A stretch of 45,962 bases of DNA from Litoreibacter sp. GTDB taxonomy: Bacteria > Pseudomonadota > Alphaproteobacteria > Rhodobacterales > Rhodobacteraceae. Shown here piece after piece: positions 1-45,962 of the stretch. The position numbers and the translations under genes are program-made. Each line of letters begins with the position of its first letter. The stretch's first letter is position 1. Where the stretch lies: contig JAPORH010000226.1 of assembly GCA_026710325.1 (NCBI GenBank), forward strand, positions 1 through 45,962. The letters are read 5' to 3'. Below the pieces are notes generated by a model. The model had not been told where the DNA came from. It ran no database searches and saw only the letters and a list, made by a program, of their open reading frames with translations.

Positions 1-25
1 CTCCTCGAGCTTGCAAACGCACTTA

Positions 26-706
26 TCAAAGCGAAGCGAAAATGGTCGCCAAAACCAACTTGACCAAGACGGATACTTCGATCTCGACGACTTCGTCGAC
101 CCGCGGCTCGACGGTTGCATTTTGGTTGGTATTGGTAGCGATTTCGGGGGCGTCAGCCTGCACTGATGGTACAGTCTCGTCTATTTCGACGGGTTCCTGC
201 GCGACGGCTTCTTCACTCGACTCAGTGATCGCGAGCTCAGCGGTTTCAGTGGTCTCTTGAAGCTCCGGTGCTTTATCAGCGGGCTCATGGATCACGATAA
301 GCGGCTCAGATGCAGCCTCGGTCTTTGGCGCGGGTGTCACTTCAACGATGACGATGTCTTCGACCTTATCTTCTGTTGGCTCAACCACAGCAACTGGAGG
401 TTCAGCTTCTTCGGTTTCAGGTTGAACCGCATCCGTTTGCGCCACGGTTAGATCTTCGGCAGGCGCTTCGCTCTGCGCCACATTAACTCTCGTTTCGTCC
501 TCTTGCGCTTCGGCAACGAGTTGTGCGGTGTCTTCTGAGACAGTTTGCTCCGGCGCTGCTTCGCTCGATTCAACTGGTGCTTCAGGCGCGGCTTGCACCT
601 CGAGCTCACGCTCGGCGGAAAGTGGCGCATAGAGGCTCAAAACCGCCATGACAGCGATGCCGCTGGCGCTGCCCCATAGCACTCCCGATAGAAAGCCCTT
701 GCCCAT
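26..706 (-). CDS. membrane-anchored acidic protein, possible frameshifted divergent polysaccharide deacetylase
   Basis: The 226-residue reading frame starts MGKGFLSGVLWG and has one hydrophobic segment at about residues 6-29, consistent with a signal anchor. The rest is a long low-complexity stretch rich in Glu, Ala, Pro, Val and Thr, probably extended in the periplasm. This N-terminus and acidic linker resemble the start of the divergent polysaccharide deacetylase family proteins common in Rhodobacterales (recollection, not a search). Those continue into a catalytic domain, whereas here a TGA stops the frame 26 bases from the window edge after an uncharacteristic hydrophobic tail (VLVKLVLATIFASL). 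Near position 60 a neighbouring frame stays open to the edge. It may be a genuine short protein, a frameshifted gene, or have a domain outside the window. It is divergent to trpG. Confidence 0.55.
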   Translation of the reverse strand: MGKGFLSGVLWGSASGIAVMAVLSLYAPLSAERELEVQAAPEAPVESSEAAPEQTVSEDTAQLVAEAQEDETRVNVAQSEAPAEDLTVAQTDAVQPETEEAEPPVAVVEPTEDKVEDIVIVEVTPAPKTEAASEPLIVIHEPADKAPELQETTETAELAITESSEEAVAQEPVEIDETVPSVQADAPEIATNTNQNATVEPRVDEVVEIEVSVLVKLVLATIFASL

Positions 707-828
707 GTTCTTCGCTCCTTGCCTTCATTGCGCATCAATTTCAACGCGGCCACGTTCATTTTCCTTTGCAATCAAAGGCGCTTGCCCTTGACCGCAGCGC
801 GCGGCTCTGTCCATTTATACCGCGACGC

Positions 829-850
829 AAAAAGGGTCGAAACCCTTTTT
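829..850. promoter_or_regulatory. perfect 9-bp hairpin upstream of trpG
   Basis: AAAAAGGGT (829-837) and ACCCTTTTT (842-850) form a perfect stem with loop CGAA in the 194-bp gap between the divergent genes. On either strand it resembles a short rho-independent terminator, though with only three G:C pairs. A TTGACC (788-793) and a TTATAC (815-820) lie just upstream but are 21 bp apart, too far for a confident promoter. The hairpin could sit at the 5' end of the trpG transcript. No Trp-rich leader peptide was seen. Confidence 0.45.
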
Positions 851-900
851 GAAACCAAGCCACAAAGGGACGCGCAACCGTCCCAAATCAGAGACACCTC

Positions 901-1482
901 ATGCTGCTACTCATCGATAACTACGACAGCTTCACCTACAATCTGGTACACTACTTTGGCGAACTTGGGGCGGATGTCGTGGTCCGGCGCAATGATGCGA
1001 TCGACGTGCAGGAGGTGATGGCGATGAAACCCGCAGGCGTTGTACTGTCGCCCGGCCCCTGTGATCCCAGTCAGGCTGGCATCTGCCTTGCCATGGTTGA
1101 GGCTGCGGCAGAAACAAACCTGCCGCTTTTTGGGGTCTGCCTTGGGCATCAATCCATTGGGCAAGCTTTTGGCGGCAAAGTTGTGCGCCACAGCGAGATC
1201 GTGCACGGAAAGATGGGTACGATCACCCATAACGGAAAAAGCGTTTTCAAAGGACTGCCGCAAGGGTTCGAAGCCACGCGCTATCATTCGCTCGTTGTTG
1301 AGCGCGAGAGCCTGCCTGACAGCTTGGAGATCACCGCAGAATTGGATGACGGCACGATCATGGGGCTTCAACACAAGACCAAGCCGATCCATGGGGTGCA
1401 ATTTCATCCAGAAAGCATAGCCTCCGAGCATGGCCATCAGCTGCTGCAAAACTTTCTGGCCGACATGAAAGTTCCGGCATGA
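901..1482 (+). CDS. trpG: anthranilate synthase glutamine amidotransferase subunit (component II)
   Basis: TrpG supplies ammonia from glutamine to TrpE for anthranilate synthesis, the first step of tryptophan biosynthesis in the cytoplasm. It is 193 residues, the normal length of a stand-alone class I amidotransferase. The N-terminal [12 protein letters not shown] motif, the nucleophile elbow GVCLGHQ with Cys80, and the HPES motif with His169 and Glu171 complete the catalytic triad. Subunits of this family also act as PabA for p-aminobenzoate, so dual use is possible. It opens an operon with trpD (4-nt ATGA overlap) and trpC; trpE is not in the window. Confidence 0.96.
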
Positions 1483-2498
1483 GCGACGCGATGAAACCTT
1501 TGATCTTCGCGGCCTCGGAAGGGCCTTTGAGCCGTACCCAAGCTGAGGCCGCGTTTGAGGAGTTGTTCAACGGAGCAGCCACTCCCGCGCAGATGGGCGG
1601 GCTTTTGATGGCGCTGCGTGCCAGAGGGGAAAGCGTCGCGGAATATGCCGCAGCCGCCGCGGTCATGCGGGTCAAATGCAACCCGGTTAAAGCACCAGAA
1701 GGCGCGATGGATATCGTCGGTACAGGCGGCGACGGAATGGGCACCCTCAACATCTCCACAGCGACGGCGTTTGTGGTCGCAGGCGCCGGCGTCACCGTGG
1801 CAAAGCATGGCAACCGCAACCTTAGCTCAAAATCCGGCGCTGCGGACGCTTTGGGGGTTATGGGCATCAACGTCATGGTCGGTCCCGAAGTGGTCGAAAA
1901 GGCCATCAACGAAATCGGCATCGGCTTTATGATGGCGCCCATGCACCACCCGGCGATCAAACATGTGATGCCAGTCCGGCAAGAGCTTGGCTGCAAGACC
2001 ATCTTCAACATCCTTGGGCCTTTGACGAACCCTGCAGGCGTGAAACGCCAACTCACAGGGGCCTTCGCGCCTGACCTGATTTTTCCGATGGCAGAGACTT
2101 TGCAATCGTTGGGGGCTGAGAAAGCTTGGCTTGTCCATGGGTCTGACGGCACGGACGAGATTTCAATCAGCGGTCCTACGGCGGTCGCAGCTTTGGAAGA
2201 CGGTCAAATTACCTCCCGTGAAATCCACCCAGAAGATGCAGGCCTCGCACCGCGTAAATTCGCAGAAATCCTTGGCGGAACACCTCAGGAAAACGGCAAA
2301 GCCTTTGCAGCCCTGCTGGACGGGGCGGAAAGCGCTTACCGAGATGCCGTTTTGTTAAATGCCTCCGCCGCTCTCGTGGTTGCGGACAAAGTGAATTCCT
2401 TGCCGGAAGGCGTTGAATTGGCAAAAGAAAGCATCGATAGCGGTGCTGCAAAATCGAAAGTCAGCGCATTGGCCAAACTGACATCGGAGGCCGCATGA
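1479..2498 (+). CDS. trpD: anthranilate phosphoribosyltransferase
   Basis: TrpD transfers the phosphoribosyl group of PRPP to anthranilate, the second step of tryptophan synthesis. The 339-residue protein has the family hallmark GTGGD at residues 81-85 (diphosphate binding), NISTAT at 91-96 and KHGNR at 110-114 region, and the expected length for a monofunctional enzyme. It overlaps the end of trpG by 4 nt (ATGA) and the start of trpC by 4 nt, so the three genes are almost certainly translationally coupled. Confidence 0.96.
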
Positions 2499-3310
2499 GC
2501 ACCCCGACAATCCTTGAAAAGATCAAAGCCTACAAGCTGGAGCATATTGCAGCTTGCAAAGGGGAACGCTCCGAGGCCGACCTGCTGGCCGCTTCCGATG
2601 ACGCCCCTGCACCACGCGGCTTCTATGAGCAGCTCAACGAAGCGGCGTCCCGCGGATATGGGCTGATCGCCGAGATCAAGAAGGCCAGCCCCTCCAAAGG
2701 ATTGATCCGGGAGGATTTCGACGTGCCGACGCTCGCGCAAGCCTATGCGGATGGCGGTGCCACTTGTCTTTCGATCCTGACGGATGGACCGTCATTTCAA
2801 GGCGATGACAGCTACCTGATGGCCGCGCGCGCAATGGTCGACCTGCCTATTTTGCGCAAAGACTTCATGTACGACCCCTATCAGGTGATCGAGGCGCGGG
2901 TGCTTGGCGCGGATTGCATCCTGATCATCATGGCCTCGGTCTCCGACGCCCAGGCGGTTGAGTTGGAGGAAGCCGCGACGCGTATGGGGCTCGATGTTCT
3001 GGTCGAGGTTCACAACGCTGAGGAGTTGGAGCGCGCCGCCGTTTTAAAAAGCCCCATGCTGGGGATCAACAACCGCGATTTGCACAGCTTCGAGGTGACG
3101 CTAGACACCACGCGAACATTGGCCAAACGCGTTCCAGCGGACAAACTGATCGTTGCTGAGAGCGGCATATTCGAGCCGGATGACCTGGCCGAGCTGTCCC
3201 AATACGGCGCGCGGTCTTTCTTGATCGGTGAGAGCTTGATGCGTCAGGCCGATGTCGCGGCGGCCACACGTCATATTCTCAGCAAAAAACCATTTACCAG
3301 AGGGATGTAG
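2495..3310 (+). CDS. trpC: indole-3-glycerol-phosphate synthase
   Basis: TrpC closes the pyrrole ring of CdRP with decarboxylation, giving indole-3-glycerol phosphate. The 271-residue protein is a monofunctional TIM barrel without a fused TrpF domain. Visible motifs are [10 protein letters not shown] (catalytic Lys/Ser region), LRKDFM (catalytic Lys), LVEVHN, GINNRDL, VAESGI (catalytic Glu) and FLIGESLM at the phosphate site. The start ATG overlaps the trpD stop, and GGAGG at 2486-2490 is a good ribosome binding site. moaC begins immediately after its stop codon. Confidence 0.96.
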
Positions 3311-3784
3311 ATGGCGAAGCTCACCCATTTTGATGGCGCGGGCCAGGCCCATATGGTCGATGTCTCCGACAAACAGGTAACGGATCGGATTGCGGTTGCA
3401 CGCGGCTCAGTGATTATGTCGTCGGAAACACTTGCGCTTGCGGCTGAGGGCACCGCAAAGAAGGGCGATGTGATGGGGGTAGCGCGTTTGGCGGGTATCA
3501 TGGGCGCCAAAAAATGCGCTGACCTGATCCCGCTGTGCCATCCCCTGCCCATCACCAAGGTCTCCGTCGAGCTGACCCCTGACGAAAGCCTACCAGGCAT
3601 ACGAATTGAAGCCACCGTGAAGACAACGGGTCAAACTGGTGTCGAGATGGAAGCGCTCACCGCAGTCACCACCGCGGCCCTGACCGTTTACGACATGCTG
3701 AAAGCCGTCGAAAAGGGCATGGAGATCACGGATGTGAAGCTCGCGCTGAAAGATGGTGGCAAATCCGGGCGGTTTGAGGCGTGA
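3311..3784 (+). CDS. moaC: cyclic pyranopterin monophosphate synthase (molybdenum cofactor)
   Basis: MoaC converts the cyclo-GTP intermediate made by MoaA into cyclic pyranopterin monophosphate in molybdenum cofactor synthesis. The 157-residue length is typical. Conserved segments are [10 protein letters not shown], the [15 protein letters not shown] block lining the active site, [14 protein letters not shown] and the C-terminal KDGGKSGRF. The ATG directly follows the trpC stop, with AGAGGGA as ribosome binding site, and moeA overlaps its end by 4 nt. The fusion of trp and moa/moe genes in one transcript is typical of Rhodobacterales. Confidence 0.96.
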
Positions 3785-4956
3785 TTTCGGTCAGCGAAGC
3801 GCTTGATGCGCTGTTTGCGCTCGTAGAACCTTTGCCTTCTGAAACTGTTCCACTTCAGGACGCTGCGGGCCGCGCACTGGCTGAAGCAGCTATCGCCAAG
3901 CGCGACCAACCCCCATTCGCAGCCTCGGCCATGGATGGCTACGCTGTTTCAGGGGATGTATCACCCGGGGCCGTTTTTTCTGTTATCGGCGAGGCCGCCG
4001 CAGGACATGCGTTTGACGGTGGCTTAAGCGCAGGCCAAGCCGTGCGAATTTTCACGGGCGCTCCGCTTCCAAACGGCGCGACCCGCGTTGTCATCCAGGA
4101 AGATGTCACACGCGAAGGCGACAAGATCACTTTGAACGAGGGATTGGACACTAAAACTCATATCCGCCCCGCAGGCGGAGATTTCAAAGCTGGGCAGTCT
4201 CTCTCTGCTCCGCGTGTCCTGAGACCCGCTGATCTTGCGCTTCTGGCCTCGATGAATTTCGCGACCGTCAGCGTTGCGCGGCGTCCAACTGTTGCGTTGA
4301 TCGCGACCGGCGACGAATTGGTTATGCCGGGGGAAACCCCAAGAGATGACCAGATCATTGCCTCAAACACATTTGGCCTGAAAGCCATGTTGGAAAACGC
4401 TGGCGCTCAGGTGCGCATGATACCAATAGCTAAGGACACGGAAAGCTCTTTAGCGCAGGCGCTCGATCTGGCTTCTGGAAATAACCTGATCGTCACCATT
4501 GGCGGCGCATCCGTGGGCGATCATGACATTGTCGGAAAGGTTGCGCAGGATCAGGGATTGGAGCGCGCCTTTTACAAAGTCGCAATGCGCCCCGGCAAGC
4601 CGCTCATGGCTGGTAGGATTGGTAATTCCACGCTCGTTGGACTGCCAGGAAATCCTGTTTCTTCAATGGTTTGCGGAGAGATTTTCATCCGTCCGATGAC
4701 CCAAAAAATGCTCGGCTTCCCTGCCGTGCCGCGCGAGATACGCAATGCCAAGCTCGCCTCGCCTTTGGGCCAAAATGGACCGCGGGAGCATTACATGCGC
4801 GCAAAGCTCGACATAGTGAAGGGCACAATCAGCGCGTTCGAACAGCAAGACAGTTCCCTATTAACCGTTCTTTCAGATGCAAATGCTCTGCTTGTGCGCA
4901 AGCCAAGTGACCGCGCGCGCGAAGCAGGTGAGACTGTGAGCTACATCGCCCTCTGA
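3781..4956 (+). CDS. moeA: molybdopterin molybdenumtransferase
   Basis: MoeA inserts molybdate into adenylylated molybdopterin, the last step of Mo-MPT formation. The 391-residue protein has the usual MoeA order: an N-terminal domain with [13 protein letters not shown], a domain with [11 protein letters not shown], the MoCF-binding domain ([35 protein letters not shown]) and a C-terminal beta domain. It begins with GTG inside the moaC stop (GTGA overlap). It is the last gene before the lexA promoter. Confidence 0.95.
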
Positions 4957-4974
4957 GCAAAGGTTAACGCTGCG

Positions 4975-5003
4975 TTGACACAAAAGGGGAACGAGGGTAG
5001 AAC
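4975..5003 (+). promoter_or_regulatory. lexA promoter
   Basis: A perfect -35 TTGACA (4975-4980) and a -10 TAGAAC (4998-5003) are separated by 17 bp, 37 bp upstream of the lexA start codon. The SOS operator covers the 3' end of the spacer and the -10. Confidence 0.75.
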
Positions 5004-5013
5004 ATTCGCGAAC
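4989..5013 (+). promoter_or_regulatory. LexA operator (SOS box) with a third GAAC half-site
   Basis: GAAC (4989-4992), seven bases, GAAC (5000-5003) is the direct-repeat SOS box known from Rhodobacter and other alphaproteobacteria (GTTC-N7-GTTC on the other strand). A third GAAC follows at 5010-5013 with 6-nt spacing. The box overlaps the -10 of the lexA promoter, as expected for autorepression. Confidence 0.85.
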
Positions 5014-5039
5014 ACAGTCCGTTAAGGGAGTTCGAGCAT

Positions 5040-5744
5040 ATGCTGACGAAGAAACAGCTGGATCTGTTGAGATTCATCCATACCCGCGTGCAACGCGACG
5101 GGGTCACCCCAAGTTTTGAAGAAATGAAGGATGCGCTGGACCTGCGCTCCAAATCCGGCATTCATCGCCTAATCACCGCGCTTGAAGAACGTGGTTTCAT
5201 TCAACGCCTTGCACATCGCGCGCGCGCCATTGAAATCGTGAAGCTGCCTGACGCAATTGATGGCGGCGTCCTGAACAAGCCTTCTGGCTTTACGCCAAAG
5301 GTGATCGAGGGGGACAAGAGCGATCCACCACCTGCCGCTATGCCTGTGAAGGAAATTCACGCGATGGAACTGCCCGTGATGGGGCGCATCGCAGCCGGTA
5401 CGCCGATTGAGGCGATCAGCGAAGTCTCATCCCACGTGGCCGTTCCAGGATCAATGCTGGCTGGTAACGCGCATCACTACGCGCTTGAAGTCAAAGGCGA
5501 TTCCATGATCGAGGCTGGCATCAATGATGGCGACGTGGTCGTCATTCGGGAGCAGACCACGGCCAATAACGGCGATATCGTTGTCGCGTTGGTTGAAGAC
5601 GCGGAAGCCACTTTGAAGCGCTTCCGCCGTCACGGCTCTTCAATCGCGCTGGAGCCCGCCAACGTGAACTATGAAACACGGGTCCTGCCGGACCACATGG
5701 TCAAGGTGCAGGGGCGTTTGGTTGGCCTCATCCGGTCTTACTAA
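5040..5744 (+). CDS. lexA: SOS repressor LexA (S24 peptidase)
   Basis: LexA represses DNA-damage genes and cleaves itself when activated by RecA filaments. The 234-residue protein has an N-terminal winged helix (about 1-70, including [20 protein letters not shown]), a longish linker and a C-terminal S24 domain. The cleavage site is Ala119-Gly120 (RIAAGTP), the nucleophile Ser155 (KGDSMIEAG) and the general base Lys193 (ATLKRF). An AAGGGAG ribosome binding site lies at 5024-5030. It has its own SOS-controlled promoter and faces comEC tail to tail with a 3-bp gap. Confidence 0.97.
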
Positions 5745-5747
5745 AGC

Positions 5748-7814
5748 CTACCTCGCCCAAAGGCGCGCGCCCCGCAGGTCGCGCGTCGTAACGATCTTTG
5801 GGCCATTCTCCGTTTCAAAAATTGCGATGGACCCCGACCCTCGAAGGCTGTTGCGATTGATCACATCACAGGTCAGATCACTTCGAAGCTGTGGTAAAAT
5901 CAGAATGTCAGCTTTTGCGCAGAGCCGTGACGCCTCCCTCCGACCTAGGTCTTTGTCATTCACAAATAGCAGCTCGGACTGCCCGACTTTCGTTGAAACG
6001 GTATTGCGCTCAAAGCCTCCGCGCTCCCACGACGACTTTTGGGTCGCCGGATCTCCATCATTTTCCAACCAAGCGCCCGCAACGAACCCTTCGCCGCGTG
6101 GCTTGTTGAGTGCCCGTCCCTCCGGCGTCATGACACCGATCAGTGTGCCCGTGTCGGAAATCAGCACTGTTGGCCTGTCATAACTCATCCACAGGCCAAA
6201 CGCGCCTGCAAGCACGACACAACCAGACAGCCGCCAGTGGCTTTGCAGGAGGCAAATCAAAGCGCCGCCAAGCCCTAGAAGAGGCAGCACCCATGGACCA
6301 GGTGATGGAAAGAGCCGCAACGCGCTGTCCCACCCCGCGACAGTTTCAGCCACAAAGATGATCCATCGGACGCCCAGTTGCATGATCTGCAGGCCGAGGT
6401 TCTCAAAACCAAAGGGGCTCAAGACCGCGGCCAACACGGCGCCGGGCATCACCAACGTCCCCATAACCGGTACCGAGGCGAGGTTCGCAATCAGACCCCA
6501 TTGGGCCATTTGGTTGAAATGCAGCGCCCCAAATGGCGCGGTGGCGATCCCGGCAATGCCCGATGAGATCACCAGTGAAACAAAGTTCCGCCACCAGCGC
6601 GGCCAGCCCAACATCAAATTGCGATCGCGCACCTCGGCAAAGACGGCGACCAGAGCCGTTGTCGCCGCAAAAGACATTTGAAACCCCGGCCCAGCAAGAC
6701 TGTCTGGCCGAATGGCGAGCACGATCAAGGCGGCAATTGCGACCGCACGCAAGGTCAGCGCCCGCCGATCGAGACACACCGCAAACAACATGACACTTAC
6801 CATGATAAAAGCACGCTGCGTCGCGACACTCGCACCCGAGATGCCCAAATAGCAGAGTGCGGCAACAAAGGCCGCAATTGCTGCGATCTTCTTGGGATTG
6901 CAGCGCATGGCAACGCTGGGAAAAAATGCAAAACCGAGCCGGATCATCACGAAGACAACGCCCGTGAGCATCCCCATATGCATGCCGGAAATAGCTAGAA
7001 GATGTGCCAGATTGGACGCGCGCAAAGCCTCCAGGGCTTCGGTGTCGAGATCTGATCGGTCACCTGTCAAAATCGCACTGGCAAACGCCCCTTCCCGTGC
7101 AGCCATCCGGTTTTTGATCGCAGCAGACAGCTCCATCCGAACGCCAAATATCCAAAGCGCAAACCCGTTCCGCTCCGCAGGGCTTTGTAGCAACACCGGA
7201 ACGCGGGTGTAGCCAACACCACCGAGCTGCTGAAACCAGGCGTGACGTTGAAAATCAAAGCCACCCGGCTCCACTGGGCCGGAAGGGGGCGATAAATGCC
7301 CCGTCATCATCAGGACCTGACCCGGCTTGGGGTCCACGAAAGGCTGTTCGCCATGCAGCGAGACACGCACGCGCTCAGGCCTTTTCACAGGCGCCATCCG
7401 GTCCAAACGCACTTGATCCAGCGTCACCCTGAGCGCGCCGGAGGACGACCTGTCGATTGCGACAACCCGCCCCTCGATCGGGCCGTAGTAACGATATTCA
7501 AGGACAGGTGCCGCCGCGCGGTGGCTTTGAAGACCTGCAATTCCAAAACCCAGTGCCGCAAAACAGGCCGCCCATGCAAAGGGCAAAACCCGGGCCTCGA
7601 ACCGCGCCAATAGCGTAAGGATAAGGCCCGCGGCGATGAGCCATGAATGCAGCGCGCGCGGCGGTTCGGACATCAAGGAAAAGTAGACCCCGATCCCCGT
7701 CCCGAAGTAAATTGGCAGCCACAAAAAGACCTGATTGCGCGCGACCACCTGCAAGGCAAGCCCACCTTGCCAAAGGCGCGATCCGAATGTGCCAGGGGCC
7801 GCACTTGTTTCCAT
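5748..7814 (-). CDS. comEC: ComEC/Rec2-family competence membrane channel
   Basis: ComEC forms the inner-membrane channel for single-stranded DNA uptake; in Rhodobacter capsulatus it is also needed for receipt of gene-transfer-agent DNA (family knowledge). The 688-residue protein has an N-terminal pair of membrane segments, a soluble DUF4131/OB-like part (about 100-210), LTGDRSDL (249-256), the family motif HLLAISGMHMG (271-281) and many membrane helices to about residue 530. The C-terminal 150 residues occupy the place of the metallo-beta-lactamase domain, but no HxHxDH zinc motif is seen, so the nuclease-like domain appears degenerate. It is divergent from gltX. Confidence 0.93.
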   Translation of the reverse strand: METSAAPGTFGSRLWQGGLALQVVARNQVFLWLPIYFGTGIGVYFSLMSEPPRALHSWLIAAGLILTLLARFEARVLPFAWAACFAALGFGIAGLQSHRAAAPVLEYRYYGPIEGRVVAIDRSSSGALRVTLDQVRLDRMAPVKRPERVRVSLHGEQPFVDPKPGQVLMMTGHLSPPSGPVEPGGFDFQRHAWFQQLGGVGYTRVPVLLQSPAERNGFALWIFGVRMELSAAIKNRMAAREGAFASAILTGDRSDLDTEALEALRASNLAHLLAISGMHMGMLTGVVFVMIRLGFAFFPSVAMRCNPKKIAAIAAFVAALCYLGISGASVATQRAFIMVSVMLFAVCLDRRALTLRAVAIAALIVLAIRPDSLAGPGFQMSFAATTALVAVFAEVRDRNLMLGWPRWWRNFVSLVISSGIAGIATAPFGALHFNQMAQWGLIANLASVPVMGTLVMPGAVLAAVLSPFGFENLGLQIMQLGVRWIIFVAETVAGWDSALRLFPSPGPWVLPLLGLGGALICLLQSHWRLSGCVVLAGAFGLWMSYDRPTVLISDTGTLIGVMTPEGRALNKPRGEGFVAGAWLENDGDPATQKSSWERGGFERNTVSTKVGQSELLFVNDKDLGRREASRLCAKADILILPQLRSDLTCDVINRNSLRGSGSIAIFETENGPKIVTTRDLRGARLWAR

Positions 7815-7890
7815 GATCAGACCAGCCTAAACACGCCTCAAACACCGCTCATCGTAGCGAATTTATGGTTTCGAAAAGGTAAACTCCCAC

Positions 7891-9297
7891 ATGTCCGACA
7901 CTCCGGTCGTCACTCGTTTTGCCCCATCCCCCACTGGCTTTTTGCATATTGGTGGGGCGCGCACTGCCTTGTTCAACTGGCTTTATGCACGGGGTCGCGG
8001 CGGTAAGTTTTTGCTGCGGATTGAGGACACGGACCGCGCGCGCTCCACGCCTGAGGCCACACAGGCGATCCTGGACGGGCTGACATGGCTTGGCCTTGAT
8101 TGGGACGGGGAAGCGACGTCGCAATTCGAAGCCGCCACGCGCCATGCCGAGGTCGCACATCAGCTGTTGTCAGAGGGCAAAGCCTATAAGTGCTTCTCAA
8201 CACAGGAAGAGATTGCCGCTTTCCGCGAGCAGGCCAAGGCCGAGGGCCGATCAACACTTTTCCGCTCCCCTTGGCGCGACGTGCCTGAAGCAGAGCATCC
8301 GGACGCGCCTTTCGTGATCCGGATCAAGGCGCCTCAAGACGGCGAAATCTCAATCCAAGACGCCGTCCAGGGTGAGGTAACGTGGAAGGCGGAAACGCTC
8401 GACGATATGATCTTGCTCCGTTCTGATGGAACCCCCGTTTATATGCTCGCCGTGGTTGTCGACGATCACGACATGGGCGTGACGCATGTTATTCGTGGCG
8501 ACGACCATCTCGCCAATGCCGCGCGCCAATCGATGATCTACACGGCCATGGGCTGGGACTTGCCCACTTTCGCGCATATACCACTGATCCACGGGCCGGA
8601 CGGCAAGAAGCTGTCCAAGCGCCATGGCGCACTTGGGGTCGAGGAGTATGCGGCCATGGGTTACACGCCTTCGGGTCTTCGCAATTATCTGGCGAGACTG
8701 GGCTGGAGCCATGGCGATGACGAGGTATTCACCGACGCGCAAGCGCTGGAGTGGTTTGATCTGTCAGGCATCGGGAAAGCCCCTGCCCGCCTCGATTTTA
8801 AGAAAATGGAAAACATTTGCGGTCACCACATTGCGATGAGCGACGATAAGGTGTTGATGCGCGATATTGAGCACTATGCGGCAAATGACATGCAGCAAAA
8901 CCTTTCGCAGACGCAGAAAGACAAGCTTGCCGAGGCGCTTTCAGTGCTGAAAGGCAATTCAAAAACTCTGGGGGCCCTTCTGGATAAGGCGCATTTCATT
9001 CTCGGCAGCCGTCCATTTACCCCCGATGAGAAGGCCGCGAAGCAGTTAAATTCTGTATCCCGTGGTATACTGAAGGAATTGACGCCGCATCTGCAAACTG
9101 CTACTTGGTCCCGTGAAATGCTTGAAAGCGTGCTCAACGATTTCGCGGCATCCAAGGAGATGGGTTTCGGAAAATTGGCCGGACCGCTCCGCGCCGCACT
9201 TTCGGGACGCGCTGTCTCCCCCAGTGTCTTCGACATGATGATGCTGATCGGGCAAGAGGAAACTCTCGCCCGGCTTGAGGATGCGCAGGGTACTTAA
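7891..9297 (+). CDS. gltX: glutamyl-tRNA synthetase
   Basis: This enzyme charges tRNA-Glu with glutamate. The 468-residue protein is a class I synthetase with [12 protein letters not shown] (HIGH-type signature at 19-22), the KLSKRHG signature (KMSKS type, 240-244) and an all-helical C-terminal anticodon-binding region. Rhodobacterales usually carry two gltX paralogues, and which one this is cannot be decided here. The ribosome binding site is a weak AAAAGGT 10 nt ahead of the ATG. Confidence 0.96.
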
Positions 9298-9354
9298 ACC
9301 TGCACCGCCTCGATTATGAAAACGCGTGCCGGTTGCGTCACGCTTGAAACGATC

Positions 9355-9379
9355 GGGGGCGGTTCAGCCGACAGCCCCC
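9355..9379. promoter_or_regulatory. hairpin between gltX and gltA
   Basis: GGGGGC (9355-9360) pairs with GCCCCC (9374-9379) around a 13-nt loop in the 107-bp gap. No T-run follows, so it is not a classical terminator. It could lie in the gltA 5' leader or mark the gltX 3' end. Confidence 0.35.
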
Positions 9380-9404
9380 TCAAGACAATCAAAGAGGTGT
9401 CGAT

Positions 9405-10694
9405 ATGGCCGATAAAACCGCGAAATTAACCTTCGACGGCAAGGAAATTGAGCTGCCCATTCTTTCGCCAACGGCCGGGCCCGACGTTCTGGACATCACC
9501 AAGCTCTATGCGCAAGGCGGGGTCTTTACCTACGACCCGGGCTTCACCTCCACGGCGGCATGCGACAGCACCATCACCTTCATAGATGGCGGCAAAGGCG
9601 AGCTTCTGCATCGCGGCTACCCCATCGACCAACTGGCAGAGGATTCGCACTACCTGGAGGTGTGCTACGTCCTGCTTTACGGCGAACTCCCATCGGCAGA
9701 GCAGCTCGAAGATTTCGAAAACCGCGTGACCATGCACACCATGCTGCACGAGCAGATGGTGTATTTCTATCGTGGCTTCCGCCGTGACGCCCACCCGATG
9801 GCAATTATGACCGGTGTGGTTGGGGCGATGTCAGCCTTTTACCACGATTCCACCGATATCAATGACCCGTGGCAGCGCGAAGTGGCCTCGATCCGTCTCA
9901 TCGCAAAAATGCCTACGATCGCGGCTTGGGCCTATAAGTTCTCCATTGGCCAGCCGTTTGTGTACCCGCGAAATGATCTCGACTATGCGTCGAACTTCCT
10001 GCGTATGTGTTTTGCGGTGCCGGCCGAGGATTATCAGGTCAACCCGATCCTCAGCCGCGCGATGGATCGCATCTTCACGCTGCACGCGGATCATGAGCAG
10101 AACGCGTCCACCTCGACCGTGCGCCTCGCGTCTTCCTCCGGGGCGAACCCGTTTGCTTGTATTGCCGCTGGCATCGCCTGCCTTTGGGGCCCGGCGCATG
10201 GCGGCGCGAACCAGGCCTGTTTGGAGATGCTGGAAGAGATCGGGTCCGTGGATCGCATCCCCGAATATATCGCCCGCGCCAAAGACAAGGATGACCCGTT
10301 CCGCCTGATGGGTTTCGGCCACCGCGTCTACAAAAACTTCGACCCGCGCGCGAAAGTGATGAAGAAATCAGCCGACGAGGTGCTGGAGCTTCTCGGTGTT
10401 GAGAACAACCCGAAGCTGCAGGTGGCCAAGGAGCTCGAAAAACAGGCACTCAGCGATCCCTATTTCGCCGAGAAGAAACTCTTCCCGAATGTGGACTTCT
10501 ATTCCGGCATCATTCTAGAGGCTATGGGCTTCCCAACATCGATGTTCACGCCGATATTCGCACTGGCGCGTACCGTGGGCTGGATCAGCCAATGGAAAGA
10601 GCAACTGGCCGACCCGAAACTCAAAATCGGCCGCCCACGCCAGCTTTATATGGGCGAGACGATGCGCGACTATGTCGACATCGAAAAGCGCTAA
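9405..10694 (+). CDS. gltA: citrate synthase
   Basis: GltA condenses acetyl-CoA and oxaloacetate to citrate, the entry step of the TCA cycle. The 429-residue length and the N-terminal beta domain ([10 protein letters not shown]) fit the hexameric, NADH-sensitive type of Gram-negative bacteria. The catalytic residues are visible: His265 in GPAHGGAN, His306 in GFGHRVYK and Asp364 in NVDFYSG. AAAGAGGTG (9390-9398) is the ribosome binding site. A strong terminator follows the stop codon. Confidence 0.97.
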
Positions 10695-10700
10695 GGCAAC

Positions 10701-10726
10701 AGGCCGTCCCTCGGGGCGGCCTTTTT
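10701..10726 (+). terminator. rho-independent terminator of gltA
   Basis: AGGCCGTCC pairs with GGGCGGCCT across a small CTCG loop and is followed by TTTTT. It begins 6 bp after the gltA stop and ends 4 bp before the next start codon. Confidence 0.85.
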
Positions 10727-10730
10727 CGTT

Positions 10731-11213
10731 ATGCTAAGAACACAAAGACTTCTGATCCGGCCAGCACGCGAGAATGACGCGGAGGGCTTGTTCGAGGTCT
10801 ATGGCGATCCCGAAACGATGCGTTTTTGGGACACGCTGCCCGACACGCAACTGGAACAAACGCAGCGCCGCGTCCATGGCTTCATGCGAGCCGAAAACCC
10901 AACCTATTTTGTATTGGAGCATAAGGGACGCGCTGTTGGAACCGCCGGCATTCACGCAGGCGATGAGTTGGGTTTCATTTTGCATCGCGGGCTATGGCGT
11001 CAGGGGCTCATGCGCGAATGCCTCGACGCTCTGATCCCATGGAGCTTTGCGACGCTGGCCCTGAGCCAGATCACTGCCGATGTCGATCCCCGCAACACCG
11101 GGTCCATAACGCTTCTGACACGTATCGGCTTCTTGGAAACAGGCCGCGCGCAAAACACTATTCAAGTCGGAGACGAATGGTGCGACAGCGTCTATTTCAA
11201 ACTTTCTTCTTGA
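10731..11213 (+). CDS. GNAT-family N-acetyltransferase (RimJ/RimL-like)
   Basis: The 160-residue protein begins MLRTQRLLIRPARENDAEG, the classic first strand and helix of the RimJ/RimL acetyltransferase family, followed by LGFILHRGLWRQGLMREC (acetyl-CoA loop and helix) and DVDPRNTGSITLLTRIGF near the C-terminus. The substrate is unknown. The start codon lies only 4 bp after the T-run of the gltA terminator, with no ribosome binding site and no in-frame start between it and the terminator stem. Expression may depend on read-through or on leaderless initiation. It faces a GrpB-family gene tail to tail. Confidence 0.88.
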   Translation: MLRTQRLLIRPARENDAEGLFEVYGDPETMRFWDTLPDTQLEQTQRRVHGFMRAENPTYFVLEHKGRAVGTAGIHAGDELGFILHRGLWRQGLMRECLDALIPWSFATLALSQITADVDPRNTGSITLLTRIGFLETGRAQNTIQVGDEWCDSVYFKLSS

Positions 11214-11230
11214 AAAGCCGCTGCACTACT

Positions 11231-11743
11231 TCACCGATTTCGCGCCCAAGCGAGCGCGCGCGTTTCGACCTCTTGAATGAACGGATCTTTGCCGTCCATA
11301 TAGGCCTCCGCTTCCGTGCTCATTCGCAACAAAGACCGTTTCAGGTCCGAGTAAGCCCGCGCTACATCTTCATGGGTGCGCAGATAGTCGCGAAACGCAA
11401 GATGGCGGCGCAAATGCTCAGAGCCTGTTTCAAAGACGTGTAAGTTATGGCTGCGTTTTCCTGCATTGTCCGTTTTGCGAAAATAGCGGCGCTCAGAAAT
11501 ACCAAAAGCGCCCATCACCTCATAGCCGAGCGTCTCGAATTGCGCATGGTACGGCTCCAGCAAATCCAGGTCCTCAACCTCGCCCAACATATCAATGATG
11601 GGTTTGGCCAAAATGCCGGGAATGGATGTGCTGCCGATATGGTGAAGCCTGGTTAGGGCCGGCACCTGCTCAAGCAAGCGCCTACGTTCTGTTTCGAACT
11701 TGGCCCTCCAACCCGGGTCATGAGCGGCCAGAACAACCGTCAT
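11231..11743 (-). CDS. GrpB family protein (UPF0157 nucleotidyltransferase-like)
   Basis: The 170-residue protein carries HIGSTSIPGILAKPIIDM at about residues 35-52, the hallmark of the GrpB/UPF0157 family, which has a nucleotidyltransferase-like fold and is often fused to dephospho-CoA kinase. Further conserved pieces are RSHNLHVF and HLAFRDYLR. The biochemical role is not established. It is a single-gene unit, convergent with the acetyltransferase gene and 32 bp downstream of the carboxypeptidase gene. Confidence 0.88.
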   Translation of the reverse strand: MTVVLAAHDPGWRAKFETERRRLLEQVPALTRLHHIGSTSIPGILAKPIIDMLGEVEDLDLLEPYHAQFETLGYEVMGAFGISERRYFRKTDNAGKRSHNLHVFETGSEHLRRHLAFRDYLRTHEDVARAYSDLKRSLLRMSTEAEAYMDGKDPFIQEVETRALAWARNR

Positions 11744-11775
11744 GGCTTCGTTCTGTTAAAAATACTCAAACCCCA

Positions 11776-13245
11776 TCATACGCCATAAAGCGCACCGAAT
11801 TTCTGGTCGAGATAGTCGAGCAACGGCGCCTCAGTCGGCTCAAATCCGCATGCATGTATAATCGTTTCCCGCGGTTCGCGCAGCCCGCCGAAGCGTTGCA
11901 GATTATCGCGCAGCCATCCCGTCGCGGTGCTGGTCTCACCTTTGGCCAATTGCGCGTCAAGGTCCGGCACGGCTTCCCGCAGGGACTGATACAAGCAGCC
12001 CGCATATACGTTTCCGAGCGAGTAGGTCGGGAAGTAGCCAAACAGACCGAAAGACCAATGGACGTCCTGCAAAACCCCGTTGGCTGGTTTGTCTACCGCT
12101 ACGCCGAAATCCGCCTCAAAACGGGCGTTCCAGGCTTCCTCCAGATCGGCGACTTCCAGATCACCTGCGATCAACTGCCGCTCCAGATCAAAGCGCAGCA
12201 TGACGTGCAGATTATAATGCACCTCATCCGCCTCAGTCCTGATGTAGCCGGAGGAGACGCTATTGACGACACGGTAGAACGCGTCCTCATCCGCGACGCC
12301 GAAATCGCCAAACTGGTCACGCATCTTGCCGAAAAGCCAGCCTGTGAAAGCGCGGGAGCGTCCGAGCTGGTTTTCGTAAATCCGGCTTTGGCTTTCGTGA
12401 ACGCCCATAGACACACCACTGCCAACCGGCGTCAAAAGATGCGCATGATCAACGGCTTGCTCATAGCAAGCGTGGCCTACCTCATGGATGGTGGAGTAGA
12501 TCGAGTTAAACGGATCTCGCGCGCTGGTGCGCGTTGTAATCCGCACATCTGTGCCTGAGCCTGAACTGAAGGGGTGAACCGCCTTATCGATGCGACCGAT
12601 GTTCAGATCATAGCCGAAGGCTTGCGAAAGCTCCTGCGTCAGGGCCATTTGCGCCGGTTCGTCGAAGGCGTGATCCAATGCGATAGGCGCACCCGCGCCC
12701 AGCACTTTCTCGCGTAACGCCACAAGGCGCGGGCGCATGCGGTCAAACATCGCTGCCAACTCGACCCCGGTCATGCCGGGTTCGTAATCCTCCAAGAGTG
12801 CATCATAGGCGTCGCCGTCCTCAGACAAGCAGGCAGCTTCTTCACGCTTCAGTCGGATCATCTCGGTCAAAACAGGCGCGAAACTGGCAAAGTCATTGTC
12901 GGATCGCGCCTGGGCCCAAACGCCCTGCCCCATCGAGGTGTGCCGCGCCATGGCAGTGGCAAGCTCAGACGGAATTTTCGTTGTACGTTCGTAGCGGCGT
13001 TTGATCAGCCGGAGATTGGCAGCAGCAGTCTCGTCCTTCGCTTCTGCAGTCTCGATCCAATCGCCGATTTGCGGATTGCAGCGGCGTGCGTGTAGCACTT
13101 CTTCTAGGGCTGCCATTTCCTCGGCACGGAGTTCGGCGGCGCCAGCAGGCATCATCGTCTCCTGGTCCCATCCAGTACGCCCTGCGACCGATCCAAGCGC
13201 TTGTGTGACGCGTTCATAGGCCATCAAGTCTTCATATGCGCTCAT
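11776..13245 (-). CDS. carboxypeptidase Taq, M32 family metallopeptidase
   Basis: M32 enzymes remove C-terminal residues, using one metal ion. The 489-residue protein has the ordered family motifs HPF (224-226), DVRITT (233-238), the zinc motif HEVGH (254-258) and HESQSR shortly after. The length is typical. It starts 4 nt after the ctaA stop with ACGAGG as ribosome binding site, so the two are co-transcribed; no functional link to heme A synthesis is obvious. It is probably cytoplasmic, since no signal peptide is seen. Confidence 0.94.
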   Translation of the reverse strand: MSAYEDLMAYERVTQALGSVAGRTGWDQETMMPAGAAELRAEEMAALEEVLHARRCNPQIGDWIETAEAKDETAAANLRLIKRRYERTTKIPSELATAMARHTSMGQGVWAQARSDNDFASFAPVLTEMIRLKREEAACLSEDGDAYDALLEDYEPGMTGVELAAMFDRMRPRLVALREKVLGAGAPIALDHAFDEPAQMALTQELSQAFGYDLNIGRIDKAVHPFSSGSGTDVRITTRTSARDPFNSIYSTIHEVGHACYEQAVDHAHLLTPVGSGVSMGVHESQSRIYENQLGRSRAFTGWLFGKMRDQFGDFGVADEDAFYRVVNSVSSGYIRTEADEVHYNLHVMLRFDLERQLIAGDLEVADLEEAWNARFEADFGVAVDKPANGVLQDVHWSFGLFGYFPTYSLGNVYAGCLYQSLREAVPDLDAQLAKGETSTATGWLRDNLQRFGGLREPRETIIHACGFEPTEAPLLDYLDQKFGALYGV

Positions 13246-13249
13246 GGAT

Positions 13250-14389
13250 TTAGCCTCGTTTCACGGTTTGGGTGGTCGGGTACATTGTGTGGAAGCGCGC
13301 CCGCAGGATCAGGCAGACCAGGGCCACAGCGCCAAGCTGGTGGGCGATGGCCAGATGCCAAGGCGCTGCGTAAAGCACGGTGCCCACGCCCAGCACCATT
13401 TGGCCGAAAAGCATCACCGCGACCCAGTCAAAGCTTTGCTTTGTCGCGGTATTAGCCGAGCGGCGGGAAATGAACCAAATGATCAAGCCAAAGGCAATGA
13501 CTGCGTAGCCAAGCATCCGGTGGTTAAACTGAACCAGAGCTTCGCCCTCGAAGAAGTTGCGCCAAATCGGCTCGAACTCAAAAGCCAGCGACGGGAAAAA
13601 TTCACCCCCCATAAGCGGCCAATCGGTATATGTTCGGCCTGCATCGTTGCCTGCGACCAGCGCGCCGAGGATGATTTGCAGGTAACTCAGGTGCAAAAGC
13701 CCGGAGACCAGCCGCTTCAGCCCCGGCGCCGCATTGCGCCGCGCCTGCATCAAATCCGCTTCGCTTCGGCCAAGCCGTAAGACGTACCAACAGATGAGCC
13801 CGAGGATGATGAAGGCGAGACCCAGATGCGTCGCGAGCCTGTAGGGCTCTACGTCTAACATGCCTTCCTCTAAGCCGGACTTCACCATCCACCAACCAAT
13901 TGCGCCCTGCAGCCCACCAAGCGCGCCTAAGAACAATAGTCGGGATGTCCAGCCTGTTGGGATTTGTCGACGCGCGGCAAAATAAACGAAACCCACGCCC
14001 CATACGAGGCCGATAAAGCGGCCCAGCTGTCTGTGTCCCCATTCCCACCAATAAATCACCTTGAACTCGGCCAAGGTCATACCCGCATTTTGTTCCTTGT
14101 ATTCGGTTGTCTGTTTGTACTTTTCGAACTCGACCAGCCAAGCCTCTTCGGTCAACGGTGGAAGAACACCGCTCACCGGTTCCCATTCGGTGATAGACAA
14201 GCCGCTATCGGTGAGCCGGGTTAGCCCGCCCACGGCGATCATGATCACCACAAGCGTAAACAGCATCATCAGCCAGGCGCGGATGGCGCGGCGCGCGCCA
14301 GGGTTCTTGGCACGGTCGATTACGCCTGCTTGCGCTTGCGGTTTCTCGACGCTGTCGACCTCTTCAAAAATGGAACGTTTCTGTGCCAT
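13250..14389 (-). CDS. ctaA: heme A synthase (COX15/CtaA type)
   Basis: CtaA oxidises the methyl group of heme O to make heme A for aa3-type cytochrome oxidase. The 379-residue inner-membrane protein has eight predicted membrane helices, GGLTRLTDSGLS after the first helix, and the four conserved heme-ligand histidines: His119 (EWGHRQLGR), His188 (THLGLA), His290 (NHRMLGY) and His350 (AHQLGA). Length and motifs match the alphaproteobacterial type. It is the first gene of a pair with the M32 peptidase. Confidence 0.95.
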   Translation of the reverse strand: MAQKRSIFEEVDSVEKPQAQAGVIDRAKNPGARRAIRAWLMMLFTLVVIMIAVGGLTRLTDSGLSITEWEPVSGVLPPLTEEAWLVEFEKYKQTTEYKEQNAGMTLAEFKVIYWWEWGHRQLGRFIGLVWGVGFVYFAARRQIPTGWTSRLLFLGALGGLQGAIGWWMVKSGLEEGMLDVEPYRLATHLGLAFIILGLICWYVLRLGRSEADLMQARRNAAPGLKRLVSGLLHLSYLQIILGALVAGNDAGRTYTDWPLMGGEFFPSLAFEFEPIWRNFFEGEALVQFNHRMLGYAVIAFGLIIWFISRRSANTATKQSFDWVAVMLFGQMVLGVGTVLYAAPWHLAIAHQLGAVALVCLILRARFHTMYPTTQTVKRG

Positions 14390-14446
14390 CTCGGCCTCTT
14401 ATCGCTTTGGGTTACACCTAAACGCGCTGGCGTGGCGCGGCAACTA

Positions 14447-15208
14447 CTACCCTCGCGTTTTCCACCGCACGAATTGCCGCAGCATGCCGTGGAAGATCTG
14501 CACGTCTTGCGGGGTCAGCGGCATACGCGAAAGCATATTTCGCAAGTGCAGCTTCATCGAGGCGGCTTTGGTTTCGGGGAAGAAGAACCCGGCCACCTCC
14601 AAACGCTCCTCGAAATGGGTGTAGAGCTTTTCAACCTCGATCTGGCTGGCTTGCGGTATCTCCGGCGCCTCGATCACACCTTCCTCAGATTGCCGCCGCC
14701 ACTCATAGGCCGTGAGCAACACGCATTGCGCAAGATTGAGCGACGCAAAGCCCGGGTTAACCGGGACTGTGACAATCGCGTTGGCGAGCGCAATATCGGC
14801 GTTTTCAAGCCCGGCGCGCTCCGCCCCGAACAGCACGCCCACGCGTTTGCCATCCGCAATAAGCGCGCGCGCCTCGCCCATGGCCTGTTCTGGCGTCACG
14901 ACTCTGGTGGTCATATCACGCGGGCGGGCGGTGGTGGCGTAGACGTAATCCATGTCGCCAATAGCACCAGCCGTTGTGTCGAACACCCCGACCTTATCCA
15001 GAACACGCGCAGCGCCCGAGGCCGTGGCCGTCGCCGCCGGATTGGGCCAACCATCCCGCGGGGCCACCAGCCGCATATGCTCAAGCCCAAAATTCAGCAT
15101 CCCACGGGCGGCTGCACCGATGTTTTCGCCCATTTGAGGGCCAACCAAAACCATCACTGGTTGCGGGCCACCCCAATCGTCCTGAGCTTGATGATCCGTG
15201 CCTGACAT
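14447..15208 (-). CDS. trmJ: tRNA (cytidine/uridine-2'-O)-methyltransferase, TrmJ type
   Basis: This SPOUT-family enzyme 2'-O-methylates tRNA, probably at position 32. With the chosen ATG it is 253 residues: VMVLVGPQMGENIGAAAR opens the SAM-binding trefoil-knot domain, with LFGAERAGLEN and NPGFASLNLAQ as the conserved knot motifs, followed by a helical C-terminal extension typical of TrmJ. The start at 15208 is preferred because GGAGAG lies just upstream. The longer frame to 15319 adds residues without family character and would overlap the divergent gene. Position 32 specificity is inferred from the family. Confidence 0.9.
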   Translation of the reverse strand: MSGTDHQAQDDWGGPQPVMVLVGPQMGENIGAAARGMLNFGLEHMRLVAPRDGWPNPAATATASGAARVLDKVGVFDTTAGAIGDMDYVYATTARPRDMTTRVVTPEQAMGEARALIADGKRVGVLFGAERAGLENADIALANAIVTVPVNPGFASLNLAQCVLLTAYEWRRQSEEGVIEAPEIPQASQIEVEKLYTHFEERLEVAGFFFPETKAASMKLHLRNMLSRMPLTPQDVQIFHGMLRQFVRWKTRG

Positions 15209-15317
15209 TGTCTCTCCACACTTTGCGCGCGGTGTACGCGAGAGGCTCCTATGGGCGCAATGCCCTTGTGAGGGCGCGCACCCGCTTGTAAGAGAAGGAA
15301 AAAGACAAGGCCTGCCC

Positions 15318-15950
15318 ATGACCGACGCGAGCGACGCCCCTCAGACCCCGCAAATCTACCTGATCACACCGCCTGATTTTGAACTGTCGAGTTTCCCGGG
15401 CAAGCTCTCGGGTATTCTCGATTCTGTAGAAACAGCTTGTGTGCGCCTTTCCCTTGCCGCCAGCGATGAGGATGACGTGAGCCGCGCGGCCGACCTTCTG
15501 CGCGAAGTTTGCCATGCCCGCGACATCCCCTTGATCCTCGACACCCATGTGCGCCTGGTTGAGAAACTGGGCCTCGACGGTGTGCATTTGCAAGATGGCG
15601 CAAGGACCGTGCGTTTCGCGCGCAAGGAGCTGGGTGCAGATGTCGTCATTGGCGCTTTCGCAGGAGCCTCACGGCATGAGGGCATGAATGCAGGTGAAAG
15701 CGGAGCGGATTACGTGGCGCTTGGCCCGCTCAGTGATACCGGCCTTGGCGCAGGCGAGTTAGCGCAGCTTGAGGATTTCGAGTTCTGGTCCCAGATGATC
15801 GAGCTGCCGATTGTCGCCGAGGGCGGGTTGAGCGTCGAGGTGATCGAAACCTTCGCGCCGTTTTCAGATTTCTTCGCCATTGGGCCCGAGATTTGGAAAC
15901 AAGACGACCCGCTTACCACGCTTAAGTCTCTGACAGCACCTTTGGGTTGA
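15318..15950 (+). CDS. thiamine-phosphate synthase-like protein (ThiE/TenI family)
   Basis: ThiE joins the pyrimidine and thiazole halves of thiamine. This 210-residue TIM-barrel protein begins with IYLITPP and keeps DGVHLQDG, GASRHEG and GADYVALGPL. However, the usual N-terminal Arg-x-Lys pyrimidine-diphosphate site reads CVRLSL, and the threonine-rich pyrophosphate loop is altered. It may be an atypical ThiE or a non-catalytic TenI-like relative. No TPP riboswitch or other thi gene is nearby. The start at 15318 has AAGG 7 nt upstream. Its 3' end overlaps the olsA end by 29 bp in convergent orientation. Confidence 0.8.
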   Translation: MTDASDAPQTPQIYLITPPDFELSSFPGKLSGILDSVETACVRLSLAASDEDDVSRAADLLREVCHARDIPLILDTHVRLVEKLGLDGVHLQDGARTVRFARKELGADVVIGAFAGASRHEGMNAGESGADYVALGPLSDTGLGAGELAQLEDFEFWSQMIELPIVAEGGLSVEVIETFAPFSDFFAIGPEIWKQDDPLTTLKSLTAPLG

Positions 15951-16752
15951 GACCTGAGCGCACGGCCTCTTCACAGGCGCGCGCCAGCGCTTTGCGATCC
16001 GGATAATCGGAAACTTTCAACGCCGGGTGATACACAACCTCAATCCGGCCTTGTTTTGCGGCGCCAAGCGTTTGGATCAGATGCGGGGCGAAGTCCATAT
16101 CACCCCACCAGCCATAGAAACGCAGGGATTGCCCCTCAGGCGCGATGTAGCTCACAGAAACCGGTTGAATAAAGCTGACCTGCCTTAGCTCATCAGCGAA
16201 GAAGGCCGCAAATAGGGTTGATTTGAAAGGCAGCACCCGCCGTCCATCGCTGCTGGTTCCTTCAGGAAAGAACAAAAGCTTATGCCCGGCTTTCAGCCTC
16301 TGTTCGAACAAAGACTTTTGCTGCGCGGCATCGTTGGGATCACGGCGAATAAAGACCGTTCCCACGCTGCGCGCCAGCAGTCCAATACCCGGCCATTTCG
16401 CGACCTCCGCCTTGGAGACGAAATAAAGCGTGTCGGACGCGTTAAGCGAGAAAATATCCAACCAGGACGCATGGTTCGCAACGACACCTCCGAGCTGGCT
16501 CATCGGTTTGCCGGTGACTTTTAACCTAATACCAAGCACGCGCAGCCCCGTCCGGCACACAAATCGCGTGATGTAGGGCGTCAGCGGGCGGCGCACCCCG
16601 AAAAGCGGCGCTTCCACGGCGCGCATGATCAGCAAAACGACAAGGCACAACAAGACCAAAAGCGCCAAAGGCAGCCCGCGTAGAAACGCGCGAAGATACC
16701 CAGCCCCACTCAGAGGCGGTATTTCCTCTTCCGGCATCTCGTTCCAGGTCAT
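15922..16752 (-). CDS. olsA: lyso-ornithine lipid O-acyltransferase (PlsC family)
   Basis: OlsA adds the second acyl chain to lyso-ornithine lipid, giving the phosphorus-free membrane lipid ornithine lipid. The 276-residue protein has a membrane segment at about 24-43 and the PlsC motifs NHASWLD (HX4D, His94/Asp99) and FPEGTSS (162-168). The start at 16752 overlaps the stop of the upstream olsB gene by 4 nt (ATGA), which supports coupling and the OlsA rather than generic PlsC assignment. In Rhodobacter capsulatus this pathway affects c-type cytochrome levels (family knowledge). Confidence 0.9.
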   Translation of the reverse strand: MTWNEMPEEEIPPLSGAGYLRAFLRGLPLALLVLLCLVVLLIMRAVEAPLFGVRRPLTPYITRFVCRTGLRVLGIRLKVTGKPMSQLGGVVANHASWLDIFSLNASDTLYFVSKAEVAKWPGIGLLARSVGTVFIRRDPNDAAQQKSLFEQRLKAGHKLLFFPEGTSSDGRRVLPFKSTLFAAFFADELRQVSFIQPVSVSYIAPEGQSLRFYGWWGDMDFAPHLIQTLGAAKQGRIEVVYHPALKVSDYPDRKALARACEEAVRSGLNPKVLSET

Positions 16753-17522
16753 CGACGGGCCTTGGTGTACAGATCGCGGTGCTTTGTAGACATGCGCGCT
16801 GTATCCATCACAAGGCACACATCGATCGTATTGAAATCGTGATCAATAAACGCACCCTCCCCGATCACGCCGCCAAGGCGCAGATACGCTTTGATAAGCG
16901 CTGGCGTGTCTTTCATCGCGCGTGGCCGGTCGACTGCATCAGGCGGGATCAAATCCATCGGCTCAAAAACCTTGGAGCGTGGGCGCAGCTCCGGCTGGGC
17001 GAGATGGGCGTGGTGCAAGTTTGACAGAGCATGGGCGATACGTGCCGGGTCCGTGCCATGAAAGCTGGCAACGCCAAAAAGAATTTCGATCTTATGTTCG
17101 TCGACGTAATCGGCCAGACCCTGCCACAGATGGAACATGGCGGTGCCACCGCGATAGTCCGGCAGCACGCAGGATCGCCCGAGTTCAAGGAGGTTGCGAT
17201 TTGAGCATTTCAACGGTGACAGATCATATTCCGTTTCGCTGTAATAACGGCCGGCCCGATCGACTGCGTCACCGCGAAGCAGGCGGTAGACCCCAATAAC
17301 GTGGTCGAACTGGTCCGCGTCTCGACCCGGATCAACAAGGATCAACTGGTCCATATGCGCATCGAACGCGTCGCGCTCAAACCGCCCAGCATGGTCGACA
17401 AGTGCCCCGTCGCCACCCAGCTCTTCGACAAACACTTTGTAGCGTAAACGCTCGGCGCCGCGCAGGTCCTTTTCTTCGCGCGCGAGGCGTATTTCCAAGG
17501 CGGAGGTTTCGGACACTGTCAC
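16749..17522 (-). CDS. olsB: L-ornithine N-alpha-acyltransferase
   Basis: OlsB transfers a 3-hydroxyacyl group from acyl carrier protein to ornithine, the first step of ornithine lipid synthesis. The 257-residue protein shows the family sequence RLRYKVFVEELGG, the acetyltransferase-like core LELGRSCVLPDYRGG and FGVASFHGTDP. It starts with GTG at 17522, or a second GTG two codons on; AGGG just upstream suits either. The coupled olsA gene strongly supports the assignment. It lies 107 bp downstream of the DUF3553 gene. Confidence 0.92.
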   Translation of the reverse strand: MTVSETSALEIRLAREEKDLRGAERLRYKVFVEELGGDGALVDHAGRFERDAFDAHMDQLILVDPGRDADQFDHVIGVYRLLRGDAVDRAGRYYSETEYDLSPLKCSNRNLLELGRSCVLPDYRGGTAMFHLWQGLADYVDEHKIEILFGVASFHGTDPARIAHALSNLHHAHLAQPELRPRSKVFEPMDLIPPDAVDRPRAMKDTPALIKAYLRLGGVIGEGAFIDHDFNTIDVCLVMDTARMSTKHRDLYTKARR

Positions 17523-17629
17523 TTACCCTGAGACCAAGCGTCGCAAGGGGGCGAAAATTTGACCTTGTGAGCCCCATGGCTGTCTTGATAGCTTGATTTC
17601 ATTAATTGGTCTCGTTTGTTTTTTCTTGG

Positions 17630-17815
17630 CTAGTCAATCGCTTGTTCGATGGTCAAAGCCACTTCCAAACCGTTGATAGTCACCTTACCTTGATGCTCGA
17701 AGTTAACCGTTATTTTACCATTTATGTTAGATTGAACCTGTCCAAGCCCCCAGTCGGGCGCCCCCGGGTGTCGCACGAGCATGCCCGGCTCCAACAGAGA
17801 GTTTAAATCTTCCAT
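17630..17815 (-). CDS. DUF3553 family protein
   Basis: A 61-residue protein, MEDLNSLLEPGMLVRHP, with VRHPGAPDWGLGQVQS and the following beta-rich sequence typical of DUF3553. The fold resembles the small beta-barrel found at UvrD/Rep helicase C-termini (family knowledge); the function of stand-alone copies is unknown. The ATG at 17815 is preferred; a TTG three codons upstream is an alternative. Its ATG is back to back with a plus-strand ATG in the palindrome CATATG. Confidence 0.8.
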   Translation of the reverse strand: MEDLNSLLEPGMLVRHPGAPDWGLGQVQSNINGKITVNFEHQGKVTINGLEVALTIEQAID

Positions 17816-17842
17816 ATGGCCCAACCTCTCGGATCTGAATTA

Positions 17843-18439
17843 ATGACCACCAACCTCAAAGACAGCGCGTCGCTTTTGGGCTCGCGTATCTGCCACGACC
17901 TTATCAGCCCTTTGGGCGCGATCAGCAATGGGGTCGAGCTTTTGTCAATGACAGGCGCTGCAAACTCGCCGGAAATCAAGCTGATTGAGGAGGCCGTCGC
18001 AAGCGCCAATGCGCGGGTGAAGTTCTTTCGCGTGGCCCTAGGTGCCGCATCAAGCGGACAGATGCTGGCACGCGGCGAGCTTTTGAAGCTGCTCGATGGT
18101 TGCTACGGCGGCGGGCGTTTGGTGGTCAAATGGGGCCCAACCGCTGATCCGACGCGCGTGGAGGCAAAAACCGCGTTTCTCGCCTTAATGTGCCTTGAGA
18201 CAGCCCTGCCGCAGGGCGGTGAGATTGTCATCAACGCCGACCGAGGCTCATGGCAGATGCAGGCTTATGGCCCGTCCGTACGGTATGACGCAGATCTTTG
18301 GAACATTCTGACGCGCGGCGGGCATGATGATCTAGCGTCTAGTCAGGTACAATTCCTGCTTCTTCATGACGCGTTTCAGGCACAAGCGCTCTCTCCACTT
18401 GTCGGACATTCGGATAGCGCAGTTTCGCTTCGTTACTAG
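17843..18439 (+). CDS. chpT: histidine phosphotransferase ChpT
   Basis: ChpT passes phosphate from the hybrid kinase CckA to the master regulator CtrA and to CpdR; in Rhodobacterales this relay controls motility and gene transfer agents. The 198-residue protein has the dimerisation helix with SRICHDLISPLG, where His18 is the phosphorylated residue, and a degenerate ATPase-like C-terminal domain without nucleotide-binding motifs. The start at 17843 (GGA nine bases upstream) gives a length like other ChpT proteins; an in-frame ATG at 17816 abuts the divergent DUF3553 start. Its stop overlaps the carbonic anhydrase stop in CTAG. Confidence 0.92.
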   Translation: MTTNLKDSASLLGSRICHDLISPLGAISNGVELLSMTGAANSPEIKLIEEAVASANARVKFFRVALGAASSGQMLARGELLKLLDGCYGGGRLVVKWGPTADPTRVEAKTAFLALMCLETALPQGGEIVINADRGSWQMQAYGPSVRYDADLWNILTRGGHDDLASSQVQFLLLHDAFQAQALSPLVGHSDSAVSLRY

Positions 18440-18963
18440 CTTTCGGTCAATCCACTGCGAAACCTTCGCATGTTGGCTTGATAGTTACGTGCTGAGGCGA
18501 CTAACCCGGCGCGTTGCTCTGCGCTGAGCTCTTTGACGACTTTTCCCGGCGCGCCTAGAACCATCGAACCGTCAGGAATGACCTTGCCTTCTGTTATCAA
18601 CGCGCCTGCACCAATCAGGCATCCTTTGCCAATCACGGCGTTGTTCAACACCGTAGCGCCCATGCCGATCAAAGTGCCTTCGCCCAAAGTGCAGCCATGC
18701 AGAATCGCCTTATGGCCGATGGTACAATTCGAACCAATCGTGAGCGGACAGCCCGGGTCTGTGTGCAGCACGCAGCCTTCCTGAATATTGCTGCCTTCGC
18801 CTACGACAATGGGTTCGTTGTCTCCGCGAAGCGTAGCGCCAAACCACACAGAGCTGGCCTCCTCCAAGATCACGTTCCCGATCACATTGGCGTCTGGCGC
18901 GACCCAGTAGTCACCCGAAGCCGGGGTTTGTGGTGCAACACCATCCAATACGTACAAGGTCAT
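18436..18963 (-). CDS. gamma carbonic anhydrase family protein
   Basis: A 175-residue left-handed beta-helix protein of hexapeptide repeats. The three metal-ligand histidines of gamma carbonic anhydrases are present: His67 (LHTDPG), His84 (GHKA) and His89 (LHGC). It belongs to the YrdA/CaiE branch, where activity has been shown for only some members. It follows gmk with an ATGA overlap, completing the yicC-gmk operon, and converges on chpT with a 4-bp overlap of stop codons. Confidence 0.9.
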
Positions 18964-19604
18964 GTATCTCGCTCCCCATATTCTTCGGACAAGCCGCGCA
19001 CAAAATCGACGAGCCCGCTTTGCCGGGTCCGGCGCAGCCGTTCCGAGGTCAGGATCGTGCGCAGCTGTTCAGCGCTTTCATCAATGTCGCGATTGATAAT
19101 GCAGTAGTCATATTCGGCCCAATGGCTGATCTCCTGCCAGCTTTGCGCCATGCGTTTGTCAATCACCTCGTCACTGTCCTGACCGCGTTTGCGCAGCCGG
19201 GCTTCAAGCTCCTTAATGGAAGGCGGAAGGATAAAAATGCTCACAAGGTCCTGCGCGAGGCTTGATCCGCGGATTTGCTGACCACCTTGCCAGTCAATGT
19301 CGAAAATGACATCCCGCCCCGCGCTCAGAGCCGCCTCGACGGGCCCGAGAGGAGAGCCATAGAAGTTGCCGAACACCTCAGCGTGTTCGAGCATTTTTCC
19401 GGTATCCACCATCTCCTGAAACGCATCGCGGGTTACGAAATAATATTCGCGCCCGTCCTCTTCGCCCGGGCGCGGCGCCCGTGTGGTGGCCGAGACAGAA
19501 AAACTGATGGTTGGATCCCATTTCCGCAAAAGGCCAGAAAGCGTTGATTTTCCCGCGCCAGACGGAGAGGACAGAATGATCGGGATGCCGCGGCGTTGCG
19601 CCAT
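18960..19604 (-). CDS. gmk: guanylate kinase
   Basis: Gmk phosphorylates GMP to GDP. The 214-residue protein has the P-loop SPSGAGKS (13-20), [16 protein letters not shown] and YYFVT of the GMP-binding region, and IDWQGGQQI (Walker B area). It lies 2 nt downstream of yicC, the conserved yicC-gmk pairing of proteobacteria, and overlaps the carbonic anhydrase start. Confidence 0.96.
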
Positions 19605-19606
19605 GT

Positions 19607-20494
19607 CTACTCCACGTTTTGGACCTGCTCGCGCATCTGATCGATCAGGGCCTTCAGGTCAAGCCCGACCTGCGTCAGCTCAGTTGAGCCGGATTTGGAG
19701 CACATTGTATTGGCCTCGCGATTGAATTCCTGCATCAGAAAATCCAGCTTCCGTCCAACCGCGCCACCTTTCACCAGCAAGTCGCGCGCGGCTGTGACAT
19801 GCGCTGCGAGCCTGTCAATCTCTTCGGTGACATCGGCTTTAACTGCAAGCAAGGCCAATTCCTGCGCCAAGCGCGTTTCATCAATCGCATCGGTATTTGC
19901 CAGAATACGCGTGACGTTCTCCCTCAAGTTGGCCGCCACGGCGTCCTTGCGCGCTGCGGCGCATGCTTCCGCTTCTGTTGTCAGTGTCTCAATGCTGTCG
20001 AGACAGCTTGCCAGAACATCGTTGAGAGCCTCCCCTTCACGAGCACGCATGTCGATAAATGCCTCCAAAGCCATTTCAAGGTCAGACTTGATGGCGTCAA
20101 ACCCCGGCCATGTTTCATTCAGCTCGCTTCCGCCCACAACGCCCCGCACTGCCAGTATTTCTGCAGCTGTTGCGGGGGCGATTGACGTTCCTAATGCCGC
20201 TGCCGCATCGGTGATTTGCTTGGTCGCAATCAGCACCTCATTCAAGACATCCGGGGCTATCGCAAAACTGCCATCTGCGCCTTCTCGCTCCACACGCAGG
20301 CTTACATTCACAGACCCCCGGGTCAGTGCCTTTTGCAGATGTGTCTTGATCTGCTGATCGACGCCCGTCATCCGCTCAGGCGCGCGCACGCGGATGTCCA
20401 AGCCTTTGGCATTCACGCTTCTGATTTCAATTACCCATGAAAAACCCTGCATGCCACCGGGTTGCGACGCGAATCCCGTCATCGAATGTATCAT
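19607..20494 (-). CDS. yicC: YicC family endoribonuclease
   Basis: YicC proteins are endoribonucleases; the E. coli member affects degradation of the small RNA RyhB (family knowledge). The 295-residue protein starts [10 protein letters not shown], has [19 protein letters not shown] in the N-terminal YicC domain and the C-terminal DUF1732 block [22 protein letters not shown]. It heads the yicC-gmk-carbonic anhydrase operon. The 214-bp intergenic region upstream contains a CtrA box shared with the divergent PAS_5 gene. Confidence 0.93.
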
Positions 20495-20549
20495 GCAGCG
20501 TTAACCCTTTAACGGTTTGGAAGATGCAATTTCATTAAAATGCATGCTA

Positions 20550-20564
20550 TTAAGACCATGTTAA
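20550..20564. promoter_or_regulatory. CtrA binding box, TTAA-N7-TTAA
   Basis: TTAA (20550-20553), GACCATG, TTAA (20561-20564) is an exact match to the CtrA full-site consensus. Further TTAA half-sites occur in the same AT-rich region at 20501, 20509, 20535, 20581 and 20591, the last two with a 6-nt spacing. The region separates divergent yicC and the PAS_5 gene. Confidence 0.6.
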
Positions 20565-20708
20565 GTATTCGCAGATACCGTTAACAAGAGTTAAACGCTG
20601 CGGAAGCAAAGCCAGACCCAGGTGGGGGGTCTTAGTCGACAACAGCGAGGAACAGCGCCGGGCGATTTTTCCGACGCACTCGTCCCAATTAGGACGTAAG
20701 ATATTCAA

Positions 20709-21317
20709 ATGACTCATCCAGCTCAGAGCCATATTCGCTCCCATTGGGAAGACATGCGTGCGGGCCGCAAAATGCCGCTCCGCTCCGAAATTGACCCACG
20801 CGAAATGTCCCCTTATTTATCTCATTCCTTCATTCTGCACCAATCTCAGACAGGTGACGTCCGGTTCCGCGTAGCGGGGATGGCCGTGAATGAGCTTATG
20901 GGCATGGAATTACGGGCTATGCCGCTCCGCTCGCTCATCGTTCCGGAAGAACGGGCTATTTTCAGCTCGACCTTGCAAAAAGTATTCGAAGAGCCGGAGA
21001 TACAGGAATACACGCTTATCTCTGACCGGCATGGTAAGCCACGCCTGACGGGGCACATGCTTATCCTTCCGCTGAAGGGCGACTTCCCCAATTCCGACCG
21101 TGCTATGGGATGCCTGACAACCGAAGGTCCCGTTGGTGTCGCGCCGCGTCGCTTCTCCGTCGAGAACGTCCTGCGCACCTCATTGAAGACGGGCTTGATG
21201 ACCCGCACCAAAGACGGACAACAGGCGGAGCGGCAATTGGAAGCCGTGGGTTTCGCGGAAGCACAAGCGCCATTCGCTCGTGAAACCAAAGTCCCTTATC
21301 TGCGCGTCGTAAAGTAG
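20709..21317 (+). CDS. PAS_5 domain protein (MopJ-like)
   Basis: A 202-residue protein with a single PAS-like domain spanning about residues 8-145: HWEDMRAGRKMPLRSEIDP, VRFRVAGMAVNELMG and TGHMLILPLKG are typical of the alphaproteobacterial PAS_5 family (DUF1457). The best-studied member, Caulobacter MopJ, links stress signals to the DivJ/CckA-CtrA cell-cycle circuit (family knowledge). No output domain is present. The upstream region carries a CtrA box, and chpT lies about 2.3 kb away, which fits a role in this circuit. AGGACG upstream is a plausible ribosome binding site. Confidence 0.82.
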   Translation: MTHPAQSHIRSHWEDMRAGRKMPLRSEIDPREMSPYLSHSFILHQSQTGDVRFRVAGMAVNELMGMELRAMPLRSLIVPEERAIFSSTLQKVFEEPEIQEYTLISDRHGKPRLTGHMLILPLKGDFPNSDRAMGCLTTEGPVGVAPRRFSVENVLRTSLKTGLMTRTKDGQQAERQLEAVGFAEAQAPFARETKVPYLRVVK

Positions 21318-21343
21318 GCGCGAAACCTCAGCTACGCCGAAAC

Positions 21344-21380
21344 AAAAAACCCCGCTCAGTTTGAACTGAGCGGGATTTTC
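21344..21380. terminator. bidirectional rho-independent terminator
   Basis: CCCGCTCAGTT (21351-21361) and AACTGAGCGGG (21364-21374) form a perfect stem, flanked by a run of A on the left and ATTTTC on the right. It sits between the convergent PAS_5 and DAHP synthase genes and can serve both strands. Confidence 0.88.
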
Positions 21381-21399
21381 TAATTTATCAGATGGATGT

Positions 21400-22767
21400 C
21401 TAAACGGCGGCGCGTTGCGCTTCCGCTCTGTTTGACAATTCTTCGGCAACGAGGAAGGCCAATTCCAGCGATTGGGACGCATTCAGGCGTGGATCGCATG
21501 CCGTGTGATACCGGTCGGACAGGTCCTCATCCGTCACCGCCCGCACGCCACCGGTGCATTCAGTGACATCCGCGCCAGTCATTTCGAAATGTACGCCGCC
21601 TGGTACGGTGCCTTCGGCCTTGTGAACGCCGAAGAACTCTTGCACCTCGCGCAGCACGGAGTCGAATGGGCGCGTCTTGTACCCAGAGGCCGATTTGATC
21701 GTGTTGCCATGCATTGGATCGCAGGTCCAAACGACGTTTGCACCTTCTTCCTGAACCGCTTTGATCAAGCGCGGCAGATGCTCCCCGACATTTCCGGCAC
21801 CAAAGCGTGCGATCAAGGTCAGACGGCCCGCTTCATTATCGGGGTTCAAGGTGTGCATCAATGACTTAAGGTGACCCGTCGTCATGGATGGCCCGCATTT
21901 CAACCCGATCGGGTTCATAGCGCCCTTTGCAAATTCGACATGGGCGCCGTCAGGCTGGCGGGTCCGGTCACCGATCCAGATCATATGACCTGAGCCAGCG
22001 AGCCATTTGCCGGACGTCGAATCAACGCGCGTCAGCGCCTCCTCATATTCCAGCAAAAGCGACTCATGAGACGTGTAGAAATCGACCGTCGACAGCTCGG
22101 CATTGCGCGAACTCGTTAGTCCTGCCGACGACATGAAATCGAGCGAATCCTGAATGCGGTTCGCCATGTCGCGATATTCTTTGGCCTGCTCGCCTTCGGT
22201 AAAGCCAAGCGTCCAGGCATGCACCTGATGAATGTCGGCATAGCCGCCTTTGGAAAAGGCACGGAGCAGGTTCAGGGTCGCAGCGGCCTGTGTGTAGGCC
22301 TGAAGCATCTTTGCCGGGTCTGGGATTCGTGCCTCAGGCGTGAAGTCCAGCTCATTGATGATGTCGCCGCGGTAGCTCGGCAATTCCACCCCATCCTTGG
22401 TTTCCGTCGGCGCGGACCGTGGCTTGGCAAACTGGCCCGCCATGCGACCGATTTTGACAACAGGGACTTTGGCGCCATAGGTCAGCACCATTGCCATCTG
22501 CAGCATGACTTTGAATGTGTCGCGGATGCCATCAGCAGAGAAATCCGCGAAGCTTTCAGCGCAATCGCCGCCTTGCAGCAGGAACGCCTCGCCGCGCGCC
22601 ACCTTGCCCAGTTGCTCTTTCAGCTTGCGCGCCTCACCTGCAAACACCAAGGGTGGATATTTCGACAGCTGGGCCTCTACTGCGGCCAGTTTGTCGGCGT
22701 CAGTATAGTCGGGCATCTGGATCCGCGGTTTATTGCGCCAGTCCGATTTGGTCCATGTCTGTGCCAT
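21400..22767 (-). CDS. 3-deoxy-7-phosphoheptulonate synthase, class II
   Basis: DAHP synthase condenses PEP and erythrose 4-phosphate, the first step of the shikimate pathway that feeds the trp genes at the left end of the window. The 455-residue protein is of the plant-like class [56 protein letters not shown] and [15 protein letters not shown] are its hallmarks. The start at 22767 is chosen because AAGGGA lies 8 nt upstream; the longer frame to 22839 is not supported. It ends just inside the bidirectional terminator. Confidence 0.96.
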
Positions 22768-22917
22768 GGTGCTATTCCCTTGTATGTTAGCGTTCCCATT
22801 TGGAGCGTCTTGTTTAGAACGCATTCGGGGGCTTGCCAACGGGGAAAACTCAGCTAAGGGTTGGTTTCAGCACAAAGGTTGCGGGATCAGGGAAAACGTC
22901 GGATTGGGAGTTCCGCC

Positions 22918-23946
22918 ATGACCACGCCAAGCGCGATTACCGGCCGTCCTGACGAAGGCGTTGTCCCGAATTGTGGACGCTATATCTTTGTACTGATGGA
23001 AAATTTCACCATGCTCAGCTTTGCTGGCGCCATTGAGGCGATGCGCATTGCCAACCGCATGGTTCCCGACAGCTACACCTGGAAATTGGCAGGCGAAGGT
23101 GGCGAATTCGCGACCTGTTCTGCTGGCATCAGGTATGGTCTCGACATGGATCTCGATGAGTTGCAGCGCGACGACATTGTGATCCTGTGCGGCGGTGTCG
23201 ATGTGCAATCCGCCACGACCAAAAAACTGATCAATTGGCTCAGACGCGAGGCACGTCGCGGCGTCAAGATGGGTGCCTTGTGCACAGCGAGCTACACGCT
23301 TGCGAAATCCGGGCTTCTTGACGGGAAAAAAGCGACTATCCATTGGGAAAACCAGGACAGCTTCGCCGAGGAATTTGACGAGGTCGAACTGACCAAATCT
23401 GTCTTTGTGATGGACGGAAACCGGATCACCACGGCGGGCGGCACATCCTCCATCGACATGATGCTGAGTATCATCGCCAAGGATTTGGGGGAGGAGGTCG
23501 CCAATCTTGTAGCTGACCAACAAATCTACAGCTCGATCCGCACCGATCAAGACCAGCAGCGCTTGTCGATACCGACGCGGATCGGTGTGCGACATCCCCG
23601 CCTTAGCCGCGTGATACAGATGATGGAGGCCAATATCGAAGAACCGATCAGCCCCTCTCTCCTGGCCAAGGAGGTCGCGATGTCGACCCGCCAGTTGGAA
23701 CGCCTGTTCCGCCGCTACCTCAACCGCAGTCCAAAGCGCTACTACATGGAAATTCGGCTGCAAAAAGCGCGTAACTTGTTGATGCAAACGGATATGAGCG
23801 TGATTAACGTGGCGCTAGCCTGCGGGTTTGCATCCCCTTCGCATTTTTCCAAATGCTACCGGGCGCATTATGACACGACCCCGTATCGAGAGCGCGGCGC
23901 ACATGCAGCCAAGCTCGCCGGTGATCCGAACCCAATTGTCAGCTAG
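22918..23946 (+). CDS. GlxA/AraC-family transcriptional regulator, GbdR-like
   Basis: A 342-residue regulator with an N-terminal DJ-1/PfpI-like amidotransferase fold (GALCTASYTLAKSGLLDGK keeps the elbow cysteine) and a C-terminal AraC double helix-turn-helix (RQLERLFRRYLNRSPKRYY and VALACGFASPSHFSKCYR). It resembles Pseudomonas GbdR, the activator of glycine betaine and choline catabolism (recollection). No such catabolic genes are adjacent, so the target is open. The start at 22918 has GGGAG 7 nt upstream. It is divergent from DAHP synthase. Confidence 0.87.
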   Translation: MTTPSAITGRPDEGVVPNCGRYIFVLMENFTMLSFAGAIEAMRIANRMVPDSYTWKLAGEGGEFATCSAGIRYGLDMDLDELQRDDIVILCGGVDVQSATTKKLINWLRREARRGVKMGALCTASYTLAKSGLLDGKKATIHWENQDSFAEEFDEVELTKSVFVMDGNRITTAGGTSSIDMMLSIIAKDLGEEVANLVADQQIYSSIRTDQDQQRLSIPTRIGVRHPRLSRVIQMMEANIEEPISPSLLAKEVAMSTRQLERLFRRYLNRSPKRYYMEIRLQKARNLLMQTDMSVINVALACGFASPSHFSKCYRAHYDTTPYRERGAHAAKLAGDPNPIVS

Positions 23947-23968
23947 GGCAAATTAACCAAGTTTGCCC
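23946..23968 (+). repeat. inverted repeat after the GlxA-type regulator gene
   Basis: GGGCAAA (23946-23952) and TTTGCCC (23962-23968) flank TTAACCAAG directly at the stop codon. It is terminator-like but lacks a T-run. Confidence 0.4.
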
Positions 23969-24038
23969 CAAGCTCGCCGCGTTTTCGTCGTATTTCGCGG
24001 AGATGAATTGCAGATCAAATGATCACACGAGGGACGAT

Positions 24039-24224
24039 ATGATGGGCCATCCAAAGCCAATCGAGACCGGTGACCATGAAGAGTTTGTGATTTTCAAATC
24101 TAACCGCACAGCTGCAGGCGAACGAAGTGCCATATCGATGAAGCCACGTCGCGGCGCGTCAGCATTTGATGCTTTGTCGCGTAAACTCGACGCGCTTAAG
24201 GCTCTAGAACAACCTTCAGATTAA
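24039..24224 (+). CDS. small hypothetical protein
   Basis: A 61-residue charged protein beginning MMGHPKPIETGD, with FVIFKSNRT in the middle and a C-terminal Lys/Leu-rich segment that could be helical (AFDALSRKLDALKALEQ). No family is recognised. GAGGGA at 24029-24034 supports the ATG at 24039 or 24042 rather than the upstream ATG at 24003. Its stop codon overlaps the convergent ketosynthase stop in TTAA. A real gene is likely but not proven. Confidence 0.55.
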   Translation: MMGHPKPIETGDHEEFVIFKSNRTAAGERSAISMKPRRGASAFDALSRKLDALKALEQPSD

Positions 24225-25429
24225 ATGCGGCGAAGGGCCAGCACTGCGTTTAGCCCACCAAAAGCAAAAGCATTTGACAGGACAACGTCAACACGTGCTT
24301 TGCGCGCCTCGTTTGGCACGACATCAAGCGCGCATTCGGGGTCAGGCTCTTCATAGCCGATTGTGGGCGCAATGACCCCGTCTTTGAGCGCCATAATACA
24401 TGACAGCAGCTCGATCGCGCCGGTGCCGCCAATCACATGGCCATGCATGGATTTGGTCGAGGACATCATGAGGTTGTCGGCATCTGCGCCGAACGCGTCC
24501 GAAACGGCAGCACATTCCGTCTTGTCATTGGCCGCCGTGCCTGTGCCATGCGCATTGATGTAACCAACTGCCGATGCCGGCGTTTTGGCATCTTTCAACG
24601 CACCCGAAATTGCGCGCGCCGCACCTTGGCGGGACGGCATGACAATATCTGATGCGTCCGACGTCATCGCAAAGCCGATGACTTCTGCCAAAATTTCTGC
24701 GCCACGCGCGCGGGCGTGCTCGTATTCTTCCATGACGAAGATTGCAGCACCTTCACCCTGCACCATGCCGTTGCGGTTGGCGCTGAACGGACGGCACGCG
24801 TCTTTTGACATCACGCGCAACCCTTCCCAAGCTTTTACCCCACCAAAGCACAACATCGATTCCGAGCCGCCCGTCACCATCACAGTTGCTAGCCCGGCGC
24901 GAATAAACTGGAACGCCTGCCCCATGGCGTGGTTCGACGACGCGCAGGCCGTTGCCACAGTAAAAGATGGACCTTTGAGGTTGTACTGCATCGACACATG
25001 GCTGGCGGCTGCATTGTTCATCAGCTTCGGCACAACAAAAGGATGCACACGGTTTTTGCCTTCCTCGTAGACCGCGCGGTAGTTTTCGTCCTGCGTGTTA
25101 AGCCCGCCACCTGACGTTCCCAAGATAACACCCGACTGCGCGGCAAGCTCTCCTGTGAAGGTCAGGCCGGATTGACCTATCGCTTCCCGCGCCGAATGCA
25201 GTGCAAACTGGGTGAAGCGATCGTAAAGGGAGATTTCCTGACGGTTGAACTCCGACTGGGCGTCATAGTCATGCACCTGCCCGCCAATTTGGATGGCAAG
25301 CCGGTCCACGTCACGAATGTCGAGCGGGCCGATCCCACATTTGCCTTCACGAAACGCTTCAAACGTAGCCGGAGCAGATTGGCCAAGCGCATTGATCGTA
25401 CCTTGGCCCGTGATCACGACACGCCGCAT
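24221..25429 (-). CDS. beta-ketoacyl-ACP synthase, NodE/FabF-like
   Basis: A 402-residue condensing enzyme that elongates an acyl-ACP with malonyl-ACP. The catalytic set is complete: Cys162 in TACASSNHA, His294 in NAHGTGT, Lys326 and His331 in STKSMHGH, and the C-terminal NAFAFGGLNAVL. The ACASSNHA form and N-terminus resemble NodE rather than housekeeping FabF. It is 3 nt downstream of a dedicated acyl carrier protein gene and near lpxD, so it probably makes a special acyl chain for a membrane or lipid A product (inference). Confidence 0.9.
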   Translation of the reverse strand: MRRVVITGQGTINALGQSAPATFEAFREGKCGIGPLDIRDVDRLAIQIGGQVHDYDAQSEFNRQEISLYDRFTQFALHSAREAIGQSGLTFTGELAAQSGVILGTSGGGLNTQDENYRAVYEEGKNRVHPFVVPKLMNNAAASHVSMQYNLKGPSFTVATACASSNHAMGQAFQFIRAGLATVMVTGGSESMLCFGGVKAWEGLRVMSKDACRPFSANRNGMVQGEGAAIFVMEEYEHARARGAEILAEVIGFAMTSDASDIVMPSRQGAARAISGALKDAKTPASAVGYINAHGTGTAANDKTECAAVSDAFGADADNLMMSSTKSMHGHVIGGTGAIELLSCIMALKDGVIAPTIGYEEPDPECALDVVPNEARKARVDVVLSNAFAFGGLNAVLALRRI

Positions 25430-25432
25430 GGC

Positions 25433-25699
25433 TTAGCCTTTTTGTTCCGCGATAAGCCGTTCAACGGCTGCAATGACAGAAGACACGCTGGAGATGTCGA
25501 AATCGCTCTCACTTGGGTCATTTGCATTGAAAGGGACAGAGATATCAAAGGCTTCCTCGATCGCGAAGATGCTTTCGACCAGCCCAAGGGAGTCTATTCC
25601 AAGGTCTTCCATGGAAGCATCCAACTTAACATCGGACACCTCCAAGACCGCTTGTTCAGCAACGATTTCAAGGACTTGTTCTTGAACAGATGCGGACAC
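25433..25699 (-). CDS. acyl carrier protein, dedicated (NodF/AcpXL-like)
   Basis: An 88-residue ACP with the phosphopantetheine site LGIDSLGLVES at Ser37 and an acidic helical C-terminus. The sequence is clearly unlike a housekeeping AcpP. The GTG at 25699 is chosen because AAAGGAAGAG lies just upstream; the longer frame starting at 25744 has no such signal. It is coupled to the downstream NodE-like ketosynthase and lies 66 bp after lpxD, suggesting delivery of a specialised acyl chain. Confidence 0.88.
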   Translation of the reverse strand: MSASVQEQVLEIVAEQAVLEVSDVKLDASMEDLGIDSLGLVESIFAIEEAFDISVPFNANDPSESDFDISSVSSVIAAVERLIAEQKG

Positions 25700-25764
25700 G
25701 GGAGCTCTTCCTTTTGTAAGTGACCTTGCCTCATTTATCGGCACTGGCGCGCTTTTACGAGACC

Positions 25765-26832
25765 TTAACCCTTAAGTCTATCTTGCACCTGTTTCATGAA
25801 CCGCGGCAGACGGCGCATGGCTTTCTGCATTTCGACATGCGTTTCCATTTTGACCGCAGGCGAGCCGAGCAGCACCCGCCCAGCAGGCGCATTGGTGAAA
25901 ATCTTGGTGCTGCCCCCGGCGATGACCCCGTCCCCCACAAAGATATTGTCGGACACCCCGCATTGACCGCCCAGCACAACCCTATCGCCAATCTTGGCAG
26001 AGCCCGCGACCCCGACCTGGCCACATAACAAGCAATCGCGCCCAACTTCGACATTGTGACCCAGGTGAACCAGGTTATCGAGCTTGGTACCATCCCCCAC
26101 AACTGTGTTGCGGATCGTGCCCCGGTCGATGGTCGCATTTGCGCCGATCTCGACGTCATCGCCTATGCTCACCGCCCCGAGCGAATGGATGCGCGTCCAG
26201 CTTTGCGCCTGCGCATCGCCCGTATCACCAAGTGACTTTCGCGCATTTTCAACAGCCGATGTTTCGGGCGTCACAAAGGAAAAACCATCCGCCCCGATCA
26301 CAGCACCGGGCTGGCAAATGAAGCGATCACCGATCTTTACCGAATGCCCAATACGGACGCCTGCGTGGATCAAAGCGTCAGTACCAATACGCGCGCCCTC
26401 GGCGATAGATACATGGGAGGCGATCCGGGCGCCTGTTCCGATTTCGACATCACGGCCGATCACCACGAAAGGACCGATGGCTATGTCGGAGCCAAGTCTG
26501 GCGGTTTCATTGACAATCGCGGTTGGATGAATACCCGGCTCAATATCCGGGCCCTGATCCATAAGATGTGTGAGACCCGACATTGCGTAGCGCGGACGCG
26601 GAACGAAGATCGCCGCCTCAAGTCCCAAGGTCTTCCAATCAGCCCCATCCCAAAGAATGGCCGCTTTTGCGTCGCCCTGCGTCAAACCATCCGAGTATTT
26701 GGGATCCATAGCCAAAGCGATGGCCTCAGAACTCGCCGTCGCGGGTTCTGAGGCAGCCGTAACAGACAAGCTGCCGTCCCCCTCGAACCGTGCTTCGAGC
26801 GCCTCAGCAATCTGCGCTACCGTAAATGCCAT
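25765..26832 (-). CDS. lpxD: UDP-3-O-acylglucosamine N-acyltransferase
   Basis: LpxD N-acylates UDP-3-O-acylglucosamine in lipid A synthesis. The 355-residue protein has an N-terminal uridine-binding domain (about 1-100), a long left-handed beta-helix of hexapeptide repeats (about 100-310) with GADGFSF and the catalytic His259 in HLGHNVEVG, and a C-terminal helix (MQKAMRRLPRFMKQ). It is usually found with bamA, fabZ and lpxA; here it stands apart, upstream of an ACP/ketosynthase pair. Confidence 0.95.
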   Translation of the reverse strand: MAFTVAQIAEALEARFEGDGSLSVTAASEPATASSEAIALAMDPKYSDGLTQGDAKAAILWDGADWKTLGLEAAIFVPRPRYAMSGLTHLMDQGPDIEPGIHPTAIVNETARLGSDIAIGPFVVIGRDVEIGTGARIASHVSIAEGARIGTDALIHAGVRIGHSVKIGDRFICQPGAVIGADGFSFVTPETSAVENARKSLGDTGDAQAQSWTRIHSLGAVSIGDDVEIGANATIDRGTIRNTVVGDGTKLDNLVHLGHNVEVGRDCLLCGQVGVAGSAKIGDRVVLGGQCGVSDNIFVGDGVIAGGSTKIFTNAPAGRVLLGSPAVKMETHVEMQKAMRRLPRFMKQVQDRLKG

Positions 26833-26880
26833 GTGTTCCGCCTCGATCTTCCGCGCGCCTTCAGCGGGCGCGCGCCGACA

Positions 26881-28485
26881 CTATGCTCTGGCGGCCTCCG
26901 GCGTAACCCCTGCATTTTTCAGCGCGGCAAGAATACGCGTGTCGCGGCCATACACATCACGGCGGTATTGCGGCTTGCCCTTTGCGTCTACGAAGGCTGT
27001 GAAATAAGCCAGATGCACTGGCAGCGGTTTTTGCAGATCGACGCGCTTTTCCTTCCCACGGTTCAAAGTGGATTGGAAAAAACCTTCAGGATCACGCTCT
27101 TGCGCCTTCAAAAGCGCATAGGCGAATTCGAACGGCTTATGCACCCGAACACAGCCATGGCTGTAGGCCCGGACATCGCGACCGAACAGGTTCTTGGACG
27201 GCGTGTCATGCAAATAGATATTGTGACGGTTGGGGAACATGAATTTCACCAACCCCAAAGCGTTGCCGCGTGAGGGTGGCTGCTTCATGGAATAAGGGAA
27301 TGTCCGCGCGTTATATTTCGTGAAATCAATATTTGCGCGGTTGATCGGGCGGCCACTCGAGCCCAAAATCTGCAGCTGGCTCTGCGCGTTCGGATTGCGC
27401 TGCATCAGCGGCAGATATTCCTTCGTCACGATGGAACGTGGGACATACCAGCTTGGGTTAATGACCATGAACTCCATCACGTCGGAAAATTCCGGCGTCC
27501 TGCGATCCGCAGTATCCTTGCCAATCACCACACGGGAGCGGAAGGTCGATTTGCCTTTTTCCACAAGGTCGACATGGAAGTCAGGCAGGTTGACCCAGAC
27601 ATGTTTGTCTTCCAGTTGCTTAGGGGTCCAGCGGATACGCTCCAGCGCGACCAGCACTTGGCCCAAACGATCGCGGGAGGAGATGTTTACCTCTTTGATC
27701 GTGCCGGCCCCTGCGACACCGTCAGCCACCAGGCCGTGCGCGATCTGGAACTCTTGTACCGCACGCTGAAGTTTTGCGTCGTAGGCTTGGCTCGCGCTGC
27801 GGCGCATGTAGCCCATTTTGATCAAACGGTTGCGCAACTGCACCACGGCAGCTCCAGATGCCCCAGGTTTGATCGACTTGGCGGAGACCTTTTCACCCCA
27901 CCCTCCTTTTGAGACTAGTTTTTGCAGCCTCAGCATTTCCTTTTGAAGCCGCACATAGTCGGGCTTTTCTGGGACCATTTTTTTGATGAAAGCTCTCGGG
28001 TTGGAAGCGGCAAAGGCTTGCAGCGTTTCGGTCCGTCCGTAGCGCGGCACGTCCACGACGATTGTTCCGTCAACCTCACGCGGGTTGATCACGCCGGAGC
28101 GCATGTGATCAGCAAAAGCCAGGAAGCGCTTGGCCGCTTCGACCTCAACGCGACCACGATCTTTGGCGGTTTTGGCCGATTTGAAGAGGGCCGTCAGCTC
28201 ATCCGCGTCATACTGCTGCGCTGGCAATCCATGCGCAGATGCGCCTTCAAAAGCCTTCAGGATCGCGCTGCGACGGCGATTGTCAGACTTTGAAACAAAG
28301 ATCGGCTTAAAATTGCGCGACCTGTAGAAGGCAGCGATGTCTGCGTCACGGGATGCGGCTTCGGCAATAGATTGCTTGAGCGCAGTTACAGCTGCATCTG
28401 CAGGCCGGACCCCAAATCCTGGCAAGAACAAACTGGCCCCGGCAGCGGCCATCATTTTCAAAGTAACGCGACGTGTAAAATGCAC
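26881..28485 (-). CDS. L,D-transpeptidase, YcbB/LdtD type, Tat-exported
   Basis: This periplasmic enzyme makes 3-3 cross-links in peptidoglycan. From the GTG at 28485 it is 534 residues: a Tat signal (FTRRVTLKMMAAAGASL, ending near PADAA), a scaffold domain with KPIFV, a peptidoglycan-binding domain (VVQLRNRLIKMGY to GVAGAGTIKEVN) and a YkuD catalytic domain with VVIGKDTADRRTPEFSD and SHGCVRV (Cys445). AGGAG at 28496-28500 is 10 nt upstream of the GTG, which supports this start over the ATG at 28635. It is divergent from a DUF882/YcbK gene, mirroring the E. coli ycbB-ycbK neighbourhood. Confidence 0.92.
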   Translation of the reverse strand: MHFTRRVTLKMMAAAGASLFLPGFGVRPADAAVTALKQSIAEAASRDADIAAFYRSRNFKPIFVSKSDNRRRSAILKAFEGASAHGLPAQQYDADELTALFKSAKTAKDRGRVEVEAAKRFLAFADHMRSGVINPREVDGTIVVDVPRYGRTETLQAFAASNPRAFIKKMVPEKPDYVRLQKEMLRLQKLVSKGGWGEKVSAKSIKPGASGAAVVQLRNRLIKMGYMRRSASQAYDAKLQRAVQEFQIAHGLVADGVAGAGTIKEVNISSRDRLGQVLVALERIRWTPKQLEDKHVWVNLPDFHVDLVEKGKSTFRSRVVIGKDTADRRTPEFSDVMEFMVINPSWYVPRSIVTKEYLPLMQRNPNAQSQLQILGSSGRPINRANIDFTKYNARTFPYSMKQPPSRGNALGLVKFMFPNRHNIYLHDTPSKNLFGRDVRAYSHGCVRVHKPFEFAYALLKAQERDPEGFFQSTLNRGKEKRVDLQKPLPVHLAYFTAFVDAKGKPQYRRDVYGRDTRILAALKNAGVTPEAARA

Positions 28486-28792
28486 TGACTTCGTGCTCCT
28501 TAACTCAAATCCACCCAAACGTATTATTTTGAATATTTTTCGTGACGGAGCCTGTCCATTCACAAACTGGGTATGTCTTCCCTTTTTAGCCGCACTCTCA
28601 GCTGAGGTCACCATTTTGCAACAGGTGTGTCGCAAATTAGCATGGGCAATTTTTTGCTCATTTGCGCAATATTAAGGCGGCTATGTCAGACTGCCCTTGG
28701 TCGTAGAATCAAGCTGTGCCATAACCACCGCACTTGGGGAGAATAACAATCGGTCACGGCAGTGATTGGGGCGATACGGGACAAGAAAACTC
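28486..28792. other. intergenic region between divergent ycbB-like and ycbK-like genes
   Basis: The 307-bp gap is AT-rich near the left side. It holds the AGGAG of the L,D-transpeptidase gene at 28496-28500. A weak promoter candidate for the rightward gene is TTGGTC (28697-28702), 17 bp, CATAAC (28720-28725). No hairpin terminator, riboswitch or additional gene was recognised. Confidence 0.4.
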
Positions 28793-29362
28793 ATGAGTGA
28801 GAAGAAATCGGCGTTGATAACGCGCCGCGCTTTGCTTGGAGCATTTGCTGCGACAACGGTGTCAGCGGCGCCTGTTTATTCGAACGTGTTTGGTTTTCTC
28901 AAAGGTGCAGGTGATGTTCGGCGCATAAAGATGTATTCCGGCCGCACGGGCGAGAGCATCGATATGATCTACTGGATCGAAGGCGAATACATCAAGGAAT
29001 CGCTCAAGGAAGTGAACTACTTCATGCGCGATTGGCGGCAGAATGAGGCGACCAATATTGACACGCGCACCCTCGACATCATGTCGGCAGCCCACAACAT
29101 TCTGGATACCAGCGAAGCCTATACCCTGCTTTCCGGCTACCGTTCCCCCAAAACCAATGCAATGCTTCGCTCCAAATCGCGCGGTGTCGCAAAGCGGTCT
29201 TTGCACATGAAAGGTCAAGCGGCTGACCTGCGTCTGAAATCACGTAGTGTTGCCCAGATGGCCCGCGCGGCTGCGTCATGCTCGGCTGGTGGCGTCGGCA
29301 AATACTCGGGCTCCAACTTCGTGCACATGGATTGCGGTGTCGTACGCACCTGGGGCCGCTAA
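28793..29362 (+). CDS. YcbK/DUF882 family murein peptidase (M15-like), Tat-exported
   Basis: Members such as E. coli MepK (YcbK) cleave 3-3 and 4-3 cross-links in peptidoglycan. The 189-residue protein has a Tat signal (ITRRALLGAFAATTVSAAP) and the M15-type zinc ligands: His138 and Asp145 in SLHMKGQAADLR and His178 in FVHMDCG, with LSGYRSPKTNAMLR upstream. The start at 28793 places the twin arginine near the N-terminus; the ATG at 28766 adds nine residues. A terminator follows. Its divergent neighbour makes the bonds this family can cut. Confidence 0.92.
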   Translation: MSEKKSALITRRALLGAFAATTVSAAPVYSNVFGFLKGAGDVRRIKMYSGRTGESIDMIYWIEGEYIKESLKEVNYFMRDWRQNEATNIDTRTLDIMSAAHNILDTSEAYTLLSGYRSPKTNAMLRSKSRGVAKRSLHMKGQAADLRLKSRSVAQMARAAASCSAGGVGKYSGSNFVHMDCGVVRTWGR

Positions 29363-29393
29363 CGCCCAAACGAAATCAATACCCCTCCAAAAG

Positions 29394-29418
29394 GCCATCC
29401 ATTCAGGATGGCTTTTTT
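29394..29418 (+). terminator. rho-independent terminator after the ycbK-like gene
   Basis: GCCATCC (29394-29400), loop ATTCA, GGATGGC (29406-29412) is followed by TTTTTT. It lies 31 bp after the stop codon and 54 bp ahead of ackA. Confidence 0.88.
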
Positions 29419-29471
29419 ATGTCTGACGGGCCACGGTCACGCTACCCCACACTTCAGGAGACAAGGCGAAG

Positions 29472-30629
29472 ATGGACGTGATTTTGACAATCAACGCAGG
29501 GTCGTCGAGCCTTAAATTCGCGCTTCATCCGGTCTCCGAGCCAATGACGCCGGTTTTGCGTGGAAAGATCACCGGCTTGAAGCGCGCGCCCGAATTCAAG
29601 CTGAGTGTCCCGGATGAAAGCCGATCACGCTTTCCCAAAATACGTGTCGACGCGACGCATGAAACAGCCACCCAACTCTTGCTTGATTGGCTTGATGCGC
29701 AAGACACAGACCATAAGATAGTCGCCGTCGGACACCGTGTCGTACATGGTGGCGAAACTTTCACCAAACCCGCCCTTATTGATGAAACAGTCCTTGTTAA
29801 ACTCGCAGCTTTGACGCCGCTCGCACCGCTTCATCAGCCGCACAACTTGGCCCCTATTCGTATGATTGCGGCGCGCAGGCCCGACGTATCGCAAGTCGCT
29901 TGCTTCGACACCTGCTTCCATACGACGCAAGACCCGCTCGCGAAGCTCTTTGCCTTGCCAAAATCCTACGCAGAGCAAGGTGTCATACGCTACGGGTTTC
30001 ACGGATTGTCCTACGACTTCATTGCCAGTGTTTTACCGGCCAAATTACCAACGGCGTCACGCGTGATCGTTGCACATTTGGGAAACGGCGCGAGCCTGTG
30101 TGCCATGAAGGGCGGAAAGAGTGTGGCAACTACCATGGGGTTCACCGCACTGGACGGTCTGGTTATGGGGCGACGCTCCGGCGCGATTGATCCTGGCGTC
30201 ATTCTTCATCTGGTGCAGCAGCGCGGAATGAGCGTGCCAGAGATCGAAACGCTGCTCTATCAGAAATCCGGTCTGTTGGGCATCTCTGGCATCAGCAACG
30301 CAATGCAAGAGCTTGAGGCCTCAGATCACCCTGATGCGGCGCTCGCGATCGATCTGTTTTGCTACCGGGCCGCAGGTGAGATCGCCAAGTTGATCCCCGC
30401 ATTAGGCGGGCTCGATGCGTTGGTGTTTACCGCGGGGATCGGAGAGAACTCCGCCCTGACGCGTGCAAAAATATGCGCAAGGTTGGGATGGCTTGGCCTA
30501 TCTTTGGACGAAAGCGCAAATCAAGCCAATGACGAGGTCATATCAAGCACGCAGAGCGCGCTACCAGTTATGGTCATTCCAACCACCGAAGACGCCGTCA
30601 TTGCCAAAAGCGCAATTGCACTAATGTGA
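29472..30629 (+). CDS. ackA: acetate kinase
   Basis: AckA interconverts acetyl phosphate plus ADP and acetate plus ATP. The 385-residue ASKHA-fold protein shows [14 protein letters not shown] at the N-terminus, [51 protein letters not shown] and [11 protein letters not shown]. It is somewhat shorter than the 400-residue enterobacterial enzyme but complete. No phosphotransacetylase or phosphoketolase gene is visible beside it, so the source of acetyl phosphate must be encoded elsewhere. AGGAGA lies about 12 nt before the ATG. Confidence 0.94.
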
Positions 30630-30670
30630 GAGATTGCACGCCCGGAACGGCTTGCGTATAGAGACCTCAG

Positions 30671-30747
<77 letters not shown>

Positions 30748-30791
30748 CACACTATGATTGCTTTCAGCGCAAAACGCTAAACTAGCCGCGC

Positions 30792-32027
30792 TTAAGCGAA
30801 CAGCTCATGGCAAAGCTCAAGCGCGTCGATCAATACGTCGACTTCGGCTTCAGTATTGTACATCGCAAAAGACGCGCGGCAGGTGGCGGGCACTCCTAGA
30901 TGCTCCATCAAGGGCTGCGCGCAGTGATGGCCTGCCCTTACCGCCACGCCACGCTTATCAAGTACGGTGGAGATGTCATGCGCATGCGCAGCACCTTCCA
31001 GCGTGAAGGAAAAGATCGCAGCTTTGCCTGTGGATTGACCTTGTACGTTTAGCCAGTTCAGCCCATCCAGCCGCGCGCGCGCATAGTCGCGCAGTCCTTT
31101 CTCATGGGCTGCAATGTTTTCCATGCCAAGGCCCATCATATACTCAAGTGCAACGCCAAGCCCGATTGTTTGAACGATACCAGGGGTGCCTGCCTCGAAC
31201 ATCATGGGTGGGTCATTATATGTGACGAGGTCTTTATGAACCTCCCGGATCATATCGCCGCCGCCCATGAAGGGCCGCATCTCCGCCATCCGTTCTTTCT
31301 TGCAATAGATCGCGCCTGAGCCCGACGGCCCATAGAGTTTATGCCCCGTGACTGCGTAAAAATCACAACCGAGGTCTTGTACATCGACGGGCATATGCAC
31401 AGCCGCCTGACTGCCGTCAACGAGCACAGGAACGCCCTTGGCATGTGCGCCCTGGCAGACCGACTTTATGTCAACTTCTGTCCCTAACACGTTAGAGAGA
31501 TGAGTGATTGCGACCAGTTTGGTACGGTCGGTTATGGCGTTCAGAAGTTTCTCAGGCGCAAGATCGCCGTTGCTATCGACATCGACCCACACAAGCTCGA
31601 CACCCAAGCGTTCCCGTAAGAAATGCCAAGGCACAATATTGGCGTGATGCTCCATCACGCTGAGGACAATCTGGTCGCCCTTTTCCATACGTGGCATAGC
31701 CCATCCGTAAGCCACCATGTTGATGCCTTCGGTCGTGCCGGAGTTCAGGACAATTTCATCCTCGCTGGCCGCATTGAGAAACCGCGCGATGGTCCCGCGC
31801 ACGCTTTCGTATTTTTCAGTCGCAAGGTTGGAAAGGTAGTGCAGCCCGCGATGCACATTGGCGTATTCGTGTGCATAGGCCGTGTTGATCGCGTCAATCA
31901 CCACCTGCGGTTTTTGAGCCGAAGCCCCATTGTCGAGATAGACCAGGGGCTTGCCATTCACCTCGCGCGACAAAATCGGAAAATCCGCGCGCACCGCTTC
32001 AACATCGAAACTTACCGATTTAAGCAT
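30792..32027 (-). CDS. sufS: cysteine desulfurase SufS
   Basis: SufS takes sulfur from cysteine for iron-sulfur cluster assembly on SufBCD. The 411-residue protein is a group II desulfurase: PLP lysine Lys230 in VTGHKLYGPSG and the persulfide cysteine Cys369 in RAGHHCAQPLM without the long flexible loop of group I. FDVEAVRADFPIL and YLDNGAS are typical at the N-terminus. It is the last gene of the leftward suf region, overlapping the end of a small membrane-protein frame by 8 nt. No SufE is seen in the window. Confidence 0.96.
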   Translation of the reverse strand: MLKSVSFDVEAVRADFPILSREVNGKPLVYLDNGASAQKPQVVIDAINTAYAHEYANVHRGLHYLSNLATEKYESVRGTIARFLNAASEDEIVLNSGTTEGINMVAYGWAMPRMEKGDQIVLSVMEHHANIVPWHFLRERLGVELVWVDVDSNGDLAPEKLLNAITDRTKLVAITHLSNVLGTEVDIKSVCQGAHAKGVPVLVDGSQAAVHMPVDVQDLGCDFYAVTGHKLYGPSGSGAIYCKKERMAEMRPFMGGGDMIREVHKDLVTYNDPPMMFEAGTPGIVQTIGLGVALEYMMGLGMENIAAHEKGLRDYARARLDGLNWLNVQGQSTGKAAIFSFTLEGAAHAHDISTVLDKRGVAVRAGHHCAQPLMEHLGVPATCRASFAMYNTEAEVDVLIDALELCHELFA

Positions 32028-32169
32028 TTGGAACTTCCACTCCTACCAAGGTGGCGATCGTGCCTACGATCAGGCTAAAGCCAAAAATGATACCAAGCAT
32101 CACACCAAGCATTGCGACCAGCACCATAAAGCGGCTTTCAAATTCATGCAGAACGCTCACGAAAGTCAC
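32020..32169 (-). CDS. small predicted membrane protein (49 aa) between yip1-like gene and sufS
   Basis: A 49-residue frame starting with GTG at 32169, 6 nt after the Yip1-like stop, runs to a TAA inside the first codons of sufS. It reads MTFVSVLHEFESRFMVLVAM and then LGVMLGIIFGFSLIVGTIAT, giving a short amphipathic start and one strong hydrophobic segment of about 28 residues. An AGG lies 6 nt upstream, a weak ribosome binding site; an internal ATG at residue 15 is an alternative. It is colinear and coupled with both neighbours. No family is recognised. The membrane profile and exact fit between genes argue that it is real. Confidence 0.5.
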   Translation of the reverse strand: MTFVSVLHEFESRFMVLVAMLGVMLGIIFGFSLIVGTIATLVGVEVPNA

Positions 32170-32175
32170 AAAAAC

Positions 32176-32616
32176 CTATATAGAATAGAGCCCAATCACC
32201 AGCCCAGCCAATGCGGCAATTGGTGGCGATACAATTGCGAGCACGAGTTGCGCGACTTGCGCGACCAGCAAAATCGCCTGAAGCCATGTCACCAACTTCA
32301 GACTGTCAGCGAAATGCCCAACACCGCCGAACATCCGACCGACATAATGGGTACAGAAGACGGTCATCACCAAAAGCCCCCACATCACCAGCGCAAACAT
32401 CAGTGGCGAGGACATGAATTGCAGGCTCATCACATCTGGCTGGCCCGTCGACGGTAATAGACCATTCATGATCCATGCGCCAATGACGGAGAGGGCCACA
32501 ACGACGGCCAACAAGGTCCAGATCGCCTGTCGCGACATCTCGATCGATAGCATCCGCTCGGCCCCGGATTTCGGGTCCACAACGGTAAGCTTCATCAGAT
32601 CCAGCCAGTAATTCAT
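32176..32616 (-). CDS. Yip1 family membrane protein, first copy next to sufS
   Basis: A 146-residue integral membrane protein with about four to five helices (TLLAVVVALSVIGAWIM, LMFALVMWGLLVMTVF, LVTWLQAILLVAQVAQLVLA and a C-terminal helix). The N-terminus NYWLDLMKLTVVDPKSGAER and the helix pattern fit the Yip1 domain. The function in bacteria is unknown. Start 32616 overlaps the stop of the preceding Yip1-like gene (ATGA), so the longer frame to 32667 is rejected. The position inside the suf cluster recurs in Rhodobacterales (recollection). Confidence 0.82.
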   Translation of the reverse strand: MNYWLDLMKLTVVDPKSGAERMLSIEMSRQAIWTLLAVVVALSVIGAWIMNGLLPSTGQPDVMSLQFMSSPLMFALVMWGLLVMTVFCTHYVGRMFGGVGHFADSLKLVTWLQAILLVAQVAQLVLAIVSPPIAALAGLVIGLYSI

Positions 32617-33125
32617 ACGGGTTCCGCCTTCTCTTTCGCGTTGAGCGCGATCAGGCAGTTCAACCACAGATATAGGAAAACCACAAAGACCAGCAGCGAC
32701 ACGAAGGTGAGGCCGGGTCCGGCCCCGATAAAGCCTCCGACAAGACCTTGCAGCAACACCACCGGGGAGACGCAGAGGAGCGACCAGAACATTGCCAGTC
32801 GCCCATCAAGCCACCGCCCCTGCCCGCCAGCCGCGCGCGCAACTAGCTGGGCAAGTCCTGCGAGAAGCACGAACATCAAAGGCGCGAGCAATACGGTGCC
32901 GTAGAATGTCGGCAGGGCAAGGCTGGAAAACGGTGTTTCCACCCCCTCCAACTGCGCAAAATGAGCTTGCCGGGAGAGCTCCGGTAGTTCGGCCACAAAG
33001 AACAGGATGCAAGCAACGAAGAGCCATGTCAGGCCCGTCGCTTCATCCGCTCCGCCCGCGCGATGCGTTCGGATGACCTCCCGCGGGGCGCGGTAGCTGC
33101 GCAATATGGCCGATACCGTCGACAT
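32613..33125 (-). CDS. Yip1 family membrane protein, second copy downstream of sufD
   Basis: A 170-residue integral membrane protein with an N-terminal cytoplasmic part (AILRSYRAPREVIRTH) and helices at GLTWLFVACILFFVAEL, TVLLAPLMFVLLAGLAQLVA, FWSLLCVSPVVLLQGLV and LTFVSLLVFVVFLYLWLN. It is assigned to the Yip1 superfamily by layout and resemblance to its neighbour; residue similarity between the two is low. The start at 33125 is 5 nt after the sufD stop, so it is co-transcribed with suf genes. Its link to cluster assembly is unexplained. Confidence 0.75.
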   Translation of the reverse strand: MSTVSAILRSYRAPREVIRTHRAGGADEATGLTWLFVACILFFVAELPELSRQAHFAQLEGVETPFSSLALPTFYGTVLLAPLMFVLLAGLAQLVARAAGGQGRWLDGRLAMFWSLLCVSPVVLLQGLVGGFIGAGPGLTFVSLLVFVVFLYLWLNCLIALNAKEKAEPV

Positions 33126-33130
33126 ATGGG

Positions 33131-34408
33131 CTAGCCGTGGCTGCGTTTGGAGAGCCAATTCTCCAACTGTGCGCGGAGCGAGTCCGACAAGGTCTCATCT
33201 TCGACCTCATCCAACGCCTCGCCCAGGAACGCCAAGACCAAAAGGTCCTGCGCTTGATCCTTCGGGACGCCACGCGACTGAAGGTAGAACAAAGCTTCCT
33301 CATCGATTGCACCAGAGGTGGAGCCATGGCTGCAGGCCACGTCATCGGCGTAGATTTCCAGCTCTGGCTTTGCGAGGAACTGGCTGTCTTCGTCGAGCAG
33401 GAGCGACTGGCTGATCTGATAGCCATCGGTCTTCTGCGCGCCCTCTTTCACCAGGATTTTGCCTTGGAACACGCCAACGGCACCGTTGCGCAACACCTTC
33501 TTGAAAACCTGACGACTTTCGCAATTCAACGCATCATGGGTGATGAACACCGTATCGTCATGGTGGAACACGCCATCCCCTACGGCTGCGCCAGCCACGG
33601 TGGCATGGGCGTCGTCACCATTAAGCTCGATCACGCATTCATTCCGAGTGAGCACCCCGTTGGCGGTCATCGTGAAGGATTTAAATACGCTCTCCTTACC
33701 GAGCCGCGCGAAAGTATGGGTCACGGCACGCCGCTCATGATCCCGACCTTGCCCACGGACATGATGGAATGCCGCACCATCGGCGACGTCAACTTCGAGC
33801 ACCTTGTTGAACCGCGCCGCAGCTGGGCCACTTTCGGTCAGAGTCAGCTCCGCGCCTTCGTCCAGTTTTACAACGTGATGCAGGATCGCCTCAGAAGTCG
33901 TTGCAAGATGCTTGTAAATCAAACTGACTGGCTTAGAGGCCTTTCCGGTCACCCGGATCAAAATACCATCCTCAGCCATAGCCGTATTAAGCGCGGCCAA
34001 GGGGCGCGCCACAGGCGTTTGGCCGTTGGCCTCCAGCACGCCATAGAGAGGCTTCGCCCAATGAATGTCAGCTGCGGCCGCTTCTGACAGGCGCATGATC
34101 TCGACATGTTCGAGGCTCAGATCGTCAGAGGCCGCGGCGTCGAAGACACCGTCCACAAATACGATCTTCAACCGATCAATATCGTCGAAAAGCGGTGTGT
34201 CCTGCTCTGTGTAGAGTGCAGCTTCGGTCACGGCTTCGGAGGCAAGCGTTGTCGGGTCGGTGTATTTCCAATACTCGTCGCGCTTGGTGGGCAGGCCCAT
34301 CTCGCGCAGACGGGCCAACGCATTTGCGCGTGCCTCTGCGCTCCAACCTGTCGCCAAAGTCGCAAGAGCATCGAGCCGGTTTTCGGTTTGTGCAGCGTCA
34401 GCGGACAT
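33131..34408 (-). CDS. sufD: Fe-S cluster assembly protein SufD
   Basis: SufD is the non-catalytic partner of SufB in the SufBC2D scaffold. The 425-residue protein has the N-terminal helical region (RDEYWKYTDPTTL) and a parallel beta-helix, ending with the conserved block ACSHGSTSGAIDEEALFYLQSRG, which contains the C-terminal His and Ser-rich loop. Its start codon shares one base with the sufC stop (TGATG), implying coupled translation. Confidence 0.95.
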   Translation of the reverse strand: MSADAAQTENRLDALATLATGWSAEARANALARLREMGLPTKRDEYWKYTDPTTLASEAVTEAALYTEQDTPLFDDIDRLKIVFVDGVFDAAASDDLSLEHVEIMRLSEAAAADIHWAKPLYGVLEANGQTPVARPLAALNTAMAEDGILIRVTGKASKPVSLIYKHLATTSEAILHHVVKLDEGAELTLTESGPAAARFNKVLEVDVADGAAFHHVRGQGRDHERRAVTHTFARLGKESVFKSFTMTANGVLTRNECVIELNGDDAHATVAGAAVGDGVFHHDDTVFITHDALNCESRQVFKKVLRNGAVGVFQGKILVKEGAQKTDGYQISQSLLLDEDSQFLAKPELEIYADDVACSHGSTSGAIDEEALFYLQSRGVPKDQAQDLLVLAFLGEALDEVEDETLSDSLRAQLENWLSKRSHG

Positions 34409-35163
34409 CAGGCTACCTCTGCCAGCAGATCGGCGTAGCCGTTGTTTTCGACTTCAAGTGCCAGCTCGGGTCCGCCGGTTTTTATGATCTTCCCGTCGGC
34501 CATGATGTGCACGACATCGGGTTTGATGTGATCGAGCAGGCGTTGGTAGTGAGTGATCACCAGAAAAGAGCGCCCCTCATCCCGCAGCGCATTCACGCCA
34601 TGGCTCACCAGCTTCATTGCATCCACGTCGAGCCCGGAATCGGTCTCGTCCAAAATGCACATTTTTGGCTCGAGCATCGCCATTTGCAGAATCTCGTTTC
34701 GCTTTTTCTCGCCGCCGGAGAAGCCCACGTTGACCGGGCGCTTCAACATGTCGGCGTCGATTTTGAGGTCCTTGGCCTTGGCGCGCACGACTTTAAGGAA
34801 GTCACCAGCAGACAGTTCATCTTCGCCGCGCGCCTTGCGCTGCGCGTTCACGGCTGTGCGCAAAAAGGTCATGTTGCCTACGCCCGGGATCTCAACCGGG
34901 TACTGGAACGCCAAGAACAAGCCAGCCGCTGCACGCTCTTCTGGCTCCATCTCAAGGATGTCTTCTCCCTCAAGTTCAGCCGATCCGCCCGTCACTTCAT
35001 ACCCGTCCTTGCCCGAAAGGACGTAGGACAGGGTCGATTTGCCCGATCCGTTCGGGCCCATGATCGCATGCACCTCGCCTGCCCCGATTTTCAAATCGAC
35101 GCCTTTGAGAATTTGCTTTTCTTCCTCTTCAAGAGAGACAGCTAGGTTTTTGATATCAAGCAT
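34408..35163 (-). CDS. sufC: Fe-S cluster assembly ATPase SufC
   Basis: SufC is the ABC-type ATPase of the SufBCD complex. The 251-residue protein shows Walker A GPNGSGKS (36-43), the Q-loop FLAFQYP, the signature GFSGGEKKR, Walker B CILDETDSGLD and the switch His in VITHYQRLL. The ATG at 35163 has AGGGG 7 nt upstream, so the upstream extension is rejected. It is separated from sufB by three other genes and a 214-bp gap, unlike the compact sufBCDS order of E. coli. Confidence 0.96.
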   Translation of the reverse strand: MLDIKNLAVSLEEEEKQILKGVDLKIGAGEVHAIMGPNGSGKSTLSYVLSGKDGYEVTGGSAELEGEDILEMEPEERAAAGLFLAFQYPVEIPGVGNMTFLRTAVNAQRKARGEDELSAGDFLKVVRAKAKDLKIDADMLKRPVNVGFSGGEKKRNEILQMAMLEPKMCILDETDSGLDVDAMKLVSHGVNALRDEGRSFLVITHYQRLLDHIKPDVVHIMADGKIIKTGGPELALEVENNGYADLLAEVA

Positions 35164-35244
35164 GATTTGGCCCCTATACGTGCAAAGACGGCACACGCTT
35201 GGCGAGCACCGTTGGAGATTGAGTGATGTGTGTGTTGGGTTCGG

Positions 35245-35730
35245 TTAGAAAGTAATCCGCAAGATCGCTTCCGGGTCGGTGCTCTGCATCACCATGAACA
35301 GCCATTGCAGAGAGAACATCTCCGCGAAAAATTCCGGCCAGCGATGAACCGCCCAGTGCATGCCCAAAAAGCTCGCGGCCGCTCCGGCAACTTGGGAGGC
35401 TGCCATGATCCAGGAATTGAGCTTGGTCGTGACCATGATGACCGCAACCATCAACAGCGATCCTCCGCCGTCGAGGATCATGCCTTCCAAGCTGGTGATG
35501 TCTGCCCGATCGATCCCGAAGATTTGGAACCGCCCGTAGCGGATCATCATAACGCTGATCATGCCCACCATAAACAGCAGGACAAAGCTGTAGAGCGCGC
35601 TCGCCTGGATTTGTTTGCGGCGACGACGACGGCGTTGGTACAGGTCTTTGGTCACCAAATTGTCCGCGACGAATTGCTCGCCGCGGTTGATGCGATTCAA
35701 ACGTTCCTGAAACTCTGCTGCCTGCGTCAT
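35245..35730 (-). CDS. hypothetical membrane protein upstream of sufC
   Basis: A 161-residue protein of no recognised family. An N-terminal cytoplasmic region (AAEFQERLNRINRGEQF) ends in an unusual run of six arginines and a lysine at about residues 34-40, followed by membrane segments at ALYSFVLLFMVGMISVMMI, GGGSLLMVAVIMVTTKL and IMAASQVAGAAASFLGMHW. The start at 35730 removes four residues of the longer frame. The conserved position between ybjQ and sufC suggests a suf-region role, but nothing in the sequence defines it. Confidence 0.7.
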   Translation of the reverse strand: MTQAAEFQERLNRINRGEQFVADNLVTKDLYQRRRRRRKQIQASALYSFVLLFMVGMISVMMIRYGRFQIFGIDRADITSLEGMILDGGGSLLMVAVIMVTTKLNSWIMAASQVAGAAASFLGMHWAVHRWPEFFAEMFSLQWLFMVMQSTDPEAILRITF

Positions 35731-35944
35731 TGCCGATCTCACCGTTCCATCTGGTGGAAACGCCTATAGCACGAGTTTGGCAAAAATTTGACATAAAATT
35801 CAAAGCCTTGCCGTTAACCAAATCTTTGGAAACAATCCATTTCGGTTCGGAAACACTGTCCACCAAACAACCCAGATTCAGGCGTAAAACAGCATTCACC
35901 TTGCCAGTGCCTGAAAAAAACATATCGCGCGAATCAATCATGTC
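35731..35944. other. 214-bp gap inside the suf region
   Basis: AT-rich sequence between the YbjQ gene and the membrane protein gene. A TTGACA at 35788-35793 (plus strand) has no matching -10. The leftward genes could have their own promoter here, but no convincing -35/-10 pair or iron box was found. Confidence 0.35.
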
Positions 35945-36265
35945 TTAGACCGCGACCGCTGTGACGGAGGTTCCCGACGCAGACACCATCAACATGGACT
36001 GGCCTACAACTTCGTAATCGAGATCCACACCGACAACAGCATTGCCGCCGACCTCATGCGCGCGCTGTTTGAGTTCACGCAGTGCCGTTTCCCGCGCCTC
36101 ATTCAGTTTGGCCTCATACATGCCGGACCGCCCGCCAACGATATCGGTGACCTGCGCAAACAGGTCGCGCACGATATTTGCCCCCATGATCGCTTCACCC
36201 ACGACGATGCCGTGGTAGCCGGTGATTTTGTGGCCTTCGATATTGTTGGTGGTTGTGGCGATCAT
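35945..36265 (-). CDS. YbjQ family protein (UPF0145, heavy-metal-binding domain)
   Basis: A 106-residue protein with the full YbjQ pattern: [50 protein letters not shown] and [14 protein letters not shown]. The family forms pentamers, and metal binding has been proposed but the role is unclear. The ATG at 36265 overlaps the previous gene's stop (ATGA) and is preferred over the ATG at 36277. Placement in the suf region hints at metal or sulfur handling (inference). Confidence 0.9.
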
Positions 36266-36606
36266 TTCTTTTTCCATCGATCAAATGCGCCAGAAGACTT
36301 TGCGTGCGCAATGCGAAGCTTTGTTTCCTGCTCCTTCAATTCATGCAGCAGTGCGTAGTTTTGGGCCGCACGTTCTCTTTGCCGGGACCGCCACAACCGA
36401 CGGATCGTATAAAGAAAAGTCTCGATACCAACCCAAAACAAAACTGCAAAACCGATCCCGAACCCTTGTGACAATCCGAGCGCGCGGGCGGCAAACAATC
36501 CTGTAAGAAAGATCAACCCGCTTATTACGATCCTACCTGCGACGGGTATCTGATGAACAGACGTCCCACCGGCAGCATGCCGCCCAGTATGGCTCCCACC
36601 ATGCAT
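36262..36606 (-). CDS. hypothetical membrane protein downstream of sufB
   Basis: A 114-residue protein with a His/Gly-rich N-terminus ([18 protein letters not shown]), two membrane segments ([19 protein letters not shown] and [19 protein letters not shown]) and a basic, probably helical C-terminus ending DRWKKK. No family is recognised. It begins 5 nt after the sufB stop and overlaps the YbjQ start, so it is in the same transcript. The histidine-rich end could bind metal (speculative). Confidence 0.7.
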
Positions 36607-36611
36607 CAGGT

Positions 36612-38129
36612 TTACCCAACAGACCCTTCAAGCGAAATCGCGACCAACGCCTGCGCTTCCATGGCGAACTCCATCGGTAGGGCTTGCAAGACGTCCTTGC
36701 AGAAACCGTTCACGACAAGCGCCACGGCTTCCTCCTCGTCCATGCCGCGTTGGCGGCAGTAGAAGAGTTGGTCGTCATCCACTTTCGACGTCGTCGCCTC
36801 ATGCTCCACCCGGCTCGAGTTATTCTTCACCTCGATATACGGGACCGTATGCGCGCCGCATTTGTCGCCTATGAGAAGCGAGTCGCATTGGGTGTAGTTG
36901 CGGCTGTCCTTGGCGCGCGGGTGCATGGACACGAGCCCACGATAGGTGTTCTGCGCCTTGCCCGCCGAGATGCCTTTGGAGACAATCCGCGACTTGGTGT
37001 TCTTGCCCAGATGCACCATCTTGGTGCCAGTGTCGGCCTGCTGGAAATTGTTGGCAATCGCGATCGAGTAGAACTCGCCTTGGCTGTCATCGCCACGCAA
37101 GATGCAGGACGGGTATTTCCAGGTCACAGCGGAGCCCGTTTCCACCTGCGTCCACATCACTTTGGAACGCTTGCCGCGGCAATCGGCCCGCTTGGTCACA
37201 AAGTTATAGATACCGCCCTTGCCGTCCTCGTCGCCGGGGAACCAGTTCTGGACAGTGGAGTATTTGATCTCTGCATCATCCAGAATGACCAGTTCCACCA
37301 CCGCCGCATGCAGCTGATTGGTGTCACGCATTGGAGCGGTGCAGCCCTCGAGGTAGGAGACATAGGAGCCCTCGTCTGCGATGATCAGCGTCCGCTCGAA
37401 CTGACCTGTATTTTCCGCGTTGATGCGGAAATAGGTCGACAATTCCATCGGGCATTTCGTGTTCGGCGGGATGTAGACGAACGATCCGTCGGAGAAGACG
37501 GCAGAGTTCAGTGTGGCGTAGAAATTGTCGGACTGCGGCACGACCGAGCCCAGATATTTCTTCACCAGCTCAGGATGTTCCTGAATAGCTTCCGAGATTG
37601 AGCAGAAGATCACGCCCGCTTTCTTCAGCTCCTCCTGGAAAGTCGTGCCGACCGAGACTGAGTCAAACACCGCGTCGACGGCAACCTTGCGACCTTCGGC
37701 AGGCGCATTCTCCGCGCCCTCGACACCGGCAAGGATCATCTGCTCTTTCAGCGGGATGCCGAGTTTGTTGTAGGTTTCCAACAGCTTCGGGTCGACTTCA
37801 TCCAACGACTTGGGTTTCTCCGCCATGCTCTTAGGCGCGGCGTAATAATAGATGTCCTGAAAGTCGATCTTGGGGTAGTCGACCATCGCCCATTCGGGCT
37901 CTTTCATCTGCTTCCAACGCTCAAAGGCCTGCAGACGCCACTCGGTCATCCATTCAGGTTCTTTGTTCTTCTCCGAGATCAGGCGAACAATATCTTCATT
38001 GATACCGATGGGGGCGTAATCCATTTCGATCTCGGTGTCCCAGCCGTATTTATAAGCACCGCCAACCTCGCGCACCGCATCGACCGTTTCCTGGTCCACA
38101 CCTTCTTTGACTTCACCGTCGAATGACAT
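36612..38129 (-). CDS. sufB: Fe-S cluster assembly protein SufB
   Basis: SufB is the scaffold subunit on which clusters form from SufS/SufE sulfur and iron. The 505-residue protein has the N-terminal segment [17 protein letters not shown], beta-helix core ([36 protein letters not shown]) and the conserved C-terminal block [22 protein letters not shown]. The start at 38129 has AGGAGAG just upstream; an ATG at 38147 overlapping the desulfurase stop is an alternative. It is directly coupled to the cysteine desulfurase gene. Confidence 0.96.
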
Positions 38130-38143
38130 GGGTCTCTCCTCAC

Positions 38144-39292
38144 TCATGCGGCTTTCGCCCTAAATTTCTTTTCTGCCCGGCACCACGCTTCTGCGAAACG
38201 CAGCACTTCTTCTTCTGTCGTCTGGGGTCCCAGTGAGACCCGCACCGCGCTCGCTGCGGTCACCTCGTCGTGGCCCATGGCAGTCAGCACACGGCTGGCC
38301 CTGACCTTGCCACTGGAACAAGCTGACCCTGCGCTGATCGCAAACCCTGCCAAATCCATTGCCATCACCTGCGTCTCGCCTTTCCAGCCCGGTGTCGCAA
38401 AACACAGGGTGTTCGGCAGACGATCCACGTCTTGTCCTACTAAAATAGTCTGACTTGCTTCGGCCTCAATGGCAGATTCTAGAATCTTTCTAAGTTTTTT
38501 CACGCGGTCCCAGACGCCCGCGTCCAGTTCGCGTTGCGCTGCTTCGGCGGCAGCACCAAACCCCGCGATTCCAATCACGTTTTCGGTGCCAGACCTGCGC
38601 CCCATTTCCTGACCGCCACCTGTGACGAGCGGGTCACTTTCAAGGCGCTCCTGAACATTTTGTTGTGCCAGAATCGCACCGACGCCCTTAGGCCCACCAA
38701 GCTTGTGCGCCGACAAGACAGCCGCATCAACATTCATCCAGGAGAACGCCATCGGCACCTTGCCGAAGGCTTGCACCGCATCGCAAAGTACCGTTGCTTT
38801 CGGAGCTCGTTCACGAATGTATCCCACCAGACCAGATAGGTCTTGGCACACACCTGTTTCAGAATTCGCAGCCTGGATAGCAATCACGTCATCTCTGCCG
38901 CCGCTCAGTGCACCAAGAATTTCGACGTCAAAATACGGATCAAGCTCTATCCGCCCATTGGCCCCTACGTTCAGGCGAAGGTCATGAGATCGGTGCACAT
39001 TTACCGCGTCATGTTCGATTGAAGCGCACGATATGCTGAACTGGGAAAACGTTGAATACGCGATCGCTGAAACGCTTTCCGTTGCTCCGCTAGTAAAAAT
39101 AACTTGGTCAGGGTTACAACCTGACGCTTCCGCCACTTGGCGCCGGGCGCGCTCAATCACGCCCTTCGTCGCCCGTCCCTCAGCATGCACCGAAGACGGG
39201 TTCCCAACCACATCCATCGCCGCGATCATCGCGTCGCGGGCTTCCGACCGCAGCGGCATCGTGGCGTTGTGATCCAGATAGACGCGGCTCAT
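38144..39292 (-). CDS. cysteine desulfurase, NifS/IscS-like
   Basis: A 382-residue group I-type PLP enzyme: [11 protein letters not shown] at the start, [11 protein letters not shown] lysine Lys197 in [24 protein letters not shown] and catalytic Cys325 in [10 protein letters not shown]. The region therefore encodes two desulfurases, this one beside iscR and sufB and SufS at the other end. It is shorter than IscS and lacks its C-terminal tail, so the partner is more likely SufB or another acceptor than IscU (inference). No iscU is present. Confidence 0.93.
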
Positions 39293-39307
39293 GGCTTCAT
39301 TGCTTCA

Positions 39308-39351
39308 AAAATATCCCGGGGGAGCGCGGAACGCGCGGGGGCAGAGCCCCT
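39308..39351. repeat. palindromic REP-like intergenic element
   Basis: The stretch between iscR and the desulfurase gene contains CCCGGGGGAGCGCG, a small inverted repeat GCGCGgaaCGCGC-like core, and GGGGC-AGA-GCCCC (39338-39350). The form AAATATCCCGGGGG...GGGGGCAGAGCCCC resembles short palindromes scattered between genes in many Rhodobacteraceae genomes (recollection). No second copy occurs in this window. Confidence 0.5.
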
Positions 39352-39394
39352 AAGTACTTCATCATGTGCAAGCACTTTACCAACTCTGGCGCGC

Positions 39395-39853
39395 TCACTC
39401 ATCGACCAACTCGAACAGGTTTGGGACAGCCGGGCACGGGGTCAGGTCATTCTCAACCACATCCGACAACCGGGTCTGGTGCAAAAAGACGTAGACATGC
39501 GCCGATAGCCCCTCCCACAAGCGATTGGTCATGGATTGCGCCCGCGAACCTGACGACCCGCCCGAGGCACCTTCTCCCATATGCAACGCGTTCACCGTCT
39601 CGTCGACGGCTTCCAACACTTCGGAAATACGGATCGCATCCGCGGATTTCGCAAGCTTATACCCCCCACCAGGGCCACGAACCGAGGCGACAATGCCCGC
39701 ACGCCGCAGCTTAACAAACAGTTGCTCAAGGTAGGGAAGCGAGATTTTCTGGCGTTTGGAAATCTCGCCGAGCGAGACAAGCTCCGCATCCGAGGCTAGG
39801 GCCAGATCGGCCAGCGCGACCATCGCGTAGCGGCCTTTCGTGCTTAATTTCAT
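39395..39853 (-). CDS. iscR: Rrf2-family iron-sulfur regulator IscR
   Basis: A 152-residue winged-helix regulator: KLSTKGRYAMVALADLA, EISKRQKISLPYLEQLFVKLRRAG (recognition helix) and SVRGPGGGYKLA. In E. coli IscR a cluster is held by three cysteines and a histidine; here that loop reads GEGASGGSSGSRAQ without cysteine, and the only cysteine is Cys140 (TPCPAVP). This matches the Rhodobacter sphaeroides IscR type reported to bind a cluster with a single cysteine (family knowledge). GGAGGGGG (39861-39868) supports the ATG at 39853. It heads the suf region and probably represses it. Confidence 0.94.
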   Translation of the reverse strand: MKLSTKGRYAMVALADLALASDAELVSLGEISKRQKISLPYLEQLFVKLRRAGIVASVRGPGGGYKLAKSADAIRISEVLEAVDETVNALHMGEGASGGSSGSRAQSMTNRLWEGLSAHVYVFLHQTRLSDVVENDLTPCPAVPNLFELVDE

Positions 39854-39907
39854 AGCCGAGCCCCCTCCGCAATCTTGCTTTGCCATTGACGATCCTCTTC
39901 ATGCCGC

Positions 39908-39927
39908 TTAGGTCAACTAAACCTTAA
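39908..39927 (-). promoter_or_regulatory. imperfect palindrome at the iscR promoter -10, candidate IscR operator
   Basis: TTAGGT (39908-39913) and ACCTTAA (39921-39927) form an imperfect inverted repeat. Read leftward, the iscR promoter has -35 TTGACG (complement of 39942-39947) and an AT-rich -10 candidate (TTAAGG) inside this palindrome. Its location fits autoregulation by IscR, such as the iron-rhodo-box described for this order; the exact consensus was not checked. Confidence 0.45.
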
Positions 39928-39947
39928 TGGCGGCAAGCTGTCGTCAA

Positions 39948-39964
39948 TTTAGAACGTTTCTAAA
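39948..39964. promoter_or_regulatory. Irr box (iron control element)
   Basis: TTTAGAAcgtTTCTAAA is a perfect inverted repeat with a 3-nt spacer and equals the ICE motif bound by Irr in Rhizobiales and Rhodobacterales. It lies directly upstream of the iscR -35 and 66 bp before the divergent hydrolase start, so it may affect both. Confidence 0.8.
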
Positions 39965-40029
39965 ATACCTGAGTAAGGCCGTCAAGTTACTGCGGCGCTC
40001 GGACCGCATAAAGGACGAAGTGAAGCCCT

Positions 40030-40686
40030 ATGCCCGAAGTCATTTTTCCCGGCCCCGAGGGGCGCCTGGAAGGCCGGTACCACCCGCATAAAGGAATGAA
40101 AGACGCGCCTATCGCGATCATTCTGCATCCACACCCGCAGTTTGGAGGCACGATGAATAATCGCGTGGTCTACAACCTGCATTACACATTCCACAATATG
40201 GGCTTCAACGTCTTGCGGTTTAACTTCCGCGGGGTTGGACGCAGCCAGGGCGAATATGATCAGGGCATTGGCGAGCTGAGCGATGCGGCCTCGGCACTGG
40301 ATTACCTGCAATCCATGAACCAGAATGCCAAGCACTGCTGGGTGGCAGGGTTTTCTTTCGGGGCCTGGATTGGCATGCAGCTTCTGATGCGGCGGCCCGA
40401 GATCACTGGCTTCATCTCCGTCTCCCCGCCAGCCAACATGTATGACTTCTCTTTCCTCGCGCCGTGCCCGTCGTCAGGGTTGATCATCAATGGCTCGGGC
40501 GACCGCGTAGCGCCACCCGCCGATACAGAATCGTTGGTAAACAAACTCCATGAGCAAAAAGGGATCACCATCACCCATCAGCAGGTCGATGGCGCAGGCC
40601 ACTTCTTTGAAGAGGATCACATGGAGACGCTTACCGGCTCGGTTGAGGATTATGTCCGCCGCCGCCTGACGGAGAACACGCGCTAA
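40030..40686 (+). CDS. alpha/beta hydrolase (YsgA-like serine hydrolase)
   Basis: A 218-residue single-domain hydrolase: ILHPHPQFGGTMNN (oxyanion HP motif), FNFRGVGRSQGEYD, the nucleophile elbow GFSFGAW, an aspartate in GSGDRVAPP and the catalytic histidine in GAGHFFEED. It belongs to the small COG2945-type hydrolases with unknown substrate. Its start is divergent from iscR, with an Irr box in the gap. A 72-residue protein gene overlaps its stop by 1 nt. Confidence 0.9.
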   Translation: MPEVIFPGPEGRLEGRYHPHKGMKDAPIAIILHPHPQFGGTMNNRVVYNLHYTFHNMGFNVLRFNFRGVGRSQGEYDQGIGELSDAASALDYLQSMNQNAKHCWVAGFSFGAWIGMQLLMRRPEITGFISVSPPANMYDFSFLAPCPSSGLIINGSGDRVAPPADTESLVNKLHEQKGITITHQQVDGAGHFFEEDHMETLTGSVEDYVRRRLTENTR

Positions 40687-40904
40687 TGGGCGTCACCGAA
40701 GATATTGCCGACGATCTCGCCAAGCAGGCGCTTCAGATCGAGGCCAAGACAGGCGACGAAAAAGTAGTCGACAAGGTCTCCGAAATACTTGGCGCATCCT
40801 CCCAGACGACCCAGGAGGCTTACTTGACCTCAGTCCGTGTGCGCCGCGCGGAGCTTCGCGCGCGTACCTACCTGTCACAGTTTGACGAAAGCTCTGACGA
40901 CTAA
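40686..40904 (+). CDS. small hypothetical protein coupled to the hydrolase
   Basis: A 72-residue charged, mainly helical protein (MGVTEDIADDLAKQALQIEA) with a C-terminal SVRVRRAELRART segment and an acidic end. Its ATG shares one base with the hydrolase TAA, so it is translationally coupled. No family or motif is recognised; no membrane segment or cysteine is present. Confidence 0.75.
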   Translation: MGVTEDIADDLAKQALQIEAKTGDEKVVDKVSEILGASSQTTQEAYLTSVRVRRAELRARTYLSQFDESSDD

Positions 40905-41000
40905 GCCACTGGCGGCCACCCTAGAGCTTTTGCGACAAGTCGCAGAAACCAACTTGCCGCGAGACCTGTACGCCGGTTAAAAGGACATCGGGGGCTTGCG

Positions 41001-42515
41001 TTGATCAAAGGACACCGAGCTTTGCGCCCTTACCTTTCTTATATATCCGCTTTTTCATTCATCGCAGCAGTGGGCGCGGCCCAGGCTGATGTCACCGCAT
41101 CTGAGGTCTGGGACGGATTCAAATCTCAACTCGCCTTGCTTGGGACGATCGAGGCCAGCGAGACTCGTGTGTCAAATGTTCTGAGCGTGAGTGCGATACA
41201 GTTCAGCGCTCAACAAGATGACGTTGCAGGCTCAGCCGCCCTTGCCGGAGAAATCCTGTTTACTGAGAATGCAGACGGGACTGTGTCAGTTGATATCCCT
41301 GATGGGCTGAAAGGCCGCGTCTCAATCAACGCGCCATTCGGCCAAAGCTCGTTCGACTATGCGTTGGTCCCCGTTGGCTTTGCCGCCGTCGCAAGCGGCG
41401 ATGCCGGCAGCATCGTTTATACTATGGAAGCGGAGCGCCTGACGCATGCATTATCAAATATTGCATTTGACGACGACGACAGAGTCTCAGCAGCACTTGA
41501 GATTGTCACCTCGGGGCTTAAAGGCGGATGGAGCCGAAGCGTCGAAGGCGATAAGGACGCTGTTGCCGCCAGCTACCGCTATGACCAGGTGGCGCTTGCC
41601 GGATCCCTTGATGATGAAGGGAGCGCGTCAAGCTTCAATGTGAACGCCGTCGCGCTTGGTGTCGCGACCGCTGCGGATACGACACTCCCTGATGGTATCT
41701 CGCTCGAAGGACTTGAGGGGTTTTTAACCTCAGGCATTCTGTTTGACAGCCGGACGAGTTATGAAAATTTCTCCTACAGCCTCAACGCGGGCGGGATATC
41801 GGCCCAGGCGAGCATGGGCGCCGGTTTTATTGACGCCGCCCTCGATGACACAGCGCTGACCTATGAGACAAAGGCTGAAGACCTGAAGATAACGGCAAAT
41901 CCGAGCTTTCTTCTCCCTCAAATCGACCTTTCCTTTGCGCAAACGCAATCTCAGCTGCGCGCGACCATCCCAAGCGCAGGCGATGCGCAAGACATCTCCA
42001 CCAAGCTTGTTTACCAAGACGCGGTTTTGAGCGAAGGACTCTGGGGGCTTTTTGACCCGCAAGGCCACCTGCCCCGCGAACCGATCAACCTGTTTTTGGA
42101 GTCAGAGGCACAAGGCGGCATCGAATATCTTAAAGACGCAGCGCCTTTGACCTACCTGCTGCTCAAATCTGATGAACCGCAACCTCTAAAGAGCATCAAA
42201 ATCAATGAACTCTACCTCAATGCGGCCGGGGCCGAGTTTCAAGGCGTCGGCGCATTCAGCTTTGACAATAACGACCTTGAGAGTTTTGCAGGCTTTCCGC
42301 GCCCCGAGGGAAGCGTTGATTTGAACCTGTCCGGCGGCTTTGGCCTGCTCGACAACCTTGCCAAGACAGGGCTGCTGCCAGACGCGCAGGCGCAAGGGAT
42401 CAAGGCGATGGCTGGCTTTTTCGCAAAGCCGGGCGCTGAGCCCGACACGTTGACCTCCAAAATTGAGATCACCGACGAGGGACGGATTTTAGCAAACGGT
42501 GTGCCGATCCAGTAG
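41001..42515 (+). CDS. DUF2125 domain exported protein
   Basis: A 504-residue protein starting with TTG at 41001 behind GGGGG. A signal peptide (LSYISAFSFIAAVGAAQA) precedes a long beta-rich sequence matching the DUF2125 family of alphaproteobacteria (APFGQSSFDYALVPVGFAAV, LKSIKINELYLNAAGAEFQG). The repeated pattern of amphipathic strands suggests a periplasmic lipid-transport-like or outer-membrane-associated protein, akin to AsmA/YdgA families (inference). Only one membrane segment, the signal, is seen. The function is unknown. It converges on the next gene with 3 bp between stops. Confidence 0.85.
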   Translation: MIKGHRALRPYLSYISAFSFIAAVGAAQADVTASEVWDGFKSQLALLGTIEASETRVSNVLSVSAIQFSAQQDDVAGSAALAGEILFTENADGTVSVDIPDGLKGRVSINAPFGQSSFDYALVPVGFAAVASGDAGSIVYTMEAERLTHALSNIAFDDDDRVSAALEIVTSGLKGGWSRSVEGDKDAVAASYRYDQVALAGSLDDEGSASSFNVNAVALGVATAADTTLPDGISLEGLEGFLTSGILFDSRTSYENFSYSLNAGGISAQASMGAGFIDAALDDTALTYETKAEDLKITANPSFLLPQIDLSFAQTQSQLRATIPSAGDAQDISTKLVYQDAVLSEGLWGLFDPQGHLPREPINLFLESEAQGGIEYLKDAAPLTYLLLKSDEPQPLKSIKINELYLNAAGAEFQGVGAFSFDNNDLESFAGFPRPEGSVDLNLSGGFGLLDNLAKTGLLPDAQAQGIKAMAGFFAKPGAEPDTLTSKIEITDEGRILANGVPIQ

Positions 42516-42518
42516 CGA

Positions 42519-43538
42519 TTAGTCGCGGCTCTCCGACATTAAGCCCACCTTCCGCCGAGCGCGCATTTTTGAAGGGGTCATACCGTACTCCTCCCGCACT
42601 GCTTTTGCCAAAGTGTCAGGCGAGCCGAACCCGGTCGCAATGGCGATATCCATAAGTGGCAGCAATGTCTCTTCAATCATGGCGCGCGCGCGCCGGGCCC
42701 GAAGACGCTTGTAAAAGCGCGCGGGCGTTTCGTCGAAGACTTTACGGAACACACGCTCAAGATGGCGCGTTGACAGCCCCGCTTTCGCGGTGAGCTCTGC
42801 CATGGAGAGAGGCTCAGAGATGCTTTCCTCCATCAGTTTGATGGCTTGCGTTACACGCGCATCGAACAGGCTTGCATTGTCCGCCATGTCTTTGGGCTGC
42901 TCCGCATCCGCTTTGCGAATGGTATGAAGAAGAAGCTGGCTGCCGAGTTCGGCGATCTGTGGCGCGGAAAGAACATCCGCCAATAGGCTGATGATAAGCT
43001 CCGCGGTGGCCCCCTGCCCCGCCGCCGTGATGATGCCGCCGCTCGTCTCGGCAAATCGGTTGGTCAAGTTCTCATAGTGGCCCGTCTCTTGCAGGGTCGC
43101 AACATCGCGCCAATGGGTGGTTACCTTTCCGGGCGGGTTTCGCGTGGATTTGATATAAGCCGTTGCTGCATCTGAAAGCAGCACGACGCCTCGCCCCATC
43201 CGTTGCATGCGGCGCGCCCTTGCGCGCCAGGCGTCGGGGCGCGCGCGACCGCCGGGCACAATCATGACATCGCTGAACCCATGATCAGGGATCGCTGGTT
43301 CTGCACGTAAAAGCATGCCATCGCGCCCCGTCAAAAGCCCTGGTTGGTCAGAGACAATGGACCAGGTGAAGCGCTCGGTCGCCAAAAGAACGTTCGCCGC
43401 GCTCAGAACTTTTATCACCGATGCGACTTCAAAAGCGTCAAAGCCTTTACCCACAAAAAGCTCAAAGCTCTTTGTGCGTCGGTCAAGATCATCGCTCTGC
43501 GGGTGAAGGCTCACGCGGGCACTGTCCCAATTTCCCAT
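42519..43538 (-). CDS. GlxA/AraC-family transcriptional regulator
   Basis: A 339-residue regulator with an N-terminal DJ-1/PfpI-like domain (FELFVGKGFDAFEVASVIKV, DVMIVPGGRARP) and a C-terminal AraC domain (RHLERVFRKVFDETPARFY, DIAIATGFGSPDTLAKAVREEYGMTP). The nucleophile-elbow cysteine of the PfpI fold is replaced: the segment reads VVLLSDAATAY. It is therefore a ligand sensor at most. It has no obvious partner operon, and the target is unknown. It is clearly different from the regulator at 22918-23946. Confidence 0.87.
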   Translation of the reverse strand: MGNWDSARVSLHPQSDDLDRRTKSFELFVGKGFDAFEVASVIKVLSAANVLLATERFTWSIVSDQPGLLTGRDGMLLRAEPAIPDHGFSDVMIVPGGRARPDAWRARARRMQRMGRGVVLLSDAATAYIKSTRNPPGKVTTHWRDVATLQETGHYENLTNRFAETSGGIITAAGQGATAELIISLLADVLSAPQIAELGSQLLLHTIRKADAEQPKDMADNASLFDARVTQAIKLMEESISEPLSMAELTAKAGLSTRHLERVFRKVFDETPARFYKRLRARRARAMIEETLLPLMDIAIATGFGSPDTLAKAVREEYGMTPSKMRARRKVGLMSESRD

Positions 43539-43667
43539 GGCTACGCGCGTATCTTATTGTCATTGCCAGGATTCCAAAAGCGCAATCAGAAGATCAATTT
43601 GCCTGTGCCTTGTCTGAATGACGCACATTTCACCGCAGAGCTGTACGGCTGTCGCTTGCGAAATTGA

Positions 43668-44099
43668 CTACTGTTGGTTTGCATCAAAATCTGGTGCAAG
43701 CAGTTCATCAACCAACGACATCATATCTTTGTCAGAGAACGGCTTGTTCAAAACCCGATGCGCACCCAAGGACCGCGCAACATTCAGGATGGTTCGGTGC
43801 CCGGTTTTATTTACGGCGCCAGACATGGCGATGATCGGAATTGACAGCATCGACTTTGTGTCTTCTTGCAAAGGGGAGCGCATCGCACCGATCAAACTGA
43901 CGCCGCCATCGGTCGCAATCTCATGTTTCTGATAGATAAAGATATCGCTGATCACGAGATCGACCTTGCGCTCTTTCAAAACCTCTAACGCCTCGCTCGC
44001 GCCGCGCGCCCAAAAGACCTCGTGGCCTCGCGTCTCCAATAGATCGGTCAAGTCAAACGCCAGTTCCGTGTCGTCTTCCAAAATCACAATAAAAGCCAA
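43668..44099 (-). CDS. receiver-only response regulator
   Basis: A 143-residue single REC domain: acidic pair in ILEDDTEL, phosphoacceptor Asp52 in LVISDIFI, the Ser/Thr in AMSGAV and Lys119 in VLNKPFSD. There is an insertion (YQKHEIATDGGVSLIGAMRS) after the phosphorylation site, longer than in CheY. No output domain follows. The start is uncertain: TTG at 44099 with GGTGG upstream is preferred, since no in-frame ATG exists; TTG at 44120 is the longest frame. It is divergent from the phytochrome-like gene. Confidence 0.85.
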   Translation of the reverse strand: MAFIVILEDDTELAFDLTDLLETRGHEVFWARGASEALEVLKERKVDLVISDIFIYQKHEIATDGGVSLIGAMRSPLQEDTKSMLSIPIIAMSGAVNKTGHRTILNVARSLGAHRVLNKPFSDKDMMSLVDELLAPDFDANQQ

Positions 44100-44156
44100 G
44101 CCCAACCACCATAAATGCAAAAGAAGACGCTTTGAGCAGATAAGCCTTGGCGTACA

Positions 44157-44183
44157 ACGTTATTCTGCTAATTTTACGTTATT
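44157..44183. repeat. direct repeat ACGTTATT in the divergent promoter region
   Basis: ACGTTATT occurs at 44157-44164 and 44176-44183, a 19-bp period, between the receiver and phytochrome-like genes. A promoter candidate TTGGCG (44147-44152), 16 bp, TAATTT (44169-44174) overlaps it. The copies may bind a dimeric regulator. Confidence 0.4.
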
Positions 44184-44216
44184 TTATAGAAGTTTAAATC
44201 GAAGGTACATTCCCTT

Positions 44217-45662
44217 TTGATCCAATCGCCAAGCCCCAATCGGTCGACAGCTCGGGTCGAGCAATCCTCGGAGGCCACATCTTTCATACAGCCCATTGGG
44301 TGTCTTTTGGCAGCCGATATGGAAACTGGTAAAATCTCTTATGCAAGCCGGAACTGCCCAGACCTTTTAGGTGTGGAACTAGACTTAATACTTGGCGCTA
44401 AGTTGGGCGACCTTATCGGCACGACGATATGGCACGGCGCGCGCAATGCCGCCGGTCTTCCAGGTTTCGAAAAACGTCGCATTGAACTGGAGGGGATCTG
44501 TATCGGCGGTTGCGACCTAGCCGCAAGTGTCAGCCAAAGCGGGACACTCTTTATAATCGAGCTGGAACCACAGAGCACCTTGTCCACGTTTTCCTTTCGT
44601 GAGCAGGACTTCATTTTCACAAAACTCACCGCGTGCGACGACCTAGATACGCTTTTCTCGACAACGACCCGGCTGGCACGGCATTTGACCGGTTTTGACC
44701 GCGTGATGATTGAGAGGTTCGACCGGAATGGGATGAGCGAGGTCATCTCGGAGGCCAAGACAGGGTCTGATGAACCGATGATGGGGCAGCGCAACTTGTA
44801 TTGGAACAGAAAGAGAGATGGGGGAATACCAGCCTCGCTCTTGCAACCCAGTCTCGTCTCAGATGTGGACGCAGCGCCTGTTGCGATTGTCGCCGCAGAG
44901 CAAAATGCTCCATCGCTTGATTTGCCCCACGTGCTTCTCAAATCTCCACCACCAGACCATCTGGCACAGATGAAAGACATGGGCTCCAAGGCATCTTTGA
45001 CGCTTCCAATTATCGTCGGCTCCACGCCATGGGGCACGCTCTCTTTCCATCATAAAACCGCCAAAACACCGTCCACACAGGTTCGCCAGACCCTGGCTCA
45101 TGCCCTGCTTCCCTTCTTCACGGTAAAACTTGAACAGCTGCGGGATCGCGAATCCCTGGCTGTTTGCAAAAAGCTCAGCGGCTTACAGATGACCCTCCAT
45201 CGTCAAATGGGTCAAAAAAGAGATTTGAACCAAGCCATCTCTTTGATTGGTCCTGAAATTCGCGACGCCTTGGAGGTAGATGGCTTTGCACTTGTAGCTG
45301 ACAGTGCTTCATATTCTTTCGGTATGGTACCGTCCCAAAATGCGATTGATGTGCTCGCCGGCCGCGCAAAGACGTCCGGCGACAAAATTCAGCAGATCGA
45401 TTTGCTCGAAGACGCTCTTGTATCGTCGGCTACTTCAGCAGAGGCAACTGTGTCCGCGCTTGTCGTGGCCGAGGACGCGCCATATTTTTTGATCTTGTTT
45501 AGATACGTAAAGGCAGGTTCATCAGCCCACTATCGTCAGATGGAAGAGAAAGAAAGCGAGACACGGGAGGCGCTTAGAACCCGAGGGCCTGCACCAGCAT
45601 GGACACCCTGTGATTTCGAGCGCGCAGAACACCTCAGACCATTTTTAATGATACAGTCTTAG
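44217..45662 (+). CDS. bacteriophytochrome-like photosensory protein without kinase (PAS-GAF-PHY)
   Basis: A 481-residue protein with the phytochrome module order: PAS_2 (about 22-115; SFIQPIGCLLAADMETG), GAF (about 125-305; HLTGFDRVMIERFDRNGMSE) and PHY (about 310-475; PAWTPCDFERAEHLR). The GAF keeps the pocket histidines His248 (PDHLAQMKDMG) and His278/279 (SFHHK). The DIP motif is replaced by NLYWNRKRDGG, the biliverdin-binding cysteine ahead of IQP is absent, and the PRxSF tongue of PHY is missing. No histidine kinase or other output follows. The start is TTG with GAAGG about 11 nt upstream. The divergent receiver gene is the likely partner. Confidence 0.82.
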   Translation: MIQSPSPNRSTARVEQSSEATSFIQPIGCLLAADMETGKISYASRNCPDLLGVELDLILGAKLGDLIGTTIWHGARNAAGLPGFEKRRIELEGICIGGCDLAASVSQSGTLFIIELEPQSTLSTFSFREQDFIFTKLTACDDLDTLFSTTTRLARHLTGFDRVMIERFDRNGMSEVISEAKTGSDEPMMGQRNLYWNRKRDGGIPASLLQPSLVSDVDAAPVAIVAAEQNAPSLDLPHVLLKSPPPDHLAQMKDMGSKASLTLPIIVGSTPWGTLSFHHKTAKTPSTQVRQTLAHALLPFFTVKLEQLRDRESLAVCKKLSGLQMTLHRQMGQKRDLNQAISLIGPEIRDALEVDGFALVADSASYSFGMVPSQNAIDVLAGRAKTSGDKIQQIDLLEDALVSSATSAEATVSALVVAEDAPYFLILFRYVKAGSSAHYRQMEEKESETREALRTRGPAPAWTPCDFERAEHLRPFLMIQS

Positions 45663-45667
45663 ATACG

Positions 45668-45699
45668 CTTTGCATAAGAGTTACGGCGATCATGCAAAG
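45668..45699. repeat. inverted repeat after the phytochrome-like gene
   Basis: CTTTGCAT (45668-45675) and ATGCAAAG (45692-45699) are perfect 8-bp arms around 16 nt, 5 bp after the stop codon. No T-run follows, so it is a doubtful terminator or a binding site. Confidence 0.4.
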
Positions 45700-45839
45700 G
45701 AGTCTGGGAAAAATTGCTAGTCACTGTATTCCAAAGCCATTTGCCCCCATACTCAATCACACACAGGTCCTCCTTCAGCTCGAGCGTAAAAAAAAAGATG
45801 TACAAACATTAAATCTTAGTAAAATATTTTTCATGACAG

Positions 45840-45868
45840 TTGAATAGAAATGCTGTGCCTGATATCAA
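45840..45868 (+). promoter_or_regulatory. promoter candidate for the amidotransferase gene
   Basis: TTGAAT (45840-45845), 17 bp, TATCAA (45863-45868) lies 39 bp before the start codon in an AT-rich 245-bp gap that also holds a run of nine A. No sigma-54 motif was seen. Confidence 0.45.
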
Positions 45869-45907
45869 AAATTAGCTGCGAACAGACGGCACGAGGGAGT
45901 TGCTAAT

Positions 45908-45962
45908 ATGTGCGGGATTGTTGGTTTATTTTTGAAGGATGCGTCTCTTGAATCTCGGTTGG
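45908..45962 (+). CDS. class II glutamine amidotransferase, partial (GlxB-like)
   Basis: Only 18 residues lie in the window, MCGIVGLFLKDASLESRL. The N-terminal Cys2 is the nucleophile of class II (Ntn) glutamine amidotransferases after removal of Met. The MCGIVGLFLKD form is typical of the amidotransferase subunit encoded with glutamate-synthase-like GlxC/GlxD and a type III glutamine synthetase in Rhodobacterales (recollection). GAGGGAG at 45893-45899 is a strong ribosome binding site. The frame runs off the right edge. Confidence 0.8.
   Translation, partial: MCGIVGLFLKDASLESRL

Follow-up and report, generated by a model that had tools for sequence, protein, structure and literature searches.

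A kinase-less phytochrome-like protein paired with a single-domain receiver in Litoreibacter, and recurrence of such pairs in Rhodobacterales

Phytochromes are model systems for the control of kinases by sensors. Among the described systems closest to the locus studied here, the type 3 bacteriophytochrome RpBphP1 acts on PpsR2 by contact (PMC6899989), and Agp1 has its cognate response regulator encoded in the same operon (PMC8117939). Here we analyse a pair of divergent genes, one for a phytochrome-like protein and one for a single receiver, in a Litoreibacter genome of 4.19 Mb (99.75% complete). The pair lies on contig C93, whose entire 45962 bases are referred to below as the window. A full-text search, judged by title and the start of the abstract and with most subscription journals outside its scope, found no publication describing such a pair. 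An earlier note on this DNA, made from its letters, had given the coordinates and strands of both genes correctly (Table 1).

Table 1. Features of the gene pair in the window, and the places where insertion-type receivers adjoin phytochrome-type PAS-GAF genes
Feature	Position	Strand	Remarks
Single-domain receiver	43668-44120	-	150 aa; sole Pfam match Response_reg, E 2.8e-11
Receiver insertion after Asp59	43908-43943	-	residues 60-71
Divergent intergenic spacer of the pair	44121-44216	.	96 bp
Phytochrome-like protein without kinase	44217-45662	+	481 aa; PAS_2-GAF-truncated PHY
PAS_2 domain	44277-44573	+	residues 21-119; Pfam E 9.9e-13; bilin-binding Cys absent upstream
GAF domain	44640-45071	+	residues 142-285; Pfam E 1.8e-11; His248 and His278 retained; DIP and the majority of the remaining pocket residues replaced
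PHY match	45186-45503	+	residues 324-429; Pfam E 9.5e-8; only profile positions 5-113 of 183
Tongue and last helix, shortened in alignment	45504-45659	+	no WAG, no PRxSF, no helix into a kinase
PAS-GAF-adjoining insertion receivers	window, G421, G190, G345, G307, G273:C6, own C111, G254		G254 degenerate, by profile only

In the window protein PAS_2, GAF and PHY all score above the Pfam gathering thresholds, the PHY match being partial, and Pfam finds no domain after PHY; the C-terminal PAS9 and HOS of type 3 phytochromes are absent. The domain order given in the earlier note stands, and so does its statement that nothing follows, but the clean stop after PHY does not, as the tongue and last helix are shortened. 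The closest solved structures by sequence are bacteriophytochromes (E 1e-33), the first PDB matches including Agp2-derived entries, and together with the Pfam domains these matches uphold the kinship with phytochromes. The gene starts at a TTG codon and its open frame extends just nine codons further upstream. A kinase hidden by a frameshift near 45660, an outcome that the earlier note had envisaged, was rejected: a tblastn search of 45401-45962, with the kinase region from the genome's second phytochrome as the query, returned a single match, at E 9.5, and a different frame begins at 45908.

The chromophore pocket was compared in an alignment of the window protein with 38 longer relatives from the fetched loci (frames of 606 to 1009 aa), using ten pocket columns, each at least 90% conserved in the longer relatives; the choice and labels of these residues (Asp207, His260, His290 etc.) follow DrBphP. 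The window protein keeps only 2 of the 10 pocket columns but 24 of 35 further columns conserved to a similar degree (Fisher p 0.008). The two are the equivalents of His260 and His290, while those of Tyr176, Asp207, Pro209, Arg222, Arg254, Ser257, Tyr263 and Cys24 are replaced or missing. The Asp of the DIP motif, found in 38/38 longer relatives, is Asn197 here; the biliverdin-binding Cys upstream of PAS (37/38) is absent, as are WAG and PRxSF of the tongue. The alignment therefore confirms the two retained His and the missing upstream Cys, DIP and PRxSF of the earlier note, which was right to call the pocket altered and understated by how much, most other conserved pocket residues being gone as well. 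Its view of Cys29 as a new cysteine did not survive, since a Cys occupies this position in 23 of the 38 longer relatives, and Cys29 was rejected as a novel attachment site for the same reason. The corresponding comparisons for L060 (3 of 10 pocket columns kept, 20 of 35 others; p 0.12) and L136 (2 of 10 and 14 of 35; p 0.22) were not significant.

The two His would fit a light sensor that holds a bilin non-covalently and signals to the receiver by contact. On contig C111, beside the genome's own full phytochrome and between it and a receiver gene, there is also a frame that we take, on weak resemblance, to be heme-oxygenase-like; the own heme-oxygenase-like copy falls short of the cut-off for PF01126 (E 0.14), and searches of solved structures with two copies gave no match. 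Used as a query, the own homologue found no match in G421, G794, G797 and G802, a query that could easily overlook other heme oxygenases, as G421 and G797 have canonical phytochromes. Protein-contact output has a precedent in RpBphP1/RpPpsR2 (PMC6899989). Eight pocket equivalents are nevertheless replaced or missing and the PRxSF of the tongue is gone, and the sequence read around the pair holds no heme-oxygenase-like gene beside it. A light or tetrapyrrole sensor is disfavoured by the replacement of 8 of 10 pocket columns, compared with 11 of 35 other similarly conserved ones, and we regard the non-covalent bilin sensor as highly doubtful.

An AlphaFold2 model built from four sequences (pLDDT 56.8) has PAS and GAF blocks mostly above 70 and falls below 50 close to the pocket (residues 194-208 and 220-243) and in most of PHY; a single-sequence fold reached pLDDT 32.4. 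The 50 Foldseek matches listed for the window protein all belong to phytochromes (TM-scores 0.3 to 0.5), and model and matches support a phytochrome fold, not its details. The top match (E 1.6e-21, other phytochromes close behind) is 8bor, the DrBphP photosensory module without its PHY tongue, and the tongue of the window protein is shortened; this rank says little, because the other 49 matches listed are also phytochromes and the model is middling.

The receiver carries no output domain by Pfam, and its start codon is uncertain, TTG being the only choice. It keeps Asp16, Asp59, Ser100 and Lys126, which are invariant in the receiver alignment. A profile of three insertion-type receivers (window, G421 and G190) found the type in 20 places at E <= 1e-20 across 394 genomes of the family, nine candidates per genome being scored, and four of the 20 are in the window's own genome. 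The single, divergently transcribed receiver with an insertion was thus as the earlier note had it, but other receivers share the insertion. A phytochrome-type PAS-GAF gene lies next to eight of the 20 (Table 1), or to 5 of 17 when the three that built the profile are set aside, and by reading the phosphorylation-site residues are intact in 8/8 paired receivers. Kinases for insertion-type receivers probably exist, because five of these receivers adjoin kinase-like frames (by reading; only the one in the own genome was seen whole, a hybrid kinase). The own genome has two more insertion-type receivers, at G000:C111:1634-2044, the end of the hybrid kinase gene, and at C186:161-562.

The sensor search covered 394 genomes, of which 72 had a match, with up to four candidates per genome scored. 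Among the matches listed no other frame stops right after PHY, and a contig scan using the window protein alone found no close relative. In G421, a protein of PAS-GAF only is encoded tail to tail with an insertion receiver, and the sensor search found such a relative in 4 of the 13 genomes of that genus; the receiver adjoins in 4/4, always tail to tail. Records named uncultured Roseicyclus sp. match two of these loci and Rhodobacterales bacterium HKCCE4037 a third, and we refer to the group as Roseicyclus-type. Identity between its PAS-GAF proteins is 60% for the closest pair and 37-45% for the other species pairs, between its receivers 79% and 59-64%, and between the flanking genes 67-94% (three loci compared). 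For the closest pair pN is 0.25 and pS 0.72 in PAS-GAF, and 0.12 and 0.71 in the receivers, ratios that are rough because synonymous sites are near saturation. The Roseicyclus-type sensor is under constraint, loosely.

Such rapid change, much faster than in the flanking genes, is what a decaying gene would undergo, and the window copy could likewise be a remnant beside the receiver, on its way out: its PHY is truncated, motifs are lost, it has only TTG starts and no close relative was found. Yet 481 codons stay open, the G+C at the three codon positions (0.58/0.46/0.56) resembles that of the neighbouring gene 3781-4956 (0.65/0.48/0.57), the Roseicyclus-type copies are constrained and the pairing is kept in two further genera, so that decay strikes us as fairly improbable. 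The same relatives bear on a ligand or redox sensor, whose GAF would bind heme, another tetrapyrrole or a metabolite, or which would use its cysteines, the ligand state setting the availability of the receiver. A bacteriophytochrome has reportedly evolved from a light into a redox sensor; PAS, GAF and both pocket His are kept in the window protein, and it has seven Cys, including residues 95 and 99. The Cys95/Cys99 pair, however, is not common to the four Roseicyclus-type relatives, and no shared ligand site is visible, because both pocket His equivalents are lost in 4/4 of them. We hold a ligand or redox sensor to be unlikely.

Other frames were also noted. G202 encodes a protein of PAS-GAF only (L063:5887-6819, 311 aa) that belongs to another phytochrome clade, is without the upstream Cys or DIP, and has no insertion receiver on its 8-kb contig; the frame that precedes it, which has no Pfam match, we take to be heme-oxygenase-like. 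Among the matches listed for a class sample of 385 genomes, the sole short frame has 232 aa and lies at the end of a contig. A 194-aa frame in G260 (L084:7375-7956) matches only PAS and early GAF of the window protein. Finally, a 985-aa phytochrome-like frame (L087:4807-7761, G401:C5) has a GGDEF-like end by reading, no bilin Cys and an altered DIP region, and is possibly another bilin-free relative.

A related degenerate protein is present in 3 of the 4 genomes of the genus of G254; G254 entered through the receiver search and the other two through the sensor search. None of the three proteins reaches the Pfam cut-off. Their three-row alignment, compared by hhalign with a 44-row phytochrome PAS-GAF profile, matched over 263 columns (Prob 97, E 1e-10), as against Prob 1.6 at most in 20 column shuffles and 0.8 for the reversed alignment, and it matched a five-row kinase-less alignment with Prob 88.7; one degenerate protein alone gave no match in hhalign (Prob 3.3). 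An insertion receiver lies directly downstream in 3/3, in L140 and L142 by comparison and in L141 by reading. The gene order at these three loci is a CheB-type methylesterase (PF01339 in L142), a divergent Pfam-less frame, the degenerate PAS-GAF and then the insertion receiver, which in L140 is followed by a LuxR-type regulator with an autoinducer domain. Searched for in other Rhodobacterales, as the earlier note had proposed, the pairing recurs with the same receiver type in two further genera, and because these relatives show it too, the pair may serve a function in its own right.

The sensor tree comprised 44 PAS-GAF regions, drawn from fetched loci only and leaving out the degenerate proteins of the genus of G254. 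In it the window protein and the four Roseicyclus-type proteins form a single clade (99/98), nested in a larger one (100/99) that also includes seven full-length phytochromes; the kinase-less label requires two origins, of which G202 is the second. Long-branch attraction may bring the reduced proteins together. The tree was re-run with six long rows dropped, and a second time with three further rows dropped: without the six long rows the window/Roseicyclus-type grouping has 100/98, and without the Roseicyclus-type rows the window protein, whose branch is then very long, still belongs to this phytochrome clade (100/99). The window and Roseicyclus-type sensor parts share ancestry. Within the enclosing clade, an insertion receiver adjoins five of the seven full-length phytochromes (G190, G345, G307, G273 and own C111), and none was found in the 17-18 kb loci of G006 and G020. 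The Pfam check behind the HWE kinase label covered two members of this clade; in the own one the receiver domain is below the cut-off. In the receiver tree, likewise built from fetched loci and with much of its backbone unsupported, the window receiver groups with the genus of G254 (91/90), apart from the Roseicyclus-type receivers, which form their own clade (98/96). Receivers adjoining phytochrome-type genes are scattered over this tree (7 label changes), so a change of partners and inheritance of the pair as a unit are equally likely.

The PHY family search found a full-length protein in G000, G421, G797, G805 and G807 and nothing in the other three of the eight pair-bearing genomes (G794, G802 and G254). 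Because of these three, serving a full phytochrome cannot be the general role of the pair, which does not seem to need a working one. This bears on a further reading, in which the window protein dimerises with the cell's full-length phytochrome and modulates it through mixed dimers. The own genome does have a full-length member of the same clade with an insertion receiver in its gene cluster, but the window protein is only 30% identical to this protein, and the three genomes have the pair and no protein in the PHY search; mixed dimers are disfavoured as a general role, and we judge this reading very unlikely.

An AraC-type regulator (DJ-1/PfpI and HTH_18) is encoded at 42519-43538, on the receiver's strand and some 130 bases downstream of it. 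It is matched at E <= 1e-40 in 17 of 21 genomes of the genus, the own included, and its neighbour, the ORF 40905-42512, is kept in 4 of the 19 non-window loci (L115-L118). The genes of the pair have no match in 19/19 of these loci, which span only some 1.5 kb each side and in which the choice of ORFs missed even the AraC frame in L119, L127 and L131, and the AraC gene does not appear to belong to the module. At the far end of the window (45908-45962) a frame starting MCGIVGLFLKD is cut by the contig end; we take it to be class II glutamine amidotransferase-like.

Of the three readings in the earlier note, a decayed phytochrome working as a scaffold or by protein contact is the best supported, with recurrent pairing, kinase and pocket lost and the receiver site kept. 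We tentatively favour, with a confidence somewhat short of even, a light-blind phytochrome descendant retained as the partner of a receiver that another kinase phosphorylates, a proposal built on sequence comparison. Its ancestor would have been a full PAS-GAF-PHY-HWE kinase-receiver phytochrome, of a clade often encoded beside an insertion-loop receiver, and its line would have lost the kinase together with its own receiver domain, the attachment of bilin, the greater part of the pocket and the tongue of PHY, probably becoming light-blind, and retained the partnership with the separate receiver. Another histidine kinase would phosphorylate this receiver on Asp59, and the receiver would bind the PAS-GAF-PHY protein depending on phosphorylation. 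The latter could be the receiver's scaffold or target, or a ligand-gated partner that sequesters it through GAF. A bolder and rather less probable generalisation is that Rhodobacterales harbour a family of phytochrome descendants which, having lost kinase, chromophore, tongue and PHY step by step until only a PAS-GAF beyond recognition was left, persist as dedicated partners of single-domain receivers; the signal would then be reversed, with the former light sensor downstream as the target.

With the Agp2-like bacteriophytochromes (PAS-GAF-PHY-HWE kinase-receiver, including the own G000:C111; Agp2 itself is outside the tree) the window protein shares the PAS_2-GAF-PHY order and both pocket His, and it differs from them in being without kinase, own receiver domain, bilin Cys, DIP and PRxSF. 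Like RpBphP1 it has no histidine kinase and is proposed to act by protein contact, but RpBphP1 is photoactive and ends in PAS9 and HOS, whereas nothing follows PHY in the window protein and its proposed partner is a receiver. As with Agp1, a separate regulator is encoded with the phytochrome; that regulator is phosphorylated by the phytochrome's own kinase (PMC8117939), whereas the window protein has no kinase left. Stages of the opposite path, away from the kinase, seem to be preserved, all with a receiver: the full phytochrome, PAS-GAF-PHY, PAS-GAF and a PAS-GAF invisible to Pfam. This points to a contact between sensor and receiver that survives the loss of the kinase, and opens a way to test the role that single-domain receivers play.
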